Assembly (NCBI GenBank): GCA_017860615.1
Contig: JAGDMU010000001.1
Coordinates: 62,001-126,000 of the forward strand
Direction: 5' to 3'
DNA: 64,000 nt
DNA from: Pseudomonadota bacterium
GTDB taxonomy: Bacteria; Campylobacterota; Campylobacteria; Campylobacterales; Sulfurospirillaceae
The translations under genes and the position numbers were made by a program. Within the stretch, counting starts at the first letter, position 1. Every line of letters begins with the position of its first letter. Under the pieces are notes generated by a model. It was not told where the DNA came from and searched no databases. It saw only the letters and a list, made by a program, of their open reading frames with translations. Of this stretch, positions 1-64,000 are shown in pieces.

Positions 1-1
1 A

Positions 2-64
2 AAAGAAGCATTAAAGAGAGAGTTTTATATAATCTATGGATATCAAGAGGGAGTTGCATTTTGA
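2..64 (+). CDS. C-terminal end of an unidentified upstream gene (partial)
   Basis: A frame is open from the window edge and stops at TGA 62-64, giving a 20-residue tail that ends in GYQEGVAF. The stop overlaps the TTG start of the next gene by four bases (TTGA), which is typical of translationally coupled genes in one operon. The tail is too short to name. That it is coding is inferred from the coupling and the uninterrupted frame. Confidence 0.45.
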   Translation, partial: KEALKREFYIIYGYQEGVAF

Positions 65-435
65 AAACGAGAGTTTACTATGATGATACCGATGCGGGCG
101 GTGTGGTTTACCATGCCAATTACCTCAAATTTTGTGAGAGAGCGAGAAGCGATCTTTTTTACGAGAATGGTAGAAGTCCTGCCGTAAATGGCGGTCATTT
201 TGTGGTGCGCCACCTTGAAGCAGATTTTATAAAGTCAGCAAAGCTAGGCGATTTGATAGAGGTCAAAAGCGAGATGATAGAACTCAAAAATGCTTCGCTT
301 ATTTTAAAACAAGAAGTTTGGAGAGAGGATGTAAAACTCTTTGCGATGACTTCCACTCTTGCGTATGTTAAAGAGGGAAAGCCATGCAAAATAGATGAAG
401 AGACCAAAGCCTTTTTTAGGCAATGCCTTATTTAA
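61..435 (+). CDS. YbgC/FadM-family acyl-CoA thioesterase
   Basis: A 124-residue hotdog-fold thioesterase, expected to hydrolyse acyl-CoA thioesters in the cytoplasm. The N-terminus carries the family signature YYDDTDAGGVVYHANYLKF, with the catalytic Asp in DTDAGG and the following YHANYL helix. The length is slightly short of the usual 130-140 residues. The start is TTG at 61; an AGAGGGAG purine run lies just upstream and the TTG overlaps the upstream stop. Its 3' end overlaps the end of the convergent lipoprotein gene by four bases. The exact substrate cannot be read from the sequence. Confidence 0.85.
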   Translation: MKTRVYYDDTDAGGVVYHANYLKFCERARSDLFYENGRSPAVNGGHFVVRHLEADFIKSAKLGDLIEVKSEMIELKNASLILKQEVWREDVKLFAMTSTLAYVKEGKPCKIDEETKAFFRQCLI

Positions 436-1733
436 TTTCCGCGAATAAACTCGCCGCGACCAGGTTGATATAACGAGGTGTTGTAGACTACTTGGTTGCC
501 AGAGATGTTCTCTTTAAACGCCCGTGTGATTTTGCCATCAAAGAACTGCTGACACAAATAATCCGCCCCAATCGACGTGGAGTAATTCACCCAGTCATAG
601 ACAATGTCATGTCCAAACATCGTATTGATCTCTTCGAGTGCTGGAGGTGCTTTTTGGATAGAGTTTGCGATGTACATTTTGTCACGATCTTCATACTGTG
701 TGAGTGTTAAAAGTAGAGGATTGTAATTGACTTGTGTTGAAAGTAGGGTGTAGGGACGAATATCATTGGCGCGAAGTTGTGAAGCAATTAAACTGGCTGT
801 AACAAGCTGCGTGTTGAGGTACAGTGAAGCGTTGTTGAGTGAGCTGTTGCCTTTAAACATCTGTTTGAAGTTTGCTTTTGGACTCTCAACACGTTTTTCA
901 TAAAAGACACGGTTGCTGTTCTTTTTTACATACCCATTGAGTTGATAGCTGAGGCTGCTACCATCTTCAAAGGTTCCTACACGCTCATTGGCTTTTTCTG
1001 CAAGCATCGCGATTTGTTGGTCATAGTCGATGCCACCAAAGATGATGTTTGAGCCAGCACTTCGTACGTTGGAGCGGTGCAGTGTTGGAATGAATACCAG
1101 TGTATCTGACACACGGCTTGCAATAATATTGGCGCCATCGGCTGTTACAGGCGCTATGATGTAGTGGTAGCCTCCTGCTTGAATGTCGGAGAGTGCTTTG
1201 GCAATCGACTCTTCTCTCTCATCGCCCGAATTAAAGACGTTAAGATCAAAATAGTAGTTTTTATACAAAAGATACGAAATAACCGAGTTGACAGAGGTAA
1301 TGGCGTATTTTTTGATGGTTTTTTGAGGTACTAAAACAGCGATTTTAATCATGGTACTGTCGTCATTAAGTGGACGAGGCATGGGTGACGCGATGACAGG
1401 CTCAAGAGGTTGATCGGGTGTTTTTTCAACCGTTGTGCTAGGTGTTGGTGTTGCCATTGCCAAGGTTGTTGAGCTAATAGCTGTATTGTCAATAATCACA
1501 GGAGAAGAAGATGGCAGCGTCTCTGTTTGCGTTGTTGACGTACTTGGGGTTGGAGCTGATTTTACTTTTTCAGACCCAGGATATGTTGCAGTACTTTTTT
1601 GATTGATTGTTGCACCTTTTTTAGCGCTTGATGAAAGATTATAGGTACTTTGTTTGTAGGGCTCGGGGGTTGTTGCGGTCGTGCATCCTGTAAAAATGAA
1701 TAAACTGATGGCTAGGGGCAACCAAAATTTCAT
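432..1733 (-). CDS. lipoprotein with periplasmic-binding-protein-like domain (LpoA-like)
   Basis: A 433-residue protein with a signal peptide and lipobox (FIFTGC, Cys about residue 17), so probably lipid-anchored in the periplasm. Residues about 20-115 are a low-complexity Ser/Thr/Pro linker. From about 125 to the end the pattern (IKIAVLVPQ at the first strand, IIAPVTADGANIIA later) resembles type-1 periplasmic binding folds such as penicillin-binding-protein activators (LpoA) or ABC ligand-binding proteins. Its ATG overlaps the stop of the uracil-DNA glycosylase gene (ATGA at 1733-1730), so the two are coupled. LpoA-like function is inference from fold and lipoprotein character only. Confidence 0.65.
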   Translation of the reverse strand: MKFWLPLAISLFIFTGCTTATTPEPYKQSTYNLSSSAKKGATINQKSTATYPGSEKVKSAPTPSTSTTQTETLPSSSPVIIDNTAISSTTLAMATPTPSTTVEKTPDQPLEPVIASPMPRPLNDDSTMIKIAVLVPQKTIKKYAITSVNSVISYLLYKNYYFDLNVFNSGDEREESIAKALSDIQAGGYHYIIAPVTADGANIIASRVSDTLVFIPTLHRSNVRSAGSNIIFGGIDYDQQIAMLAEKANERVGTFEDGSSLSYQLNGYVKKNSNRVFYEKRVESPKANFKQMFKGNSSLNNASLYLNTQLVTASLIASQLRANDIRPYTLLSTQVNYNPLLLTLTQYEDRDKMYIANSIQKAPPALEEINTMFGHDIVYDWVNYSTSIGADYLCQQFFDGKITRAFKENISGNQVVYNTSLYQPGRGEFIRGN

Positions 1734-2392
1734 AACATGCTCCTTACTTTTAGCATATCTGCAAAAACCTCTTTTTTGCTACTGGGGTTTCGCAGTAAAA
1801 AACTGGGGTGGAACGTTGGGATCAATTTGGCTTCGCCAAAGTTGAGAACCGTGCCACGTATTTTATCGATAGGTGTATCATACTCTCCTGTGAGATGATG
1901 AAAACTGGTTGATCCAAGGGCAACGATGATTTGCGGTCGAATGGTTTGGATCTGCTGCATGATATACGGCTTACAACAGGCAACTTCTTCAGGCGTTGGA
2001 ACGCGATTGTCTGGTGTTTTACACTTTAGAATCGTGGTCACATACACCTCTTCTTTAGGGATCAAAAGAACTTTTTCGATCATATTTGCGAGCAACTCAC
2101 CACTTTTACCGCTAAAAAGCATACCCGTTTCATCTTCGCTCACACCTGGGTTATCTCCGATGAACATCACCTTAGCTTTGAGGTTACCTGCTCCAAAAAT
2201 GACGTTTTTACGACTCTTTGCAAGAGCGCAGAGATGACACTGTGCGACACTGCTTTTTAACTCTTCTAAGTTATGCGAGAGTGCGGGTTGTTTGCTCAAA
2301 GAGAGCGGTCGATACTCCTGAAAGTACTCAAATCCCATCGCTCTGTACTGGTATAAAAGTTTTAAAAGTCGTATTTTTTCAATGTGAGTCAT
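1730..2392 (-). CDS. family 4 (Fe-S) uracil-DNA glycosylase
   Basis: 220 residues. The enzyme excises uracil from DNA during base-excision repair. The core starts near residue 45 with CHLC (C52, C55) and continues with FIGDNPGVSEDETG (the motif A variant of GEAPGxxED), KCKTPDNR (C124), a Cys pair near 139-140 and TFHPSFLLR, the motif B His region. The four cysteines fit the [4Fe-4S] site of family 4 enzymes. About 40 residues precede the core. The gene lies 35 bp after the LRR gene on the same strand and is probably co-transcribed with the nifB block or from a local promoter. It has no known link to nitrogen fixation. Confidence 0.9.
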   Translation of the reverse strand: MTHIEKIRLLKLLYQYRAMGFEYFQEYRPLSLSKQPALSHNLEELKSSVAQCHLCALAKSRKNVIFGAGNLKAKVMFIGDNPGVSEDETGMLFSGKSGELLANMIEKVLLIPKEEVYVTTILKCKTPDNRVPTPEEVACCKPYIMQQIQTIRPQIIVALGSTSFHHLTGEYDTPIDKIRGTVLNFGEAKLIPTFHPSFLLRNPSSKKEVFADMLKVRSML

Positions 2393-2427
2393 TCTTATAT
2401 GGTAGCCAAGCGGGAGTTAAAATATCC

Positions 2428-3423
2428 TTATTTGACGTCGCAGTACTCCAATGAAGGCAGGTTCGGCTTTTGAAGATTGTGGTTATTGGCGATAAAAAGG
2501 CTTTTAAGATGTGTTAGGTTTTTGATGGTCTCTGGAAGCGTGTTTAAGAGATTTGCTTCAACGTCAAGTTCATAAAGATTGGTGAGGTTGCCAATGCACT
2601 CTGGAAGGCTTGTAAGGCGGTTAGCACTCAGGTCTAAAGAGGTGAGTTTTGAGAGTTTGCAGAGTGTACTTGGAACGCTATCAAGAAGGTTGTTTTCTAA
2701 CGAGATAATTTGCAAATCTTCTAGTTTGGAAAGATCAAAATCGATAGAGGTGAGATGGTTGGAGGCAAGATTGAGCTTAACCAGCATATCGTGCGCTTCT
2801 AAGCTGGGGAGATTGTGCAGTAAATTTCCCTCTAAGATGAGTGTTTCCAGCTCTTTAATTTCACCGAGCGACTCTGGTAATGTGGTCAATTTGTTAAAAG
2901 AAAGGTCTAAAAAATAGAGCGATTGCATGGAACCAAAGACTTCAGGTAAACGCTCAAAATAGTTGGTATCTAGGCTTACATGTAAAAGTTTTTTGAGGTT
3001 TTTAAAGGCGACATCAAGGTGGTTTAGACGGTTTACGGCAAGAGTCAGACGTGTTAAGTTTGTCAAATTGTAAAAGCTTTGAGGTAAAGCGTTTAGTTGA
3101 TTGCCATTGAGATTTAAAATAACCAAAGATGAAAGGGCTCCAAAGTTTTCAGGAAGACTTTCCAACAGGTTATTTTCACACTGTAAATTGCGAAGATTTT
3201 TAAGCGAGCAAATGCTTTTTGGAAGCTCGCTTAAACGGTTCCCTGATATTTTAAGCACACTGAGGTTTTGCAATGCTCCGATGCTTTCAGGCAGGCTTTT
3301 GAGCTTTTTACGACCCAGATCAAGTGTGGTCAAGTTTTCCAGTTTGGAGAGTTCCCGAGGGAGTGTATGCTCTAAGCCTTGCGACTTAATCCACTGTGCA
3401 AAATCGCGAATGCGTTCACTCAT
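2428..3423 (-). CDS. leucine-rich repeat protein
   Basis: 331 residues made almost entirely of about 12 canonical 23-residue LRRs (pattern L..L.LS.N.L..LPe....L.nL), from about residue 25 to 320. There is no signal peptide and no recognisable catalytic domain, so it is probably a cytoplasmic protein-binding solenoid. I chose ATG 3423 (MSERIRDF) because AGGAGAGAG sits just upstream; an ATG at 3441 lacks this. The start overlaps the preceding small cysteine protein gene by 8 bp, implying coupled translation. It follows nifB and nifV on the same strand. A nif-related role is inference from position. Confidence 0.85.
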   Translation of the reverse strand: MSERIRDFAQWIKSQGLEHTLPRELSKLENLTTLDLGRKKLKSLPESIGALQNLSVLKISGNRLSELPKSICSLKNLRNLQCENNLLESLPENFGALSSLVILNLNGNQLNALPQSFYNLTNLTRLTLAVNRLNHLDVAFKNLKKLLHVSLDTNYFERLPEVFGSMQSLYFLDLSFNKLTTLPESLGEIKELETLILEGNLLHNLPSLEAHDMLVKLNLASNHLTSIDFDLSKLEDLQIISLENNLLDSVPSTLCKLSKLTSLDLSANRLTSLPECIGNLTNLYELDVEANLLNTLPETIKNLTHLKSLFIANNHNLQKPNLPSLEYCDVK

Positions 3424-3673
3424 CACTCTCTCCTTGCTCAAATCTACTGTTTTTTTGATCGATCAAAAAGGCGATCTCTTCGTAGTCAATTTCACCAAAT
3501 TCTACCATGTTGAACAGTGCCATTAAAGGACGTCTGCAACACGTTTGGTTGCATTCGGTGACCAGCTTTTTAGCTTTTTTATAGGGCAGAGTGGTAGATT
3601 TGAAAATATCAATAGCATCTTGAATGGTTTTTTGTCCGCATTCACAGATGATTTTAGAGGTATACTCTTGCAT
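3416..3673 (-). CDS. small BFD-like [2Fe-2S] protein in the nifB-nifV operon
   Basis: 85 residues. Cysteines are arranged as CEC near the N-terminus (residues about 10 and 12), then about 28 residues later CNQTCC. This resembles the C-x-C...C-x2-3-C pattern of bacterioferritin-associated ferredoxin (BFD-like [2Fe-2S]) domains. The usual second pair is CxxC; here it is C-x3-CC, so cluster binding is likely but not certain. The C-terminal 30 residues are acidic. It starts 4 bp after nifV and overlaps the LRR gene. Likely roles are Fe-S or iron handling for nitrogenase cofactor assembly, or partnering the LRR protein; both are inferences. Confidence 0.6.
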   Translation of the reverse strand: MQEYTSKIICECGQKTIQDAIDIFKSTTLPYKKAKKLVTECNQTCCRRPLMALFNMVEFGEIDYEEIAFLIDQKNSRFEQGESDE

Positions 3674-3677
3674 AAGT

Positions 3678-4790
3678 TTATCCCGCTTTTGAAGCGATAT
3701 AGAGCGCTTTTAGCTCCTTCTTGTTGAGCACTTTTTTACGATTTGTCACCATTTCACGCACTTGTGGAAGCATTTTATTGATGACCTCATTTTCAGGCTC
3801 ATAGCCCATAGCTCTTAGATGAAAGAGTAGGGTCGAACTGCCTGAGTGTTTGCCAATAGGATAACTTCGCGTCATTCCCACACTTTGTGGCGTAAAGGCT
3901 TCGTACGCTTTTTCATGCTTAATCATGCCATTGACATGGATGCCTGATTCATGTGAGAAGATGTTTTTTCCGACAATCGGCATTGCCGCAGAGATGCTTT
4001 GATTCGAGGCTTTTTCAACCAGTTGAACCACGTGTTTTAGCGCATCGGGATTGATGACACGCTCTTCGCCAAAAAGGTGTGCAAGGCTCATTAAAACCTG
4101 TTCAAAGCTGGCGTTTCCTGCACGTTCGCCCAAGCCAATGACCGTTGTGTTGACACTCATGGCGCCCGCTTCAAGTCCACTGATGGCATTCGCCGTTGCC
4201 ATGCCAAAATCGTTGTGGGTGTGCATTTCGATCTCTAAAAGATTGAGGCTTGTAAGGTAGGAGATGTGCTCATAGATTTGATGTGGGCGCATGATGCCCA
4301 CGGTGTCGCAGTAGCGAAAACGATTGGCGCCCACACTTTTACCTAATTCCATCACTTCTTTGAGAAATCCTAGATCGGCGCGTGAGCTGTCTTCGCCACC
4401 AATGCAGGCAAAAAGACCCTCTGATTTGCTTACCTGTAAAACCTCTTCAAGGTTTTTTAAAAGACGCGCTTTGTCGCCTCCAAATTTGGTTTCGATGAGA
4501 ATGTCCGATACGGGGATAGAGAGATCAACCGCTTTAAGCCCACACGAGAGTGAAGCTTCAAGGTCACTCATGGTGGCACGATTCCAACTCATAATGCGAA
4601 GTGGAAGATCAAGGGCTAATATCTCTTTGATATCGGCTTGCTCTTTCTCCCCCATCGCAGGAATACCCACTTCAAGTTCATCCGCACCTGCAAGGTAAAG
4701 TGCAGAAGCAATAGCGATCTTCTCTTCGGTATTAAACGCGACATACGGCGCTTGTTCACCATCTCTGAGTGTGGTATCGTTGATAATCAT
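3678..4790 (-). CDS. nifV: homocitrate synthase NifV
   Basis: 370 residues. It condenses acetyl-CoA with 2-oxoglutarate to homocitrate, the organic ligand of FeMo-cofactor. The family signatures are NDTTLRDGEQAP at the N-terminus (metal-binding Asp and substrate Arg) and EMHTHNDFGMATAN near residue 195 (HxH metal ligands). GIHVNG follows near 275. The start is ATG 4790: AAGGAG lies a few bases upstream, and the product then begins MIINDTTLRDG as in the family. An in-frame ATG at 4835 would lie inside nifB. Gene order nifB-nifV with a 10-bp gap supports the nif-specific isoform over LeuA. Confidence 0.93.
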   Translation of the reverse strand: MIINDTTLRDGEQAPYVAFNTEEKIAIASALYLAGADELEVGIPAMGEKEQADIKEILALDLPLRIMSWNRATMSDLEASLSCGLKAVDLSIPVSDILIETKFGGDKARLLKNLEEVLQVSKSEGLFACIGGEDSSRADLGFLKEVMELGKSVGANRFRYCDTVGIMRPHQIYEHISYLTSLNLLEIEMHTHNDFGMATANAISGLEAGAMSVNTTVIGLGERAGNASFEQVLMSLAHLFGEERVINPDALKHVVQLVEKASNQSISAAMPIVGKNIFSHESGIHVNGMIKHEKAYEAFTPQSVGMTRSYPIGKHSGSSTLLFHLRAMGYEPENEVINKMLPQVREMVTNRKKVLNKKELKALYIASKAG

Positions 4791-4800
4791 CGTCTGCTCC

Positions 4801-6234
4801 TTATGAAGCGGTTGTGAAGAAGTGCTTACGCACACCTTTTAGAACAGAAATTTCAATAGGCTCATCCGCAAAACTCTCATCACAGGTAAGGTGAATGCTC
4901 TCTAACTCTTTTTGTGGGCATTCGCCAATTTTTTGGGTTAAGAGAAGATGGCAATCGGAGAGGGCATTTTTAATCTCTTCGATAGGATACGTTCCATTGC
5001 AGTTCTCTTTACCCATACAGTAAGAGTTTTCCACTTTACGGTGCATGATAAATTTGATCGCACGATCTCCTGCTTCGTAGATGAGAAACTCTTTGGCACT
5101 GCCAAAATGGTCGTTAATGAGTCCATTGCCACGTGTTGTGACGGCTACGAGCATGGTATTGCCATTGGAGCTCAGTTCGTCTTTGTTGATCGCTTCTTCT
5201 TGAGTGATTTTGCCATTGGCTGCACGAAGTGCTCTTCGCCATGTCTCAATGTTTTCATGCGTTTTCATACGTTGATTGAGGTTGTAGTGGTGTGCAAGTT
5301 CTTCAAAGCTTTTATCGACAAAGCTCTCTTTGAAGAATTCATCGCTACGATCTTCGCCTAAAAGCCCAACCGCATCCGCTCGGCATTGGCGGCAGTGGCG
5401 CATTAATTTGACATTGACATCGCATGCTTCTTGTGCCTTCATGAGCTGTTTATGTGTCGCACTTGGAACGCCATCTAAGCCAAATTTGGTACCATATTCT
5501 GGTTTTGAGATAATTGGCATGACGTTTTGAATGAACACACCGAGTTCCTTGACTTTTCGTGCAACAAAAGGCAGATGTTCATCATTGATTCCTGGGATTA
5601 AGACCGAGTTGACTTTGACAAGGATGCCTCGCTCAACGAGCATCTGAATACCAAGAAGCTGTTTTTCAAGCAATAATTTCGCACCTTCCACACCACGGTG
5701 TTTTTTATGTTCGTAAAAAACCCATGGGTAGATTTTAGCGCCAATTTCGCCTGTTTCATCAACGGAATTCAATGTCACCGTCACATGCTCAATGTTGTAT
5801 TTTGCAATCTCATCAATATGTTTATGAATCATCAAACCATTTGTGGAAAGACAGAGTTTGATGTCAGGAGCGTATTTTTTAAGAAGCGAGAAAGTCTCAA
5901 ACGTTTGCTTAGGGTTGGCAAGTCCATCACCTGGTCCCGCGATGCCAACGACGCTGAGTTGTTGGATGAGTCCGCCTACATGTAAAACCTTTTTAACGGC
6001 TTCTTCAGGGCTTAGTTTATAGCTCGTAACGCCTGGGCGACTCTCGTTGGAGCAGTCGTACTTGCGGTTACAATAGTTGCATTGAATGTTACAAGCAGGA
6101 GCAACCGCTACGTGGATACGCGCATAATGTTGGTGGGCATCCTGAGAGTAACACGGGTGGTTGTTAATCTTTTGCAAGATGCTGGCATGAAGTTCATTTT
6201 GGGTGTTGGTGGATGATGTACAAGAACAACTCAT
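4801..6234 (-). CDS. nifB: FeMo-cofactor biosynthesis protein NifB (radical SAM plus NifX-like domain)
   Basis: 477 residues. NifB makes NifB-co, the [8Fe-9S-C] precursor of FeMo-cofactor, supplying the carbide from S-adenosylmethionine. The radical-SAM motif CNIQCNYC (C48, C52, C55) follows HVAVAPA, and the further nif-typical segments GIAGPGDGLANP and STNGLM are present. Around residues 265-290 is MRHCRQCRADAVGLLGED, another conserved cysteine element. Residues about 365-470 form a NifX/NafY-like cofactor-binding domain (MLVAVTTRGNGLINDHFG), so this is the two-domain architecture. A sigma54-like promoter lies upstream at 6270-6283, with AAAGGA before the ATG. nifV follows after 10 bp. Confidence 0.97.
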   Translation of the reverse strand: MSCSCTSSTNTQNELHASILQKINNHPCYSQDAHQHYARIHVAVAPACNIQCNYCNRKYDCSNESRPGVTSYKLSPEEAVKKVLHVGGLIQQLSVVGIAGPGDGLANPKQTFETFSLLKKYAPDIKLCLSTNGLMIHKHIDEIAKYNIEHVTVTLNSVDETGEIGAKIYPWVFYEHKKHRGVEGAKLLLEKQLLGIQMLVERGILVKVNSVLIPGINDEHLPFVARKVKELGVFIQNVMPIISKPEYGTKFGLDGVPSATHKQLMKAQEACDVNVKLMRHCRQCRADAVGLLGEDRSDEFFKESFVDKSFEELAHHYNLNQRMKTHENIETWRRALRAANGKITQEEAINKDELSSNGNTMLVAVTTRGNGLINDHFGSAKEFLIYEAGDRAIKFIMHRKVENSYCMGKENCNGTYPIEEIKNALSDCHLLLTQKIGECPQKELESIHLTCDESFADEPIEISVLKGVRKHFFTTAS

Positions 6235-6269
6235 GTGCGATCCTTTAGAATTTCTTTACTCTAAAGTTT

Positions 6270-6283
6270 GCACAAACTGTTCC
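6270..6283 (-). promoter_or_regulatory. sigma54-type promoter of nifB
   Basis: On the minus strand GGAACAGTTTGTGC gives the GG-N10-GC spacing of -24/-12 promoters: GG at 6283-6282, GC at 6271-6270. It lies about 36 bases before the nifB ATG and shares GGAACA with the other nif promoters in this window. No activator site could be assigned. Confidence 0.75.
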
Positions 6284-6311
6284 TTGGAAAGTGAGAATGA
6301 ATTTTAGGGTT

Positions 6312-7403
6312 TTAGTCTTTGAGCTCTTGATAAATCGTATGGATTTTTTCGATATTTTCACTAAAAAGATCAATTAGCGTAGGGTCAAAGTGTGTTCCTC
6401 TATTGTTTTTAAGAAACTCGTATGCTTTTTCAAAACTCCATGGCGCTTTATAGGGACGAACGGAAATAAGAGCATCAAACACATCGGCAATGGCAACAAT
6501 ACGACCAAAAATAGAGATCTCTTCGCCTTTTTTACCGTGCGGATAACCAGAGCCATCCCATTTTTCATGATGTTCAAGCGCAATAAGTGCGGCAGATTTA
6601 AGGTATTCATTCTCTTCATCAAATAAGAGATCATGCCCTAATTGCGTATGTGTTTTCATTAACTCAAACTCTTCATTACTTAGTTTGTCAGGCTTCAGTA
6701 AGAGTTTATCGGCGATCCCAATTTTACCTGCATCGTGCATGGGAGCAGCGAGTTCTATCTTGGTGATGTCATCATGACTCAGACCATATTTTTCTGCTAA
6801 GAGTGCGCTGTAGAGCCCGACACGTTTGGTATGTTTAGATGTCTCTTGGTCTTTAAATTCCGCAGCAGAAGCGAGTTTGTTGATGATTTTCGTTTGTGTG
6901 TCGCGCAATCTATCGTACAGAATGGCATTTTCGATGGCAGAAGCGGCATAATTTGAAATAAGCAGTAAAAGTTCGGCATCCACATTGGTAAAGATGCCTA
7001 CTTTTTTATTGAGCGCTTGAAAAACACCAATGGTATTTTCTTGGTTATCTAAAAGTGGTACAGAGAGAATCGTGTGTGTTAGATAGCCTGTGACTTTATC
7101 GACGTCAGGATTAAAACGGTAGTCATTGTAAGCATCCACAACGATTTGAGTCTCTTTAGAGAGAGCAGCATAACCAGCAACACCTTTTTTCGTACTAATA
7201 CGAATAGGCTCTGTATCATGTGCTACTTTTGACCAGAGTTCTTCTTTGTATTTATCATACACAAAGATAGAACAGCGATCGGCTTGTAAGATGTCTCGTG
7301 CAAAACGCGCCATAGACTCTAAAACATCATCCAAGCTTTTAGTTTTGTTGATGACTTTACCAAATTCTAATAAAATAGCGAGTTGCTTTTCCGCTGTGTT
7401 CAT
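6312..7403 (-). CDS. GAF domain HD-GYP phosphodiesterase
   Basis: 363 residues, soluble. An N-terminal GAF sensor (about 20-165) is followed by an HD-GYP c-di-GMP phosphodiesterase domain (about 170-340). The catalytic signature is complete: HTKRVG, HDAGKIG, HHEKWDGSGYP and IADVFDAL. It should hydrolyse c-di-GMP in response to a small ligand bound by GAF. It is transcribed toward nifB but ends before the nifB promoter. The next gene upstream is a divergent response regulator starting at 7521. The ligand is not predictable. Confidence 0.9.
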   Translation of the reverse strand: MNTAEKQLAILLEFGKVINKTKSLDDVLESMARFARDILQADRCSIFVYDKYKEELWSKVAHDTEPIRISTKKGVAGYAALSKETQIVVDAYNDYRFNPDVDKVTGYLTHTILSVPLLDNQENTIGVFQALNKKVGIFTNVDAELLLLISNYAASAIENAILYDRLRDTQTKIINKLASAAEFKDQETSKHTKRVGLYSALLAEKYGLSHDDITKIELAAPMHDAGKIGIADKLLLKPDKLSNEEFELMKTHTQLGHDLLFDEENEYLKSAALIALEHHEKWDGSGYPHGKKGEEISIFGRIVAIADVFDALISVRPYKAPWSFEKAYEFLKNNRGTHFDPTLIDLFSENIEKIHTIYQELKD

Positions 7404-7520
7404 GGTCGTCTCTCAAATGGAAGATGTACGTGCATTATAACAAAGTTTTAAAATGTTCTATGCAAAATAAGGTGCTTTATGTATAATACAAAATAATAAA
7501 TGTTTGGAGCGGTTATCAAA

Positions 7521-8189
7521 ATGCAAAAGAAAATTAAAGTCCTTTTAATAGAAGATGACTACGATGCGGCAGGTCAAGTCGCCCAGTATCTTGAAAATGT
7601 AGGTTTTGAACTTGATATTTCTGAAACAGCGGTAGATGGGCTTTTAAAGCTTGCTGCGCAACATTATGATATTTTGTTATTAGACCTAAGCCTTCCTGAT
7701 TTTAGTGGCTTTGAAGTGATTAAACAGATTAACAATCAAAGCAGCATTCCTATTATTGTTTTAAGTTGCCATTCAAACCTTGAGGCTAAAGTTCAAGCGT
7801 TTCGTTTTGGGGTGGATGACTACTTGTGTAAACCATTTATGCTTGAAGAGTTAGAGGTTCGCATGTGGGCAATTTTGAAACGTTGTTCTATGATCAAACT
7901 GGAATTTAATAAAAATAATCTCGCCATTGACTACAACAATCAAACCATTTTGCTCAACCAAAAACCACTCTCTCTCACGGCGATTGAACACAAAATCCTT
8001 TCTTTCCTCATAGAGAACAAAAATAGGGTCGTTTATCGCAATGTTTTGGCGATTCACCTCTCATCTTTAAGCTCTCCTCAGTCTTTGAATTATCATATTC
8101 AAAATATTCGTAAAAAGCTAGGCGATGACCCAAAGAAGCCTCGTTACATTATGACAGAGTATGGAACAGGGTATCGTTTAGTGTTATAA
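7521..8189 (+). CDS. OmpR/PhoB-type response regulator
   Basis: 222 residues. The receiver domain (about 1-120) has the acidic pair EDDY, phospho-acceptor Asp in LLDLSLPDF and the conserved Lys in CKPF. A winged-helix DNA-binding domain follows (about 130-222), ending RYIMTEYGTGYRLVL. I prefer ATG 7521 (MQKKIKVLLIEDD), with GGAG at 7505-7508, over ATG 7500, which has no ribosome site. A TATAAT-like -10 (near 7481) lies upstream. No cognate kinase is directly adjacent; the PAS kinase at 10055 is a candidate. Confidence 0.9.
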   Translation: MQKKIKVLLIEDDYDAAGQVAQYLENVGFELDISETAVDGLLKLAAQHYDILLLDLSLPDFSGFEVIKQINNQSSIPIIVLSCHSNLEAKVQAFRFGVDDYLCKPFMLEELEVRMWAILKRCSMIKLEFNKNNLAIDYNNQTILLNQKPLSLTAIEHKILSFLIENKNRVVYRNVLAIHLSSLSSPQSLNYHIQNIRKKLGDDPKKPRYIMTEYGTGYRLVL

Positions 8190-8285
8190 AAGTGTTACAT
8201 TTCTTATAATCCTCATAAAAAACTGATAATGAACCATTTTTTTGGAGTATAATCAAAAACTTGATCCAAAACTATGAGGAAAATG

Positions 8286-10067
8286 ATGGACACATCAGCA
8301 ATGGAGAGTCTCAAATCTCGTTGTAAAAACATACGAATTTTATACATTGAAGACGATGAGGTTACGAGAAAATATACGCATTCGATTTTAAGCGAATTCT
8401 TTGATTTTGTTGATGTTGCAAGCGATGGACAGAGTGGCTATGATATGTTTGTCGATGCTGAGATTGCTATTCCTCATTTAGGACTTCCACAGTTACTTCA
8501 TACGCAAAAATACAACCTTGTGATTACAGACATTAAAATGCCTAAAATGGATGGCATTGCGCTCATCTCAAAAATTCGTAAAATCTGTAAAGAAACAGCG
8601 ATTATTGTCACATCTGCGCACAATGATGTTGAGTATTTAATCGAGACGATTCGTTTGGGTGTGGATGGCTATATTTTAAAGCCCATTGAACTTGACCAAC
8701 TTTTAGACTCGCTAGCATCAACAGTAGAGACGATTTTACTCAAAGAGGAGCACCGCGCTTATACCAGTTCTTTGAAGCAAACCATTGAATTGCAGCAGTC
8801 TGCTCTTGAGGAGCAACTGCATACGGATGCACTGACCAAACTTCCCAATAAAAACACACTCGATAACATTTTGTCGCAAATTCAGCCTGTTGAAGTCCCC
8901 TCACTTTTCCTCATAAACATTGATAATTTTAAAAATTATAATAAGCTCTATGGTCTTGATGCGGGAAATCAGATATTGCAAGAGTTTGCGTATCACTTAA
9001 AGGCGATTGCTAGCTCTTTGTGTTACGATGTTTTTCGCATCTCATCGAATGAATTTGTCATGTTGCGCCTCGATACGCAGCTAGATCCTGATAAGATTTA
9101 TGAAGACATTACGCAAACGCTTGAAGTACTTAATGGCATTGAGATAAAGATCAAAGGGCTTCATGAAAAAATATTGGTCAATGTCTCCATGGGGGTTACA
9201 TTTGATCAAGAAAACCTCTTTAATAAAGCCTTTACTGCGCTCGATTTTGCCAAACAAACGGGCAAAACCTTTGTTGTTTATACCAGTAATTTAGACGAAA
9301 CAGAATCCCTTGCCAATGACTTTTACTGGCAAGATGTGATTGCCGACACACTCAACAAAGACAATGTGGTGCCATTTTTTCAACCTATTTGTGACAAAAA
9401 TGGGCAGATTATTAAGTACGAAGCATTGATTCGCATTCGTACCAAAGATAAGCTTGAACAAGAGCAATACGTCTCTCCCTACTATTTTTTAGACATTGCA
9501 CGTCGAACCAGACAGTACGACAGCCTAAGTCACAAAATGATTGAGAAAGTCTTGGAAATGATGGTTTTACACCCTACGGTAACGTTTTCGATCAACTTTA
9601 GTTTTAGAGATATGCTTAACAAAGAAATCAGGGATATGGTGCGCTCTAGACTCGTTACAATGCAAGAAGAGAATAAAACAATCAACTTGGTTTTTGAAGT
9701 CGTTGAGAGTGAAAAAATGATCGATATTAATACCATCAAAAACTTTTTAAAATACATCAAATACGAGAATGCACCGATTGCTATTGATGATTTTGGAACA
9801 GGGTATTCTAATTTTTCGCATTTGATGCAGATGAACCCTTCGTATTTAAAAATTGATGGTAGTTTGATTAAAGAGATTGATACGAATGAGAAGACTCTTT
9901 TGCTCGTAAAAGGTATCGTCTCTTTCGCTAAGGCATTGCAGATAAAAACGATTGCAGAGTATGTTCATAACCAGACGATTTTCGATCTTTTGGTTGAAAT
10001 TGGTGTGGATGAGTTTCAAGGGTATTATATTGGCGAGCCATGTTTGGAATTACAATGTCATCTCTAA
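8286..10067 (+). CDS. receiver-GGDEF(degenerate)-EAL c-di-GMP protein
   Basis: 593 residues, three domains. The receiver domain (about 10-140) has ILYIEDDE and phospho-Asp in VITDIKMPKMDG. The GGDEF domain (about 180-310) has SSNEF at the active loop, so it is probably not a cyclase. The EAL domain (about 345-590) has YEALIRIR, DDFGTGYSN, YLKIDGSL, TIAEYV and FQGYYIG, so phosphodiesterase activity is plausible; the usual glutamate motif ELTE is EVVE. ATG 8286 is preceded by GAGGA at 8276-8280; ATG codons at 8274 and 8283 are also in frame. It overlaps the next kinase gene slightly, suggesting one operon 8286-11688. Confidence 0.88.
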   Translation: MDTSAMESLKSRCKNIRILYIEDDEVTRKYTHSILSEFFDFVDVASDGQSGYDMFVDAEIAIPHLGLPQLLHTQKYNLVITDIKMPKMDGIALISKIRKICKETAIIVTSAHNDVEYLIETIRLGVDGYILKPIELDQLLDSLASTVETILLKEEHRAYTSSLKQTIELQQSALEEQLHTDALTKLPNKNTLDNILSQIQPVEVPSLFLINIDNFKNYNKLYGLDAGNQILQEFAYHLKAIASSLCYDVFRISSNEFVMLRLDTQLDPDKIYEDITQTLEVLNGIEIKIKGLHEKILVNVSMGVTFDQENLFNKAFTALDFAKQTGKTFVVYTSNLDETESLANDFYWQDVIADTLNKDNVVPFFQPICDKNGQIIKYEALIRIRTKDKLEQEQYVSPYYFLDIARRTRQYDSLSHKMIEKVLEMMVLHPTVTFSINFSFRDMLNKEIRDMVRSRLVTMQEENKTINLVFEVVESEKMIDINTIKNFLKYIKYENAPIAIDDFGTGYSNFSHLMQMNPSYLKIDGSLIKEIDTNEKTLLLVKGIVSFAKALQIKTIAEYVHNQTIFDLLVEIGVDEFQGYYIGEPCLELQCHL

Positions 10068-11269
10068 CGCCAACGAGTATCCTACTTGGTTTAGGCATTA
10101 TCCTCTTGTTAGGCATCATGTGGATATACCTGCTTTTAAAACAGCGTCAAAAATTTAAACAGCTCATTGATTTTGCGATTGAAGGTATGGTCATTTCACA
10201 CAAAGGATGTGTGGTTGAAATCAATGCGCAAGCACTGAAAATTTTTGGTGGAACCGATAAGCAAGAAATCCTTGGAAAATCCATGTTTGATTTTATCGCG
10301 CCTGAGTCAAAAGCGTTGGTTCAAGAACAATCAACAAAGCGGCATACTGAAATGTATGAGTGTATGCTTTTGCGCAAAAATGGAACCATTTTTCCAGCAC
10401 TTGTGAGAGGCTCTAACGTAGAGGGATTTGGAAAGTCTATGCGTGTTTCTGCCATCATTGATCTTAGTGAGTTAAAAGAAGCACAATACGCACTGCAAGC
10501 ACTCAATGGCAACTTAGAGATGCAAGTGCAAGCTCAAATTGAAAAAAATCGTCAACAAGAGATGATGCTTTTTCAACAATCTCGCCATGCACAAATGGGC
10601 GAGATGATCAGTATGATAGCCCATCAATGGCGCCAACCGCTTAATGTCCTTTCACTTTTAGCTCAAAATATTGTCTTTAAATACAAACTCCATAAACTCG
10701 ATGATCCTGTAATGGATGAGTTTAAAGAGGATTCAATGCGCCAGATTTTGCAGATGTCCAAAACCATTGATGATTTTAGAGACTTTTTTAAACCCGATAA
10801 ATCAATCAAAATTTTTGATGTAAAACAACAACTAGCCCATGCGGTTGAGATGGTCAAACCCATTGTGGCAGGTCATGGGATTGAACTCTCTTTTCAAGCC
10901 GAAGATGGTTTAAAAGTTGAGAGTTTCCCCAATGAATTTGGCCAGTCTATTATCAATATTCTTAACAATGCCAAAGATGTGCTTTTGGAGAGTTGTGGAG
11001 ATCATAGTAAACAGATTGTTGTTGAGGCAAAACGAGGGGACAATTCCGAAGTTATCGTGAGCATTGAAGATAATGGTGGGGGCATTGATACAATTGTCAT
11101 GCCTTATATTTTTGAGCCTTATTTTTCAACTAAAGGTGCAAAACATGGTACAGGATTGGGACTTTATATGACAAAGATTATTGTCGAAGAGCATATGCAT
11201 GGTCGCATTAGTGTTGTAAATACCACTACAGGTGCAAGATTTCAGATTGTTTTACAAGGGTTAATATAA
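10055..11269 (+). CDS. PAS-domain sensor histidine kinase
   Basis: 404 residues. One N-terminal transmembrane helix (about residues 10-30), a PAS domain (about 35-150), a coiled coil, then the phosphoacceptor helix with MGEMISMIAHQWRQPLN (His in AHQWRQP). This helix type is very common in campylobacterotal kinases. The ATPase domain has NILNNAKDV (N box), EDNGGGI (G1) and GTGLGLYMTK (G2). The start at 10055 has GGA nearby; ATG 10040 is a longer alternative. Its stop overlaps the ATG of the following receiver by one base, so the two are coupled. Confidence 0.9.
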   Translation: MSSLTPTSILLGLGIILLLGIMWIYLLLKQRQKFKQLIDFAIEGMVISHKGCVVEINAQALKIFGGTDKQEILGKSMFDFIAPESKALVQEQSTKRHTEMYECMLLRKNGTIFPALVRGSNVEGFGKSMRVSAIIDLSELKEAQYALQALNGNLEMQVQAQIEKNRQQEMMLFQQSRHAQMGEMISMIAHQWRQPLNVLSLLAQNIVFKYKLHKLDDPVMDEFKEDSMRQILQMSKTIDDFRDFFKPDKSIKIFDVKQQLAHAVEMVKPIVAGHGIELSFQAEDGLKVESFPNEFGQSIINILNNAKDVLLESCGDHSKQIVVEAKRGDNSEVIVSIEDNGGGIDTIVMPYIFEPYFSTKGAKHGTGLGLYMTKIIVEEHMHGRISVVNTTTGARFQIVLQGLI

Positions 11270-11688
11270 TGGATTTGAGTTTACTAAAAGACATTCGTCC
11301 TTTGATTATTGAAGATGACCCTGATGTTATGAATTCATTATTTTCAATTTTTGATACCGTTTTTGATATCTTTTACACGGCACGCAATGGGGAAGAGGGG
11401 TTGTATCGGTTTTATAAAGAGAGTCCCGATATTATCATCACCGATTTGCAAATGCCTTTTATGGGTGGTTTCCGTATGCTAGATCGTATTCGTATGGAAA
11501 CTAAAATTATTCCTATCATCGTTACATCCGCACATAGTTCTAAAGAGCAGTTTGAAAAGGCAGATGAACTTAATGTCAATGCCTATCTCGTTAAACCTTA
11601 CGACATGGATACGCTCTTTGAAAAAATTTATGAGTGTTGTTATATCCAAACATTACAAAAGATCGATCTCAACGAATTTACCGTTTAA
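11269..11688 (+). CDS. stand-alone receiver-domain protein
   Basis: 139 residues, a single CheY-like receiver with LIIEDDPD, phospho-Asp in IIITDLQMPFMGG, T in VTSAHS and the conserved Lys in LVKPYD. There is no output domain, so it probably relays a phosphoryl group or acts by protein contact. It is translationally coupled to the upstream PAS kinase (TAATG). Its last 36 bases overlap antisense with the end of the flavodiiron protein gene. Confidence 0.88.
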   Translation: MDLSLLKDIRPLIIEDDPDVMNSLFSIFDTVFDIFYTARNGEEGLYRFYKESPDIIITDLQMPFMGGFRMLDRIRMETKIIPIIVTSAHSSKEQFEKADELNVNAYLVKPYDMDTLFEKIYECCYIQTLQKIDLNEFTV

Positions 11689-12885
11689 AATCTCAGCAAA
11701 CTCTACCCCAAATTCATAGCACGTTTCAAGCTCTGCCACACTGGGAATCAGTTTAATTTTTAAAGGTGTGAGCGGAGGGACGCGAAGTTTCAGCGATTTG
11801 AGGCGCGCCAGTATATGATCGACCGCTTCACCACTCCAACCGTATGACCCAAACGCTCCTGCACATTTTCCTTGTTTGTCTAAAAACATAAGGCATGAAA
11901 GTAAATCCCATACAGGCTTTGGTGCATCGGCATTGATCGTGGGTGTTCCGATTAAAAAGCCATCGCTCTCTTCCAAAATCGCCATCATATTTTGCTCTTC
12001 AATGGAGGCAAGATCGTAGATGTTCGCAACCACACCTTCGACACTCTCGCATCCTTCAAAGATCGCTTGTGCCATCTCTTGGGTATTTTTATAGCTGGTG
12101 AGGTAAAAAATAGAGAGAATTTTTTTACCCGCTTTGTACTTTTCAACTTTATGGCTCCACTTTCGATATGACTCAATGTACTGCTGTGGATTTTCACGCA
12201 AAATGGGACCATGAAGCGGCGCAATCAGCGCTATGTCAAAACGCTCGTACAGTTTCAGCGCACTTCTAACATAGCTTTGAAACGGACGCATGATGTGGTC
12301 ATAGTAGTACTGAAACGCGTAAGAAAAATCGCCCACTTTGTCGTTAAAAAGGCGTTTATCATAGTAGTGGGCGCCAAACACATCGCCACTAAAGAGTAGT
12401 TTATCCTCATGCACATAACTGCTCATCGTCTCTGGCCAGTGAAGATAAGGCGTCGTCAAAAAGGTAATCGTTTTGTCGCCCAACGTGAGCTGTTTGTTGG
12501 TCCAGATGGTCTCAAAAGTGATCTCAACACTGCCTGCAAGCGCTTTGAGCATCGTCGTGGCTTGAGGAGAAATGAGCACTTTGGCGTGAGGTGCTCTGGT
12601 GATAAGTTCAGGCAAGGCACCTGAATGGTCAGGCTCGATGTGATGGATAATGACGTATTTGATCTCATCGTACGAACACAAAGCCTCTACATGGTGAAAG
12701 AAATCGTCTTGAAACTCTTTTTTAACCGTATCGACGATGATGACACCAACATCAGTTTTAATGAGATACGCGTTGTAACTCGAACCATTGGCGGTTCGCA
12801 TAACAATGTCAAAGGTACGAATATCAGGGTCAAATACACCTATAAAATAGATGTCCTTAGCTAGGGTTATGGGAAGATGGTGCAT
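11653..12885 (-). CDS. flavodiiron protein (O2/NO reductase, FprA type)
   Basis: 410 residues. An N-terminal metallo-beta-lactamase-like diiron domain (about 1-245) has the ligand set HxExDH (H82, E84, D86, H87 in HHIEPDHSG), YLHWPETM and FSGDVFGAHY. A C-terminal flavodoxin domain (about 255-400) binds FMN. No rubredoxin domain is fused. These enzymes reduce O2 to water or NO to N2O in anaerobes and microaerophiles. It is the last gene of the ferredoxin/NifX-like operon and overlaps the NifX-like gene by 29 bp. Protection of nitrogenase from oxygen is a context-based inference. Confidence 0.92.
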   Translation of the reverse strand: MHHLPITLAKDIYFIGVFDPDIRTFDIVMRTANGSSYNAYLIKTDVGVIIVDTVKKEFQDDFFHHVEALCSYDEIKYVIIHHIEPDHSGALPELITRAPHAKVLISPQATTMLKALAGSVEITFETIWTNKQLTLGDKTITFLTTPYLHWPETMSSYVHEDKLLFSGDVFGAHYYDKRLFNDKVGDFSYAFQYYYDHIMRPFQSYVRSALKLYERFDIALIAPLHGPILRENPQQYIESYRKWSHKVEKYKAGKKILSIFYLTSYKNTQEMAQAIFEGCESVEGVVANIYDLASIEEQNMMAILEESDGFLIGTPTINADAPKPVWDLLSCLMFLDKQGKCAGAFGSYGWSGEAVDHILARLKSLKLRVPPLTPLKIKLIPSVAELETCYEFGVEFAEILNGKFVEIDLL

Positions 12886-13240
12886 GGAGAAACCTTTGCA
12901 TCCAAAGAGGCGGATTGCTGTTTTTTAACGTGAGGAGCGTGTTTAAAAGGGTGTCGATACGCTCGTTCTCTTTTTCAGACTTCAGCACAAAAATACCAGA
13001 GCCTTTGACCATGAGTGAAGCGCGAGGGCCTATGTGTGAAGCGCACAAGATGTTGGCATCTTCTAAGCATTCGATCTTGTAGGCGAGTTTATCGCCTTCT
13101 TCGGCGATTTCATTGGGTGATTCGAGTGCTTTGATAAACACAAAAGAGTCCTCTTTGAGTTCGTAGAGGTAAAAGCATTTGCACCAGCCAAAATGGTCAT
13201 TGACATGAATGTTGTCGGTGGATGCAAATGCTATTTTCAT
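12857..13240 (-). CDS. NifX/NifB-C-terminal-like cofactor-binding protein
   Basis: 127 residues with the dinitrogenase iron-molybdenum cofactor fold: MKIAFASTDNIHVNDHFGWCKCFYLYE matches the start of NifX, with the conserved HFG. A CxC (WCKC) follows the HFG, which is not present in the second NifX at 22652. Such proteins carry NifB-co or FeMo-co precursors. It lies 4 bp after the ferredoxin gene, in an operon with the flavodiiron protein. Whether it functions as NifX, NafY or NifY cannot be decided from sequence. Confidence 0.85.
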   Translation of the reverse strand: MKIAFASTDNIHVNDHFGWCKCFYLYELKEDSFVFIKALESPNEIAEEGDKLAYKIECLEDANILCASHIGPRASLMVKGSGIFVLKSEKENERIDTLLNTLLTLKNSNPPLWMQRFLHAPSSHNPS

Positions 13241-13244
13241 GATC

Positions 13245-13622
13245 TTATCCTGCTACGGCTACGTGTGCTTGGCGGTCGCTAATAGAGATGGCTTCACGGT
13301 AAGGCTTAGGAGAGACTTCAGGAAACATAATGCCGTTTTTCTTATGCTCACGGATATTGTAAAGACCACTCTCGTGACCTGCAACATAGTACGCATTGTA
13401 CTCAGCAGTGTAGGGTAAATCCCAAACGATAGCGCCCTCTGTAGGACAGGCATCTGCGCATTTTGGTGTCGTACCATCCGAACACTCGATGCATTTTTCA
13501 GGCTTAACATACGTCGTGTCGCCATTGATCGGTGAATCGCTTGCACTGACAATAGCCGTCGCAGGACACTCGTCGATACAACTGTCACAATTAATACAAA
13601 GTTCTGTAATTCTTACTGCCAT
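13245..13622 (-). CDS. nif-associated 2x[4Fe-4S] ferredoxin (FdxB/FdxN-like)
   Basis: 125 residues. Two cluster motifs: CINCDSCIDECP near the N-terminus and CIECSDGTTPKCADACP near residue 45, the second with the 8-residue spacing seen in nif-type ferredoxin III and related proteins. About 50 residues follow the second motif (WDLPYTAEYNAYY onward), longer than minimal FdxN. It is likely an electron donor to nitrogenase or to NifB/NifEN. ATG 13622 has AAAGGAT upstream. The sigma54-like promoter is at 13750-13763, leaving a leader of about 115 bases containing an inverted repeat. Confidence 0.88.
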   Translation of the reverse strand: MAVRITELCINCDSCIDECPATAIVSASDSPINGDTTYVKPEKCIECSDGTTPKCADACPTEGAIVWDLPYTAEYNAYYVAGHESGLYNIREHKKNGIMFPEVSPKPYREAISISDRQAHVAVAG

Positions 13623-13673
13623 GGTAGATCCTTTGGATTGGATTAGTAGCTCAAAAAAGCCTTGCTAAAAAGT

Positions 13674-13710
13674 ACCCACGATGCGAAAAGGGCTTGATCA
13701 CACCGTGGGT
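13674..13710. repeat. inverted repeat in the leader of the ferredoxin operon
   Basis: ACCCACG (13674-13680) pairs with CGTGGGT (13704-13710) across 23 bases. It lies between the ferredoxin start and its sigma54-like promoter, so it would be transcribed in the 5' leader. It could be an RNA hairpin or an operator. The function is unknown. Confidence 0.4.
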
Positions 13711-13749
13711 GTTGAGTAAGGGTTTTTAAAGGTACACGCTTTAGTATTT

Positions 13750-13763
13750 ACAAAAAGTGTTCC
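13750..13763 (-). promoter_or_regulatory. sigma54-type promoter of the ferredoxin-NifX-flavodiiron operon
   Basis: The minus strand reads CTACGGAACACTTTTTGT: GG at 13763-13762, GT at 13751-13750, spacing N10. The -12 dinucleotide is GT rather than GC, as at two other sites here. The CTACGGAACACT core is identical to the nifH site. Confidence 0.75.
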
Positions 13764-13771
13764 GTAGAAAC

Positions 13772-13785
13772 AAGAGATATCTCTT
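13772..13785. promoter_or_regulatory. 14-bp perfect palindrome between divergent nif promoters
   Basis: AAGAGATATCTCTT sits nine bases upstream of the minus-strand ferredoxin promoter and about 40 bases upstream of the nifE promoter. It is a candidate operator. A 14-bp palindrome is expected a few times in 64 kb by chance, so the position is the main argument. Confidence 0.3.
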
Positions 13786-13823
13786 TTAGATCATTGAGCA
13801 GAAGAAACGATGTTAATGTATAT

Positions 13824-13837
13824 GGAATAGATTATGC
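13824..13837 (+). promoter_or_regulatory. sigma54-type promoter of nifE-nifN
   Basis: TATGGAATAGATTATGCAAAT has GG at 13824-13825 and GC at 13836-13837 with N10 spacing, and matches the nifH promoter at about 15 of 21 positions. The -12 element is only 12 bases before the nifE ATG, so transcription would start at or beside the start codon. Confidence 0.7.
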
Positions 13838-13849
13838 AAATTCATAACT

Positions 13850-15196
13850 ATGGTAAATAGAAAACTGATCAAGGATTTGTTAAACGAGAGTGCTTGTTCT
13901 CATAACAAAACCAAAAAAGCGAGCTGTGATAAACCGAAACCTGGAGCGACGAGTGGAGGGTGTGCGTTTGAGGGAGCGCAAATATCACTTTTTCCTTATG
14001 CTGACGCTGTGCATTTGGTGCATGGTCCAGACACTTGTCTTGGCGCTTCATGGGAAACCAGAGCTACGCTTACAAGCTATGAAGGTGAAAACAACACACC
14101 ATTAGGCTATTGCACCAATGTCACGACACAAGACATCATCTTTGGTGGTGACAAGAAGCTTGCTGATGCATTGGCGTACATTGTAGAGCATAAAAAGCCT
14201 AAGGCGATTTTTGTCTATGAAACCTGTGTAACAGCGATGATCGGAGATAACATTGACTATACGTGCAAGACCGCGGAAGAGCTGTTTCACATTCCTATTG
14301 TGCCTGTACATTCGCCAGGTTTTGTGGGGAGTAAAAATTTAGGGTCACGCCTTGCAGGTGAAGCGGTGCTGGACGCGCTTGTGGGAACACGTGAACCAGA
14401 ATTCATTCATCCCTTTGGTATTAACTTGATCGGTGATTATAACGTCACGGGCGATATGTGGCAGTACAAGCCTATACTTGAACGTATTGGCATCAAAGTC
14501 ATCTCCTCACTCTCGGGTGATGGCAGAATCGAGCAGATACAAATGGCACACACTGCAAAGCTCAATGTCATTGTCTGTGCGAAATCCTTAGTCACCTTGT
14601 GTCGTAAAATGCAAGAACGCTACAACATCCCTTATGTCAGCGTCTCATTTTACGGTAAACGTGACACGTCCAATGCGATTCGTTCTATCGTCAACGCGTT
14701 TGGCGATGCGGAATTGATCGCCAAAGCCGAAACGATTATCGCCGAAGAAGAGGCGAAATTGGCGGAGCGTTTGAGGCCATACCATCTGATGCTCAAAGGC
14801 AAAAAAGCCATTCTGAACACGGGCGGTAATAAGTCGTGGTCGATCGCCTCAGCACTTCAAGACATCGGCATCGAAGTGGTCGCAACCTGTGTTCAAAAAG
14901 CAACGGAAGAAGATGTGGCGATAGCGAGTGAATATGTGCCCATCGTCTTTAAAAACCCAGGTGTTGAACAACCTCGTCTCATTGATGAGCACAAGGTGGA
15001 CATTTTGTTGGCGGGTGGGAGAAGTCTTTACACGGCGATTAAAAAGCGCATTGCCTTTGTCGATGTCAATCAAGAGAAAAAAGTAAGTTATGGTGCATAT
15101 GGTGGGCTTGAAAATTTGGCGAGCGATGTCTGTTCAGCTCTTGCAAATCCTGTCTTTAAACTGGTTGGAAAGGCTGCACCATGGGAGCTAGTATGA
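13850..15196 (+). CDS. nifE: nitrogenase FeMo-cofactor scaffold NifE
   Basis: 448 residues. NifE pairs with NifN in the scaffold where NifB-co is converted to FeMo-cofactor. The N-terminus is typical: DLLNESACSHNKTKKASC, then KPGATSGGCAFEGAQISL and HGPDTCLGASWETR. NifE-type cysteines and ETCVTAMIGDNI follow. ATG 13850 is the only suitable start that keeps the family N-terminus, yet no ribosome-binding site precedes it and the promoter -12 is 12 bases upstream. It overlaps nifN by 4 bp. Confidence 0.96.
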   Translation: MVNRKLIKDLLNESACSHNKTKKASCDKPKPGATSGGCAFEGAQISLFPYADAVHLVHGPDTCLGASWETRATLTSYEGENNTPLGYCTNVTTQDIIFGGDKKLADALAYIVEHKKPKAIFVYETCVTAMIGDNIDYTCKTAEELFHIPIVPVHSPGFVGSKNLGSRLAGEAVLDALVGTREPEFIHPFGINLIGDYNVTGDMWQYKPILERIGIKVISSLSGDGRIEQIQMAHTAKLNVIVCAKSLVTLCRKMQERYNIPYVSVSFYGKRDTSNAIRSIVNAFGDAELIAKAETIIAEEEAKLAERLRPYHLMLKGKKAILNTGGNKSWSIASALQDIGIEVVATCVQKATEEDVAIASEYVPIVFKNPGVEQPRLIDEHKVDILLAGGRSLYTAIKKRIAFVDVNQEKKVSYGAYGGLENLASDVCSALANPVFKLVGKAAPWELV

Positions 15197-16473
15197 ATTT
15201 AAAAGAGCTTAGAACAACGAGCATAAAACCTTTACATGTAAACCCTCTCAAGCTCTCTCAGCCGATGGGTGCGACACTCGCATTTTTGGGCATTAAAAAC
15301 TGTATGCCTTTGATGCACGGAGCGCAAGGGTGCGCTTCGTTTACGAAGGTACTTTTTACAAGGCACTTTAACGATCCTATCGCCATTCAAACCACCGCGG
15401 TCAATGACATTACCGCCGTCATCGATGGCGGTGATAAAGGCATCTCCGAAGCGGTTGAAAACATCACCAAAAAAGTAACACCCGATCTGGTGGGTCTTTT
15501 TACGACGGGTATGACCGAGACCAAAGGCGATGACATCAAAGGCGCAACGCTTCTTTTGAAAGAGAAGCAAAAGATGGTCTATGTGCATACACCTGATTTT
15601 GAAGGAGGGCTGGAGAGTGGATGGAGTTTGAGCGTTCAAAACATCATATCGCAACTCATAGAGCCAACCACACAGATACGAAAAGATAAGGTGTTGGTTA
15701 TTCCTAATGTCAACCTAAGCCCCATAGAAGTTGAAAAGCTTAAAGAGGCGTTAGAACTTATGGACTTTGATGTGCTCGCTTTACCCGATCTTAGTGATTC
15801 ACTCGATGGGCATTTAGGTGTGAAACAAGGCGCACTGAGCAGTGGTGGCATTAGTGTCTCTGAGATCGAAAAACTGGGAGATGCTGGGCTTGTTATGAGC
15901 ATTGGACGTTCAGTCAAAAAATGTGGAGAGATGTTTCATGAGAAGTTCCCTCAAAGTACACATCTGCATTTTGATAGCCTAATAGGGCTGGAAGCTTGTG
16001 ATGCGTTTTACGCGCAGGTACTGAATTATCTTGGAAGTAAAAGTGTTCCTAGTGTTGTTAAACGATGGCGCGCACGTCTTCAAGATGTGCTTTTAGACAC
16101 CCATTTTACCCTTGGAAAAGCAAAAATTGTCATTGCCGATGAACCTGATAGTGTTTATGGTATGAGCAAAGCATTGCAAGAGGTTGGGGCGAGTGTCGAA
16201 GCGTTTATATCACAACGCAGTGAGATTCAAGATGCCTTTACGTGCGGTGTGCGCATAGGAGACTTTGAGGATGTGGAAGCGTTACTGCCTCAGATGGATA
16301 TGATCATCGCCAATTTTCATGCGGAAAGACTAGCCCATAAGCATCATAAAGCACTGCTCATTCGCGGATTTCCAAACTATGAGCAAGTCGGTATTGGGCT
16401 TCGACATAACATTTTGTATGAAGGCAGTTGCGCCTTTTTATGCGAGGTGAATAATCTTTTAGGACATCAATGA
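15193..16473 (+). CDS. nifN: nitrogenase FeMo-cofactor scaffold NifN
   Basis: 426 residues, the beta-like partner of NifE. Signature segments are NPLKLSQPMGATLAFLGI, HGAQGCASFTKVLFTRHF and TTGMTETKGDDIKG. It is shorter than NifK because the NifK N-terminal extension is absent, as usual for NifN. ATG 15193 is chosen because GGGAG lies at 15183-15187 and the ATG overlaps the nifE stop (ATGA); ATG 15181 would have no such site. A homocysteine methyltransferase follows after 32 bp. Confidence 0.95.
   Translation: MNLKELRTTSIKPLHVNPLKLSQPMGATLAFLGIKNCMPLMHGAQGCASFTKVLFTRHFNDPIAIQTTAVNDITAVIDGGDKGISEAVENITKKVTPDLVGLFTTGMTETKGDDIKGATLLLKEKQKMVYVHTPDFEGGLESGWSLSVQNIISQLIEPTTQIRKDKVLVIPNVNLSPIEVEKLKEALELMDFDVLALPDLSDSLDGHLGVKQGALSSGGISVSEIEKLGDAGLVMSIGRSVKKCGEMFHEKFPQSTHLHFDSLIGLEACDAFYAQVLNYLGSKSVPSVVKRWRARLQDVLLDTHFTLGKAKIVIADEPDSVYGMSKALQEVGASVEAFISQRSEIQDAFTCGVRIGDFEDVEALLPQMDMIIANFHAERLAHKHHKALLIRGFPNYEQVGIGLRHNILYEGSCAFLCEVNNLLGHQ
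15231..15242. repeat. TTTACATGTAAA palindrome (in nifN)
   Basis: Perfect 12-bp palindrome near the nifN 5' end. Eight perfect copies occur in this window, against about 0.02 expected from base composition; 10-bp cores occur at 2976 and 27141, and 9/10 matches at 5977, 42450 and 60215. Confidence 0.7.
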
Positions 16474-16505
16474 TAGTATAACCCTAAAAAAAGGGAGAAT
16501 AAGCG

Positions 16506-17441
16506 ATGAATCCCATAGAGGCAATACTTTCAAAACAAAAAGTGCTTATTATTGATGGTGCATTTGGCACAGAGCTTGAACGTAAAGGGTATGACATCAA
16601 CGACTCTTTGTGGTCTGCTAAGTTTCTTATGGAAAAGCCCGAAGCGATTGGTGAAGTGCATAAAGACTATCTTGAAGCGGGTTCAGACTGTGTGACAACG
16701 GCAAGTTACCAAGCGACATATGAAGGGTTTATGAAACGTGGGATGAGTGAAGCGGAGGCCAAAGCGCTGATTCAGTCTTCGGTTAAAATCGCTCAGAAGG
16801 TACGTGATACGTTTTGGAGCGAAACCAAAAATCATGCCAAACGCCAAAAGCCTTTGGTGGCGGCTTCGGTGGGTCCTTATGGCGCTTATCTTGCCGATGG
16901 TTCGGAATTTACGGGAAATTATGGCTTAAGTCTTGAGGCGTTAAAAGCGTTTCATGCCAAACGTCTTGCCACGCTTATTGAAACAAAGCCTGATTTACTC
17001 GCCTGTGAGACGATACCTTGTTTGATCGAAGCGCAAGCGATTTGTGAGCTTTTAAGTGTGTACCCAGAGGTATCGGCATGGGTCAGTTTTAGTGCGAAAG
17101 ATGGTCAGCATATCAACAGCGGTGAAAGCATTAAAGCGTGTGCGACTTACTTAGAAACACAACCCAATGTTGTTGCCATTGGCATCAACTGTACCGCTCC
17201 TCAGCATATTGACTCACTGATTGAAGAGATAAAAGCGGTCTCTACCAAACCGATTATCGTCTATCCTAATGGTGGCTCAACGTACAATGCACTCACGAAA
17301 ACATGGGATGGTCTTTCTAAAAGTTCATCGTATGGAAAGATGGCGTATACGTGGTATGAGAAGGGTGCTCGTATCATCGGGGGATGTTGTCAAACAACAC
17401 CAGAAGATATAGCGCAAATTGCAAAGTGGGTGAGAGCTTAA
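16506..17441 (+). CDS. homocysteine S-methyltransferase (MmuM type)
   Basis: 311 residues. It transfers a methyl group from S-methylmethionine or S-adenosylmethionine to homocysteine, giving methionine. Signatures are DGAFGTELERKG at the N-terminus, and the zinc ligands Cys in GINCTAP and the pair in IIGGCCQTTP. It has no cobalamin or folate domain. It follows nifN after 32 bp, with GGGAGAA before the ATG at 16506, and a terminator-like hairpin lies just after it, so it is probably the third gene of the nifE transcript. Use in recycling homocysteine from the SAM used by NifB is inference. Confidence 0.9.
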   Translation: MNPIEAILSKQKVLIIDGAFGTELERKGYDINDSLWSAKFLMEKPEAIGEVHKDYLEAGSDCVTTASYQATYEGFMKRGMSEAEAKALIQSSVKIAQKVRDTFWSETKNHAKRQKPLVAASVGPYGAYLADGSEFTGNYGLSLEALKAFHAKRLATLIETKPDLLACETIPCLIEAQAICELLSVYPEVSAWVSFSAKDGQHINSGESIKACATYLETQPNVVAIGINCTAPQHIDSLIEEIKAVSTKPIIVYPNGGSTYNALTKTWDGLSKSSSYGKMAYTWYEKGARIIGGCCQTTPEDIAQIAKWVRA

Positions 17442-17448
17442 AGGTTTA

Positions 17449-17467
17449 GGGCGCGATGAATGCGCCC
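17449..17467. terminator. hairpin between convergent mmuM-like and bacterioferritin genes
   Basis: GGGCGC (17449-17454) and GCGCCC (17462-17467) form a 6-bp GC stem with a 7-base loop, followed by TTGTAAT. It lies between two convergent stops and could serve both strands. The U tract is weak. Confidence 0.6.
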
Positions 17468-17475
17468 TTGTAATG

Positions 17476-18000
17476 TTACGCGGGATTGCTCGCAGCCGCA
17501 GCTGCGGCTGCCATTGCGGTTGCTTTTTTCTTACTGCGTTCCATGGATTGAAGTACTAAGTATTGCTCTCCAAATTTGAGCATATTTTCCATCTCATCAT
17601 CAAACTCAGCATAGTGTCCTTCTTCTTCAAGCACAAGTTCTTCAAACAGTTTTTTACTGACGCTATCGGCGTTGTTTCCACACTCAATGGCAAAGTTGTT
17701 GTACGTGACAACGGCATCTTCTTCGCTTTGACGCGCGAACTCAAGCATCGCTTTCACATCGGTGATCTGTTTCACCTCTTCAGAGGCTTTCATCTCGATC
17801 GTTCCTTTTAAGAAAAGCACACGATCGGCAAGGCGTTCTATGTGAAGCATCTCGGCAATGGCGGTGCGCTTAAACAGGGTTGAGAGTAGGTCGTAGCCTT
17901 GGTCATCACAGTGGAAATGTAAAAACATGTATTGGTGGACGGCTGAGAGTTCATCTGCAATCGCACGGTTGAGTAACTCGATACTTTTATCTCTTTTCAT
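17476..18000 (-). CDS. bfr: bacterioferritin
   Basis: 174 residues. A four-helix ferritin-like iron-storage protein. Ferroxidase-type residues are visible in ADELSAVHQY, AEMLHIERL and EEEGHYAEF, and a Met in AEML corresponds to the haem-ligand Met of bacterioferritin. An unusual alanine-rich tail (seven consecutive Ala near the end) extends past the normal helix bundle. ATG 18000 has GGAG seven bases upstream; ATG 18015 does not. Lying between nif blocks, it could supply or buffer iron for nitrogenase, but no nif-type promoter is seen for it. Confidence 0.88.
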   Translation of the reverse strand: MKRDKSIELLNRAIADELSAVHQYMFLHFHCDDQGYDLLSTLFKRTAIAEMLHIERLADRVLFLKGTIEMKASEEVKQITDVKAMLEFARQSEEDAVVTYNNFAIECGNNADSVSKKLFEELVLEEEGHYAEFDDEMENMLKFGEQYLVLQSMERSKKKATAMAAAAAAASNPA

Positions 18001-18067
18001 AGAACACTCCTTCAAAAAATTTCTCTAAATAGTACCATAAAATAGGCTTTTAAATAATTTTTTCTAC

Positions 18068-18081
18068 GGAACACTTCTTGT
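18068..18081 (+). promoter_or_regulatory. sigma54-type promoter of the Cache-CheW gene
   Basis: CTACGGAACACTTCTTGT: GG at 18068-18069, GT at 18080-18081, N10 spacing. The predicted transcript start is about 40 bases before ATG 18134. The sequence is nearly identical to the nifX promoter at 22600. Confidence 0.75.
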
Positions 18082-18133
18082 ATAGGTTGAAAAAACTGCC
18101 TTCTTAAATCTACCATGAAGGAACATGAAATCC

Positions 18134-20650
18134 ATGCCTGAACAAAGCCATACTGAGCATTACAATGCGTATATCCCTGAAGTTGTTGCTTATCAAAAGT
18201 CACTCGATCAACTCTCTGAGCGATGGAACTTACTTTCCCTTTTAGGACAGATGAGCAACATTGGTATGGACATTTCTGAAACCAGACAGGCATTTAGCAA
18301 TCTCTCTGAACAGCTCTTGCAACGCCTTTGCGAAGAAACGGTGAAAAAGCTCGCGACGGAGTTGGGTGCTAAGGCGCAAGTCGCTATCGACATCTTAATC
18401 CGCAATCTCTTTGAACGCACGGCAGACATAGGCTTTTTAGCGATGGATACCATCATCTGTGACTTTGCAAAAAAAAGCAAAGAGGAGCAAAAAAGCGCAC
18501 TTCCATCCTTGCAAAACCGTTTTCATGAGTACATCGAAAAGTACAGTGTTTACAGCGATGTGTTGTTATTTGATCTTGAAGGCACACTGATCGCTTCAAC
18601 CCAAGATACCAAAATAGGCAAGAAGATAGAGAGTGCTTTTATCTACGAAGCAATGCATACGTCACAAGAGTATGTGGAGAGTTTTGGCATCTACCCACTG
18701 GTCAGTGAAAAAGAGAGCTTGTTGTACAGCTATCGTGTCTGCGATGCAAGTAATACGCCCCTTGCCGTGTTGTGTCTTGTGTTCAAATTTCAAGATGAAA
18801 TGCGTGTCATCATCTCCAATCTCATTGAAAACGAGACATGGGCGGACATTCTTTTGTTGGATGAAAACAATCGTACGATTTACAGCAGTGACCCGTTTCA
18901 TTACGCTCTTGGAGCACCTCAAAAAACAGCACTGAAAAGCTTTGATATCGTCCCTTTCTCTGGTGCAGAATATGTAGCGAAAACACAATCCACCAAAGGG
19001 TATCAAGGCTTTTACGGGCTTGGATGGATGGGACATGCATTGATGCCTTTGGCGTTTGCTTTTCATCAAAAACAAGCCCATGTGCCTTTTACGGAAGAAC
19101 AGATCAAGATCATCAAAAACTCTTCACTTTTTTCAGAGGAGTTCACCAGCATTCCCACCAAAGCAGAAGCGATTCAAAGACGCCTTGATATGACCATTTG
19201 GAACGGTAATGTGCAAATCGCTAATCAAAAAAGTGGCGACAACTCCTTTTCAAAGTCGCTTCTCAATGAAATCTCTCGCACAGGTGCACAAACCAAAAAA
19301 ACCTTTGAAGAGTCCATCGGCAATCTTAACTGGACGGTAGTCGCCTCGTTCATCAATGATGCGAGTTTTAACGCCAAGCTTGCCATAGACATTATGGATA
19401 GAAATCTCTACGAGCGTGCGAATGACTGTCGGTGGTGGGCACTCAGTCCTGTGTTCATTAAAGCGTTTAGCGCAAAATTCAAAGAGTTTACGAGCATTCG
19501 CAAAGAGTTTGGACATGAAATCACCGAAGTGCTCAGTGCCATCAATGCCCTTTATACGGTTTACAGCAATCTCTTTTTATTTGATGCACAAGGCTGTGTT
19601 ATAGCCGTAAGTCAAGAAAAATACGCACATCTTATTGGAAAGCGCATTGGAGCGCATTACATCGCTCAAACGCTGGCACTGAAAAGTTCCAAAGAGTATG
19701 TGGTCAGTCCGTTTGAAAAAACAGAACTTTACGATGGAAAATATACGTACATTTACAGTGCGCCTATCTTTATTGAAGGATTTAAAGAGGCACAAGGGGG
19801 TATTGGTATTGTCTTTGATGCTGAGGTGCAATTTGAAGCGATGCTAAGTGATGTTGTAGGCAATGATGAACGCTCTTTCGCTCTTTTTATAGAGAGTAAA
19901 ACCAACAGCGTGATCGCTTCGACCAACCCAATGATTGGCATTGGTGAGCGATGTGTCTTTTGCGACTCTTCTGAAAACATGGTGTTGATTAAAGATGAGT
20001 ACTTCATCATTGGTAAAGGCAAATCTCAGGGTTACCGAGAGTTTAAATGCAGTGATGGCTACTGCAATGATGTAACTGCCATAGTTTGCATCAAAATCGC
20101 AAACAAAGAAGCATGTGTCACTGATGAAACACCAAAAAATGGTAAAAAACAGTATCTTTACCCGCGTGTTGGGGCATCGGAAAAGACGGTTGAGCTTTCA
20201 ACGTTTTGGATGAATGGCACACTCTTTGCCATAGAAAGCCAGCAAATTTACGCAGCCCTTGAAGGGCAAGATGTCACGCAGGTGATTGGGTGTGATGAAA
20301 TCTATGTAGGTATGATTACGTGGAATAACAAAACCATACCCGTAGCATCTCTAGCTAAGTACTTCCACCATAACATCGCATATGATAAAGAACGCCATCA
20401 TATCGTTGTTCTAAAAGGCAGTGAAGAGAAGCCCTTTGGCTTGGTCATCGACATGGTTCAAGACAGCCCTGAAGTGCCTTTGCGTTGCATTGATGAAACC
20501 AGCCAAGCGATGATGGGTCAGCATACGCTTACCAAAGCCATCGTCAAATCGGATATGGGACAAGAAAAGGCGGAGATGCTCTCTATTCTTGATCCTCTTA
20601 AAATCGAAAAGTATTTACACATGGAAAAACAATCCCAAATCGTAAAGTGA
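18134..20650 (+). CDS. soluble double-Cache-like protein with C-terminal CheW domain
   Basis: 838 residues with no signal peptide, no transmembrane helix and no MCP or kinase domain. Two related sensor-like modules are visible: about 60-260 containing AIDILIRNLFERTAD, and about 385-600 containing AIDIMDRNLYERAND. Each continues into a Cache/PDC-like strand pattern (VLLFDLEGTLIAST; LFLFDAQGCVIAVS). Between module 2 and CheW is a cysteine cluster: CVFC near 605, CSDGYC near 638, then two more Cys. Residues about 685-830 are CheW-like (VELSTFWMNGTLFAIES, GMITWNNKTIPVASL). ATG 18134 has AAGGAA at 18118-18123; ATG 18125 is too close to it. The nif-type promoter suggests expression with nitrogenase. 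Coupling to chemotaxis is inference. Confidence 0.75.
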   Translation: MPEQSHTEHYNAYIPEVVAYQKSLDQLSERWNLLSLLGQMSNIGMDISETRQAFSNLSEQLLQRLCEETVKKLATELGAKAQVAIDILIRNLFERTADIGFLAMDTIICDFAKKSKEEQKSALPSLQNRFHEYIEKYSVYSDVLLFDLEGTLIASTQDTKIGKKIESAFIYEAMHTSQEYVESFGIYPLVSEKESLLYSYRVCDASNTPLAVLCLVFKFQDEMRVIISNLIENETWADILLLDENNRTIYSSDPFHYALGAPQKTALKSFDIVPFSGAEYVAKTQSTKGYQGFYGLGWMGHALMPLAFAFHQKQAHVPFTEEQIKIIKNSSLFSEEFTSIPTKAEAIQRRLDMTIWNGNVQIANQKSGDNSFSKSLLNEISRTGAQTKKTFEESIGNLNWTVVASFINDASFNAKLAIDIMDRNLYERANDCRWWALSPVFIKAFSAKFKEFTSIRKEFGHEITEVLSAINALYTVYSNLFLFDAQGCVIAVSQEKYAHLIGKRIGAHYIAQTLALKSSKEYVVSPFEKTELYDGKYTYIYSAPIFIEGFKEAQGGIGIVFDAEVQFEAMLSDVVGNDERSFALFIESKTNSVIASTNPMIGIGERCVFCDSSENMVLIKDEYFIIGKGKSQGYREFKCSDGYCNDVTAIVCIKIANKEACVTDETPKNGKKQYLYPRVGASEKTVELSTFWMNGTLFAIESQQIYAALEGQDVTQVIGCDEIYVGMITWNNKTIPVASLAKYFHHNIAYDKERHHIVVLKGSEEKPFGLVIDMVQDSPEVPLRCIDETSQAMMGQHTLTKAIVKSDMGQEKAEMLSILDPLKIEKYLHMEKQSQIVK

Positions 20651-20657
20651 GAGCCAA

Positions 20658-22511
20658 TTAAGCCTTAATCATTTCTTCTTTATCGCTTTTTTCAGTTGAT
20701 GGAAAAAGTGATAAAGAAACTTTCTCATCAACACTTTTGATATGCACATCGTGCTGCGAAAAAGGAATTTCGATACCATGTGCATTGAGCGTGTTGTAGA
20801 TAATAATGAGAAATCTTGACATCGTTTTGCTGGGTGCTAAAATTTCTTCTCCATGAATCCATACTTGAAGTGTAAAATTAACACTACTGCTACCAAGGCC
20901 CGTCATAATGACGTTGGTATATTTATCCTGTGTCATGAGAATATCTTTATACCCACTGTTCGCAACCGCTTCTACAATAACAGCAATAACATGTTCAGGT
21001 TTCGTACCATACGCAACACCAAAAGGTATATCAAAACGTTTGAGTTTATCGTGCATCGTCCAGTTAATCACATTGCCTTCGATAAAATTGCGATTGGGAA
21101 CAATGACGTCTATATTGCCGTTGGTATTGAGAGTCGTTGAACGCATACGAATATCGGAGACATGACCACGCAAGCTATCGGACAACTCAACAAAATCACC
21201 AATTTTAATGCTTCGCTCAAACATCAAGATAATTCCAGAGACAAAATTTGAGACAATATTTTGCAGACCAAAACCAATACCCACAGAAAGTGCTCCAGCT
21301 ACCAGAGCGATAGAGGAGAGGTCGATGCCCATGACGTTAAGCGCTACAAAAAAAGCCGTGATGACAATGACGTAGTAGCCAATGTTGGATAAAATCGTGC
21401 GTGTTGCTAAGTTGATAGATTTACTATTTTGTGTCATTCTTTTAATGCTGGTTTTATAAAAACCTCCACCAAAAATACCAATCAGAAAAATAAGTACCGC
21501 TAAGATCATTTTCAACATGCTAATGGGTGAGCCATTCAGTGTAAAAATGGGTTCACTCATCATATCCCAAGAGGTTTTTAGGATATTTTTAAACTCTTGT
21601 TCCGTAGAACCTTTAATGGTATCAATCGTGCCAAAATACTTTTTTTCCATAGTGTGGAGTAAGGAGGCAATGGACTCTTTGATCACATTGGCATTTTCCA
21701 AGCCAGAAGCTTCATCAAGAATACTTTTTTCTAACACAAATGCTTTGTCATTTTTAAATTTCAACGCATCTGATAATTCTAAAAATAACGAAGATATCGT
21801 TGCTCGTAACGCTTTATTATAGGCATCTTCTTTCGTAGTGATCGTTGCGGTTGAAATGCCTTTATCGTGTGTATCTCCTAAGAGTTCAAAACGCTCTTTT
21901 TTAACTAAAAAGGTATCAATGGTTGCGCGTAATTTTGAAGCTTCCTCTTGCGCCATCACGGTTTTTTTGGACAGACTCTCAGAGTCAAATGGAATGTTTT
22001 TCAAAGATTCAATCAACATCTTTTCGATGGAGAGCATTTCATTGGCGATAATGTCATATTGATCTTTAAACTCTTGCAATGATTTTGTGTACAGGGCACT
22101 TTGAAGTTGGAGTGTACGCTCTGACGTTGCGTTGTTCTCTAAACTTTTGATCTCTTTGGTTAAGGATTTTATCTTAGTTTCTATGGATTGTATTTTTTTG
22201 GCAAGAGAATCTTTCTTAAGTGTGTCATCGATGTAACGATTAAAAAGAGAGGTGTATTCATCAACACTTGTAGGGACATTTATTGTTGTATTGGTAACGA
22301 GTGTGGGTTGGATATTGATAAGTTTTTCAAGCAATACTTTTTGTAAAGCAATCTCATCATTCGAGACTTTTGACTCTTTGATTGTTTTTAAGAGATTGAT
22401 GTAAACGGTTTTGTCGGCGTTGATTAAAGAGGTATTTTGGTCATCTGCCAGAACGGTATTTGAGAACATCCATATTAAAAAAGCGAATGATTTTAGGACA
22501 CGCATAGCCAT
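20658..22511 (-). CDS. MscS-family mechanosensitive channel
   Basis: 617 residues. A signal peptide (to about residue 22, ending VLADD) is followed by a long helical periplasmic domain (about 25-320), one transmembrane segment near 330-350 and two or more between 370 and 430. The MscS pore and beta domain follow: GIGFGLQNIVSNFVSGIILMFERS, then IKIGDFVEL and VPNRNFIEGNVINWT. It opens on membrane tension to release solutes. It ends 7 bp from the convergent Cache-CheW gene. No nif connection is visible. Confidence 0.9.
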   Translation of the reverse strand: MAMRVLKSFAFLIWMFSNTVLADDQNTSLINADKTVYINLLKTIKESKVSNDEIALQKVLLEKLINIQPTLVTNTTINVPTSVDEYTSLFNRYIDDTLKKDSLAKKIQSIETKIKSLTKEIKSLENNATSERTLQLQSALYTKSLQEFKDQYDIIANEMLSIEKMLIESLKNIPFDSESLSKKTVMAQEEASKLRATIDTFLVKKERFELLGDTHDKGISTATITTKEDAYNKALRATISSLFLELSDALKFKNDKAFVLEKSILDEASGLENANVIKESIASLLHTMEKKYFGTIDTIKGSTEQEFKNILKTSWDMMSEPIFTLNGSPISMLKMILAVLIFLIGIFGGGFYKTSIKRMTQNSKSINLATRTILSNIGYYVIVITAFFVALNVMGIDLSSIALVAGALSVGIGFGLQNIVSNFVSGIILMFERSIKIGDFVELSDSLRGHVSDIRMRSTTLNTNGNIDVIVPNRNFIEGNVINWTMHDKLKRFDIPFGVAYGTKPEHVIAVIVEAVANSGYKDILMTQDKYTNVIMTGLGSSSVNFTLQVWIHGEEILAPSKTMSRFLIIIYNTLNAHGIEIPFSQHDVHIKSVDEKVSLSLFPSTEKSDKEEMIKA

Positions 22512-22599
22512 CTAAATTCTCCAAAGTTGAATCGAAAAAATATAGACTTATTATACCCTCAATGTATTTAAAACCAATTCTGAACCAATCCTTACCAAC

Positions 22600-22613
22600 G
22601 GAACACTTCTTGT
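22600..22613 (+). promoter_or_regulatory. sigma54-type promoter of the nifX operon
   Basis: CAACGGAACACTTCTTGT: GG at 22600-22601, GT at 22612-22613, N10 spacing, 38 bases before the nifX ATG. It shares GGAACACTTCTTGTA with the 18068 site. Confidence 0.75.
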
Positions 22614-22651
22614 AAATGTATGAATAACGTTTAGCATAGGAGGATAAAAAG

Positions 22652-23008
22652 ATGGTCAAGGTAGCGTTTTTTACAAACGATCTCAAAAACATTGATGCCC
22701 ATTTTGGCTCAGGAGAGCAATTTGCCGTGTATGACGTGGGTGCAACAGGGTTTAATCTCCTCGAAGTTGTGCAAACAGGCGAAGAGCGAACCGAAGGTAG
22801 AGTTGAGATGTTACAGCATGAAAATGTTGACATTATGTACTGTGTCGAAATTGGACCAGCTGCTGCGGCAAAAGTCGTCAACAGTCGAATCTTTCCTATC
22901 AAATACAAAGAAGTGGTGAGCATTGAAGCAGAGCTGAATAAGCTTCAAAATATGATCGCAACCAATCCTCCTCCGTTTATCAAAAAAATCTTAGAAGCCA
23001 GAGGATAA
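22652..23008 (+). CDS. nifX: nitrogenase cofactor carrier NifX
   Basis: 118 residues. NifX carries NifB-co and the later precursor between NifB and NifEN. The N-terminus MVKVAFFTNDLKNIDAHFGSGEQFAVYDV has the family HFG, and the tail PPPFIKKILEARG is typical of NifX. GGAGG lies at 22639-22643. It is the first gene of a seven-gene plus-strand operon; the next gene starts 4 bp later. Confidence 0.93.
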   Translation: MVKVAFFTNDLKNIDAHFGSGEQFAVYDVGATGFNLLEVVQTGEERTEGRVEMLQHENVDIMYCVEIGPAAAAKVVNSRIFPIKYKEVVSIEAELNKLQNMIATNPPPFIKKILEARG

Positions 23009-23012
23009 GGCT

Positions 23013-23444
23013 ATGAATGAACTTGAAAAGTTGTTCATCGAAACACTGACCTCTCAGATCAGGGCGCTTGACCAGTTTGGTACTTGGGCGAAGAAGAGTG
23101 ATGAAGAAATTTTGTCCGAGAAATATGTTAAGACCAAAGAGCAACTTAAAAACGTTCCTATTATCGCGGACATTGATGAGATGCAGATCAAAGATATTCG
23201 GCTGATTTTTCAGTCCATCGCATTGGCTTTCGAGCTTAAAACGAGTGTTATGTGTTCTGTTGTGATGGAGATGAGTCACGAAGGATTTGGACGTGCTGTG
23301 GTTTTGGCAGAGAAGATTGTTGTGACTAACAAGTTTTTCAAAGACGCGCATCGTTACAGTTTTAGAACGTATGAGGATCTTATTAAAGAGGGCGGAAAGA
23401 TGTTAAAAGATGCTCTCGACATTTATGAAACCTATAAAAAATAA
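23013..23444 (+). CDS. NifX-associated nitrogen fixation protein (DUF269)
   Basis: 143 residues, matching the DUF269 NifX-associated family in length and pattern (ELEKLFIETLTSQIRALDQFGTWAKKSD near the start, VVLAEKIVVTNKFFKDAHRYSF later). Members almost always sit next to nifX, as here. The biochemical role is not established; a helper in cofactor transfer is assumed. It is soluble with no cysteine motif. Confidence 0.9.
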   Translation: MNELEKLFIETLTSQIRALDQFGTWAKKSDEEILSEKYVKTKEQLKNVPIIADIDEMQIKDIRLIFQSIALAFELKTSVMCSVVMEMSHEGFGRAVVLAEKIVVTNKFFKDAHRYSFRTYEDLIKEGGKMLKDALDIYETYKK

Positions 23445-23456
23445 GCAGGATAGAAC

Positions 23457-23975
23457 ATGGCAAAGGTTGGTATATTTTACGCAAGTGCAGGCGGCAATAC
23501 AACATTGGTAGCGGAAGCTTTAAAAGAGGCATATGAACTTGAAGATGATGATTGTGTTTCAATGGAAGATGATTTTGATAGCGTTGAGCAGTTTGAAAAC
23601 TACGATGTGCTTTTTCTTGGAAGTTCCTCTTGGGGACAAGGCGATGTGCATTTTAGTTGGGTTGACGCACTTTTTGAGATCACTTCAGAGAACATCAGTT
23701 TTGCAGGTAAAACCGTTGCATTTTTTGGCGCGGGTGATAGCAAAACGCATGGTGAGCATTTCTGTTCAGCCCTTGGAAAGCTCAACCAAATTTTTAGCAA
23801 AGCAGGGGCAAAAGTTATCGGTTTTGTGGACAAAGAAGGCTACACCTATACGGCTTCTTTAGCAGAAGTAGGCGATAAACTCTGTGGTTTAGCCATCGAT
23901 AATATCAATGAGAAAGAGAAAACAAGTGAGCGCATTGAAAACTGGATAGAGCAGTTACAAAGCGAACTTTCATAA
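23457..23975 (+). CDS. nifF: flavodoxin (nif operon; NifF-like)
   Basis: 172 residues, a long-chain flavodoxin. The FMN phosphate loop is YASAGGNTT near residues 8-16, and FLGSSSWGQGDVHFSW and FFGAGDSKTHGEHFCSALG are the FMN-binding loops. It is a low-potential one-electron donor, here probably to the Fe protein NifH because it is embedded between the NifX-associated gene and nifW. The name nifF rests on context, since housekeeping flavodoxins look the same. Confidence 0.85.
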   Translation: MAKVGIFYASAGGNTTLVAEALKEAYELEDDDCVSMEDDFDSVEQFENYDVLFLGSSSWGQGDVHFSWVDALFEITSENISFAGKTVAFFGAGDSKTHGEHFCSALGKLNQIFSKAGAKVIGFVDKEGYTYTASLAEVGDKLCGLAIDNINEKEKTSERIENWIEQLQSELS

Positions 23976-23998
23976 GCTAGTTTAAAAAGGATACGAGC

Positions 23999-24331
23999 AT
24001 GAAAACGCTAAATGATTTTTATCAACTTAAAGATGCGGAAGATTATTTCCATTTTTTTGGTATCGAGTATGATAAACATATTGTCGCGGTCAAGCGTTTT
24101 CATATTATGAGAGAGTATGGAGCATTGGTTAAAAAAGGGTTTGAAAACTTTAATGGCGATGAAAAGTATCTCATGGACTTTTTGAAGTTTGCTCTAATGC
24201 GCGTCTATATGGACTACAAACATGGGCACGCTCCAAGTGCGGCTGAGGTTTGGGGCATGATAGAAGACGGAAAAGCCAAAGGGTGTTTGGCCTGTGCGAT
24301 CTCATCTGAAGGAGGAAACTGTGCTTGCTAG
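23999..24331 (+). CDS. nifW: nitrogenase-stabilising/protective protein NifW
   Basis: 110 residues. NifW binds the MoFe protein and is needed for its maturation or oxygen protection. The pattern LKDAEDYFHFFGIEYD, then AVKRFHIMREYG, matches the family. The C-terminus is cysteine-rich (KGCLACAISSEGGNCAC: CxxC, then CxC), which I do not recall as usual for NifW. Its 3' end overlaps the GTG start of nifZ by 11 bp. Confidence 0.87.
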   Translation: MKTLNDFYQLKDAEDYFHFFGIEYDKHIVAVKRFHIMREYGALVKKGFENFNGDEKYLMDFLKFALMRVYMDYKHGHAPSAAEVWGMIEDGKAKGCLACAISSEGGNCAC

Positions 24332-24686
24332 TGAAGAAGTGGTTTTGCATAATACGGTGATGGCAAAACTTTCTGGTAAAGATGAAGAGAAAGCCAAGTT
24401 TTTTCTTGGTCAAAAAGTCAAGCTTTTGGAAGATGTTAAAAACGATGGCACATACCCGTATCTCAAAATTGGCGAGGTGATGATTAAAAAAGGCTCAATC
24501 GGGTACATCCGTACCATCGGCGAGTTTTTACAAGTCATCCGTGTGTATGAAGTCCATTTTTTAGATGCCGAAGCGGTTATAGAAGTGATCGGATGCAGAG
24601 AGCATGAGCTTGAAGCGATGGAACCTTACCGTGACCTTGAAGCCGAAGAGACAGAATGGATGATGAATCATTATAAAAATAAATAG
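24321..24686 (+). CDS. nifZ: nitrogenase maturation protein NifZ
   Basis: 121 residues from GTG 24321. NifZ helps form the second P-cluster of the MoFe protein. The core VKLLEDVKNDGTYPYLKIGEVMI, then KGSIGYIRTIGEFLQVIRVYEVHFL and IGCREHELE, is the family signature. The GTG is preceded by AAGGAGG at 24309-24315, a strong site inside nifW. An in-frame ATG further upstream (24294) lacks a ribosome site, and the next ATG is 24360. Confidence 0.88.
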   Translation: MLASEEVVLHNTVMAKLSGKDEEKAKFFLGQKVKLLEDVKNDGTYPYLKIGEVMIKKGSIGYIRTIGEFLQVIRVYEVHFLDAEAVIEVIGCREHELEAMEPYRDLEAEETEWMMNHYKNK

Positions 24687-24715
24687 TAAAAATCTTAGAA
24701 GGAGGGAAAAAAGTC

Positions 24716-25054
24716 ATGGCAAAAGTAATCTTTATGCATTTTGATAAAGAAAAAGATGGTATCTATGATGCCAAAATAGGCGAACCAGTCGTGCGTCTAG
24801 CAAAAGAGAAGGGGATTCCTATTCCTTTTGATAGCAAAGACTATGCAAAGTGTTTGGTCAGCGTTGAGAGTATCAGTGATGAAGAGCCAACAAGCTACAT
24901 GGAAGATGAAGAGCTTGATGAGCTTGTAAAGCTTGGTGCTATCACTCAGCAAGATGCGGATATCTGCCAGCAATTTACCGTGAGTCCTAAAGTTCGCATC
25001 GCTTCGATGATGATGATTAAGGGCGATGTTTTGATTAAACCATTTAAGAAGTAA
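24716..25054 (+). CDS. degenerate ferredoxin-like protein lacking cluster ligands
   Basis: 112 residues. It aligns by eye with the downstream [2Fe-2S] ferredoxin: GIPIPFDSKDYAKCLVSVES corresponds to ALPFGCRDGQCGTCVVEIVQ, and DADICQQF to RLACQM. The first ligand is Ser and the second is lost by a short deletion; only the Cys before LVSV and the one in DICQ remain. It is therefore unlikely to hold a normal [2Fe-2S] cluster. AGAAGGAGG lies 12 bases upstream of the ATG. It is retained in the nif operon with an intact frame, so a structural or regulatory role is possible (inference). Confidence 0.65.
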   Translation: MAKVIFMHFDKEKDGIYDAKIGEPVVRLAKEKGIPIPFDSKDYAKCLVSVESISDEEPTSYMEDEELDELVKLGAITQQDADICQQFTVSPKVRIASMMMIKGDVLIKPFKK

Positions 25055-25064
25055 AGGATACAAG

Positions 25065-25361
25065 ATGACAACAAGAGTAGAAATTATCAACGATTTTTTA
25101 GCGATCAATGTAAAACCAGGTGCTACCATTCAAGATGTTGTAGAGGCAAGTGGTAGTGCACTTCCTTTTGGTTGCCGTGATGGTCAATGTGGTACCTGTG
25201 TGGTTGAAATCGTACAAGGTATGGAATTCTTATCACCTAAAAATGAGAAAGAGTTTAAAGTTCTTAAAGAAGTCTGTGCGGGCACATGTTCAGAAAATTC
25301 ACGCCTTGCTTGTCAGATGAAAATCGACAAACCAAACGGCGTTGTGCGTATTAAATACTAA
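25065..25361 (+). CDS. [2Fe-2S] plant-type ferredoxin
   Basis: 98 residues with the full ligand set FGCRDGQCGTC and the distal Cys in RLACQ. Three further Cys occur around KEVCAGTCSE. It is likely a nif-dedicated low-potential electron carrier. It is the last gene of the nifX operon, 10 bp after its degenerate relative, and is followed by a 10-bp-stem hairpin. Confidence 0.9.
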   Translation: MTTRVEIINDFLAINVKPGATIQDVVEASGSALPFGCRDGQCGTCVVEIVQGMEFLSPKNEKEFKVLKEVCAGTCSENSRLACQMKIDKPNGVVRIKY

Positions 25362-25386
25362 ACAATATTCTACAAAAAACACTTTT

Positions 25387-25424
25387 CAACGCCACAGCAA
25401 AGAAAGCTCTCTGGTGTGGCGTTG
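25387..25424 (+). terminator. hairpin after the nifX operon
   Basis: CAACGCCACA (25387-25396) and TGTGGCGTTG (25415-25424) form a perfect 10-bp stem with an 18-base loop. The downstream stretch is AGACTCTCTCAAATTT, without a clean U tract, so it may be an RNA-stabilising hairpin or a Rho-assisted terminator. Confidence 0.55.
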
Positions 25425-25519
25425 AGACTCTCTCAAATTTCCGAAAACACTCTTTCTTATGCATAAATTTTAATCACTAAAAACGATAAAAAGTATCCAC
25501 ACTTTGGCATAATTTACGC

Positions 25520-26746
25520 ATGAGAAGTATCAACCTAGAATTTAAACAAAAGCAGAGTTTAAACCTCTCTTTGAAACTTTGGCTCCCACTGTTACAGCTT
25601 CCTCTTCAAGAGTTAAGTACGCACCTAGAGACTTTGTCGTACGAAAACCCTTTCTTAGAGGTCAAGCGTCCCTTTGAGCAAAACCTAGGCTCTAGCCATG
25701 GGATTGTTGAAGAGTTGGTACTTGGCAGTGAATCATTGCATGAAAAAATCATCGAACAAATCGTACCCCCACTTTTCCCAACACCCATCTCTCAAAAGGT
25801 CGCTCACGAGATACTCTGCGACATTAACGAAGAGGGCTATTTTGATGGTGATATTGAGGCGATTGCACAGACTTGTGGTGTCTATACCGAGTATGTGGAG
25901 CGTATACGCCAACGCTTCTCCAAATTAGAGCCGTATGGCATAGGCGCACTGGATAGCAAAGAGTCATTTGTGTTTCAACTAGACGCCCTAAGCGATGACA
26001 TCGATGATGAATTGTACAACTTGGTTCAAAAGATGATAGAGCAGATGGCAAAGGTTGACAAGTTCTTTAGACATGGACGTTTTGAAGAAGCCAAAGCGAT
26101 CATCAAAAAGTTTGCCAATCCCCCAGCCATAGAGTATCAAGCGACGCCCAAACAGATCATTCCTGATTTTTATGTGGAGGTGGATGATGATATCAGGCTT
26201 CGCATCAATAACGATTATTATCCTGACATTTTCATAGCTGACCCCTTTTCCAGTAAAAGTGAAAATATCAAAGAGAAGCTTAAAGAGGCACGTGACATCG
26301 TCAACCTTTTAGAGCTTCGCAAAACCACACTCTACAAGATTGTTCTTTTAGTTGTAGAGCGTCAACTCTCCTTTTTTGTGGGAGGCGAGCTAAAACCACT
26401 CAATATGGCACACTTAGCCGATGAGCTCTCCTTTGCTGAGTCCACTATATCGCGGGCGATTTCAAACAAGTACATTGAGTCTAAACAGGGCATTTTCCCA
26501 CTCAAATCGTTTTTTACAAATGCGGTGGCTACGAAAGAGCTCTCTTCTTCAGAGATTAAAAACTTTATCAATCAACAGATAGAATACGAAGACAAAAGTG
26601 AACCGCTTACCGATGATGATCTTTTAGAGCGCATTGAGAAGCGATTTAGTATCAAGATGGTGAGACGCACCATCACCAAATACCGCAAATTGATGAACGT
26701 AGCGTCATCCAAAGAGCGAAAGAAAATCTATAAGGTACAAGCATGA
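25520..26746 (+). CDS. rpoN: RNA polymerase sigma-54 factor RpoN
   Basis: 408 residues, near the usual size in Campylobacterota. The N-terminal activator-interacting region is Gln/Leu-rich (FKQKQSLNLSLKLWLPLLQLPLQELSTHLE), a core-binding middle follows, and near the C-terminus are the HTH (HLADELSFAESTISRAISNKY) and the RpoN box variant VRRTITKYRKLM. Here it sits inside the nif cluster and is coupled to nifQ by a 4-bp overlap (ATGA). A GG-N10-GC sequence abuts the ATG. Whether the genome has another rpoN for flagella cannot be seen here. Confidence 0.95.
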   Translation: MRSINLEFKQKQSLNLSLKLWLPLLQLPLQELSTHLETLSYENPFLEVKRPFEQNLGSSHGIVEELVLGSESLHEKIIEQIVPPLFPTPISQKVAHEILCDINEEGYFDGDIEAIAQTCGVYTEYVERIRQRFSKLEPYGIGALDSKESFVFQLDALSDDIDDELYNLVQKMIEQMAKVDKFFRHGRFEEAKAIIKKFANPPAIEYQATPKQIIPDFYVEVDDDIRLRINNDYYPDIFIADPFSSKSENIKEKLKEARDIVNLLELRKTTLYKIVLLVVERQLSFFVGGELKPLNMAHLADELSFAESTISRAISNKYIESKQGIFPLKSFFTNAVATKELSSSEIKNFINQQIEYEDKSEPLTDDDLLERIEKRFSIKMVRRTITKYRKLMNVASSKERKKIYKVQA

Positions 26747-27102
26747 CAACAACCCTCGACACCCTACCAAGCCAATATACGCAACTTGAAATGATCAAAC
26801 TTGAACGTGAAGTGATGATCTTTTTACAAAGTTATGCCAAAAACCGTTACTCAAAGTACGTCATAGCACCTCACATCGCTGCGATGTCCTTGAAAATGAA
26901 CCACCTCTATGAGGCTATGGGTTTTAAAAACCGAGTACAGATGGGAAAATACATGAAGTGCCATTTCCCAGAGCTTGCACACCTAAAACCAGTCGATAAA
27001 CTGTGGAAGAAATTTATCTACGACTCCATCAATAGAGTCGCTCCATTTTGCTTTAGCTGTAAAGATAACTCTAACTGCTTTGCGTGCGAGTTGGCGGGGT
27101 GA
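26743..27102 (+). CDS. nifQ: NifQ-like molybdenum-donor protein (short form)
   Basis: 119 residues. NifQ supplies molybdenum to NifEN/NifH during FeMo-co synthesis. The C-terminal half matches NifQ: LYEAMGFKNRVQMGKYMKCHFPELA, then KLWKKFIYD and the Cys cluster CFSCKDNSNCFAC. The canonical spacing is C-x4-C-x2-C-x5-C; here C-x2-C-x5-C-x2-C is visible, so the set of ligands is shifted. It is shorter than typical proteobacterial NifQ (about 160-200 residues). The ATG overlaps the rpoN stop. Confidence 0.75.
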   Translation: MTTTLDTLPSQYTQLEMIKLEREVMIFLQSYAKNRYSKYVIAPHIAAMSLKMNHLYEAMGFKNRVQMGKYMKCHFPELAHLKPVDKLWKKFIYDSINRVAPFCFSCKDNSNCFACELAG

Positions 27103-27140
27103 AAGAACGCATTTTTACTGTTAAATATTAAAAATAACTC

Positions 27141-27150
27141 TTACATGTAA
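27141..27150. repeat. TTACATGTAA palindrome core (intergenic, after nifQ)
   Basis: A 10-bp core copy with outer bases C and C, in the gap between nifQ and the small membrane protein gene. Confidence 0.5.
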
Positions 27151-27233
27151 CGAGAAATCTACCCTCTGTAAACGCGATATAATTACCTCAGAACTTTACG
27201 TCTTAAATGGCGATAAAAAATAGTGGAGGGGTA

Positions 27234-27701
27234 ATGGAAAATTTTACTAATTATTTAACTATCTATGGGGCACTTGTATTTACAATAATTGCTTTAATAG
27301 TGAATATTTTAAGATACAAACATACATTAAAACAAAATGATGTAAAACTAAAGATTAGTTATAAAAAGTTAGAAATTCTTGAAGAAGACATTAAAGATTT
27401 AGGGAAGCCCTTTGACCCGCTAACCCAAGAATGTGGTCCGAGTTATGCAAAGATATGTGAAGTCACTGTCCAAAATATAGGAAATGTTAATGCATATATC
27501 AAAGACATAAGTATGATAAATGAAGATGAGCAAAAAGCAAATATAGTATTATCAGATATCCCAGAAGTTAGAAGAAAACCAATAGAACCAAAAGCATCTA
27601 AAACTTTTGATATGAACATTACCAATAAAGAAGATATTTGCGAAATAAAATATGTGATTGTAATTGACCAAACAGACAAAGAGTGGAAGAAAAAAATATA
27701 A
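27234..27701 (+). CDS. small membrane-anchored protein of unknown function
   Basis: 155 residues with one N-terminal transmembrane helix (about 8-28, YGALVFTIIALIVNIL), then a basic stretch and a soluble domain with beta-strand character (VTVQNIGNVNAYIKDISMI). That domain pattern resembles small immunoglobulin-like membrane-tethered proteins, without a family I can name. ATG 27234 follows GGAGGGG. It is markedly more AT-rich than the nif genes before it, suggesting separate acquisition. No partner gene is evident. Confidence 0.6.
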   Translation: MENFTNYLTIYGALVFTIIALIVNILRYKHTLKQNDVKLKISYKKLEILEEDIKDLGKPFDPLTQECGPSYAKICEVTVQNIGNVNAYIKDISMINEDEQKANIVLSDIPEVRRKPIEPKASKTFDMNITNKEDICEIKYVIVIDQTDKEWKKKI

Positions 27702-27726
27702 GTAAAAAAGGACAAGCTATTTTATA

Positions 27727-28137
27727 TTACTCTTCTGGCCCTATCGTCATAAAAGGGTTGTGAGCGATTTCCCACAAGTGACCATCGGGGTCTTTAAAAT
27801 AGCCGCTATACCCACCCCAGAAAACTTTTTGAGGTTGCTTGGTAGGTGTTGCACCTGCTTTGATGGCTTCTTTAAAGAGAGCATCCACTTCTGCTTCACT
27901 GCCAAGCGTATGAGCGAGTGTAAATCCTTTGAAGGTACTTTCATCAAACGCGACATTGGCATCTTCTGCGAGTGCTCTTTTTTCATAGAGGGCAAGCCAC
28001 GTTCCTTTGAGCGTAAAGAAAGCAATATTTTCTTCATAAGGCTCAAGCCTAGGAAATCCCAGTCCTTTTTGATAAAACGCAATAGACTTAGCCAAATCAC
28101 TCACACCTAAACTAATCATGCTTATATAAGGTTTCAT
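27727..28137 (-). CDS. VOC-family (glyoxalase-like) protein
   Basis: 136 residues with the vicinal-oxygen-chelate pattern: ISLGVSDLAKSIAFYQKGLGFP at the start, and GYSGYFKDPDGHLWEIAHNP at the end, with the Glu metal ligand in LWEIAHN. Members include lyases, dioxygenases and antibiotic-binding proteins, and the substrate is not predictable. It is a single gene, convergent with the upstream membrane protein. Confidence 0.85.
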   Translation of the reverse strand: MKPYISMISLGVSDLAKSIAFYQKGLGFPRLEPYEENIAFFTLKGTWLALYEKRALAEDANVAFDESTFKGFTLAHTLGSEAEVDALFKEAIKAGATPTKQPQKVFWGGYSGYFKDPDGHLWEIAHNPFMTIGPEE

Positions 28138-28188
28138 TGTTGGTTTCCTCTTCTATAAAAAAGGTTAAAGCTGAACGGTTAAGAACAG

Positions 28189-30486
28189 CTAGCTATTTTT
28201 TCTTTGTTTCTCAAAAAACTCTTTAAGTGCATCATACGCCAAAGGTTTAGCGTAAAGATAGCCTTGAAAGCGGTCGCATCCAAACTCTTTCAAAATTTCT
28301 TCTTGTTCTTGTGTCTCTACACCTTCTGCCAAAATATACATGTCTAAATTTTTACCGATTGAGATGATGTTTTGAATCATTTTTTTAGCGGTAATATCAT
28401 TTAAAATTGTATCGACAAAGCTTTTATCGATTTTTAGCTCATCAATAGGCAACTTTCGCAAGATACTGAGTGATGAGTATCCTGTCCCAAAGTCGTCCAT
28501 TGAGATGTGAAGACCCATCTCATGCACTTTTTGTAACAGAGGTAAAATGTAGTCTATATCTTCGATAAATAGGCTCTCCGTTATCTCCAAACATAAGGAA
28601 ATATGCGCAAGCTTTTCGTGTTCGATTTGTTTTGTAAGATTTTCTAAAAACTTGGTTTCCATGAACTGTTTGATGGAAATATTGATAGATGTTTGAAAAG
28701 CAATGCCCAGTTCTGCTTGAAGCGTCTTCATCTCTTTCAGTGTTGTCTTAAGAATGAAATGCCCAAGACGTGGCATAACACCTGCAGCTTCAGCAATAGG
28801 GATAAATTGATCGGGTGGTACAAGTCCCATGTCAGCACTGTTCCATCGCACCAAGGCTTCGACACCGTAGATTTTACCATCGTGGTCGATTTGTGGCTGA
28901 TACACCATAAAAAACTCATGTTTATCCAGTGCTGTGTGTAAAGCTTGTTCTACATTGACACGATTGAGATACCCTTCTTGCATGGAAGGTGCAAAAAGAC
29001 GCACACTGTTTTTGTATTTTTTAGCTTCATACATCGCAATATCGGATGCACGTAAAAGCATATCAAGTGTTGTGCCATGCTGTGGATACTTGGCAATACC
29101 AATGCTTGCACCTACAACAAAACTAAACTGTTTAATGTGATAAGGTTTTGATATTTCATTGAGAATGGCTTGCGAATGTGCCAGTATATCTTCTTCATCT
29201 GTGCGATAGGTCAAGATAACGAACTCATCGCCTCCTTGGCGAATAACAACACTCTCTTTTCGCACCATTTTTGAGATACGCTTAGCAAACTCCACAAGGA
29301 GAATATCACCAAATTCGTGACCAAAGCTGTCATTAATGTTTTTAAAATGGTCCATATCGAGATAGTAAAGGCTAAAAGGAGGTGCTTTTTCATAGATCCA
29401 TTTATGGATGGATTGTTGTAAAGAGCTTCGATTTGGGAGTTTTGTAAGCTCATCATGGGTTGCTTGAAAAATCAAATCTTTGCTTCTTTTCTCCTCAGCG
29501 TGGGAAATCAATTTAAAGAGTAAAAACAAAATGGCATGTACAATAACAAAAATAAGTACATAGCTCATAAAACTTTCGACAAACTCATTGACAATCTGCT
29601 CATGGTCGATCTCTGAGAGTACCCAAAGTTCATAGCGTGGGTCATACTTAAGCGCAATTTGTACCATTTTCCCATCAGGATGAGCAATTTCTAAGCCATA
29701 AATTTCACGATTTTGTTTTATCGTCTCAATCGAGACATGATGTTCTTGTACCACATTTTCCAAAAGAGTGTTTAGAAAATGATTGGGGAAAGGTTTTTCG
29801 TACAAATTTTTGGGTGTTTCATTGTTTGAGGATTGAAACTGAACAAACTGGTCACGGTCTCGAATGAGGGTAACTTTGTTGTACTCACCAAAAGAAAGGT
29901 TTTCTGTAAATATCTTAAACGCTCCCTCTATCGCTAACCCAGCGGTCATGACCCCCACAATCTTACCTTGATCGTTGTAGATACTTTTACGAATTGGTAT
30001 GCCCCAGCGTCCACTTGCAGCGATAAAATAAGTACGTCCTAGAACCATCTTTTCTTGGGTCATGGTGTAGTCGAAAGAGTCTTTTGTTGCTGTATGTTGT
30101 CTTAGATTGGGAAGTTTCGCTTTATTGAAATTGGAGCTTACATGAAGGTAGTTTCCTTCAAGATCAACAAAACCAAATGCAACCACGGAAGGATTGAGAA
30201 CAAGCAGGTCATCCATAATGCGAGGGTCTTTGTCTTTTAAAATCTGATTGCCTAAAATGTTGAGTGTCATCTCTTGAGATAAGAAAAGGGAGTGTGTTGC
30301 GTTGGAGACAAGTTTAACAAGATTGGCTTGGTCTGTGGCGTATTGTTCGTGAATATTTTTCCATTTGGAAAAAGAGATGATGCCTAAGAAAACAAACGCA
30401 CCCATTAAGAGAATGTAAAAAATCATCCAAATATTTTTTTGAAGGACAGCCAAAGGAAACCTCCCCGTGTTTGCTTCAACAATCAT
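28189..30486 (-). CDS. Cache-GGDEF-EAL c-di-GMP turnover protein
   Basis: 765 residues. An N-terminal transmembrane helix (about 20-40), a periplasmic Cache-like sensor (about 45-300, with MTAGLAIEG and a GRWGIPIRKS segment), a second transmembrane helix near 310-330, then GGDEF (RQGGDEFVIL intact) and EAL (VEALVRW, ELE-type LEITES, DDFGTGYSS, ELKIDKSFV, AEGVET, FQGYLY, all intact). Both cyclase and phosphodiesterase activities are possible. The gene ends 51 bp before the convergent VOC start region. Confidence 0.92.
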   Translation of the reverse strand: MIVEANTGRFPLAVLQKNIWMIFYILLMGAFVFLGIISFSKWKNIHEQYATDQANLVKLVSNATHSLFLSQEMTLNILGNQILKDKDPRIMDDLLVLNPSVVAFGFVDLEGNYLHVSSNFNKAKLPNLRQHTATKDSFDYTMTQEKMVLGRTYFIAASGRWGIPIRKSIYNDQGKIVGVMTAGLAIEGAFKIFTENLSFGEYNKVTLIRDRDQFVQFQSSNNETPKNLYEKPFPNHFLNTLLENVVQEHHVSIETIKQNREIYGLEIAHPDGKMVQIALKYDPRYELWVLSEIDHEQIVNEFVESFMSYVLIFVIVHAILFLLFKLISHAEEKRSKDLIFQATHDELTKLPNRSSLQQSIHKWIYEKAPPFSLYYLDMDHFKNINDSFGHEFGDILLVEFAKRISKMVRKESVVIRQGGDEFVILTYRTDEEDILAHSQAILNEISKPYHIKQFSFVVGASIGIAKYPQHGTTLDMLLRASDIAMYEAKKYKNSVRLFAPSMQEGYLNRVNVEQALHTALDKHEFFMVYQPQIDHDGKIYGVEALVRWNSADMGLVPPDQFIPIAEAAGVMPRLGHFILKTTLKEMKTLQAELGIAFQTSINISIKQFMETKFLENLTKQIEHEKLAHISLCLEITESLFIEDIDYILPLLQKVHEMGLHISMDDFGTGYSSLSILRKLPIDELKIDKSFVDTILNDITAKKMIQNIISIGKNLDMYILAEGVETQEQEEILKEFGCDRFQGYLYAKPLAYDALKEFFEKQRKNS

Positions 30487-30501
30487 AACATAATTTGATT
30501 G

Positions 30502-31734
30502 TTACGGTACTCTTAACACCATGCTATTGCAAAGATCGTCGCTTTCAAACTGTGTCATTTCACCCGCTTTAAGATGGGGTACAGGGAAAAGTCTGACGGT
30601 TAAAGGTTTGTTCAGCCTAAAGGCGAGTGTTCCCGTGTCTGCACAGATGTCAGCTATCTTCTGAGCAGAAGTGTTTCCTTCGATGGGTACAGTGTCAAGC
30701 CCTATACCACACACTGCGGAGTATTGAAGCAAGGCTCTTATGTCAAATTCATCGCGTGTCGTTGCACTTGCTAGTCCTTCATCTTCCACAACAGCAAGCA
30801 TCAACCCTGAAAAGCCTATGAGGTCACATCCTACCTGAGCCTTAAAAACTTTGGTCAGAAGTGCTGAAGCTTCAAGTGTTCCTGCTGCCCCAAAATAGGG
30901 AACTCCAAGAAGTTTATACACATCAACCATTGAGGAGCAGTTTTTGGATGGCGCAGCCGAAGTGTCTATGCCTGCAAACTTGGTTTTATAAGGGTGTTTG
31001 TATGCTTTAGTAATGCCGATAATATCGGTTATGTGATACTGCAAAGCCTCTTTCATAATGGTGTAAGACTTCTGCATTTTGACATTATGGTTGGTCTCTG
31101 GTTTTAAATGATTGAGCGCTTCTACAAGAAGATCAGGCGTCTCAAGTCCTAACGCAAAACAGTTTTCGTCGTGACCGTTGTGGTACGAAGCTGGGAAATA
31201 GGGAATACGTGGCTTACAATTATAATTAATCGTAAAGTTAAAATTGCCTTCACCCCGAGGAGTGATTTTGCCTATTTCAACCACAGTTTTAGCGCAACTT
31301 AGGGTTAAGTCACGATCAACCATGCCCAACTCATCGACATCCACGTTAACACACGCATTGCAAATATCTCCGTATGCTTTAATCATCTCTGGGAGCATGG
31401 CAATTTCATCTTGTGTTTTCGCTTCACCGATAGCAAAACGAATACGTCTTTTAGGCATCGAAGGGCTTTGAAGCACTTGAGAGAGTTGGTGCATATCTTT
31501 AAGGACAGCATGGAACGAAGAGGTATCAAGGTATTCGCCAAAGGCGTTGGTAACAATGCGAATGGACTGAACATGGTATCCGTGTGCTTGAAACTCATCT
31601 GCGAGGTCTCCCCCAAAAGATGCTGCTTTTGTTATGGCTTCTTCCCATGTGCTTTTTTCTTTGGAAAGGGTCAAAAATGAGGTAATCGTGCGGATTTTAC
31701 ATAAATCTTTGTTTTTGAGTTTCTCTTTTAACAT
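30502..31734 (-). CDS. DUF711 (UPF0210) family protein
   Basis: 410 residues, close to the usual 400-450 of this family. Typical segments are KIRTITSFLTL near the start, FAGIDTSAAPSKN, LGVPYFGAAGTLEASALLT, LIGFSGLMLAVVEDEGLA and the C-terminal GLDTVPIEGNTSAQKIA. The biochemical role is unknown; structural work has suggested a pyruvate-formate-lyase-like barrel. ATG 31734 (MLKEKLKN) is chosen because AAGGAA lies six bases upstream; the frame is open further upstream to 31818 without a ribosome site. Confidence 0.85.
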   Translation of the reverse strand: MLKEKLKNKDLCKIRTITSFLTLSKEKSTWEEAITKAASFGGDLADEFQAHGYHVQSIRIVTNAFGEYLDTSSFHAVLKDMHQLSQVLQSPSMPKRRIRFAIGEAKTQDEIAMLPEMIKAYGDICNACVNVDVDELGMVDRDLTLSCAKTVVEIGKITPRGEGNFNFTINYNCKPRIPYFPASYHNGHDENCFALGLETPDLLVEALNHLKPETNHNVKMQKSYTIMKEALQYHITDIIGITKAYKHPYKTKFAGIDTSAAPSKNCSSMVDVYKLLGVPYFGAAGTLEASALLTKVFKAQVGCDLIGFSGLMLAVVEDEGLASATTRDEFDIRALLQYSAVCGIGLDTVPIEGNTSAQKIADICADTGTLAFRLNKPLTVRLFPVPHLKAGEMTQFESDDLCNSMVLRVP

Positions 31735-31779
31735 CGCATTTCCTTGATGACTTAAGTACCAAATCATAGCCAAATCGTT

Positions 31780-31791
31780 TTTACATGTAAA
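31780..31791. repeat. TTTACATGTAAA palindrome (upstream of the DUF711 gene)
   Basis: Perfect copy in the 137-bp gap between the DUF711 start (31734) and the divergent beta-lactamase gene. Confidence 0.7.
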
Positions 31792-31871
31792 GGTAAACGA
31801 TGTCCTAGAGGCTGACATTAAAGGGCTTAAAAGAGTATAATGGTAAATATGTCCATAACATAAGGAGCTCC

Positions 31872-32642
31872 ATGTTTAAAATTTTTTGTTTAGCACTTGG
31901 GTTAGTATGCACTCTTTATGCCGAAGATGTGAGTATCGCTAAATTGTTTGAAAATGAAAAGGTGAAAGGTACGATGCTCATCGAATCCCTTGATGGCAAA
32001 GAACGTTATGTATACAATGATATACGAGCCAAAATGCCACTGCTTCCAGCGTCGACCTTTAAAATTCCCAATACACTCATCGCCCTAGAAGAGGGTGTTG
32101 TCACTGCTGATTCTATCATCGTTTGGGATAACGTAGAGCGTAACATCAAAGCGTGGAATCAAGACCAAAATGTAAGCTCTGCTTTTAAGCGTTCCTGTGT
32201 GTGGTGTTATCAATTATTTGCTCGAAACATCGGGCTTGAAAAATACCATGAATACCTCAAAAAGCTCCACTATGGCAATGAAACAACAGGCGATAATGTA
32301 GAACGTTTTTGGCTGGATGGAGAACTGCGTATAAGTGCGTATGAGCAGATTGCTTTTCTAAAAAAGTTGTATGACAATGCGTTACCCTTTCAGCAAAAAC
32401 ATATTGATCTTCTCAAATCCATCATGATCGATGAGAAAGGGAACATCTATACCCTTCGTGCTAAAACAGGCTGGGCAGTGCCAAAAGGAGCGGAACATCA
32501 TGGCTGGTACGTGGGGTATGTGGAGAGTTCTAAAGGGGTTTATTTTTTTGCAACAAATCTGATAACGCCTTCCTCTGATGAACTTTCTTTACGAAAACTT
32601 CTTACGCTTGAAGCGCTTAAAAGTAAAGGGATTTTAGAGTAA
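31872..32642 (+). CDS. class D beta-lactamase (OXA type)
   Basis: 256 residues with a signal peptide (cleavage near LYAED), so periplasmic. All class D motifs are present: STFK (61-64, nucleophile Ser and carbamylated Lys), SCV (108-110, usually SxV), YGN (134-136), WLDG, and KTGW (198-201). The flanking WDNVERNIKAWNQDQN corresponds to the WDG..R..WN.D segment. A TATAAT-like -10 precedes it (near 31837) and AAGGAG lies at 31861-31866. It is expected to hydrolyse penicillins; carbapenem activity cannot be judged. It is probably an intrinsic chromosomal gene, since no IS or integron is nearby. Confidence 0.93.
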   Translation: MFKIFCLALGLVCTLYAEDVSIAKLFENEKVKGTMLIESLDGKERYVYNDIRAKMPLLPASTFKIPNTLIALEEGVVTADSIIVWDNVERNIKAWNQDQNVSSAFKRSCVWCYQLFARNIGLEKYHEYLKKLHYGNETTGDNVERFWLDGELRISAYEQIAFLKKLYDNALPFQQKHIDLLKSIMIDEKGNIYTLRAKTGWAVPKGAEHHGWYVGYVESSKGVYFFATNLITPSSDELSLRKLLTLEALKSKGILE

Positions 32643-32678
32643 AATTCGCAATGAATTTAGAGTTATGAAGGAAAAACA

Positions 32679-33290
32679 ATGAAATTAAAACAGAGCTTAT
32701 TCTCACTATTGGCTTTGGGTGCTCTTGTTGCGCCACTGAGTCTTTCTGCCGAAGTTGATTTTGAGTGGCGCCTCAGCTTGAACAATCGCTATCATTCTGA
32801 TCCTTACGGCTACCGTTATGGTTTGGCGGATCGTTTTCGTTTGCCAGAATCCCGCGTTATTGTCATCCTTGACAGTGTACGTGAGCCTGCTGATGCCTAC
32901 ATGATTTTTCGTTTAGCAGAGCTTTCAGGAAGACCGTATGACTATGTTTTGGGTGTATACCGTCAAAATCGTTACTCATCATGGATAGAGATTGCCTCTT
33001 TGGTAGGGGTTATCATCTCTTCCAATGATTTTAACAACCTCAGGCATCATCATGATTTAAGAGATGACTATCGCTATGACAGCAGACGTTATGATCGTTA
33101 TGAAGACAGACGTGTGATTATCAAACGTGAAGAGATTTATATTCCTCATGTCTATGAAGAGCAGCGAAGAATCTACAAAGACCCACATTATAAGCATGAT
33201 GAACGTCATGACTCAAGAGATGATAGAAGAGACGATAAGCGGGATGATAGAAAAGATGACAGAAGAGATGATGACGGAAGAAGACATTAA
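32679..33290 (+). CDS. secreted protein with Arg/Asp/His-rich tail
   Basis: 203 residues. The signal peptide (about 1-24, ending LSAEVD) is followed by a compact domain (about 25-115) and then a low-complexity charged tail from about 120, with repeats of the type RDDRRDD and HDERHDSRDD. The charged tail could bind metal or nucleic acid, or be disordered. I know of no named family. A strong terminator follows. Confidence 0.6.
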   Translation: MKLKQSLFSLLALGALVAPLSLSAEVDFEWRLSLNNRYHSDPYGYRYGLADRFRLPESRVIVILDSVREPADAYMIFRLAELSGRPYDYVLGVYRQNRYSSWIEIASLVGVIISSNDFNNLRHHHDLRDDYRYDSRRYDRYEDRRVIIKREEIYIPHVYEEQRRIYKDPHYKHDERHDSRDDRRDDKRDDRKDDRRDDDGRRH

Positions 33291-33313
33291 TTCTATACCT
33301 CTTTAATGCCGTA

Positions 33314-33343
33314 GCATCTTGCAAATTTTACTTTGCAAGATGC
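33314..33343 (+). terminator. rho-independent-type terminator
   Basis: GCATCTTGCAAA (33314-33325) and TTTGCAAGATGC (33332-33343) form a perfect 12-bp stem with a 6-base loop, followed by ATCTTCTTTTAC. It lies between convergent genes and may act on both strands. Confidence 0.75.
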
Positions 33344-33351
33344 ATCTTCTT

Positions 33352-34425
33352 TTACTCTTTACGTTTTAAAAAGGTTTCGATCTCTTCAATCGCTTTTTTG
33401 TTGGAGAGGTTAAACTTGATCTCAATGCGCCTTGATGCCTCTTTATCTTCCACACCATTTTTAAAGATACGATCACTGTACGACCTGCCATTGGCACTGA
33501 GGTACTTTTGAAGTAGGGCTGTGCGTTTTTCATCGAGTGAGTAGATGAATGCCATGACCGAGTACGCTCTTTTTTGCGAAAGATCAAGGTTGTGCATATA
33601 ACTTCCATCCGAGTCAGTATGCCCTTCAATGACAATATGGTCGATGTTCTCACGTATGGTGTCATCATCTAAAAGTACTTGCAAGTAAGGTTGCAGTGTC
33701 TCTTTGAGCTGTTTTTGCGCTTCAGGCTTAAGCTCATACGAACCTACATCAAAAAGCACCGAAGAGGGCAAGCGAATCGCGCCACTGTTGGGGTCGATGT
33801 TGATCTTTTTGCCCAGTTTTTCTTTAAGCTCTTGCACTACCTTGATGCGAATACCCGTAAGGTTTTTAATGCGCGATTTTGTGAGGTCAAGGTCTTCCAC
33901 CAACTGCTGATGCGAAGCGGTACTTTCGAGCAATTTTGCACTTAAAAGCGCCAACTCACCCTCTTTGAGTTTGAGTGTGTTGGTCGTTGTTCCAAGCTCC
34001 ATCTGGCTTGCTACGAGTTCACCTTTGACTTCATCGCGCGCAAGTTCTGTGTCAAGGAGGAGTTTTTTGAGATTTTCGATTTCTCTGTCGCTGAGTTGCA
34101 GTTTTGCCGTTGCTTCCTCTAAGCTTGACTCTTTTTGAGAGAGTAACTCTTGTGCGATTTGCAACGAAGCACTGGTAACATTCATATCGGAACGTAGTCT
34201 TAAAAAATCCCGTTGTTTTTGTGCCAGTTCACCTTGTGCGAGGTGCAACACTCTCTTTTGCTCTTCAAGATCATTTTTAATGCCTTTAAGATCGGTCTGC
34301 ACATAGACATACTTCACTACAATCGCACCAATAAGTAAGATGAAGACAAACAACAATCCTGCCATTAAGTCGGCATATGAGACCCAGAAGTTTTGATCTG
34401 AGCTTCGTGAACGGTTGTAACGCAT
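33352..34425 (-). CDS. MotB-like/OmpA-domain protein with long coiled coil
   Basis: 357 residues. A single N-terminal transmembrane helix with the proton-channel Asp (WVSYADLMAGLLFVFILL, residues about 14-31), then a coiled coil of roughly 150 residues (about 45-200), then an OmpA-type peptidoglycan-binding domain (about 225-345, with VLFDVGSYELKP and IEGHTDSDGSY). It forms a stator unit with the MotA-like protein, whose stop overlaps its start by one base (TAATG). The long coiled coil resembles non-flagellar stators such as ZorB more than flagellar MotB. The function is not known. Confidence 0.82.
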   Translation of the reverse strand: MRYNRSRSSDQNFWVSYADLMAGLLFVFILLIGAIVVKYVYVQTDLKGIKNDLEEQKRVLHLAQGELAQKQRDFLRLRSDMNVTSASLQIAQELLSQKESSLEEATAKLQLSDREIENLKKLLLDTELARDEVKGELVASQMELGTTTNTLKLKEGELALLSAKLLESTASHQQLVEDLDLTKSRIKNLTGIRIKVVQELKEKLGKKINIDPNSGAIRLPSSVLFDVGSYELKPEAQKQLKETLQPYLQVLLDDDTIRENIDHIVIEGHTDSDGSYMHNLDLSQKRAYSVMAFIYSLDEKRTALLQKYLSANGRSYSDRIFKNGVEDKEASRRIEIKFNLSNKKAIEEIETFLKRKE

Positions 34426-35585
34426 TATTTTAACGCATCCATTTTTTGGATGATCTCTTCAGTTTCAGCATCGATGATCTTCAAGCTCTCTTTGAGCGAC
34501 TCGACCTCTTCATTGGGTGGTGTTTCACCTTGGATGCTACCTGTCTCTTGAAGTGTGCGTAGAAGCTCTTGATTGGTTTTGACCATCTCTTCGCTGCTGT
34601 TAGCAATTTTGATATGCAAATTGGTTGTGCTTTCATTGAACAAAGTTAGTTTTGTGAGAATATCTTCATGGATGACGGCTAAGTCACGCTGTCTGTCTTG
34701 TGAGCGTGAAAGTGCTTCCATACCTTCTTTGATGTGCTCAGCACCTCGTTTAACAGCTTGTGCTTCTAAGGTAAGCATCTCATCGAACAGTTTGAATTTT
34801 GTCTCGATGCTTTTTCCCAGTCGTTCAAAGAAATCGTTGGAGCTAAGACGTTCAAACATCTTTCCAATACGCTCAAAATTTTGGAGATTTTCTTGCAAAT
34901 AAGCTTGTTCGATCTCCTCTTTCGTCCAAAAAAGTGATGCTGTTGCATTTTGAATCACTGCCACATCTCTATCGAAACGGCTTAATCCTCTTTTTTCAAA
35001 AAAGATCCACCAAAGTGAGAGCAAGATACCGTAAATGGAGACGTAAAACGCTGTTCCTACACCGCTTAAAAGAAGTGAGATTTCATTCTCCAGCGCACCC
35101 GCACTTTGCGATGAAAAATCAGGAAGTGTTAATGCAATAGAGATAAACGTACCCAAAATACCCATGGTTGGGAAGATGCTCGCTGCAACAGAGGCGTAGT
35201 TGTCATTACGAATACCTTTGGCATAGGTGTCGATGAAGTTTTCAAACGAAGCGTTGGATTTCATCACTCCACCAATAGGCATCAAGTTTTTGGAGACATA
35301 CTCATGCAGTTCCACTTGAAACTCTTTGGAGTAACGTCTAAAGGTACAGACCCCAAATTCACCATTGTGCTTTGCAAAGATGAGCGCGACGATGTAAATA
35401 AACCCGATAAGCACGATGCTGTGAATCCCTACTTTAAAATGCAAAATACCTAAAAATCCGAGTAAAAAGTAGAGATACGCCAGTGTTGGAAGCAAAATAA
35501 GCTTCAAATAAACCAAAGCGCAGTTACGTTTTGGAGCTTCTAGTGCAGCTAAATTTTGGAGTGTTTCGTTCATATTTTCATTCAT
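34425..35585 (-). CDS. MotA/TolQ/ExbB-like stator protein
   Basis: 386 residues. Transmembrane segments near 25-45 and 50-70, then two in the conserved MotA/TolQ core (about 140-165 and 180-205; SIFPTMGILGTFISIALTLP and LLLSGVGTAFYVSIYGILLS). A cytoplasmic C-terminal region of about 170 residues is predicted helical/coiled. The partner is the overlapping MotB-like gene. Genes for Zorya effectors (ZorC, ZorD, ZorE) are absent on both sides, so a defence role is not supported; mechanical or envelope work powered by ion flow is the family theme. Confidence 0.82.
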   Translation of the reverse strand: MNENMNETLQNLAALEAPKRNCALVYLKLILLPTLAYLYFLLGFLGILHFKVGIHSIVLIGFIYIVALIFAKHNGEFGVCTFRRYSKEFQVELHEYVSKNLMPIGGVMKSNASFENFIDTYAKGIRNDNYASVAASIFPTMGILGTFISIALTLPDFSSQSAGALENEISLLLSGVGTAFYVSIYGILLSLWWIFFEKRGLSRFDRDVAVIQNATASLFWTKEEIEQAYLQENLQNFERIGKMFERLSSNDFFERLGKSIETKFKLFDEMLTLEAQAVKRGAEHIKEGMEALSRSQDRQRDLAVIHEDILTKLTLFNESTTNLHIKIANSSEEMVKTNQELLRTLQETGSIQGETPPNEEVESLKESLKIIDAETEEIIQKMDALK

Positions 35586-35778
35586 AAAAAGCCTTTACCT
35601 TAGTATCTATGGTTTCTTAGCATATTATAACGCTTCTTTTTATACCGATGGTTAACAAGAGGTATAAAATGGCAACATATTAACGTGAGATTAATATTAA
35701 AAGACTACAATTTTTCATACCAATTGAAAATGATGTCATCTCTTTAACCTCCCACTGCACAGAAATAAAGGTGGTCAA

Positions 35779-36657
35779 ATGTCCCCTAAAATAAATACGT
35801 TAGAACGTCACAGTGTTAAGTCTTTGCTCAAACATACACTCTTGCAAACGATAGACAATATTGCAACCCATTTGAGTGATTTTCTGCAAACGAAAGAGCC
35901 TGAAAGTCTGCACCAGTACCGTGTCAGTGTTCGTATGGCGCGCTCTGTTTGCTTGGAATTTAGCGAGTTTATGGAAGAAAAGCGTAAATTTAACTTGGAG
36001 ACAATACTCAAAACACTTCAAAAAGAGACCAATGACATGCGTGACATTGACGTTTTTTTAGAGTGCATTGAAGCGTATAAAAGCATGGTCGAACCTTCGT
36101 GTTTGGTTGACCTTGAAGGATTGGAAGCAAAACTCAAAGCGGAAAAAGAAGAAGCGTATAATGCGTTTGAATCCAAATACACGCAAGCGTTTACAGATGA
36201 GATGATCGCAAGATTGCAAGCCATTCAAAACGATGAAAGACTTTGCCTGCCTAAGTCGGAAGAAAAGATCTACAAGTACATCAAAGAAATCCTCTCAAGT
36301 CGACTTAAAAAGATAGCAAAAGCCTCTAAAAAACTGAGCCTTGATGCTCCAAATGAGCGCTTTCATAAGCTCAGACTTCACTATAAAAAACTTCGCTACA
36401 ATGCTGATGCTATCAAGCTTACACAGTTTTCTAAAAGCTTTAAGCCTTTGCAAAACGCTTTTGGAAAAGTCCAAGACAAAAACACCCAAATCGAGCGTAT
36501 CAAACGCTATAATACACCACACAGCGTCTGCTTAGATAACATCATCACTCTGTTAGAGCAAGAACTGATGCTCGATAAACAAGTGTGTATCGAAAAATCG
36601 AGCAAAGAAAACATCGAAAAGATGCGTGAGCATTTAGACAAACTATTTTCATCATAA
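35779..36657 (+). CDS. CHAD-domain protein
   Basis: 292 residues. The CHAD domain is an all-helical module rich in conserved His and basic residues (LHQYRVSVRMARS, EFSEF, FHKLRLHYKKLRY, FGKVQDKNTQIERI), known to bind inorganic polyphosphate. No CYTH/triphosphatase domain is fused and none is adjacent. AAAGGTGG lies upstream of ATG 35779. A SprT/YgjP-like metallopeptidase gene follows after 12 bp. Confidence 0.9.
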   Translation: MSPKINTLERHSVKSLLKHTLLQTIDNIATHLSDFLQTKEPESLHQYRVSVRMARSVCLEFSEFMEEKRKFNLETILKTLQKETNDMRDIDVFLECIEAYKSMVEPSCLVDLEGLEAKLKAEKEEAYNAFESKYTQAFTDEMIARLQAIQNDERLCLPKSEEKIYKYIKEILSSRLKKIAKASKKLSLDAPNERFHKLRLHYKKLRYNADAIKLTQFSKSFKPLQNAFGKVQDKNTQIERIKRYNTPHSVCLDNIITLLEQELMLDKQVCIEKSSKENIEKMREHLDKLFSS

Positions 36658-36669
36658 AGATCATAAACC

Positions 36670-37173
36670 GTGCCAAACTTAGAATACATCGCCCATTACC
36701 CAGAACACCTCAAAGAGCAAATCCGCCATCTCATCCAAGTCGAAAAACTTGGAGCGTACCTGCTTTCTAAGTACCCAACCACACACAACCTCACAAGTGA
36801 CAAAGCGCTTTACGCCTATGTTATGGAGCTAAGAGCCGAGTTTTTACGTAAAAGCGAACCCATCACCAAAGTGCTTTACGATGGCAAGATCAACGACATC
36901 AATGACGCGTTAGGCTTACACCGCGTGACCATCAAAAACCACGGTGGACGCCTACGCAGTAAAAGCGAAATCCGCGTGGCAACCGTATTTAAAAACACCC
37001 CCGAGCCTTTTTTAAAGATGATCTGTGTGCACGAACTCGCTCATCTCAAAGAGAAAGAGCACAACAAAGCCTTTTATGCCTTGTGTGAAAAAATGGAGGG
37101 AAGTTACCATCAGCTAGAGTTTGATGTCAGGCTTTACTTGACGCATTTGGATCTGTTTGGGAAGTTGTATTAG
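36670..37173 (+). CDS. YgjP/DUF45-family metallopeptidase-like protein
   Basis: 167 residues from GTG 36670. The zinc signature VHELAHLKEKEHNKAFY (HELAH plus a downstream His/Glu) is near residues 122-138. The preceding basic stretch HRVTIKNHGGRLRSKSEIRVA is typical of YgjP-like proteins. Family members are putative zinc peptidases with unknown substrates. There is no ATG near the frame start and the GTG follows the CHAD gene by 12 bp, so the two are likely co-transcribed. Confidence 0.85.
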   Translation: MPNLEYIAHYPEHLKEQIRHLIQVEKLGAYLLSKYPTTHNLTSDKALYAYVMELRAEFLRKSEPITKVLYDGKINDINDALGLHRVTIKNHGGRLRSKSEIRVATVFKNTPEPFLKMICVHELAHLKEKEHNKAFYALCEKMEGSYHQLEFDVRLYLTHLDLFGKLY

Positions 37174-37219
37174 TGTGTAAGAATCGTTTAGTCTATTTAA
37201 CTATCAATGAGGATTTTAT

Positions 37220-38026
37220 ATGAAACTCTCCCAATTTCCCATCTACATCATCGATGCTTTTACCAAAGAACTGTTCAAAGGCAATCAAGCCGCTGTTGTG
37301 CCACTTGATAGTTGGTTACCTGAAAGTGTCATGCAAAACATCGCTTCTGAAAACAACCTCTCAGAAACAGCCTTTTTTGTGCGAAATGATGCAGGTGTGT
37401 ATGAGATACGTTGGTTTTCACCGCTTAAAGAGATCGACTTTTGTGGTCATGCGACGTTGGCGAGTGCGTATGTCATTTTTGACCATCTTAGTGAAAAAGG
37501 TACTATCACGTTTTGGGCAAAAGCGGTCAATACCATCGAGGTCAATGAGCGTGAAAACGGGCTTATCGAGATGAGTTTTCCCAACCGTGCACCTGAAGTT
37601 TTGAATGAAGTACCAGAAGCCCTAAATACAGGGCTCTCCATAAAGCCTTTGGAATTTTATAAAAATCAACAAGCTTACTTTGCGGTGTATGCGAATGAAG
37701 ACGATGTCAAAAATGTCGTGCCTGATCTTGAAAAGCTCAAAACTCTGGCACCTCTTGATGTTGTGGTTACCGCTCCAAGTGTAGCGTATGATTTCGCTTC
37801 GCGCTACTTTTGGCCAGCCAATGGTGGGGTAGAAGACCCCGTAACTGGCTCCATTCACGCAGGACTTGCACCGTTTTGGGCGAAGCGTTTGGGTAAGGAT
37901 AGCTTGGTTGCTTTGCAAGCATCGAAGCGTTCAGGTGTGCTCTATTGTCGTGTGAGTGAAGAGCGCGTTTTTGTTTCGGGTGCATGTGTCGAGTATTTGC
38001 AAGGGACGATAGGGCTTCTTGTATAA
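37220..38026 (+). CDS. PhzF-family isomerase/epimerase-like protein
   Basis: 268 residues with the two-lobed diaminopimelate-epimerase-like fold. Signatures are DAFTKELFKGNQAAVV, the catalytic Glu in NNLSETAFFV, EIDFCGHATLASAY, and EDPVTGSIHAGLAPFWA in the second lobe. PhzF enzymes isomerise small metabolites by a Glu acid/base; the substrate here is unknown. GAGGAT lies at 37208-37213, just before the ATG. Confidence 0.9.
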   Translation: MKLSQFPIYIIDAFTKELFKGNQAAVVPLDSWLPESVMQNIASENNLSETAFFVRNDAGVYEIRWFSPLKEIDFCGHATLASAYVIFDHLSEKGTITFWAKAVNTIEVNERENGLIEMSFPNRAPEVLNEVPEALNTGLSIKPLEFYKNQQAYFAVYANEDDVKNVVPDLEKLKTLAPLDVVVTAPSVAYDFASRYFWPANGGVEDPVTGSIHAGLAPFWAKRLGKDSLVALQASKRSGVLYCRVSEERVFVSGACVEYLQGTIGLLV

Positions 38027-38155
38027 ATCGTTACTCTTTTATACAGGCGTATCAATTTATTGCGATAATGTCATTATTTAGATCAAAATAATCCAAATGA
38101 TAATAAAATCAATACACGAAATAAGCAGCATCGCGCCAAAAGTGAGGGGATAAAT

Positions 38156-38596
38156 ATGAAAAAGTATTTTGCATCGGTTGTATGGTTCACTGTAACGCCA
38201 CTTTTACTTTTGGCGTCACCCTCTGTGGCGCTGGTCAAATCGGTTCATGGTGATGTCAGCGTAACCCATGCTGATCACACAACTGTGAGCTTGAAACAAG
38301 GCGATAGAATTTTTGAAAAAGACTTCATTAAAACCGCTCCAAACAGCACCATCGGCATTGTTTTTGAAGACAATACTTTAATTTCGATTGGTTCAAATGC
38401 TGAATTTTTGGTCGATGAGTATCTTTTTGAGCCTGAAAATAAAAACGTTAAATTTAAAAGCAATCTGTTCAAAGGGATTATGGCGTGCAAAACGGGGCTT
38501 ATTCCTAAGATCAATCCTAACGCGATGGAGATCAAAGCAAAAACGGCGACCATTGGTATTCGGGGAACCTATTTTGTAGCGGAGGCGAAAGAATGA
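38156..38596 (+). CDS. FecR-domain periplasmic protein
   Basis: 146 residues with a signal peptide (to about LLLASPS). A FecR-like domain follows: VKSVHGDVSVTH, LKQGDRIFEKDFIKTAPNSTIGIVFEDNTLISIGSNA and KTATIGIRGTYF. It lacks the transmembrane and anti-sigma parts of FecR proper. It overlaps the OmpA lipoprotein gene by 4 bp (ATGA at 38593), a pairing that often accompanies surface or adhesin regulation systems. The function is inferred only from the domain. Confidence 0.82.
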   Translation: MKKYFASVVWFTVTPLLLLASPSVALVKSVHGDVSVTHADHTTVSLKQGDRIFEKDFIKTAPNSTIGIVFEDNTLISIGSNAEFLVDEYLFEPENKNVKFKSNLFKGIMACKTGLIPKINPNAMEIKAKTATIGIRGTYFVAEAKE

Positions 38597-39195
38597 GACG
38601 TTTAGCACTTTTTTTAGGAGTCTGTTTGGGAGCTGTTTTATTTTCAGGTTGTGTGACCAAAGAGGTTCAAATAACCTTGATGCCCGAAGAAGAAGGCAAA
38701 GTGGGCACCATCTCTGTGACTGATCGTAAAGGTGATACGCATACGATAGACAAAGCCTATGAAGCCTTAGATATTTCTCAAAAAGGCGAGATTACATTCA
38801 AACGTGAGACCGAAGAGAGCGTTAAAGTCAAGTATGCGGAAGTGCTACATGCCTTACCACAAAAACCTCAAAGTTACCTCTTCTTTTTTGGCTTTGACAG
38901 TGCTATCTTAGAGACAAAACAGCTTGAAGAGTTGAAGATAGTGGCTCGCTTGATTCGTGAAAATAAGGTTGTTGAAGTCATCAGCATCGGTCACAGCGAT
39001 AGCGCAGGCGATAAAGAATACAACAAAACGCTTTCACTCCAAAGAGCTAAAAATGTTGCAGACAAATTGGCGGTTTATGGTGTGCCTAAGTCACTCATGC
39101 AATTAAAGTATTATGGCGATGCAAACCCGTTAGAGACAACTACGAGCAATAAACCAAATGCAAAAAATAGACGAGTGGAGATTATACTAAAGTAA
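38593..39195 (+). CDS. OmpA-family lipoprotein
   Basis: 200 residues. The lipobox LFSGC (Cys near 20) indicates lipid anchoring. The C-terminal OmpA domain (about 95-200) has FFGFDSAILE, SIGHSDSAGDKEYNKTLSLQRAKNVA and the terminal NRRVEIILK, consistent with peptidoglycan binding. It is translationally coupled to the FecR-domain gene and probably its functional partner. Confidence 0.88.
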   Translation: MRRLALFLGVCLGAVLFSGCVTKEVQITLMPEEEGKVGTISVTDRKGDTHTIDKAYEALDISQKGEITFKRETEESVKVKYAEVLHALPQKPQSYLFFFGFDSAILETKQLEELKIVARLIRENKVVEVISIGHSDSAGDKEYNKTLSLQRAKNVADKLAVYGVPKSLMQLKYYGDANPLETTTSNKPNAKNRRVEIILK

Positions 39196-39237
39196 TGGCA
39201 TTTGGTTCTTGTAAGGCACTATAAATGTTGATTAACA

Positions 39238-39249
39238 TTTACATGTAAA
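39238..39249. repeat. TTTACATGTAAA palindrome (between convergent genes)
   Basis: Perfect copy in the 57-bp gap between the OmpA lipoprotein and the membrane protein stop. Read on the minus strand it is preceded by CGC, giving CGCTTTACATGTAAA. Confidence 0.7.
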
Positions 39250-39252
39250 GCG

Positions 39253-39726
39253 TTACATCTCGATTTTGGTCAACTCTTCTCGCTCGATGGTGGCACTGAG
39301 TTTTTGGTAAACACCTAAAGAGACGATCAAAATCGCAGAGACAAACAGCAACCAAGCAGGGTAAATCAAAAGTGCCATGCTCTCTGTTCCCGCTTTAAAG
39401 ATGTAGACTAGTCCTTCGATGCTCACGGCGATGGTGATGATGACGATGATCTTTGTGAGTGTACGCCGCGCTTCTCTTGGATCGCGAAGTTCTTTGTTCA
39501 TAAAAACTTCTTCTTCGATCATGTATTGTGCTACGTCTATGATTGCCGCGGAGATAACGATGGCGCCAACGGATTGAAGCATTCTAGGGATAAATTCACC
39601 TTTAAGCGGAATGCTCGCGATCACTTCATAAACCGCCCAACCCATAATGAGCAGCGACATAATGATGAGCAGCAAAGCGGCAAAAAGATGAATGGAATTG
39701 ATGAGAAAGGCAAATAATCTTTGCAT
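39253..39726 (-). CDS. four-helix integral membrane protein, unknown function
   Basis: 157 residues with predicted transmembrane segments at about 10-32, 45-65, 92-112 and 120-142. A short acidic loop (MIEEEVFMNKELRDPREARRT) lies between helices 2 and 3. The pattern resembles small conserved membrane proteins of Campylobacterota, but I cannot name a family or function. It is a single gene with AAGGAAC upstream of ATG 39726. Confidence 0.65.
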   Translation of the reverse strand: MQRLFAFLINSIHLFAALLLIIMSLLIMGWAVYEVIASIPLKGEFIPRMLQSVGAIVISAAIIDVAQYMIEEEVFMNKELRDPREARRTLTKIIVIITIAVSIEGLVYIFKAGTESMALLIYPAWLLFVSAILIVSLGVYQKLSATIEREELTKIEM

Positions 39727-39827
39727 GAAAGTTCCTTGGAAGGCGGGGATTTTGGAAGTGTGAGAAGTAGTTTCATTATAGGCTTATGATACTTAAACGA
39801 AGTCGGTGTAGGATATTTATATAAAAA

Positions 39828-39848
39828 AGAGGCACTTAAAATGCCTCT
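39828..39848 (-). terminator. rho-independent terminator of the dehalogenase-like gene
   Basis: On the minus strand AGAGGCA and TGCCTCT flank a 7-base loop and are followed by TTTTTTAT. It lies 12 bp after the stop of the hydrolase at 39860. Confidence 0.8.
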
Positions 39849-39859
39849 GTGAGAGTGTT

Positions 39860-40777
39860 CTAACGTTTAGATTTTTTCTCTTCTAAAAATTTAAGCAGTG
39901 CCTCTAAAACAATTTTTGGCTTCTCTTCGGGTACAAAGTGCCCACAATCAGCCACACCAAAGCCTTGCACATCGCAGGCGTATTTTTGCCAGCCTTCCAG
40001 TACATTCCATATATTTCCAACCACGCCATTGGCTCCCCAAAGAACGAGTAGGGGTGTTTTGATAGTATAGGGTCTGTCTTGCTTGTCATGCTCCAAGTCA
40101 ATGCTTGCCGATGCTCTGTAATCTTCGCTGATGCCATGCACTGTAGCAGGATCAGAGTAGTGTCTTATGTACTCTTGCAAAACATCTTCAGGGAAGTTTT
40201 TTTGAGCTTCAGGTGTGGCTTTTTTGAGCAAGTTATTTCGGATGAAATACTCAGGATCAGCTCCTAAAAAGCGCTCAGGAAAGTCATAGGCTTGAATATA
40301 GAAAAACCAGTGCCAGTACTTGGTCGCAAACTCGCAATTGGTCTGCTCGTACATGTCCAAGGTTGGGAGAATGTCCATCATGGAGCAGGTAAGCACTTTT
40401 TCAGTGTGGTCGAGCATCAAACGATGGCACACACGAGCACCTCTGTCATGCCCTATAATGTGGAATTTTTCAAAGCCCAGTTTTTGCATGACGCTGACTT
40501 GGTCTTGTGCCATGACACGTTTGGAGTAATTGGAGTGATCAGGCAAACCTTTGGGTTTGGAGCTATCGCCATAGCCTCTTAGATCGGTGGCAATAACGGT
40601 GTACTTTTGCGCAAGGGTTGGGGCGATGTCACGCCAGATGAGATAGCTTTCAGGATGCCCATGAAGCAGTAAGACAACCTCTTCGCCACTTCCACCAATG
40701 AGTGTGTTGATCTGCACACCATCACCCACGTCGATCATTTTTCGCTCAAACCCTTTGAAATAATCTGCTACTGCCAT
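39860..40777 (-). CDS. fluoroacetate-dehalogenase-like alpha/beta hydrolase
   Basis: 305 residues. The residues that define fluoroacetate dehalogenases appear in order: D111-R112 and R115 in HDRGARVCHR (nucleophile and carboxylate-binding Arg pair), H156-W157 in YWHWFF and Y220 in SEDYRAS (halide pocket), and the catalytic His in ADCGHFVPEE. It would hydrolyse the C-F or C-Cl bond of short haloacids such as fluoroacetate. ATG 40777 has GGAGAG four bases upstream; ATG 40789 does not. Substrate preference between fluoro- and chloroacetate is not predictable. Confidence 0.85.
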   Translation of the reverse strand: MAVADYFKGFERKMIDVGDGVQINTLIGGSGEEVVLLLHGHPESYLIWRDIAPTLAQKYTVIATDLRGYGDSSKPKGLPDHSNYSKRVMAQDQVSVMQKLGFEKFHIIGHDRGARVCHRLMLDHTEKVLTCSMMDILPTLDMYEQTNCEFATKYWHWFFYIQAYDFPERFLGADPEYFIRNNLLKKATPEAQKNFPEDVLQEYIRHYSDPATVHGISEDYRASASIDLEHDKQDRPYTIKTPLLVLWGANGVVGNIWNVLEGWQKYACDVQGFGVADCGHFVPEEKPKIVLEALLKFLEEKKSKR

Positions 40778-40873
40778 TGATCTCTCCATTGTTTAATAAG
40801 TGATATTTTATCACGTTAGAAGAAGATGCCATTCAAAATTCTCACTCGCCACAACAAAAAGTGCTTGCGTGTT

Positions 40874-41749
40874 TCATTTTAGCAACAAAAAGGTTGCAAT
40901 AGCGCAGATAGCAATGCCCAAACAGACCCCAATGGAAAGGGTAATGCCTTCAAAAAGATAAAGAAGCAACGCAATGCTAGCAGGGCTTAGGTAAACGTAC
41001 GCCATGACTTTCTTAGGTCCTATAACAACAGTTGCCTTTTGGTACAAATAGACCGTAAAGAATGTCGCCACAATGGCAAGATAGAGTAGATAGTTTATGG
41101 ATTTGATTGAGAGATGATCCCATTGCAAAGGAATATCAAAGAGCGCTAACGCTGTACCCATCCAGAGAGAACCACCAATGAGTGTCATAAATACCAATAC
41201 ACTCATATCGTCACCGTCTCGGTGGAGAAATTTAGTGCAGATGGAGTAAAGCGCCATACTGAACACTGCGGCTAAAAAGATAAGCTCACCACGTCCTAGT
41301 GAGAAGTGCAGTAGAAGGTTGATGTCACCTTTAAAGACAACGATAAGTGTTCCAACGATACCACAAAGATAGATAAAGAGTTGTTTTTTGCTGATAGGCT
41401 CTTTAAAAAAGAAGATGCACAAAATGGCAGTAATTAAGGGAACGAGGGTGTAAAGTGTGCCCGTACTAAGCGCTGTGGTGTACTCCAGAGCTTTAAAAAA
41501 AGCGATGAAATAAAGCGCGTAAAAAAGGCTGATGATGAGCGTTCTCATAAATAAAGGAATGATATGTAAGCGTTTTTTGGCATTGAAAAGTACGAAAGGT
41601 GCTAATGCAAAAGAAGCGATCAAAAAGCGGAGGAGATTGAGTGAAATAGGATGAACAACACCTGCAAGTTTTTTTGAGATGATGAATGATCCTGCAACTA
41701 AAAAAGTAGCAAGAAGCACCATAAGATGAGCTTTGAGCCTGTTTGACAT
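40874..41749 (-). CDS. EamA/DMT-family transporter
   Basis: 291 residues with about ten transmembrane helices arranged as two EamA repeats (about 5-140 and 150-285). Typical segments are LLATFLVAGSFIISKKLAG and ALEYTTALSTGTLYTLVPLITAILCIFFFKEP. It probably exports an amino acid, nucleoside or drug-like compound. It lies 52 bp after the Crp/Fnr-type regulator gene on the same strand, and may be its target. Confidence 0.88.
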   Translation of the reverse strand: MSNRLKAHLMVLLATFLVAGSFIISKKLAGVVHPISLNLLRFLIASFALAPFVLFNAKKRLHIIPLFMRTLIISLFYALYFIAFFKALEYTTALSTGTLYTLVPLITAILCIFFFKEPISKKQLFIYLCGIVGTLIVVFKGDINLLLHFSLGRGELIFLAAVFSMALYSICTKFLHRDGDDMSVLVFMTLIGGSLWMGTALALFDIPLQWDHLSIKSINYLLYLAIVATFFTVYLYQKATVVIGPKKVMAYVYLSPASIALLLYLFEGITLSIGVCLGIAICAIATFLLLK

Positions 41750-41801
41750 GAACGTCCTTTCTCAAAATTGGACGTTATCGTAGCAAATTTTAAAAGCGTT
41801 G

Positions 41802-42404
41802 TCATTTACCTATGTTGAGACTTTTTCGGATACGGCTTAGTTGTGTAGGTGTAATGCCAAGATGCGTGGCAATGTGATGCTGTGAAACTCTCTTCTCAAT
41901 ATCAGAAAATTTTTCTAAGAAGTTTTGGTAGCGTGTGGTGGCATTATCAACGATGAGCGAGATCTCGTTTTGCTCTTTTTCGATGATCCAGTTTTTCTCA
42001 ACATAGCTGATATAAAAGTTTTTAAACGCTTCATTGGTGTCGATAAGATGACGATAGCCTTTATAGTTTATCTCGATCAGAATACTTGGCTCCAACGCTT
42101 GAATGCACAAGTAAGAGTTTTCACCCGTTAAAAGGGAAACGACAGAAGCTGAAAAATAGTTTTCCATAAAGAGATTTTTGGTGTAAATCGTACTTTGCTC
42201 ATGCAGGTAGTAGGTACGTAACAAGCCTTTGCAGATAAAATAAATCGCATGAGCAGGTGTATAGTTGTCTTGAAGCATTTCGCCTTTTTGAGCAACTCTC
42301 AGTTTTAGATACGGTTTGAAAAGTTGAAATTCATCGTTACTTATGGGTGCATAACGGTTTAATGCTTCATAAAATTGTTCCCAAAATCTCGCTTCATCTT
42401 CCAT
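41802..42404 (-). CDS. Crp/Fnr-family transcriptional regulator
   Basis: 200 residues. A cyclic-nucleotide-binding-like beta roll (about 20-125) lacks an N-terminal cysteine cluster, so it is not a classical Fnr. The C-terminal HTH is QHHIATHLGITPTQLSRIRKSL, of the type seen in small regulators of this class. It may respond to a small ligand. It precedes the EamA transporter on the same strand and diverges from the transporter at 42541. Confidence 0.85.
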   Translation of the reverse strand: MEDEARFWEQFYEALNRYAPISNDEFQLFKPYLKLRVAQKGEMLQDNYTPAHAIYFICKGLLRTYYLHEQSTIYTKNLFMENYFSASVVSLLTGENSYLCIQALEPSILIEINYKGYRHLIDTNEAFKNFYISYVEKNWIIEKEQNEISLIVDNATTRYQNFLEKFSDIEKRVSQHHIATHLGITPTQLSRIRKSLNIGK

Positions 42405-42540
42405 GCTTTTCTCCTTATCACAACAGCTCTATCATAACCAATTTTAGGGTACATGTAAAGCTTCATAGTCTATTTTTCAACCACGACTTTTGCGTGAGTC
42501 TAGGTATAATAGCGCTTTATTTCTATTGTGAGGATGGTGT

Positions 42541-43479
42541 ATGGCAGCTTTGATCGCTCTTGGTTTACTTTCAGCTCTTTTTTTTAGCTCAACGTTTGTG
42601 CTAAATCGTTTGATGAGCTTAGAAGGAGGGCATTGGGTCTGGTCAGCGTCGCTTCGTTATCTCTTTATGATCTTCTTCTTACTCATCGTCATTCGTCTCT
42701 TTCAGGGCAAAAAACCGCTTCAAGAGCTGTTGAAACTTTTTGGAGAGCATTGGCTCTTTTGGATGGTAGCAGGCAGCATCGGCTTTGGCTGTTTTTACGC
42801 ACTGCTCTGTTTTAGCGCAGACTATGCTCCTGCTTGGGTGATAGCCTCTACATGGCAGCTCACCATCATCGCTTCACTCTTTGTTTTGATGCTTTTTGGA
42901 CGCACTTTTCCGAAACGCATTTGGGTTTTTTCAACCATCATCGTTATAGGCGTGGGGCTTATCAATACCTCACACATCGTACATTTTCATTTTGTTGAGT
43001 TTGCTATGGGTGCGTTTCCTGTACTGATCGCAGCATTTTGTTATCCGTTTGGAAACCAACTGGTGTGGGAATCTAAACATGGGCATAAACACTTCCCTAA
43101 AATTGACTCGCCGCTTTTAGACAATGCCTTCAATAAGGTCTTTCTTCTCTCTTTAGGCTCTCTACCATTTTGGTTTGTACTTGTGGCTCTCATCAATCCA
43201 CCAATGCCTTCATTGGGGCAAGTCTTTAACACCTCTTTGGTTGCATTGCTCTCAGGGCTGGTGGCAACCACACTTTTTTTACTCGCGCGCCACCGTGCTC
43301 ACAAATCCAGTGAACTCGCAGCCGTTGATGCAACCCAAGCGAGTGAAGTCATCTTTGCGCTACTTGGTGAAATGCTCTTTTTAGGCGCAGCGTTACCTAA
43401 TGTTCAAGCGTGGGTTGGGATAAGTTTGGTGTTTGTGGGGTTAGGCTTTTTTATCTATTTCCAAGAGAAGAAGGACTAG
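42541..43479 (+). CDS. multidrug-resistance efflux transporter-like membrane protein
   Basis: 312 residues with about ten transmembrane helices, a DMT-superfamily protein. The region LFFSSTFVLNRLMSLEGGHWVWSASLRYLFM at the start and the FGNQLVWESKHG loop in the middle resemble the multidrug-resistance efflux transporter family (EmrE-related large form). A GTATAAT -10 (42505-42511) and GTGAGGATGGT lie upstream of the ATG. The substrate is unknown. Confidence 0.82.
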   Translation: MAALIALGLLSALFFSSTFVLNRLMSLEGGHWVWSASLRYLFMIFFLLIVIRLFQGKKPLQELLKLFGEHWLFWMVAGSIGFGCFYALLCFSADYAPAWVIASTWQLTIIASLFVLMLFGRTFPKRIWVFSTIIVIGVGLINTSHIVHFHFVEFAMGAFPVLIAAFCYPFGNQLVWESKHGHKHFPKIDSPLLDNAFNKVFLLSLGSLPFWFVLVALINPPMPSLGQVFNTSLVALLSGLVATTLFLLARHRAHKSSELAAVDATQASEVIFALLGEMLFLGAALPNVQAWVGISLVFVGLGFFIYFQEKKD

Positions 43480-43484
43480 GACTT

Positions 43485-43880
43485 CTAAAGTGTCGTAAGT
43501 GCTTCTTCCATCATAGCATTGTTATACTCTTGTACAATGCGCTGAGAGGAAAAAAGCTGTGGAAGCTCTATGCAAAAAATCACCAACATCATTCCTAATG
43601 CAATCCACACACCTGTTTCGTAAGCTGTGACAATACTCACGATAAGCCCAATAATACCAACAGTGCCCAGAGTCAGGTTGATAAAGCCATGTACAAATTT
43701 TCGCAAGTAAAAATGGTGAAGTCCTGCAATACAAAGCCAATTAAGAACAGCGTATGTGTCAGGGTCTTTAAGCTTAGGTGTCACAAGTGTATAAAAAGCT
43801 TTTTTGGCTTCGGGAGGAAGAAGGGCAACTCTTTGGCGTAACGCTTCTTCTTTCGCATCAGCTAACTCTTGAGGTGTCAT
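43485..43880 (-). CDS. TM2-domain membrane protein
   Basis: 131 residues. The C-terminal half holds a TM2 domain: YAVLNWLCIAGLHHFYLRKFVHG, two transmembrane helices with a short turn, then LTLGTVGIIG. The N-terminal half is a basic soluble helix. TM2 proteins have no firm bacterial function. Its start overlaps the stop of the following DUF4177-like gene region (43877), so the pair is coupled. Its end is 5 bp from the convergent transporter stop. Confidence 0.85.
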   Translation of the reverse strand: MTPQELADAKEEALRQRVALLPPEAKKAFYTLVTPKLKDPDTYAVLNWLCIAGLHHFYLRKFVHGFINLTLGTVGIIGLIVSIVTAYETGVWIALGMMLVIFCIELPQLFSSQRIVQEYNNAMMEEALTTL

Positions 43881-44098
43881 TTTGCTCTACGTCCTAGCGT
43901 AATGATAACAGCTTCGCGTGACCAAAAGAGTAAAAATCTTTTTTTCTCAATCACTTGAAAAACAACTTGCCATCCGTTGGTAACTTCTTGGTTAAGTACC
44001 ATTTCCATTTTTTTAATAGGAAGACCAGAAGCCCCTAAAAAGATCGTTCCGACACCGCCTTCGACAACTGTTATGATTTTGTATTCTACGAAATCCAT
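43877..44098 (-). CDS. DUF4177-like small protein
   Basis: 73 residues: EYKIITV at the start, LNQEVTNGWQVVFQVIEKKRFLLFW, then VIITLGRR at the end, which fits the beta-alpha-beta pattern of DUF4177 proteins. It has no signal peptide. It is translationally coupled (4-bp overlap) to the TM2 protein gene. The function is unknown. Confidence 0.7.
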   Translation of the reverse strand: MDFVEYKIITVVEGGVGTIFLGASGLPIKKMEMVLNQEVTNGWQVVFQVIEKKRFLLFWSREAVIITLGRRAK

Positions 44099-44230
44099 TA
44101 TAAAACTCCATTGTGTTTGATGCCGTAATGGTAGCTTGAAAAAGGTTCAGGTCAACTAAAAGGATGCTATTCACGATTGGTTCATTAAAATGCGTTACAA
44201 TACAGCAAACATTTAGAAGGATTTTTTGAA

Positions 44231-44755
44231 ATGAAAACGCTTAAAAAAGCATGTTTGATTTTAGGGTTGGTTTTAGGAGTTTGCGCTTATGCGGAAACGC
44301 CAAAGATAGCACTTCCCTTTAACATTACACCCGAGATGTACGCTTCGTTTATGGCACAAAGTTTAGTAGGCAATTTACCGCAAACCTTTAAACACAAAGA
44401 GCTCTCTTTAGTGGTTACTAAAGTTCATGCCGAACAAAACAGAGTCTTTTTTGATTCAACTACCAAGCAGTATAAGCAAATTTTAGATGAGCTGAACAAA
44501 TACCACACACTCCCCGATGATCTTAAAAAGCAGTGTAAAGATTTTTCTAAAATTGCAATGGTTGATAAAGGAGTCGAGTACTACTTAAACGTTGAAGAAA
44601 GTGGTAAAAAATTTGTCGTAAAGTATGACAAAGAGGCGTGTTCTGAGAGTTTTGACCCAGCCCAAAAAATCTTTATCGGTGGGTACAATCGTTATGGCTT
44701 AGATATGAATGGTCATAGTAAAAAAGAGAACCTTGCTAAGAAAGCTTCCAATTAA
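44231..44755 (+). CDS. periplasmic protein of unknown function
   Basis: 174 residues with a clear signal peptide (MKTLKKACLILGLVLGVCAYAE). The mature part has two cysteines (in KKQCKDF and KEACSES) that could form a disulfide. I recognise no family. AAGGAT lies upstream of the ATG. Its stop abuts the stop of the convergent diguanylate cyclase without any gap. Confidence 0.6.
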   Translation: MKTLKKACLILGLVLGVCAYAETPKIALPFNITPEMYASFMAQSLVGNLPQTFKHKELSLVVTKVHAEQNRVFFDSTTKQYKQILDELNKYHTLPDDLKKQCKDFSKIAMVDKGVEYYLNVEESGKKFVVKYDKEACSESFDPAQKIFIGGYNRYGLDMNGHSKKENLAKKASN

Positions 44756-45895
44756 TTAACGTACACAGTTTCGACCAGCATCTTTGGCAAGATAGAGCTT
44801 TTCATCGGCTTGAATGTAAAGTTCATCAAATCGTTTAATCTCTGGACCACTCATCGCAAAACCAATGCTTACGGTAAAACTGAGTGTTTCACCATTTGGT
44901 AGCGTTACAGGAAATGCACTGAGTTCATGGCACAATGCTTCTAACTTTGCTTTTGCTTGTTCTTGCGTGATATGCAGGAGTAAAAATGCAAATTCTTCGC
45001 CACCCAAACGCCCTACAATGTCAGTATCACGCAAACTATGTTGAAAATAGCTTGCAATGGCTTGAAGTACAGCATCACCCGCAGGATGTCCAAAGGTGTC
45101 GTTGATCTGTTTAAAATGGTCAATATCAAGAATGGCAAAACAGATGGATTTGTCATAACGTAAAGCACGATGAAGTTCTCTTTCTGCTTCTTTCAGAAAG
45201 TGCCCGCGGTTGTAGAGTTTCGTTAGAGGATCCGTTTGCGCAAGGTATTGTAGTTCTTTTTCAAGTACTTTTCGTCTGTCTATCTCTTCTTTGAGGAGAA
45301 TTTGCTCAAAGCAAAGCGCTTCATGGGTTTGTGTTGATTCTTTTTGGAAACGAGAACGATGGTATTCAATCCAACTGCTAATCGTTGTGACCATCAGATA
45401 AGAGATACAAAAGCGCACTTGAAAAGGGATTTGGTACATGGTGTGTATCTTAGGGACAAAGAGAAAAAGCCCAATAATCATAGCCAAAAACAGACAACTC
45501 CAGAAAAAGCCTATGCGATTTCCCAGTAAAAAGATAATGCCTAACGGATAACAATAAGCCCATAAAATGCGTGATTGTTCTGTGTCAGCATAGATGGTAT
45601 ACACTAACAAAGAAACAAGAATGAGATTGGCAGTGTGGTAAAGAAAATAGGTCTTATTTGTTTTTTGGATGAGCAGAAGTGTAACCAGCAAATAGAATGA
45701 AAAAAATGTAATACCACCTGCAATGATAAATTCATGCTTCAAACTATTATAGATGCCAAGTCCCATAGCAAGTGGCAAAATCATCAGCGTAACCCAAACG
45801 TAGTGATTGAGTCTAGCAAGTTCATCTTTATTTTGTGAGGGAGACTTTGCAACGATAAGATCTACAATATACTGGAGTTTCGCAAGTGTAAGCAT
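44756..45895 (-). CDS. membrane diguanylate cyclase (GGDEF)
   Basis: 379 residues. Six predicted transmembrane helices (about 30-180), a short coiled coil, then GGDEF (about 210-379) with an intact active site written as GGEEF (VGRLGGEEFAFLL) and DIDHFKQINDTFGHPAGD. It should make c-di-GMP. No RxxD inhibitory site is obvious. It is a tandem paralogue of the gene at 46012, sharing nearly the same N-terminus, helices and the C-terminal NAGRNCV-type ending. Confidence 0.92.
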   Translation of the reverse strand: MLTLAKLQYIVDLIVAKSPSQNKDELARLNHYVWVTLMILPLAMGLGIYNSLKHEFIIAGGITFFSFYLLVTLLLIQKTNKTYFLYHTANLILVSLLVYTIYADTEQSRILWAYCYPLGIIFLLGNRIGFFWSCLFLAMIIGLFLFVPKIHTMYQIPFQVRFCISYLMVTTISSWIEYHRSRFQKESTQTHEALCFEQILLKEEIDRRKVLEKELQYLAQTDPLTKLYNRGHFLKEAERELHRALRYDKSICFAILDIDHFKQINDTFGHPAGDAVLQAIASYFQHSLRDTDIVGRLGGEEFAFLLLHITQEQAKAKLEALCHELSAFPVTLPNGETLSFTVSIGFAMSGPEIKRFDELYIQADEKLYLAKDAGRNCVR

Positions 45896-46011
45896 TTATC
45901 TTCTTTGTGATGAAATATAACAATTGTAAATTATCTTAGCTTGTTTATCTTTAAAAAATAGCAAGCAAGTATGTAAGCGAGAAAAAGGAGGGCAAAGACT
46001 TTTGAAATGCG

Positions 46012-47136
46012 TTAACATACGCAGTTACGTCCTGCATTTTTTGCTTCGTAGAGTTTTTCATCGGCTTGGATGTAAAGTTCATCAAAGTGTTTTATAGAAG
46101 GAGTATAGAGCGCTAACCCAATACTGACTGTGACACTCAGTGTTTTTCCACCATCATAGGGCACTTTGATTTCGCTGATTTCACGTCTTAGTGTGTCCAT
46201 CTTGATTCTAGCTTCATCAGCGTTTACATGTAAAAGTAAAAAAGCGAACTCTTCACCGCCTAGGCGTGCTACAAGATCTGTTTCTCGCACGTTAAGAAGG
46301 CAGTGTTTTGCTATAGCTTGCAGTACAACATCGCCTACAGGATGCCCATAGGTGTCATTGATGCATTTAAAATGGTCAATATCTAGGATTGCCAAACAGA
46401 TAGAAGTGTTATAACGTTGGGCACGATTGAGCTCTTTTTCGGCTGATTCGAAGAAGTAACCTCGGTTGTATAAAGAGGTGAGCGGGTCGGTTTTGGCGAG
46501 TCGTTGAAGCTCTTTTTCCAGTATCTTGCGTCTTTCGATCTCTTCATTGAGTAATTTTTGCTCTAACAAAAGCGCTTGATGCGAGCGTGAGCCGTGGTAT
46601 TCCACCCAACTACTAATAATTGCTACAACAAGATACGAAATACCAAAACGTACTTGAAAAGGGATGCTATAGATCGTGTGAATTTCAGGAACAACAAGAA
46701 AAAGCCCGATAATCATGCCTAAGAGTAAACAGCTCCATAAAAAGCCAAGGCGATGTCCAAATAAAAAGATGATGCCAACAGGATAGATGTAAGCCCAAAG
46801 AATGCGAGAGTTTTCTGAGTCAGCATGAAACACCATGTAAAGAATCAAAAAAGCATAAAGAAGATTGGCGCCATGATAGAGCAGATACGTCTTTTGGATG
46901 GTGGGGATCAGAAACAGTGAGCCAACCATATGCCCTGAAAAAAGTATGATCAAAAAGGCTAACGCATAATTGTTGATGTAGGCATTATAAGCGCCTGAAC
47001 ACAGGGCAACAGGCAACATCAAAAGAGCGATCCACACATAATGATTGAGCCTAAATATTTCTTCTTCATTCTGTGAAAGTGACTTAGCAACAATGAGATC
47101 AACAAGATGTTGAATTTTTTTAGCCAATGTAAGCAT
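46012..47136 (-). CDS. membrane diguanylate cyclase (GGDEF), tandem paralogue
   Basis: 374 residues with the same architecture as the gene at 44756: membrane domain (about 30-175), then GGDEF with ARLGGEEFAFLL and DIDHFKCINDTYGHPVGD. The two begin MLTLAK and share runs such as IPFQVRF, RLNHYVW and FDELYIQADEKLY. They are separated by 116 bp. This looks like a recent local duplication. Confidence 0.92.
   Translation of the reverse strand: MLTLAKKIQHLVDLIVAKSLSQNEEEIFRLNHYVWIALLMLPVALCSGAYNAYINNYALAFLIILFSGHMVGSLFLIPTIQKTYLLYHGANLLYAFLILYMVFHADSENSRILWAYIYPVGIIFLFGHRLGFLWSCLLLGMIIGLFLVVPEIHTIYSIPFQVRFGISYLVVAIISSWVEYHGSRSHQALLLEQKLLNEEIERRKILEKELQRLAKTDPLTSLYNRGYFFESAEKELNRAQRYNTSICLAILDIDHFKCINDTYGHPVGDVVLQAIAKHCLLNVRETDLVARLGGEEFAFLLLHVNADEARIKMDTLRREISEIKVPYDGGKTLSVTVSIGLALYTPSIKHFDELYIQADEKLYEAKNAGRNCVC
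46223..46234. repeat. TTTACATGTAAA palindrome (inside a GGDEF gene)
   Basis: Perfect copy within the GGDEF coding region of the 46012 gene; absent at the corresponding place in its paralogue. Context GCGTTTACATGTAAAAG is identical to that of the copy at 63459. Confidence 0.7.
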
Positions 47137-47226
47137 GTCAGCTCTTTTTGTTTAATTCTACATCATGTGTGTGACAAAAGCGTTGTAAAGAGAAAAGGTC
47201 AAGCGAAAAAATTACCAAATGAAGCA

Positions 47227-48612
47227 TTATGCTTCCAAAGTTTTTAACCATATTTTTTGAAGGAGCATAATAGCCTCTTCTATCTCTTCTTCTTGCAAGC
47301 CTCCAAAGCCCATTTTAAGGGCTTCCCACGCCTCGCCATAGTCATCGCTTCCTAGATAAAGCTTGATGCCCTCTTTGAGGGCATTTTCTCTTAATTTTTG
47401 GAGATTAATGCTGATCGTTGGACGTATGATAATGGCAAGTCCACCACCTTCACTGATGATCTCTATTGTCTCTGCAAACACATTTTTGAGTGTCTCTTTC
47501 ATAAGGTCATGTTTTTTGCGATTGAGGGTGCGAATTTTACGCAAATGTCGTTCCCAATGCCCATCTTTCATAAAAAGCTCTAATGTTTTTTGCGTGGAAA
47601 GTGAGACACAGCATCTAAGGTGATGGGATTGACATAAAGTTTTATAGCGTTCCACATAACGATGAGGGAGCACAAGGTAACTGACACGAAGTGCAGGGGA
47701 GAGTGATTTGGAAAAAGTTCCAACGTATATAACACGGTCATCATTGTCAAGCCCTTGAAGAGAAGGAATAGGGCGATTTTGGTACCTGAGTTCACTGTCA
47801 TAATCGTCTTCAATGATAATGCCACCAACACGTTTTGCCCAATTTAGAAGCTTAATACGGTTTGAAATGGGCATGTTGACCCCTGTTGGGTATTGATGCG
47901 ATGGGGTTATGTACACCAGTTTTGCGTCTGTTTCTTCGAGTTGGTCGATATTCAAACCATTGTGATCCACAGCAATAGGCATAATCTTGTACCCATAGTC
48001 TGTAAAAATTTTTCCTGTCACAGGATACCCTGGATGTTCGATGGCGATCTTGTTTAATGGATCGATAAAGAGTGAGGCTACAAGATTCATAGAGTCAGTA
48101 AATCCTCCACAGATTATAATTTGAGAAGCATCGCAGACTACGCCACGTGATTTGATAAGGTACTTTGAAATTTCATCCCTCAGCCCCCGTTCTCCTTGTC
48201 TATCGCCATACGCCCCAAAATCTAGTTTTTCTTCCATCGCTTTCATAAAAAGACGTTTCCAAAGTTTTAAAGGGAATGTGTCATGTGTTAGACGTGCAGG
48301 GAAAAAGTCATAGAGTAGAACCGTTTTTGGCTCAGTTTGAGCTTGATAGGCCACGCTCATTTCATAGTGAGGTTCCAGTAATGTATCGGCAACAAAATAG
48401 CCACTTTTGGGGATACTCTCGATGTACCCTTCTGTATAGAGCTGTTTATAGGCTAATTCAACAGTGTTCTTGCTGATTTTGTATTCGGTTGCGACTTTAC
48501 GAACAGAGGGAAGTTTTGATCCATGTGTTAGGTTATTTATAATCTCTTTTTTAATGGCATCATAGAGTTGTATATAAAGAGGTTTGCTTGATTCTTTTTC
48601 TAAAATATACAT
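47227..48612 (-). CDS. MocR/PdxR-type regulator (GntR-HTH plus aminotransferase domain)
   Basis: 461 residues. An N-terminal GntR winged helix (about 1-75; PLYIQLYDAIKKEI, YKISKNTVELAYKQL) is fused to a class I aminotransferase-like domain (about 95-455) with the PLP lysine in YVGTFSKSLSPALRVSYL. MocR proteins bind PLP and regulate vitamin B6 or amino-acid genes. It is divergent from the FMN-binding proteins at 48715 and 49092, which are candidate targets. Confidence 0.92.
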   Translation of the reverse strand: MYILEKESSKPLYIQLYDAIKKEIINNLTHGSKLPSVRKVATEYKISKNTVELAYKQLYTEGYIESIPKSGYFVADTLLEPHYEMSVAYQAQTEPKTVLLYDFFPARLTHDTFPLKLWKRLFMKAMEEKLDFGAYGDRQGERGLRDEISKYLIKSRGVVCDASQIIICGGFTDSMNLVASLFIDPLNKIAIEHPGYPVTGKIFTDYGYKIMPIAVDHNGLNIDQLEETDAKLVYITPSHQYPTGVNMPISNRIKLLNWAKRVGGIIIEDDYDSELRYQNRPIPSLQGLDNDDRVIYVGTFSKSLSPALRVSYLVLPHRYVERYKTLCQSHHLRCCVSLSTQKTLELFMKDGHWERHLRKIRTLNRKKHDLMKETLKNVFAETIEIISEGGGLAIIIRPTISINLQKLRENALKEGIKLYLGSDDYGEAWEALKMGFGGLQEEEIEEAIMLLQKIWLKTLEA

Positions 48613-48714
48613 AACTGACCCCTAAAATATTTAATAAACTGGCTCTTGTATAGAGTACAGTTTGAGAATATAATACCACAATTAGAATTTAAAGTCGTCA
48701 AAAAGGAGCGTCAA

Positions 48715-49083
48715 ATGGTTTCAGATACATTAAGAGCAGTCATGCAAAAAGAGGGGGTTGTAGCCATCGTCGCTCAAGGAAAAGCGTTTCCTCATGTTGT
48801 CAATACTTGGCACTCTTATGTCCGTGTAAGTAACGACAGTTTTATCGTTCCCGTAGGTGGAATGCAGGGCATGGAAGAGGCTTTGAGTCATGATAATAGA
48901 GTCTTGGTCACCGTTGGCAGTAAAGAGGTTGAGGGGTTGCATGGAATGGGAACAGGTTTTTTACTCAGTGGTCATGCGAAGATGATTTTTGATGGTGAAG
49001 AATACGCTCTTATGAAAAAAAGTTATCCTTGGGCAAGAGCTATTATGAACATCACTATTTTAAATGCCACACAAACAGTTTAG
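48715..49083 (+). CDS. pyridoxamine-phosphate-oxidase-like FMN-binding protein
   Basis: 122 residues with the split-barrel fold of PNPOx-like proteins: VSDTLRAVMQKEGVVAIVAQ at the start, TWHSYVRVSNDSFIVPVGG in the middle. ATG 48715 has AAGGAG eight bases upstream; the frame extends to 48646 without one. It may bind FMN and act as a reductase or be a non-catalytic relative. It lies divergent to the MocR regulator and next to a second split-barrel protein. Confidence 0.75.
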   Translation: MVSDTLRAVMQKEGVVAIVAQGKAFPHVVNTWHSYVRVSNDSFIVPVGGMQGMEEALSHDNRVLVTVGSKEVEGLHGMGTGFLLSGHAKMIFDGEEYALMKKSYPWARAIMNITILNATQTV

Positions 49084-49091
49084 GAAACACA

Positions 49092-49700
49092 ATGCGAAGA
49101 TCTGAATTTGAAGTCAATGACACACACCTCATACAAGAGGTACTAGCATCATGCGAGCATGGAACACTCTGTCTGGTTGATGGAGATGAGCCTTACGCTG
49201 TTCCACTTAACTTTGTGTGGCATGATGAAAGTATCTGCTTTCATGGTTCCAAAGAGGGACGTAAAATGGAGGTTATAGCGAAAAATCCAAAAGCGAGTTT
49301 TAGTGTGGTCAAACCTCTTTCATTATTGCCGTCTTATTTTAGCAACACCCGCTCGGCGTGTCCTGCCTCACAGCTGTTTATCTCTGTGCATTTTGTGGGT
49401 ACTATTGAAATCGTGGAAGATGTGATGCAAAAAGCAAATGTTCTCAATGCCATGATGCAAAAGCTTCAACCAGAAGGCGGGTATGAGAACATAGAAGCAT
49501 CAAATCCTATGTATAAAAAAGCTGTGGAAAACATAGGCATAGGAATGTTTCATCCATCATCCATCTCGTGCAAACTGAAAGCTGGGCAAAACCTAAATGA
49601 AGAGAAAAGAGCGTTATTAATTGAAAAATTGAGCGAACGAGGAACGCCGCTGGACCTTTTGAGTATTAAACTGATTAAACAGATGAGTGAAAGGGTCTAA
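49092..49700 (+). CDS. pyridoxamine 5'-phosphate oxidase family protein (NimA-like)
   Basis: 202 residues, FMN-binding split barrel: IQEVLASCEHGTLCLVDGDEPYAVPLNFVWHDESICFHGSKEGRK at the N-terminus matches the flavin-dependent NimA/PNPOx-like group. ATG 49092 has AGGAAAC upstream; the frame begins earlier at 49029 inside the previous gene. It probably uses FMN to reduce or oxidise small molecules. A terminator follows. It is co-directional with, and 8 bp after, the smaller split-barrel gene. Confidence 0.85.
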   Translation: MRRSEFEVNDTHLIQEVLASCEHGTLCLVDGDEPYAVPLNFVWHDESICFHGSKEGRKMEVIAKNPKASFSVVKPLSLLPSYFSNTRSACPASQLFISVHFVGTIEIVEDVMQKANVLNAMMQKLQPEGGYENIEASNPMYKKAVENIGIGMFHPSSISCKLKAGQNLNEEKRALLIEKLSERGTPLDLLSIKLIKQMSERV

Positions 49701-49707
49701 AAGAAGA

Positions 49708-49729
49708 AAGAGGCTTGTAAAAGCCTCTT
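49708..49729. terminator. bidirectional-type terminator
   Basis: AAGAGGCTT (49708-49716) and AAGCCTCTT (49721-49729) form a 9-bp stem with a GTAA loop, between the convergent NimA-like and aminotransferase genes. Confidence 0.75.
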
Positions 49730-49736
49730 GATAGAT

Positions 49737-50591
49737 TTAAGCGTTTGCCTCTTTGAGCGCAGCTTCAACATACATTTCACGTAGTTTTTTCACCATAGGA
49801 CCAGGTTTTCCAGTGCCGATAGGCTTACCATCGATCTCGATGATCGGTAGAACAAACACCGTTGCACTTGCCATAAATGCTTCATCTGCATTTAACGCTT
49901 CTTCAATGGTAAAGAGACGCTCTTCAACTTTAATGTTATGCGCTTTGGTGTATTCCATAAGAAGTTTTCTACGAATACTTGGCAAAATAGCGTTTGAAAG
50001 AGGACGTGTAACGATGACACCATCTTTAACGATAAACGCAGCAGATGAGGTTCCCTCCGTCACATAACCATCTTCGACCATCCAACCCTCAAATGCACCT
50101 TTTTGGTGCACTTCTTCTTTGGCTAAAACTTGACCCAAAAGTGAGATAGACTTGATGTCACGTCTTTTCCATCTGATGTCTTCGCAACTCACCACTTTGA
50201 TGCCTGTTTTTGCCAATGGGTGGTTAATAATCTCTTTTTTAAAGGTAAATGCCATAAACGTGGTTGGAGTGTTTTCAGGGAAGTAAAATTCACGAGGTGC
50301 AACACCACGTGTGACTTGCATGTAAATGCCACCTTCAACGATCTCATTTTTAGCAATCAAAGTGTCTAAAATGGTTTCAATCTCAGCTTTGCAAAAAGGT
50401 GCTTTAAGACCTATCTTGCTCATGCTTGCATTGAAACGCTCATAAAAAGGCTCTTTATCAATTACTTTGCCATTAATAACAGGTACAACTTCGTAGATGC
50501 CATCACCAAAAAGATAACCACGATCGAAAATCGATACTTTGGCATCTTCCTCTTTACAAAAATCACCGTTTAAAAACACAATACTGCTCAT
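49737..50591 (-). CDS. D-amino acid aminotransferase-like PLP enzyme
   Basis: 284 residues, fold-type IV (class IV) aminotransferase. FDRGYLFGDGIYEVVPVINGK is near the N-terminus, the PLP lysine is in RRDIKSISLLGQVLAKEE, and EGTSSAAFIVKDG follows. The D-alanine/branched-chain distinction rests on overall similarity to Dat. It transaminates between D-amino acids and 2-oxo acids. ATG 50591 has GGAG nearby; ATG 50603 is an alternative. Confidence 0.88.
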   Translation of the reverse strand: MSSIVFLNGDFCKEEDAKVSIFDRGYLFGDGIYEVVPVINGKVIDKEPFYERFNASMSKIGLKAPFCKAEIETILDTLIAKNEIVEGGIYMQVTRGVAPREFYFPENTPTTFMAFTFKKEIINHPLAKTGIKVVSCEDIRWKRRDIKSISLLGQVLAKEEVHQKGAFEGWMVEDGYVTEGTSSAAFIVKDGVIVTRPLSNAILPSIRRKLLMEYTKAHNIKVEERLFTIEEALNADEAFMASATVFVLPIIEIDGKPIGTGKPGPMVKKLREMYVEAALKEANA

Positions 50592-50888
50592 GCGAGACTC
50601 CATAAAAAATTAATGATGAAATTGTACCAAAAGGTTTCTTAGCCGTTTGTGCAATAAGTAGGCAATAAACGCTTTTACATGTAAAAAATTGAAAAAGAAG
50701 TTTGGGGCATTTTCTATTTTGGTTTTAAAGATTAAAGAGATATTATTTTTGATTGGTGTTGGAGTTTGTGTTAAATCGGCTTAGAGAAAAGTTGCAAGTC
50801 AAGCTCTGAGCCCTTTTGTTACGCAGGTTTTTTATTGGTGCGTTCGACCATTATATACACAATCAAAGATTCTCTTAAAAGGTAGGAT
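50592..50888. other. intergenic region with one palindrome
   Basis: Just under 300 bp, AT-rich, between the aminotransferase start and the DUF6602-like gene. It holds the TTTACATGTAAA copy at 50674 and AGGTAGGAT before the next ATG. No hidden gene or terminator is seen; base composition changes here toward the AT-rich island. Confidence 0.6.
50674..50685. repeat. TTTACATGTAAA palindrome (island edge)
   Basis: Perfect copy extended to TTTTACATGTAAAA, preceded by GC, in the gap before the AT-rich island. Confidence 0.7.
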
Positions 50889-52064
50889 ATGGACATAAAA
50901 AAGGTTTTCAGAGGGATAAGTAAAAAACTTCAGACTGACTTCGAGATATCCTCTGAAATAAATCATCAAGGAAATAAAGGCACTTATCGGGAAAGTGCTT
51001 TACGCGAATTTTTACTTTCTGGTCGGCTTCCAAAGAGGTTTGGTATAGGTACTGGTGAAATCATAGGTCCAACGAGAAATGTCTCTAAGCAAAGTGACTT
51101 GGTTATCTATGATCAACTCGATGGAATGTCACTAGTTTATGACGATAATGTGCAGATATACCCTATTGAATCCGTTTTTGGTGTTATTGAAGTAAAGTCA
51201 AAATTATCAAAGGAAGAGTTACTAAAATCTTTAGAAAACATAAAATCTGTTAAATCTTTATGTCCAAATGAATCAGTCACAAAAACGACTAATTCATTCA
51301 TGCATATGACCTATCCAAGACCAAAGCCTTTTGGAATTGTCTTTGCGTATTCCTTGGCTAGTAACTCATTGGAATCGTTGTTAAATAACCTGATAGAATG
51401 GGAAAAAGAAAATAGTAAGGAAAATTGGCCAAATTTAGTTGTTCTTCTAGGCGAAGGTATTCTTTATCACTATGGTGAAGGAATGAAAAATTCATCTTTA
51501 TTCAGTAATGATGAAATAACTAAGGCAATTGGAACATCATATCTGGCATATCGAAAAGACACACTGTTCCATTTTTATTCAACGCTAATTGATCTTTGTA
51601 GTGGGACTTATTTGGGCTCCGTAAACTTGAAAAGGTATTTTGATCCAGCCGAGCAAATGGGTGTTTATGTTGTAAAGAATCATGATCAAATTGTACGACA
51701 GGGAGAAGATAGCCTTTACCGCTTTTCCCTAGGTTTTATTGATAAAGTCGTAAAATCTTGCAAAATGCAGGGAAAGATTACGCATAGGGAGTTATTCATA
51801 AAACAAATAGGTAGTATTCCTCTTGGTATAGATGATGACTATTTAGATTATGGAATATATCACTATGATCCAGATGGTCTTCCCGGAATGCATGAGGTTG
51901 CGAATCCAATAGACTTTAGCGGTGGTAAAGCAATCGCCACACAGAAAATGCTTCAGCCTAGCCATTGGATTGAGGTAGATGGAGAAACATATTATTTCTC
52001 TTGGTGCTATGTCGAAAGCGATTCTATAGAGCCAATTGTTGGATCTAACCATAATGATCTATAG
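50889..52064 (+). CDS. DUF6602-like protein with nuclease-fold signature
   Basis: 391 residues. The N-terminal domain (about 1-160) has KGTYRESALREFLLSGRLPKRF, QSDLVIYDQ, then PIESVFGVIEVKSKLS. The Asp...Glu-x-Lys arrangement (D in SDLVIYD, E-V-K in VIEVKSK) is the pattern of PD-(D/E)XK nuclease folds and matches the DUF6602 family. The C-terminal part is unassigned. DUF6602 proteins occur in variable, defence-like genomic locations. No partner methylase, helicase or toxin is next to it; a SEC-C protein follows. Nuclease activity is inference. Confidence 0.7.
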   Translation: MDIKKVFRGISKKLQTDFEISSEINHQGNKGTYRESALREFLLSGRLPKRFGIGTGEIIGPTRNVSKQSDLVIYDQLDGMSLVYDDNVQIYPIESVFGVIEVKSKLSKEELLKSLENIKSVKSLCPNESVTKTTNSFMHMTYPRPKPFGIVFAYSLASNSLESLLNNLIEWEKENSKENWPNLVVLLGEGILYHYGEGMKNSSLFSNDEITKAIGTSYLAYRKDTLFHFYSTLIDLCSGTYLGSVNLKRYFDPAEQMGVYVVKNHDQIVRQGEDSLYRFSLGFIDKVVKSCKMQGKITHRELFIKQIGSIPLGIDDDYLDYGIYHYDPDGLPGMHEVANPIDFSGGKAIATQKMLQPSHWIEVDGETYYFSWCYVESDSIEPIVGSNHNDL

Positions 52065-52086
52065 CTCTTAATAAATGGAGTAGGAG

Positions 52087-52143
52087 CTAAACTTTTAGAA
52101 AAAGGGACAGGCTACTTTAATGACTCTCGCCTTAAAAGTTTAG
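52087..52143. repeat. inverted repeat enclosing a GGGACAGGCTACTTT motif
   Basis: CTAAACTTTTA (52087-52097) pairs with TAAAAGTTTAG (52133-52143), and GGAG/CTCC extend it imperfectly outward (52083 to about 52151). Inside is AAAAAGGGACAGGCTACTTTAATG, one arm of the repeat found intact at 53395. It lies between the two island genes. Confidence 0.65.
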
Positions 52144-52234
52144 TCTGCTCCCATAGAATAAGGCATATCAGGCTGTTTTGCATTTAATGTTAGTTGACTC
52201 ACTAGTTAGAATTAGAATAAGTAAAGGAATTTTT

Positions 52235-53350
52235 ATGGGAAAAGGAAATACTGCAAATAAACCATGTTGGTGTGGAAGTGGTAAAAAATATAAAAAGTGT
52301 CATGGTTCAAATATTCAAATAAATAAAGTTAAACCATCAAATATGGATTTAGATTTACAAAAGGAATTAAAAAAAGATGTTTGTTATGCCCCACATGAAT
52401 ATCATACTGAATGTGATTCAATAATGAGTGCCCACAGTATTTCAAAAAGTAAACATCTAAAATTAATTGCAAACGAAAAAGGCTATCTTTATGAATTAAA
52501 AATAAATTCAGGAATTAGTCATACGCATGGAAAAAGAATTGTAAATAAAATTAGTATCAAAAAAAGTTCTACTTTTTATGGATTTTGCTCCAAACATGAC
52601 AAAGAGCTATTTGAACCAATTGATAATGAATTTATTTTAGATAATAAACAAATTTTTTTAAATTTATATAGAACAATTTCAAAAGAACTATACAAGAAAA
52701 AGAATATACTAAATCATCAAATAAACAATATGCCAGGATATAGTATAGGACTAGATTCTTTACATGCACAAGTATATAAACCATATTTAGAAAAAATGAC
52801 TTACTTTACCAAAATAGCTATTAGAGATTTAGAATCTTTAAAACATAAATTAGACTTAGAACTAATTGAAAAAAGCTTTTCTAAAATGAAATATTATGCT
52901 TTAATTATAAATAAAATTCCTGAAATAATGAATACTTTTCCATGGAATGTCACTATTGATGTTAAAAATAATAAATTAATTGATATACACGATATATCAA
53001 AAATTTATAATTTTATGACTGTATCGAGCTTTGTATATCAAAGTGATAAAGGTATTATTTTATTTAGTTGGTTAGATGAACTAGACTCTGATGAATGTTT
53101 TGAATTTATCAGAGAATTTAATAAATTATCTCATATTGATAAAGTTAAAGCTTTTCTAAAATTAAGTTTTGTAGAAAATGAAGATATCTATTTTTCACAA
53201 GAATGGTGGGACAATCTTACTGATAACCAAAAAGAGACACTAATAAATTTAATTAATGAAACTATTAATTTTAATAATTGTGAACAATTAGATGTTGTAA
53301 ATTGGAAAATTATTGAAATAAAACATAATATTAACTTAGAAATTATCTGA
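52235..53350 (+). CDS. SEC-C-motif protein
   Basis: 371 residues, very AT-rich. The N-terminal zinc motif is PCWCGSGKKYKKCHG (residues about 9-23; CxCx8CH). The rest is Lys/Asn/Ile-rich with no recognised domain; a second Cys/His-rich element, YGFCSKHDKELF, is near residue 110. SEC-C motifs bind zinc and occur on SecA and many uncharacterised proteins. ATG 52235 follows AAAGGAATTTTT. Its composition differs from the surrounding chromosome, pointing to lateral acquisition with the repeats on either side. Confidence 0.75.
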   Translation: MGKGNTANKPCWCGSGKKYKKCHGSNIQINKVKPSNMDLDLQKELKKDVCYAPHEYHTECDSIMSAHSISKSKHLKLIANEKGYLYELKINSGISHTHGKRIVNKISIKKSSTFYGFCSKHDKELFEPIDNEFILDNKQIFLNLYRTISKELYKKKNILNHQINNMPGYSIGLDSLHAQVYKPYLEKMTYFTKIAIRDLESLKHKLDLELIEKSFSKMKYYALIINKIPEIMNTFPWNVTIDVKNNKLIDIHDISKIYNFMTVSSFVYQSDKGIILFSWLDELDSDECFEFIREFNKLSHIDKVKAFLKLSFVENEDIYFSQEWWDNLTDNQKETLINLINETINFNNCEQLDVVNWKIIEIKHNINLEII

Positions 53351-53394
53351 CAAAACTTTAAAGATAAAACAAGTATTGAAAAAAAGTAGAAAAA

Positions 53395-53472
53395 GGGGAC
53401 AGGCTACTTTAATGAAATTAAGCAATTAAATCTTTACATGTAAAGTGAAAATTTAAAAAGTAGCCTGTCCCC
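53395..53472. repeat. 78-bp inverted-repeat element (REP/MITE-like)
   Basis: GGGGACAGGCTACTTT (53395-53410) and its exact complement AAAGTAGCCTGTCCCC (53457-53472) enclose a 46-bp spacer containing TTTACATGTAAA. The 16-bp perfect ends suggest a small mobile or structured-RNA element of the kind mobilised by REP-type transposases. No transposase is in the window. Confidence 0.75.
53433..53444. repeat. TTTACATGTAAA palindrome (inside the inverted-repeat element)
   Basis: Perfect copy near the centre of the 78-bp element; flanked by AATC and GTGAAAA. Confidence 0.7.
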
Positions 53473-53540
53473 ATTTATCATTTATATTAAGGTGGTAACT
53501 GACCCCTAAAATGCTATCTAAAACGCGTCAAGAGAGGAAA

Positions 53541-53617
53541 GGGACGAGGTTACTCTTAAAGAATTAGACAATAAATCTTTTACATGTAAAGTGAAAAATT
53601 TAAAAAGTAGCCACTGC
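53541..53617. repeat. diverged second copy of the inverted-repeat element
   Basis: It begins GGGACGAGGTTACTCTT and ends AAAGTAGCCACTGCC, with the same internal run TCTTTTACATGTAAAGTG. The left and right arms have lost perfect pairing, so this is an older copy of the element at 53395. Confidence 0.65.
53579..53590. repeat. TTTACATGTAAA palindrome (inside the diverged copy)
   Basis: Perfect copy, retained although the flanking arms have decayed. Confidence 0.7.
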
Positions 53618-53687
53618 CGAATGGCACATGGCTCAAACGCTTTTTTTCAACAAAACTGATGGATTCCGTGGCACGAAAATCAAGTGA

Positions 53688-53712
53688 TTAAAGCCCTAAA
53701 ATAGGGCTTTAA
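53688..53712 (-). terminator. terminator of the MCP gene
   Basis: TTAAAGCCCTA (53688-53698) pairs with TAGGGCTTTAA (53702-53712), an 11-bp stem with a 3-base loop right after the MCP stop on the minus strand. Confidence 0.75.
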
Positions 53713-53713
53713 C

Positions 53714-55855
53714 TTATGTTCTGAATTTATTGAGGATGGCGTTGAGTTGTGTGGTGAGTTCATTGAGGTGCTCACTCGCTCCTGCGATTTCTTCCACACT
53801 TCTGGTATTTTGCGTTGCTAACGTATTGATCTCTTCGATTTTGGAAACGATGGTATCGATTTTTTCACCTGTTTGGATGTAGTCGTTAACCGTTTTTTCA
53901 TTGAGTTTGGTTGCAACATTCATCATAGAAACAGTGTTATCCAGTTTGCTTTCCACATCCCCCGCGAGCGTGTTTAATTCTTGGATTTGTGTTGAATTAA
54001 CATTCATTCTCTCTGAGCTGTCCGTGATAGCTTGAACAATGACATTAATGGTTGTGTTGATTTCAACCAAACTTTTTTGGGTGCGCTCTGCTAAGTTGCG
54101 TACTTCATCGGCAACGACTGCAAAGCCTCTTCCATGCTCTCCTGCACGTGCAGCTTCGATGGCAGCATTGAGTGCTAGAAGGTTTGTTTGGTCAGCAATA
54201 TCGCTGATGACGGTAAGAACATTTTTAACTTGGTCGGCATCAGAGCTAAGTTGTTGGATTTTTTGTGCAAGTTCTTGCTCTGTTTGCGCGCTCTCTTGAA
54301 CACGCTCTCCCAGTTTTTGAAGGAACTTACGAGCACTTTGGAGTTCATTATTTGCCTTAACGATCTCTTCTTTTGAAGCTTTTGCTTCATTGACGGAAGA
54401 GACAATTTCTTGTTTGGTCTCGTTTGACATGTTTGTGGCTTGAGAAATGATGATTGAAGAGTCTTCCACGCGTTTGCCCACTTGCAGGGTTGTCGCTGAG
54501 AGCTCATGCGCAATCGATGCATTTTCAGAACTGGTCTCTTTTGCTAATTTGATGGTTGACTGAACTTTATCGATAAATTGGTTAATCTCATGGGAAGCAT
54601 CACCAATTTCATCTTGATTTTTAATGGCTAATTTTTTGGTTAAATCACCATCACCCGTTGCCAAATCATGGGCAGTTTCTTTAAGGCTTAAAAGAGGTTT
54701 GGCAATAATACTGGCGGCAAGGAAATAGATTGCAATAATAGCCAGTAAAGCAACGATAAAACCAACGACAACTTGCATTGAAGCATTGCTGTAAAGTCGA
54801 TCGCTCATGTCTTTATCAAGTACCAACGCTTTAGCCAATATAATTTCTCGTGGTACTTGAATCAAAACTGCCCAAGGTTTACCTGTCTCTCCAAGCTTGA
54901 TTGGGGCAACCGTTTCTATCATGCCACTATCATCGTTGATACGAACTAACGTCTTACCTGCTTGAATCGCTTCATAAATCTTTTCCCAACCTTTAGGCAT
55001 CACTTGTTTAAAATGACCTCCGATCATGGAAGGATTCTCACTTTGGGCTACCAAGAGACCATTGTCTGCAATGATGGAGACTTGTCCATGAGCTTTAAAC
55101 AACTCTGCATCAACATTTTTGGCAATTTGCTGAACAAAATCTAAGTTATAATCCGCACCAGCAACACCATAAAATTTACCATTGACATAAATTGGCACAG
55201 ACATCGTTGCGAGAAATACTTGCTTACCTTGTACGATATAAGGTAAAGGTCCAAGCACACTTTCTTTATTCTGTTCACGTGGGGTAATATACCATCCACC
55301 TTTAAGAACACCGTTAGGATGCTTGTCGTAGGTGTCGTACTCGACTAACGGTTGAACGGCAATATTGCCTTTATCATCACGCGTCCAGTAAGGGGTAAAG
55401 CGTCCAGTCGTTGGATTATTGCCGTCTTTGTCTACACGGAAGTTGGCATCAGCGCCATCAATGGCATTTGGCTCCCAACAGGAGTAGGTACCATTAAAGC
55501 TCTTGTTATGTTTTAATACATTGAGAAGCACAGCATTGAGCTGATCGCGGCCAATGTCCAAAGTTTCTTTACCATCTTTAGATTTAAGTTTACTCACTTC
55601 AAAGGTATTAGCCATTGTACGAGCAGCATCCAAAGCCAACTCCAATTCGGACTGAATGGTGCCACTTTGCTCACCAGCTAAATTTTGCAGTCTCTCCATA
55701 TTAAGCTCCGTCAACAAAGAAGAAACCTCAGAAGAAACGCGATCTTGTGTGCTTTTAGATGAAAACAACCCGTAACCCACCAATAGGACAACTGCTGAAA
55801 CCAAGCAAAGCCCAGCTATCAAAACAATTTTTGTTTGTATCGACTTAAATATCAT
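53714..55855 (-). CDS. methyl-accepting chemotaxis protein with dCache-type sensor
   Basis: 713 residues. An N-terminal transmembrane helix (about 8-30), a large periplasmic Cache domain (about 35-340, with [32 protein letters not shown]), a second helix near 355-380, HAMP, and the signalling domain whose hairpin tip reads [42 protein letters not shown]. It binds a small molecule outside and controls CheA. There is no C-terminal methyltransferase-tethering pentapeptide. It lies upstream of, and divergent to, nifH, with 620 bp between. Confidence 0.94.
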
Positions 55856-56147
55856 CGTATGCTCCTCTTATTATTATTCATTGCATATAAAAATATACAA
55901 TGAACTATCATTGCTATCAATTGTTGCCCCATTGACATAAAAACTCCTTCCTACTTTGATGTGTGTTACGCTATAGCAAATATTAGAATTATGAGAAATA
56001 TGCTCCAATATTCTTCATGCTATAACTTAAATATTTAAGATTTACTTAAAAAATAAGCTTCATATAATAAACTCATAATAAAAATCATAGATTGTGGAAA
56101 AAGTTAACAAAGAGCGATAAATAGCATTTTAGGTACACTTATTTAAA

Positions 56148-57388
<1,241 letters not shown>

Positions 57389-57416
57389 TTTTAAGAAAAA
57401 GTACAAGGAGCACATT

Positions 57417-57776
57417 ATGTTTATTTGCGGATACCACTTCCCAGCATCTATGGGAAACAAAATTAGTCATGAGCAAGTTGTAGAGAGAGTCACAGCAGAA
57501 GTTGGCGATCTTTCAGATGTTAGTTACGCAATCCTTATCAGTGAAAACCGTGATGGAATCAAACAAGAAGACTTAAAAGTTGAAAAAGGATCATTCCTTT
57601 TTACCGCATTGGCTGATTACTACAAAAAATCAGACATTGAAGGTGAATACAAAATGATTTTTTACACCAACAAATATCAAATGAGTGAAGTTTCAAAAGC
57701 AGTCGATGGTGCTTCAACAGCAGCTGTTTGCAAAAAGCTTGACGATATGCTTCTCTACAGGGTCAAAGTCGCTTAA
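57417..57776 (+). CDS. unknown 119-aa protein between nifH and nifD
   Basis: 119 residues from ATG 57417, with AAGGAG at 57405-57410. It begins [15 protein letters not shown] and ends [11 protein letters not shown]. The predicted pattern is mixed alpha/beta, with no signal peptide, no membrane helix, and only two cysteines (positions about 4 and 105). It has no T-loop or other PII signature, so it is not NifI1 or NifI2, which occupy this place in some archaea and anaerobes. It is not NifT, NifX or a ferredoxin. It lies 28 bp after nifH and 29 bp before nifD with its own ribosome site. A role in nitrogenase regulation or maturation is inferred from position only. Confidence 0.85.
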
Positions 57777-57805
57777 GCGGACTTTTAAATATAAAGGAAA
57801 AGAGC

Positions 57806-59260
57806 ATGACAACAGAAACACTACTAAGCCAACAAGAAGCAGCTATCGCAGAAGTGCTTGCTGCTTACCCTGAAAAGGCGCAAAAAAGTAGAGCGAAACA
57901 CTTAGGCGTTGATATGCCTGAAGGTGTTAAAGGTGCTTGTGATGCAACCAAGAGCAACAAACAGACCGTTCCAGGTGTCATGAGCCAAAGAGGTTGTGCT
58001 TATGCTGGAAGTAAGGGTGTTGTTTGGGGTCCTGTGAAAGATATGATTCATATCTCTCACGGACCTGTGGGTTGCGGTCAATATAGCCGTGCTGGTAGAA
58101 GGAACTATTACATCGGAACAACAGGCGTTGATACCTATGTAACCATGAACTTCACAACAGACTATAACGAAAAAGACATCGTTTTCGGTGGCGATAAAAA
58201 ACTCAAAGCTGCTTTAGCAGAGATTGATGGTCTTTTCCCACTGAACAATGGTATCTCCGTTCAAAGTGAGTGTCCTATCGGTTTGATCGGTGATGATATT
58301 CAAGCGGTAGCTAAAGCGTATAAAAAAGAGTCAGGTAAGCCTACTATTGCGGTTTCTTGTGAAGGTTTCCGTGGTGTTTCACAAAGTCTTGGTCACCATA
58401 TCGCGAACGATATGATTCGTGATGAGGTACTTCCTGATAACTCGTATAAAAAAGATTTTGAATCCACTCCGTATGATGTTGCGATCATCGGTGACTATAA
58501 CATCGGTGGAGATGCTTGGAGTTCAAGAATTTTACTAGAAGAGATGGGTCTTCGTGTTATCGCTCAATGGAGTGGTGATGCAACCTATAAAGAGTTGACG
58601 ATTGCGCCAAAAGCGAAAATCAACCTTCTACACTGCTACCGAAGTATGAACTATGTTGTTCGTCACATGGAGCAAGAATTTGGTGTGCCTTGGATGGAGT
58701 ATAACTTCTTTGGTCCTAGCAAAACAACAGAGAGCTTACGCAAAATTGCGGCGTTCTTTGATGAGACCATTCAAGCTAAAACCGAAGCGGTTATCGCTAA
58801 ATACACTGCAATGACTGACGCAGTCATTGCTAAATACCGCCCGAAATTAGAAGGCAAAACCGTTATGTTATACGTCGGTGGTTTACGCCCTCGTCACGTT
58901 ATCGGTGCTTACGAAGATTTAGGAATGAAGATCATTGGTACAGGGTATGAGTTTGGTCACGGTGATGACTACAAACGTACCAAAGATGAGCTTAATGGCA
59001 CGACTTTGATCTATGACGATACCAACGAGTATGAATTAGAGCAATTTGTCAAAAGACTCAAACCTGACCTCGTAGCGAGCGGTGTTAAAGAGAAGTACGT
59101 TTTCCAAAAAATGGGTTTACCATTTAGACAAATGCACTCTTGGGATTATAGTGGTCCGTATCATGGATACGATGCCTTTGCAATTTTTGCAAAAGACATG
59201 GATTTGGCGTTGAACTCCCCAGTATGGGCTCACACCAAAGCACCATGGGAATCTAACTAA
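57806..59260 (+). CDS. nifD: nitrogenase MoFe protein alpha chain NifD
   Basis: 484 residues. P-cluster ligands appear in [20 protein letters not shown] and [11 protein letters not shown]; the FeMo-cofactor ligands are the Cys in [10 protein letters not shown] and the His in [13 protein letters not shown]. This is a molybdenum-type alpha chain of normal length. AAAGGA precedes ATG 57806. It follows the unknown gene and precedes nifK by 10 bp. Confidence 0.98.
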
Positions 59261-59270
59261 GGAGAGCACA

Positions 59271-60824
59271 ATGCAAGACGTAGAAAACATAGTAAATGGG
59301 CAGAAGCTCTTTTTAAAACCAGAGTATCAAGAAGTTTTCAAAAACAAAAAGCAGTTTGAAGGTCACGCTGGTGCATCAAACCCTGAAAAAGTAATAGACA
59401 TCGCTAAGTGGACAACCACATGGGAATACCGTGAGAAAAACTTAGCACGTGAACACATCACGATCAACCCAGCTAAAGCGTGTCAACCTTTGGGCGCTGT
59501 TATGGCTGCTCTTGGTTTTGAGAACACCATGCCGTATGTTCATGGAAGTCACGGTTGTGTAGCGTACTTTAGAAGCTATTTTACACGTCACTTTAAAGAG
59601 CCAACACCGTGTGTGTCTGACTCTATGAGTGAGAGTGCGGCGGTTTTTGGTGGTTTGGCAAATATGAAAGAGGGTTTACGTAACTGTAAAGCACTCTACA
59701 AACCAGACATGATCGCAGTTTCTACCACATGTATGGCAGAAGTTATCGGTGATGACTTGAACGCTTTTGTGATCGGTGCGCGTAAAGATGCTGAGGGTGA
59801 GTTAGACAACACACCAATTCCAGCAGCACACACACCTTCATTTGTTGGTAGCCACATCACAGGTTATGACAATATGATGAATGCGATTCTTCAAGAACTT
59901 AATATGGTTGAAGAGGGCGTTGAAGTAGAAAAAGACGCTGAGCGTATCAACATTATCCCAGGGTTTGAGCCATACCTTGGAAGTTTGAAAGAAGTGAAAA
60001 AAATTGCTTCTATGTTTAGCGACAAGATCGTGATGATCGGTGACCATGAAGAGCAATGGAACACACCAGCAGGCGAATACAAACTTTACGCTGGCGGCAC
60101 ACCTTTAGCGGTTGCTAAAACAGCAAGAAGTGCAGCTGCGACGATCTCTTTGCAAAAGTACTCTACACAGGCGACTGCGAAGATGATCAAGGGTGACTGG
60201 AAACAAAACTATGCTACATGTAATCCAATTGGACTTGGTGGCACAGATGCGTTTGTGATGAAACTGAGCGAGCTTACAGGCAAGCCAGTACCAAAAGAGT
60301 TGACACTTCAACGTGGTCAATTGGTCGATGCGATGCAAGACAGCTACCCGTATATGCACGGTAAAAAATTCGCCATCTGGGGAGATCCTGACTTCTTGTT
60401 AGGTGTTGTCTCTTTCTTGGTTGAAATGGGAGCAATCCCCGTTCATGTTCTTTGCCACAATGCACCACGTAAAAACTGGGAAAAAGAGATGCAAGCCATT
60501 CTTGACAAATGCACCTTCAAAGAAGAGTGTCACATTTGGGCAGGTAAAGACTTGTGGCATTTAAGAAGCCTTCTTTTCACAGAGCCAGTAGATTTTATGA
60601 TTGGTAACGTCTATGGTAAAGAGCTTTATCGAGATACCAAAATTCCTTTGATCAGAATTGGTTTCCCAATTTTTGATAGACATCATCTACACAGATACTC
60701 TATCAGCGGATACGAAGGCGCGCTTAACCTTTTAACTTGGATTACTAACTCCGTCTTAGACGCGTTGGATGAAGAGACAAAAGATATCGCAAAAACCGAT
60801 TATTTCTTCGACTGTGTTAGATAA
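59271..60824 (+). CDS. nifK: nitrogenase MoFe protein beta chain NifK
   Basis: 517 residues, full length including the N-terminal extension. P-cluster region: AKACQPLGAVMAALG, HGSHGCVAYFRSYFTRHF and STTCMAEVIGDDL. It forms the alpha2-beta2 MoFe protein with NifD. GGAGAG precedes the ATG. A perfect 22-bp palindrome starts at the base after the stop and closes the operon. Confidence 0.98.
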   Translation: MQDVENIVNGQKLFLKPEYQEVFKNKKQFEGHAGASNPEKVIDIAKWTTTWEYREKNLAREHITINPAKACQPLGAVMAALGFENTMPYVHGSHGCVAYFRSYFTRHFKEPTPCVSDSMSESAAVFGGLANMKEGLRNCKALYKPDMIAVSTTCMAEVIGDDLNAFVIGARKDAEGELDNTPIPAAHTPSFVGSHITGYDNMMNAILQELNMVEEGVEVEKDAERINIIPGFEPYLGSLKEVKKIASMFSDKIVMIGDHEEQWNTPAGEYKLYAGGTPLAVAKTARSAAATISLQKYSTQATAKMIKGDWKQNYATCNPIGLGGTDAFVMKLSELTGKPVPKELTLQRGQLVDAMQDSYPYMHGKKFAIWGDPDFLLGVVSFLVEMGAIPVHVLCHNAPRKNWEKEMQAILDKCTFKEECHIWAGKDLWHLRSLLFTEPVDFMIGNVYGKELYRDTKIPLIRIGFPIFDRHHLHRYSISGYEGALNLLTWITNSVLDALDEETKDIAKTDYFFDCVR

Positions 60825-60846
60825 GAAGAGAGCTTAAGCTCTCTTC
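60825..60846 (+). terminator. terminator of the nifHDK operon
   Basis: A perfect 22-bp palindrome (arms GAAGAGAGCTT and AAGCTCTCTTC) begins directly after the nifK stop and is followed by pyrimidine-rich sequence with TTTTTTT near 60864. It folds as a stem of about 9 bp with a small loop. Confidence 0.75.
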
Positions 60847-60968
60847 TTCCTTCGTTTTCTTCCTTTTTTTCACACTCCTAAATCACTTTAAAATAAGTAA
60901 AATAAATTTAACATTTAATTAACAAAAATAGAGTATAGTAAAGTTAAATTTACTCAAAGGGGGCTTTG

Positions 60969-61274
60969 ATGAAAAAGATCATTTTCGTATTGGCAGTACT
61001 TGGCACAAGTGTTTTTGCGGTTGATTACTCGGCAATGACTGCTACCGAGCTTCAAGCAATGCGAGGAACTGTTCCTGCGGAAGATAGAGCTGCTTTTCAA
61101 GCAGCGATGCAAGAAAAAATGCAAACGATGAGCCAAGAAGAGCGCCAAGCTTTAACACAGTCTCGTACTTCCAATCCAACAACTGGAAATATGGGAGCAA
61201 GTACAGGAGGTTCCAATGGTAGTGGTTCAGGCATGGGCGGCAACGGAAAAGGTGGTGGACGAGGAGGACGATAA
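60969..61274 (+). CDS. DUF1104-like secreted small protein
   Basis: 101 residues. Signal peptide (MKKIIFVLAVLGTSVFAVD), then a DUF1104-like helical domain (MTATELQAMRGTVPAEDRAAFQAAMQEK), then a Gly/Ser/Asn-rich tail ending GKGGGRGGR. ATG 60969 follows AAAGGGGG; a TTG one codon earlier is an alternative. The domain is typical of small periplasmic proteins of Campylobacterota, with no known function. It is not part of the nif transcript, because a terminator intervenes. Confidence 0.75.
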   Translation: MKKIIFVLAVLGTSVFAVDYSAMTATELQAMRGTVPAEDRAAFQAAMQEKMQTMSQEERQALTQSRTSNPTTGNMGASTGGSNGSGSGMGGNGKGGGRGGR

Positions 61275-61290
61275 CACTTCTTGATACGTT

Positions 61291-61306
61291 GAGAGCTTCG
61301 GCTCTC
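61291..61306 (+). terminator. rho-independent terminator with UUCG loop
   Basis: GAGAGC-TTCG-GCTCTC followed by TTCTTTTTTTT: a 6-bp stem with a stable UUCG tetraloop and U tract after the DUF1104-like gene. Confidence 0.85.
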
Positions 61307-61406
61307 TTCTTTTTTTTCCTCTCTTCAATCAATCCCACTACCAATCTGTGATAAAATAAATCTTATATTTTCAACTGCTTCTTTGTTGAAAATAAAGGAA
61401 TGTTTT

Positions 61407-62972
61407 ATGGCAACGAATGATGATTTAAAACAGACAAACAAACTCATACTCCGCAATTTACAACTAGACGACTATGCACAAGTCAAAGAGATCATGGATC
61501 GAGTCTACCCCACATTGGGAGGATGGACACTTCTTGAATTTAAAGCCCAATTAGAGACTTTTCCTGAAGGGCAGATCTGCATCGAAGATGATGGGAAAGT
61601 GATCGCGGCGGCGCAGAGTTTGATCGTGGATTATGATAAGTACGGAGATCGCCACACGTACAATCAAATCACAGGTGAGGGACTCATCTCAACGCATGAC
61701 CCTAAAGGCAATACGCTTTATGGTTTAGACATTTTTGTTGATCCTGATTACCGTGGTTTAAGACTTGGAAGACGTCTTTACGATGCGCGAAAAGAGCTCT
61801 GCTACAGGCTCAATCTCAAACGCATCATCGCAGGAGGCCGCATACCAGGCTATGCGGAACATGCCAATGAAATGACTCCCTCAAAATACATCGAACTGGT
61901 TAAAGATAAAGAACTTCAAGACCATGTTTTGGGCTTTCAACTCGCCAATGACTTTCATGTACGCCGTGTTTTAAAAGGTTACCTCAAGGGTGACACCGCT
62001 TCAAAGGAGTACGCAACACTGCTTGAGTGGAGTAATATGGACTATGAAGAGCCACACACCAACCCTAAGATCAATCGTGGCATTGTGCGTGTTGGCATTG
62101 TTCAGTGGCAGATGCGTAGCGTGAAAAGTGTGGAAGAGTTTTTGGATCAAGTCGAGTTTTTTGTGGATGCCATGGCTGGGTATAATGTTGATTTTGTGCT
62201 TTTCCCTGAATTTTTTAACGCACCTTTGATGGCATTGCGCTCCGATGAAAGTCCTGAGACGGCGATTCGTACGGTTGCTGCACATACGGAGACATTAGTT
62301 GAAAAAATAGGACAATTTGCAGTACGTTACAATGTCAATATTATCGCGGGGAGTATGCCAGAGTATTATGACAATACGCTTTACAATGCGAGTTATTTGT
62401 GCAGGCGAGATGGCACGAAAGATTCGCAGAAGAAACTGCACATAACGCCTGATGAAGAGGCGTATTGGGGTATGCATGGAGGCGATAAACTCTGTGTGTT
62501 TGAAACCGATGTGGGGCGTATCGGCATACTGGTCTGTTACGATGTTGAGTACCCCGAACTTCCACGTCTTTTAGCCGACCAAGGCATCGATATACTCTTT
62601 GTTCCGTACTGGACGGATACGAAAAACAGCTACCTTAGAGTACGTCGTTGTGCGCAAGCAAGGGCGATTGAAAATGAGTGTTATGTGGCCATTTCTGGCA
62701 GTGTAGGAACCCTTCCAAGGGTTGAAAATATGGACATACAGTACTCACAATCCGCTGTCTTTAGCCCCTCAGACTTTGCCTTCCCCCACGATGCAACGAT
62801 TGCTGAAGCGACGCCCAATACCGAGATGACTTTGGTCGCCGATCTTGATATAAGCCTTCTTAAAGAGCTACGAGAGCGAGGCAGTGTGCGCAACTTACGT
62901 TCACGTCGCAATGATCTCTACAGCTTACGTTGGAAGGGTGACAAAGAAGATTTTGTTGTGGTAAGCGGTTAG
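61407..62972 (+). CDS. GNAT acetyltransferase-carbon-nitrogen hydrolase fusion
   Basis: 521 residues, two domains. The N-terminal GNAT-like acetyltransferase (about 10-215) has the acetyl-CoA segment LDIFVDPDYRGLRLGRRLYDA. The C-terminal nitrilase-superfamily domain (about 225-515) has the catalytic Glu in FVLFPEFFN, Lys in DSQKKLHITPDE and Cys in GILVCYDVEYPE. This fusion is a known architecture in bacteria with unassigned substrates. ATG 61407 follows AAAGGAATG. It is followed 3 bp later by the RNase H-like gene. Confidence 0.9.
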   Translation: MATNDDLKQTNKLILRNLQLDDYAQVKEIMDRVYPTLGGWTLLEFKAQLETFPEGQICIEDDGKVIAAAQSLIVDYDKYGDRHTYNQITGEGLISTHDPKGNTLYGLDIFVDPDYRGLRLGRRLYDARKELCYRLNLKRIIAGGRIPGYAEHANEMTPSKYIELVKDKELQDHVLGFQLANDFHVRRVLKGYLKGDTASKEYATLLEWSNMDYEEPHTNPKINRGIVRVGIVQWQMRSVKSVEEFLDQVEFFVDAMAGYNVDFVLFPEFFNAPLMALRSDESPETAIRTVAAHTETLVEKIGQFAVRYNVNIIAGSMPEYYDNTLYNASYLCRRDGTKDSQKKLHITPDEEAYWGMHGGDKLCVFETDVGRIGILVCYDVEYPELPRLLADQGIDILFVPYWTDTKNSYLRVRRCAQARAIENECYVAISGSVGTLPRVENMDIQYSQSAVFSPSDFAFPHDATIAEATPNTEMTLVADLDISLLKELRERGSVRNLRSRRNDLYSLRWKGDKEDFVVVSG

Positions 62973-62975
62973 GAA

Positions 62976-63452
62976 GTGTCGCGCATCTTATTGTTTACCG
63001 ATGGCAGTGTCAATACGCAAAGCAATGTGGGCTATGGCGCGTATGTGAGCGTTTATGAAGGTGAGCCTTTTAATGCTGACAAGCTTCCACCTATTCATCT
63101 CAAAGCGTTTGAGCAAACCTCTTCGACCAAGCTTGAGCTTCAAACATTGCTGTGGGCGTTGGAGGAGGTTAAAGGTTTGGGCGCGCACATCATCATTCAT
63201 ACCGATTCGCAAAATATTATCGGTTTGCCAAACAGGAAAGAGCGGTTTGAGAAGAGTCATTTTTTAACAAAGAAGAACAAGCTTATTGGCAATTATGTTT
63301 TGTACCAAGCGTTTTATAAAATGATGGATGAATTGGAGTGTACGTTGGTGAAGGTAAAGGGGCATAAGCTCGCAGGTGATAAAGATGAGATGGATCGCTA
63401 CTTTACCTTAGTGGATCGTGCCTCACGTGAAGGTGTGCGAAAGAACCAATAA
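62976..63452 (+). CDS. RNase HI-like protein
   Basis: 158 residues from GTG 62976, with AGGAA directly upstream. The fold carries the RNase H acidic set: Asp in LFTDGS, Glu in TKLELQTLLWAL, Asp in IIHTDSQ, and Asp in TLVDRASREG; the basic handle KVKGHKLAGDKDEMD precedes the last. It should cleave RNA in RNA-DNA hybrids. It is likely co-transcribed with the GNAT-nitrilase gene. Confidence 0.85.
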   Translation: MSRILLFTDGSVNTQSNVGYGAYVSVYEGEPFNADKLPPIHLKAFEQTSSTKLELQTLLWALEEVKGLGAHIIIHTDSQNIIGLPNRKERFEKSHFLTKKNKLIGNYVLYQAFYKMMDELECTLVKVKGHKLAGDKDEMDRYFTLVDRASREGVRKNQ

Positions 63453-63458
63453 AAAGCG

Positions 63459-63470
63459 TTTACATGTAAA
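63459..63470. repeat. TTTACATGTAAA palindrome (after the RNase H-like gene)
   Basis: Perfect copy in the gap before the convergent coiled-coil gene, with the extended context GCGTTTACATGTAAAAG. Confidence 0.7.
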
Positions 63471-63558
63471 AGGAAAAGCGCCATAGGCGCGTGGGCTTTC
63501 TGCCGAAGAAAACCCAGTGTTAACGTAGTTTTTGAAGCTTTGCTTTAAAAGCGTGTTG

Positions 63559-63605
63559 AGAGTTCTATAAGAACTCTGATGAGAAAGTTGGAGGAGAACT
63601 TTCTC
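63559..63605. terminator. two adjacent hairpins between convergent genes
   Basis: AGAGTTCT/AGAACTCT (63559-63577, 3-base loop) is followed by GAGAAAGTT/AACTTTCTC (63581-63605, 7-base loop) and TTATTT. They lie between the RNase H-like gene and the convergent coiled-coil gene. Either may terminate transcription. Confidence 0.6.
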
Positions 63606-63622
63606 TTATTTAGTGGCAAAGA

Positions 63623-63913
63623 TTATTTGCCAAAGTGTTTAGAAGCATGGTGCAATGTAGATTTAGTGGATTGCCAAATGGATTCAACCCCTTTTTTCAT
63701 TTCTTCAAATTTTTCTTCACCTGCATCGACAAGTTCAGCAAGTTTGGTTTTACCTTCACTCATTTTTTCTTCAAGTTGTTTGATCTGTTTATGCATTTCT
63801 ATTTGAGCGTCAGCGCTTGCACCTGAGGCTTCTGCTTTAAATTTATCAATTTGAGCTTTTGAGGCATCAAATTCTGCTTGGATTTTTTGTTGGTACAGTT
63901 CTTTATCGTTCAT
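63623..63913 (-). CDS. small coiled-coil protein
   Basis: 96 residues, strongly helical: heptad-like Lys/Glu/Gln/Ala pattern from about 5 to 75, no cysteine, no signal peptide. It resembles small envelope-stress or CsbD/YtxH-like coiled-coil proteins, but I assign no family. ATG 63913 has AAAGGA upstream (minus strand); an earlier in-frame ATG at 63976 does not. Confidence 0.7.
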   Translation of the reverse strand: MNDKELYQQKIQAEFDASKAQIDKFKAEASGASADAQIEMHKQIKQLEEKMSEGKTKLAELVDAGEEKFEEMKKGVESIWQSTKSTLHHASKHFGK

Positions 63914-63935
63914 AAGGAATCCTTTACTAATGGGT

Positions 63936-64000
63936 TTAGAGAATACGTCTGCCTTGAATAATCCGAATGAGCACAACGATCATTGCGAATACCAAGAGAA
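63936..64000 (-). CDS. C-terminal end of a membrane protein (partial)
   Basis: A minus-strand frame runs off the right edge and stops at TAA 63938-63936. The visible tail is hydrophobic (LLVFAMIVVLIRIIQ) and ends GRRIL, like the end of a small membrane protein. It lies 22 bp upstream of the coiled-coil gene on the same strand. Too short to name. Confidence 0.4.
   Translation of the reverse strand, partial: LLVFAMIVVLIRIIQGRRIL

Follow-up and report, generated by a model that had tools for sequence, protein, structure and literature searches.

Organization of the locus

The window, the 64,000-nt stretch of DNA analysed here, covers the nif cluster of a Sulfurospirillum-like genome, with nifV-like, nifB, nifE, nifN, nifX, nifH and rpoN genes. 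A single ORF of 841 aa (window 18125-20650, + strand) follows a GG-N10-GT site at 18068 (cGGAACACTTCTTGTa). On one side it is flanked by a nifE-nifN-mmuM run and a bacterioferritin-like gene, and on the other by an MscS-type gene and then nifX. No MCP, CheA or flagellar gene adjoins it in the 64,000-nt window. The product has a Cache-Cache-CheW organization (gene to be referred to as CCW). The features of the locus are listed below.

13850-16473, + strand: nifE and nifN, upstream neighbours (NCBIfam); in the S. cavolei clade they are directly 5' of the CCW gene
18065-18082, + strand: sigma54-like -24/-12 element CTACGGAACACTTCTTGT, about 53-66 bases 5' of the start codon
18134-20650, + strand: Cache-Cache-CheW coding sequence from its likely start
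18275-19051, + strand: module 1, long helix and dCache fold, residues 51-309 (predicted structure, structure search)
19244-20104, + strand: module 2, long helix and dCache fold, residues 374-660 (predicted structure, structure search, profiles, conservation)
19952-20116, + strand: Cys-rich stretch with C610, C613, C642, C647, C655 and C664, Sulfurospirillum only (conservation counts)
20180-20635, + strand: CheW-like domain, residues 686-837 (Pfam PF01584, structure search, alignment)
22652-23444, + strand: nifX and NifX-associated gene, downstream neighbours (NCBIfam), with the same promoter element as the CCW gene

The longest ORF begins at 18125. The start at 18134 is likely, since orthologues align from Met4 and the AAGGA at 18118-18122 is better spaced for the ATG at 18134 than for the ORF start.

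Three other features of the window are recorded here. The bacterioferritin-like gene (17476-18015) is divergent from the CCW gene, and several Sulfurospirillum genomes also have it close by. A group of genes (6312-11688) separates nifB from the nif ferredoxin operon and encodes a GAF/HD-GYP protein, an OmpR-type regulator, a REC-GGDEF-EAL protein, a PAS kinase and a receiver protein, a set that suggests c-di-GMP signalling close to nif. Two similar proteins of 379 and 374 aa are encoded side by side at 44756-47136, a tandem duplication, and proteins like this pair are also located beside several distant members of the CCW family.

A putative promoter element shared with nif genes

The element upstream of the CCW gene fits the GG-N10-G(C/T) spacing of sigma54 promoters, and is a putative promoter of this type. 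The 16-base ACGGAACACTTCTTGT is present in the same sequence 5' of the CCW gene and 5' of nifX (GG at 22600), in agreement with the likeness to the nifX promoter pointed out in a preliminary description of this DNA. Near-copies are located before the fdx/NifX-like operon (13763, - strand) and nifH (56422, + strand). Exact matches to the degenerate form ACGGAACACTNNNTGY are limited to four in the 2.79-Mb genome, at the CCW gene, nifX, the fdx/NifX-like operon and nifH, all of them 5' of nif-cluster genes, in support of the nif-type promoter that had been proposed. Judged by its sequence, the CCW gene shares the sigma54-type promoter element of the nif regulon.

A general sigma54 matrix was rejected, as it failed to rank the nif promoters of the window; the GGAAC-type form did rank them. 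The longest nifH ORF (56324-57388) is over-extended: the promoter element at 56422 falls inside it, and nifH must therefore start further in.

Two dCache modules without a membrane helix

The structure of the CCW protein was predicted from 63 aligned family members (mean pLDDT 87.8); the structure search barely covered the N-terminal helices and the inter-module linker. In the predicted structure both modules have the dCache fold, a long N-terminal helix followed by two PAS-like subdomains. Both match the sensor domain of DctB, module 1 with a Z score of 17.0 (211 residues, rmsd 2.4) and module 2 with a Z score of 16.7 (212 residues, rmsd 2.1). The fold is also shared with Campylobacter Tlp1 (Z 15.3) and Tlp3 (Z 13.9). 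These sensors, however, are extracytoplasmic and flanked by membrane helices, whereas the modules here are arranged in tandem and the flanking helices typical of extracytoplasmic dCache sensors are absent. No membrane helix is found in the CCW protein, with a maximum 19-residue hydropathy of 1.32. Cache domains are mostly, but not all, extracellular (78%; PMC4822843).

The two modules are homologous to each other (profile-profile probability 99.4, E 5.8e-21), and are a true internal duplication. The pair of sequences by which the repeat had originally been recognized, RNLFERTAD (residues 93-101) and RNLYERAND (residues 426-434), mark this duplication. Residues of the module 1 motif RNLFERTADIGFLA (residues 93-106) are kept in 131-134 of 135 sequences; module 2 carries MDRNLYERANDCRWWAL (residues 424-440) and YREFK (residues 637-641). 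The best-conserved parts of the family are the C-terminal ends of the two long helices, with RNL(F/Y)ERTAD and RNLYERANDCRWWAL, and YRE(Y/F)K. The Pfam model dCache_1 (PF02743) gives 30.4 bits for the window protein, against a cut-off of 45; two relatives, L056 (55.8) and L088 (45.7), are above it. The single-Cache model Cache_WalK scores just above its own Pfam cut-off.

A modified CheW-like domain

The C-terminal domain matches CheW (PF01584) at residues 693-827 with 50 bits, compared to the Pfam cut-off of 23.5. CheW structures match its fold at Z scores of 15.6-17.0, the best being 2qdl (Z 17.0, 140 residues, rmsd 2.5). No Pfam match to an MCP signalling tip, a kinase domain or a Response_reg receiver is found in the window protein. 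The soluble Cache-Cache-CheW architecture of the preliminary description is supported.

The domain is like CheW in fold and Pfam family. It differs from CheW in being fused to sensors, in its conserved PEV/PEI loop, and in the loss of the NLRG motif of subdomain 1 (DLRG in CheV), which is replaced by ITWNNK in the window protein. In an alignment that included CheA, the CheW and CheV proteins of the same genome have NLRG, and all sampled relatives lack it. This replacement across the sampled family counts against a plain CheW role. Among the relatives, conservation is strong in the Cache modules, and most CheW positions are variable. CheV likewise joins a CheW domain to an input or modulating domain; in CCW, two dCache modules are found instead of the receiver domain.

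Cysteine residues

The CVFC (residues 610-613) and CSDGYC (residues 642-647) motifs are present in the window protein, and had been proposed to bind a metal or sense oxygen. Within Sulfurospirillum (n = 20), Cys is found at position 610 in 20 sequences, 613 in 18, 642 in 16, 647 in 11, 655 in 20 and 664 in 14. The corresponding counts outside the genus (n = 115) are 1, 0, 1, 0, 2 and 4, so that the four positions of the two motifs have Cys in at most 1 of 115 sequences each. The cluster is real in this protein but is not conserved in the family.

Another candidate, Cys435, appeared invariant at first (88/88), and the count became 129/135 once loci not found by motif were added; some relatives have Ala, Ser or Val here, and the idea of a redox mechanism based on this Cys was abandoned as a result.

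Distribution and variants of the family

Relatives were found as at least 580 stretches in one-genome-per-species data, with full-length members in Campylobacterota, Beta- and Gammaproteobacteria, Deferribacterota, Thermodesulfobacteriota and Verrucomicrobiota, and none in the plasmid collection. The first 80 loci were found partly with the motif as the search pattern.

Several Campylobacterota have versions of 617-674 aa that lack the CheW-like domain (L016-L022, L155). Those with strong similarity are in nif-positive genomes, all with CheA. Downstream of one of them (L019:1483-4413), at a distance of about 25 bp, is a CheV gene (CheW and receiver), an arrangement as if the CheW domain were supplied in trans.

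The Cache-Cache-CheW architecture appears to be undescribed: no account of Cache-CheW proteins in nif clusters was found in the literature searched, which was mostly outside subscription papers, and none of the Azoarcus BH72 nif-cluster genes could be matched to the family from text descriptions.

Co-occurrence with nif and CheA

In the first family search, 42 of 49 carrier genomes had a NifE-type match and all 49 had CheA, scored here and below by its dimerisation domain. As this sample had been chosen by similarity, two even draws of genomes were made.

Among 298 Campylobacterota genomes, the gene is present in 30, nifE in 44 and both in 27 (Fisher p 1e-23; about 2e-18 without the genus of the window, with a slight excess remaining in the last cell). 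Genomes are not independent, as both of these values and the Burkholderiales value below assume them to be, and the genus-level figure is safer (overlap 13/14, p 3e-7). Carriers with the gene far from nif are still nif-positive (e.g. G454, G460, G509, G537, G545). Among 250 Burkholderiales genomes, drawn as the order of the Rhodocyclus genome G072, there are 29 carriers and 39 nif-positive genomes, with 16 in both groups compared to 4.5 expected (p 1e-7); the other 13 of the 29 carriers are without nif.

CheA is also present in 32/32 tested Campylobacterota genomes with the gene or a relative, and hence in all 81 family-bearing genomes tested (one genome may be counted twice). For nif-positive Campylobacterota, CheA is found in 27/27 carriers versus 9/17 non-carriers (p 1.4e-4). 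With CheA constant in carriers and nif tracked, the gene behaves as if it needs both.

The gene is often located beside nifE-nifN or nif ferredoxins. Outside Sulfurospirillum, nif genes are within 10 kb of it in 14 loci (L042, L057, L059, L060, L063, L068, L070, L074, L076, L080, L081, L088, L091 and L099), and nif-linked members are scattered at several separate places in the family tree. In the S. cavolei clade (L025-L028) the order is nifE-nifN-CCW, with gaps of about 20-45 bp. As a control, counted by eye, the listed CheA matches are all more than 10 kb from the listed nifE/nifD-type matches (about 12-13 kb for the nearest), versus 10/50 family loci within that distance.

Sigma54-like sites upstream of relatives

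The regions upstream of family genes were scanned with one fixed consensus, allowing at most one mismatch. Sites were found for 19 of 59 genes, compared to 0.87 expected from shuffles, two sites on the opposite strand and 4% of other genes. In a second sample, fetched without a motif search, 12 of 40 genes have a site (0.35 expected; one on the opposite strand). All 12 are Burkholderiales genes, some without nif, so sigma54 control there is wider than nitrogen fixation. Upstream of six Burkholderiales genes from nif-negative genomes (L124, L126, L128, L131, L132, L135) the site is found at about 45-65 bases from the start, a hint of a function outside nif, in nitrogen or stress. The CCW gene of L060 and L063 is about 0.3 kb 5' of nifE, which has its own sigma54-like site. 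No clear site was found upstream of family genes in the sampled loci of Campylobacterota outside Sulfurospirillum.

The earlier interpretation is thus partly supported. It was right in outline: a link between chemotaxis and diazotrophy agrees with nif in 27/30 Campylobacterota carriers, the constant presence of CheA, the recurrent nif linkage and the nifE-nifN-CCW order. It was incorrect about the Cys cluster, and went too far in having the protein act only when nif genes are on. That statement holds at best for Sulfurospirillum, in view of the other Campylobacterota genes without a sigma54-like site and the nif-less Burkholderiales carriers. Location mostly outside nif clusters had been named as evidence against the link; many relatives are indeed away from nif, but the Campylobacterota genomes that carry them are nearly always nif-positive.

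Proposed function and alternatives

It is reasonably probable that the CCW protein serves motile diazotrophs as a sensory adaptor in the cytoplasm. It would be expressed when the nif regulon is on. A small molecule inside the cell may be the ligand of its Cache modules, perhaps a carboxylate in view of their DctB/CitA-like fold, and the ligand state would alter the docking of the CheW-like domain on CheA or in the array. Cells would then swim preferentially toward sites favourable for N2 fixation, depending on their internal metabolic or energy state. The CheV gene after the CheW-less relative was counted in favour of this function. Counted against it were the CheW-less versions in several nif-positive Campylobacterota, the loss of NLRG, the Burkholderiales carriers without nif, the Campylobacterota loci outside Sulfurospirillum without a clear sigma54-like site, and the partly motif-derived first 80 loci.

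The closest analogue, as described in PMC6406031 and PMC8561660, is the soluble PAS chemoreceptor AerC (Xie et al. 2010) from Azospirillum brasilense. By these accounts AerC is also soluble, has PAS-related sensing modules, is tied to nitrogen fixation and feeds into chemotaxis, and is required for aerotaxis under nitrogen fixation and dispensable with an organic nitrogen source (PMC6406031). As described there, AerC is a chemoreceptor in its own right, with FAD bound in PAS domains, whereas CCW has dCache-fold modules and a CheW end and lacks an MCP tip. The mode of action would be similar, with an adaptor instead of a receptor with its own signalling tip. In Azoarcus, motility genes are up under N2 fixation (PMC8467165).

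The signal could also run in the reverse direction, with the Cache modules sensing a nif-related metabolite and CheA or another kinase adjusting nif or RpoN-dependent functions rather than swimming. In A. brasilense, mutation of CheA affects RpoN, NifA and growth on N2 (PMC8561660), CheW-less relatives are present in nif-positive genomes, and no MCP, CheA or flagellar gene adjoins CCW in the window. The presence of CheA in all carriers, versus about half of the tested nif-positive non-carriers, is simplest with a chemotaxis output, although the same pattern would be expected of a CheA employed in nif control; we consider this direction unlikely. Alternatively, the CheW-like domain may have ceased to dock on chemotaxis proteins, and may mediate binding to some other protein, such as one of nitrogenase maturation or redox supply. 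The ITWNNK replacement, the variable CheW positions next to conserved Cache modules, and the frequent proximity to nifE-nifN or nif ferredoxins would fit such a role, but the strength of the fold match, CheA in 81/81 family-bearing genomes versus 9/17 nif-positive genomes without a member, and the CheV gene after one CheW-less copy make it distinctly improbable.

Co-occurrence could also arise with no functional link, from common ancestry or from hitchhiking with nif islands, since related genomes are not independent and part of the linkage lies inside one genus. On the other hand, the overlap persists at the genus level, nif is retained in carriers with a distant gene, nif-linked members are scattered in the tree and sigma54-like sites recur, and this explanation is very unlikely. 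Hardly any weight is left for the Cys cluster as a metal or oxygen sensor: C610 and C655 are kept in the whole genus, but C613, C642 and C647 vary even there, four of the positions are almost never Cys elsewhere, and the near-invariant Cys435 is itself replaced in some relatives.

For the broader proposal the chances are about even: a widespread family of cytoplasmic double-dCache adaptors, dedicated to diazotrophy, that would bring an internal metabolite reading into the array during nitrogenase production, with a modified CheW domain docking in its own way. Nitrogenase is oxygen-sensitive and costly, and motile diazotrophs therefore gain by steering on their internal state. Through the CCW protein, cells probably do so while fixing nitrogen. 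To our knowledge, links between taxis and nitrogen fixation are limited to isolated cases such as AerC. If the adaptor function is correct, a family that tracks nif and CheA in Campylobacterota and overlaps nif in Burkholderiales would turn this link into a general one that could be tested in Sulfurospirillum or Rhodocyclus. The family would also be one of cytoplasmic Cache sensors, with a ligand that ordinary binding screens could find.
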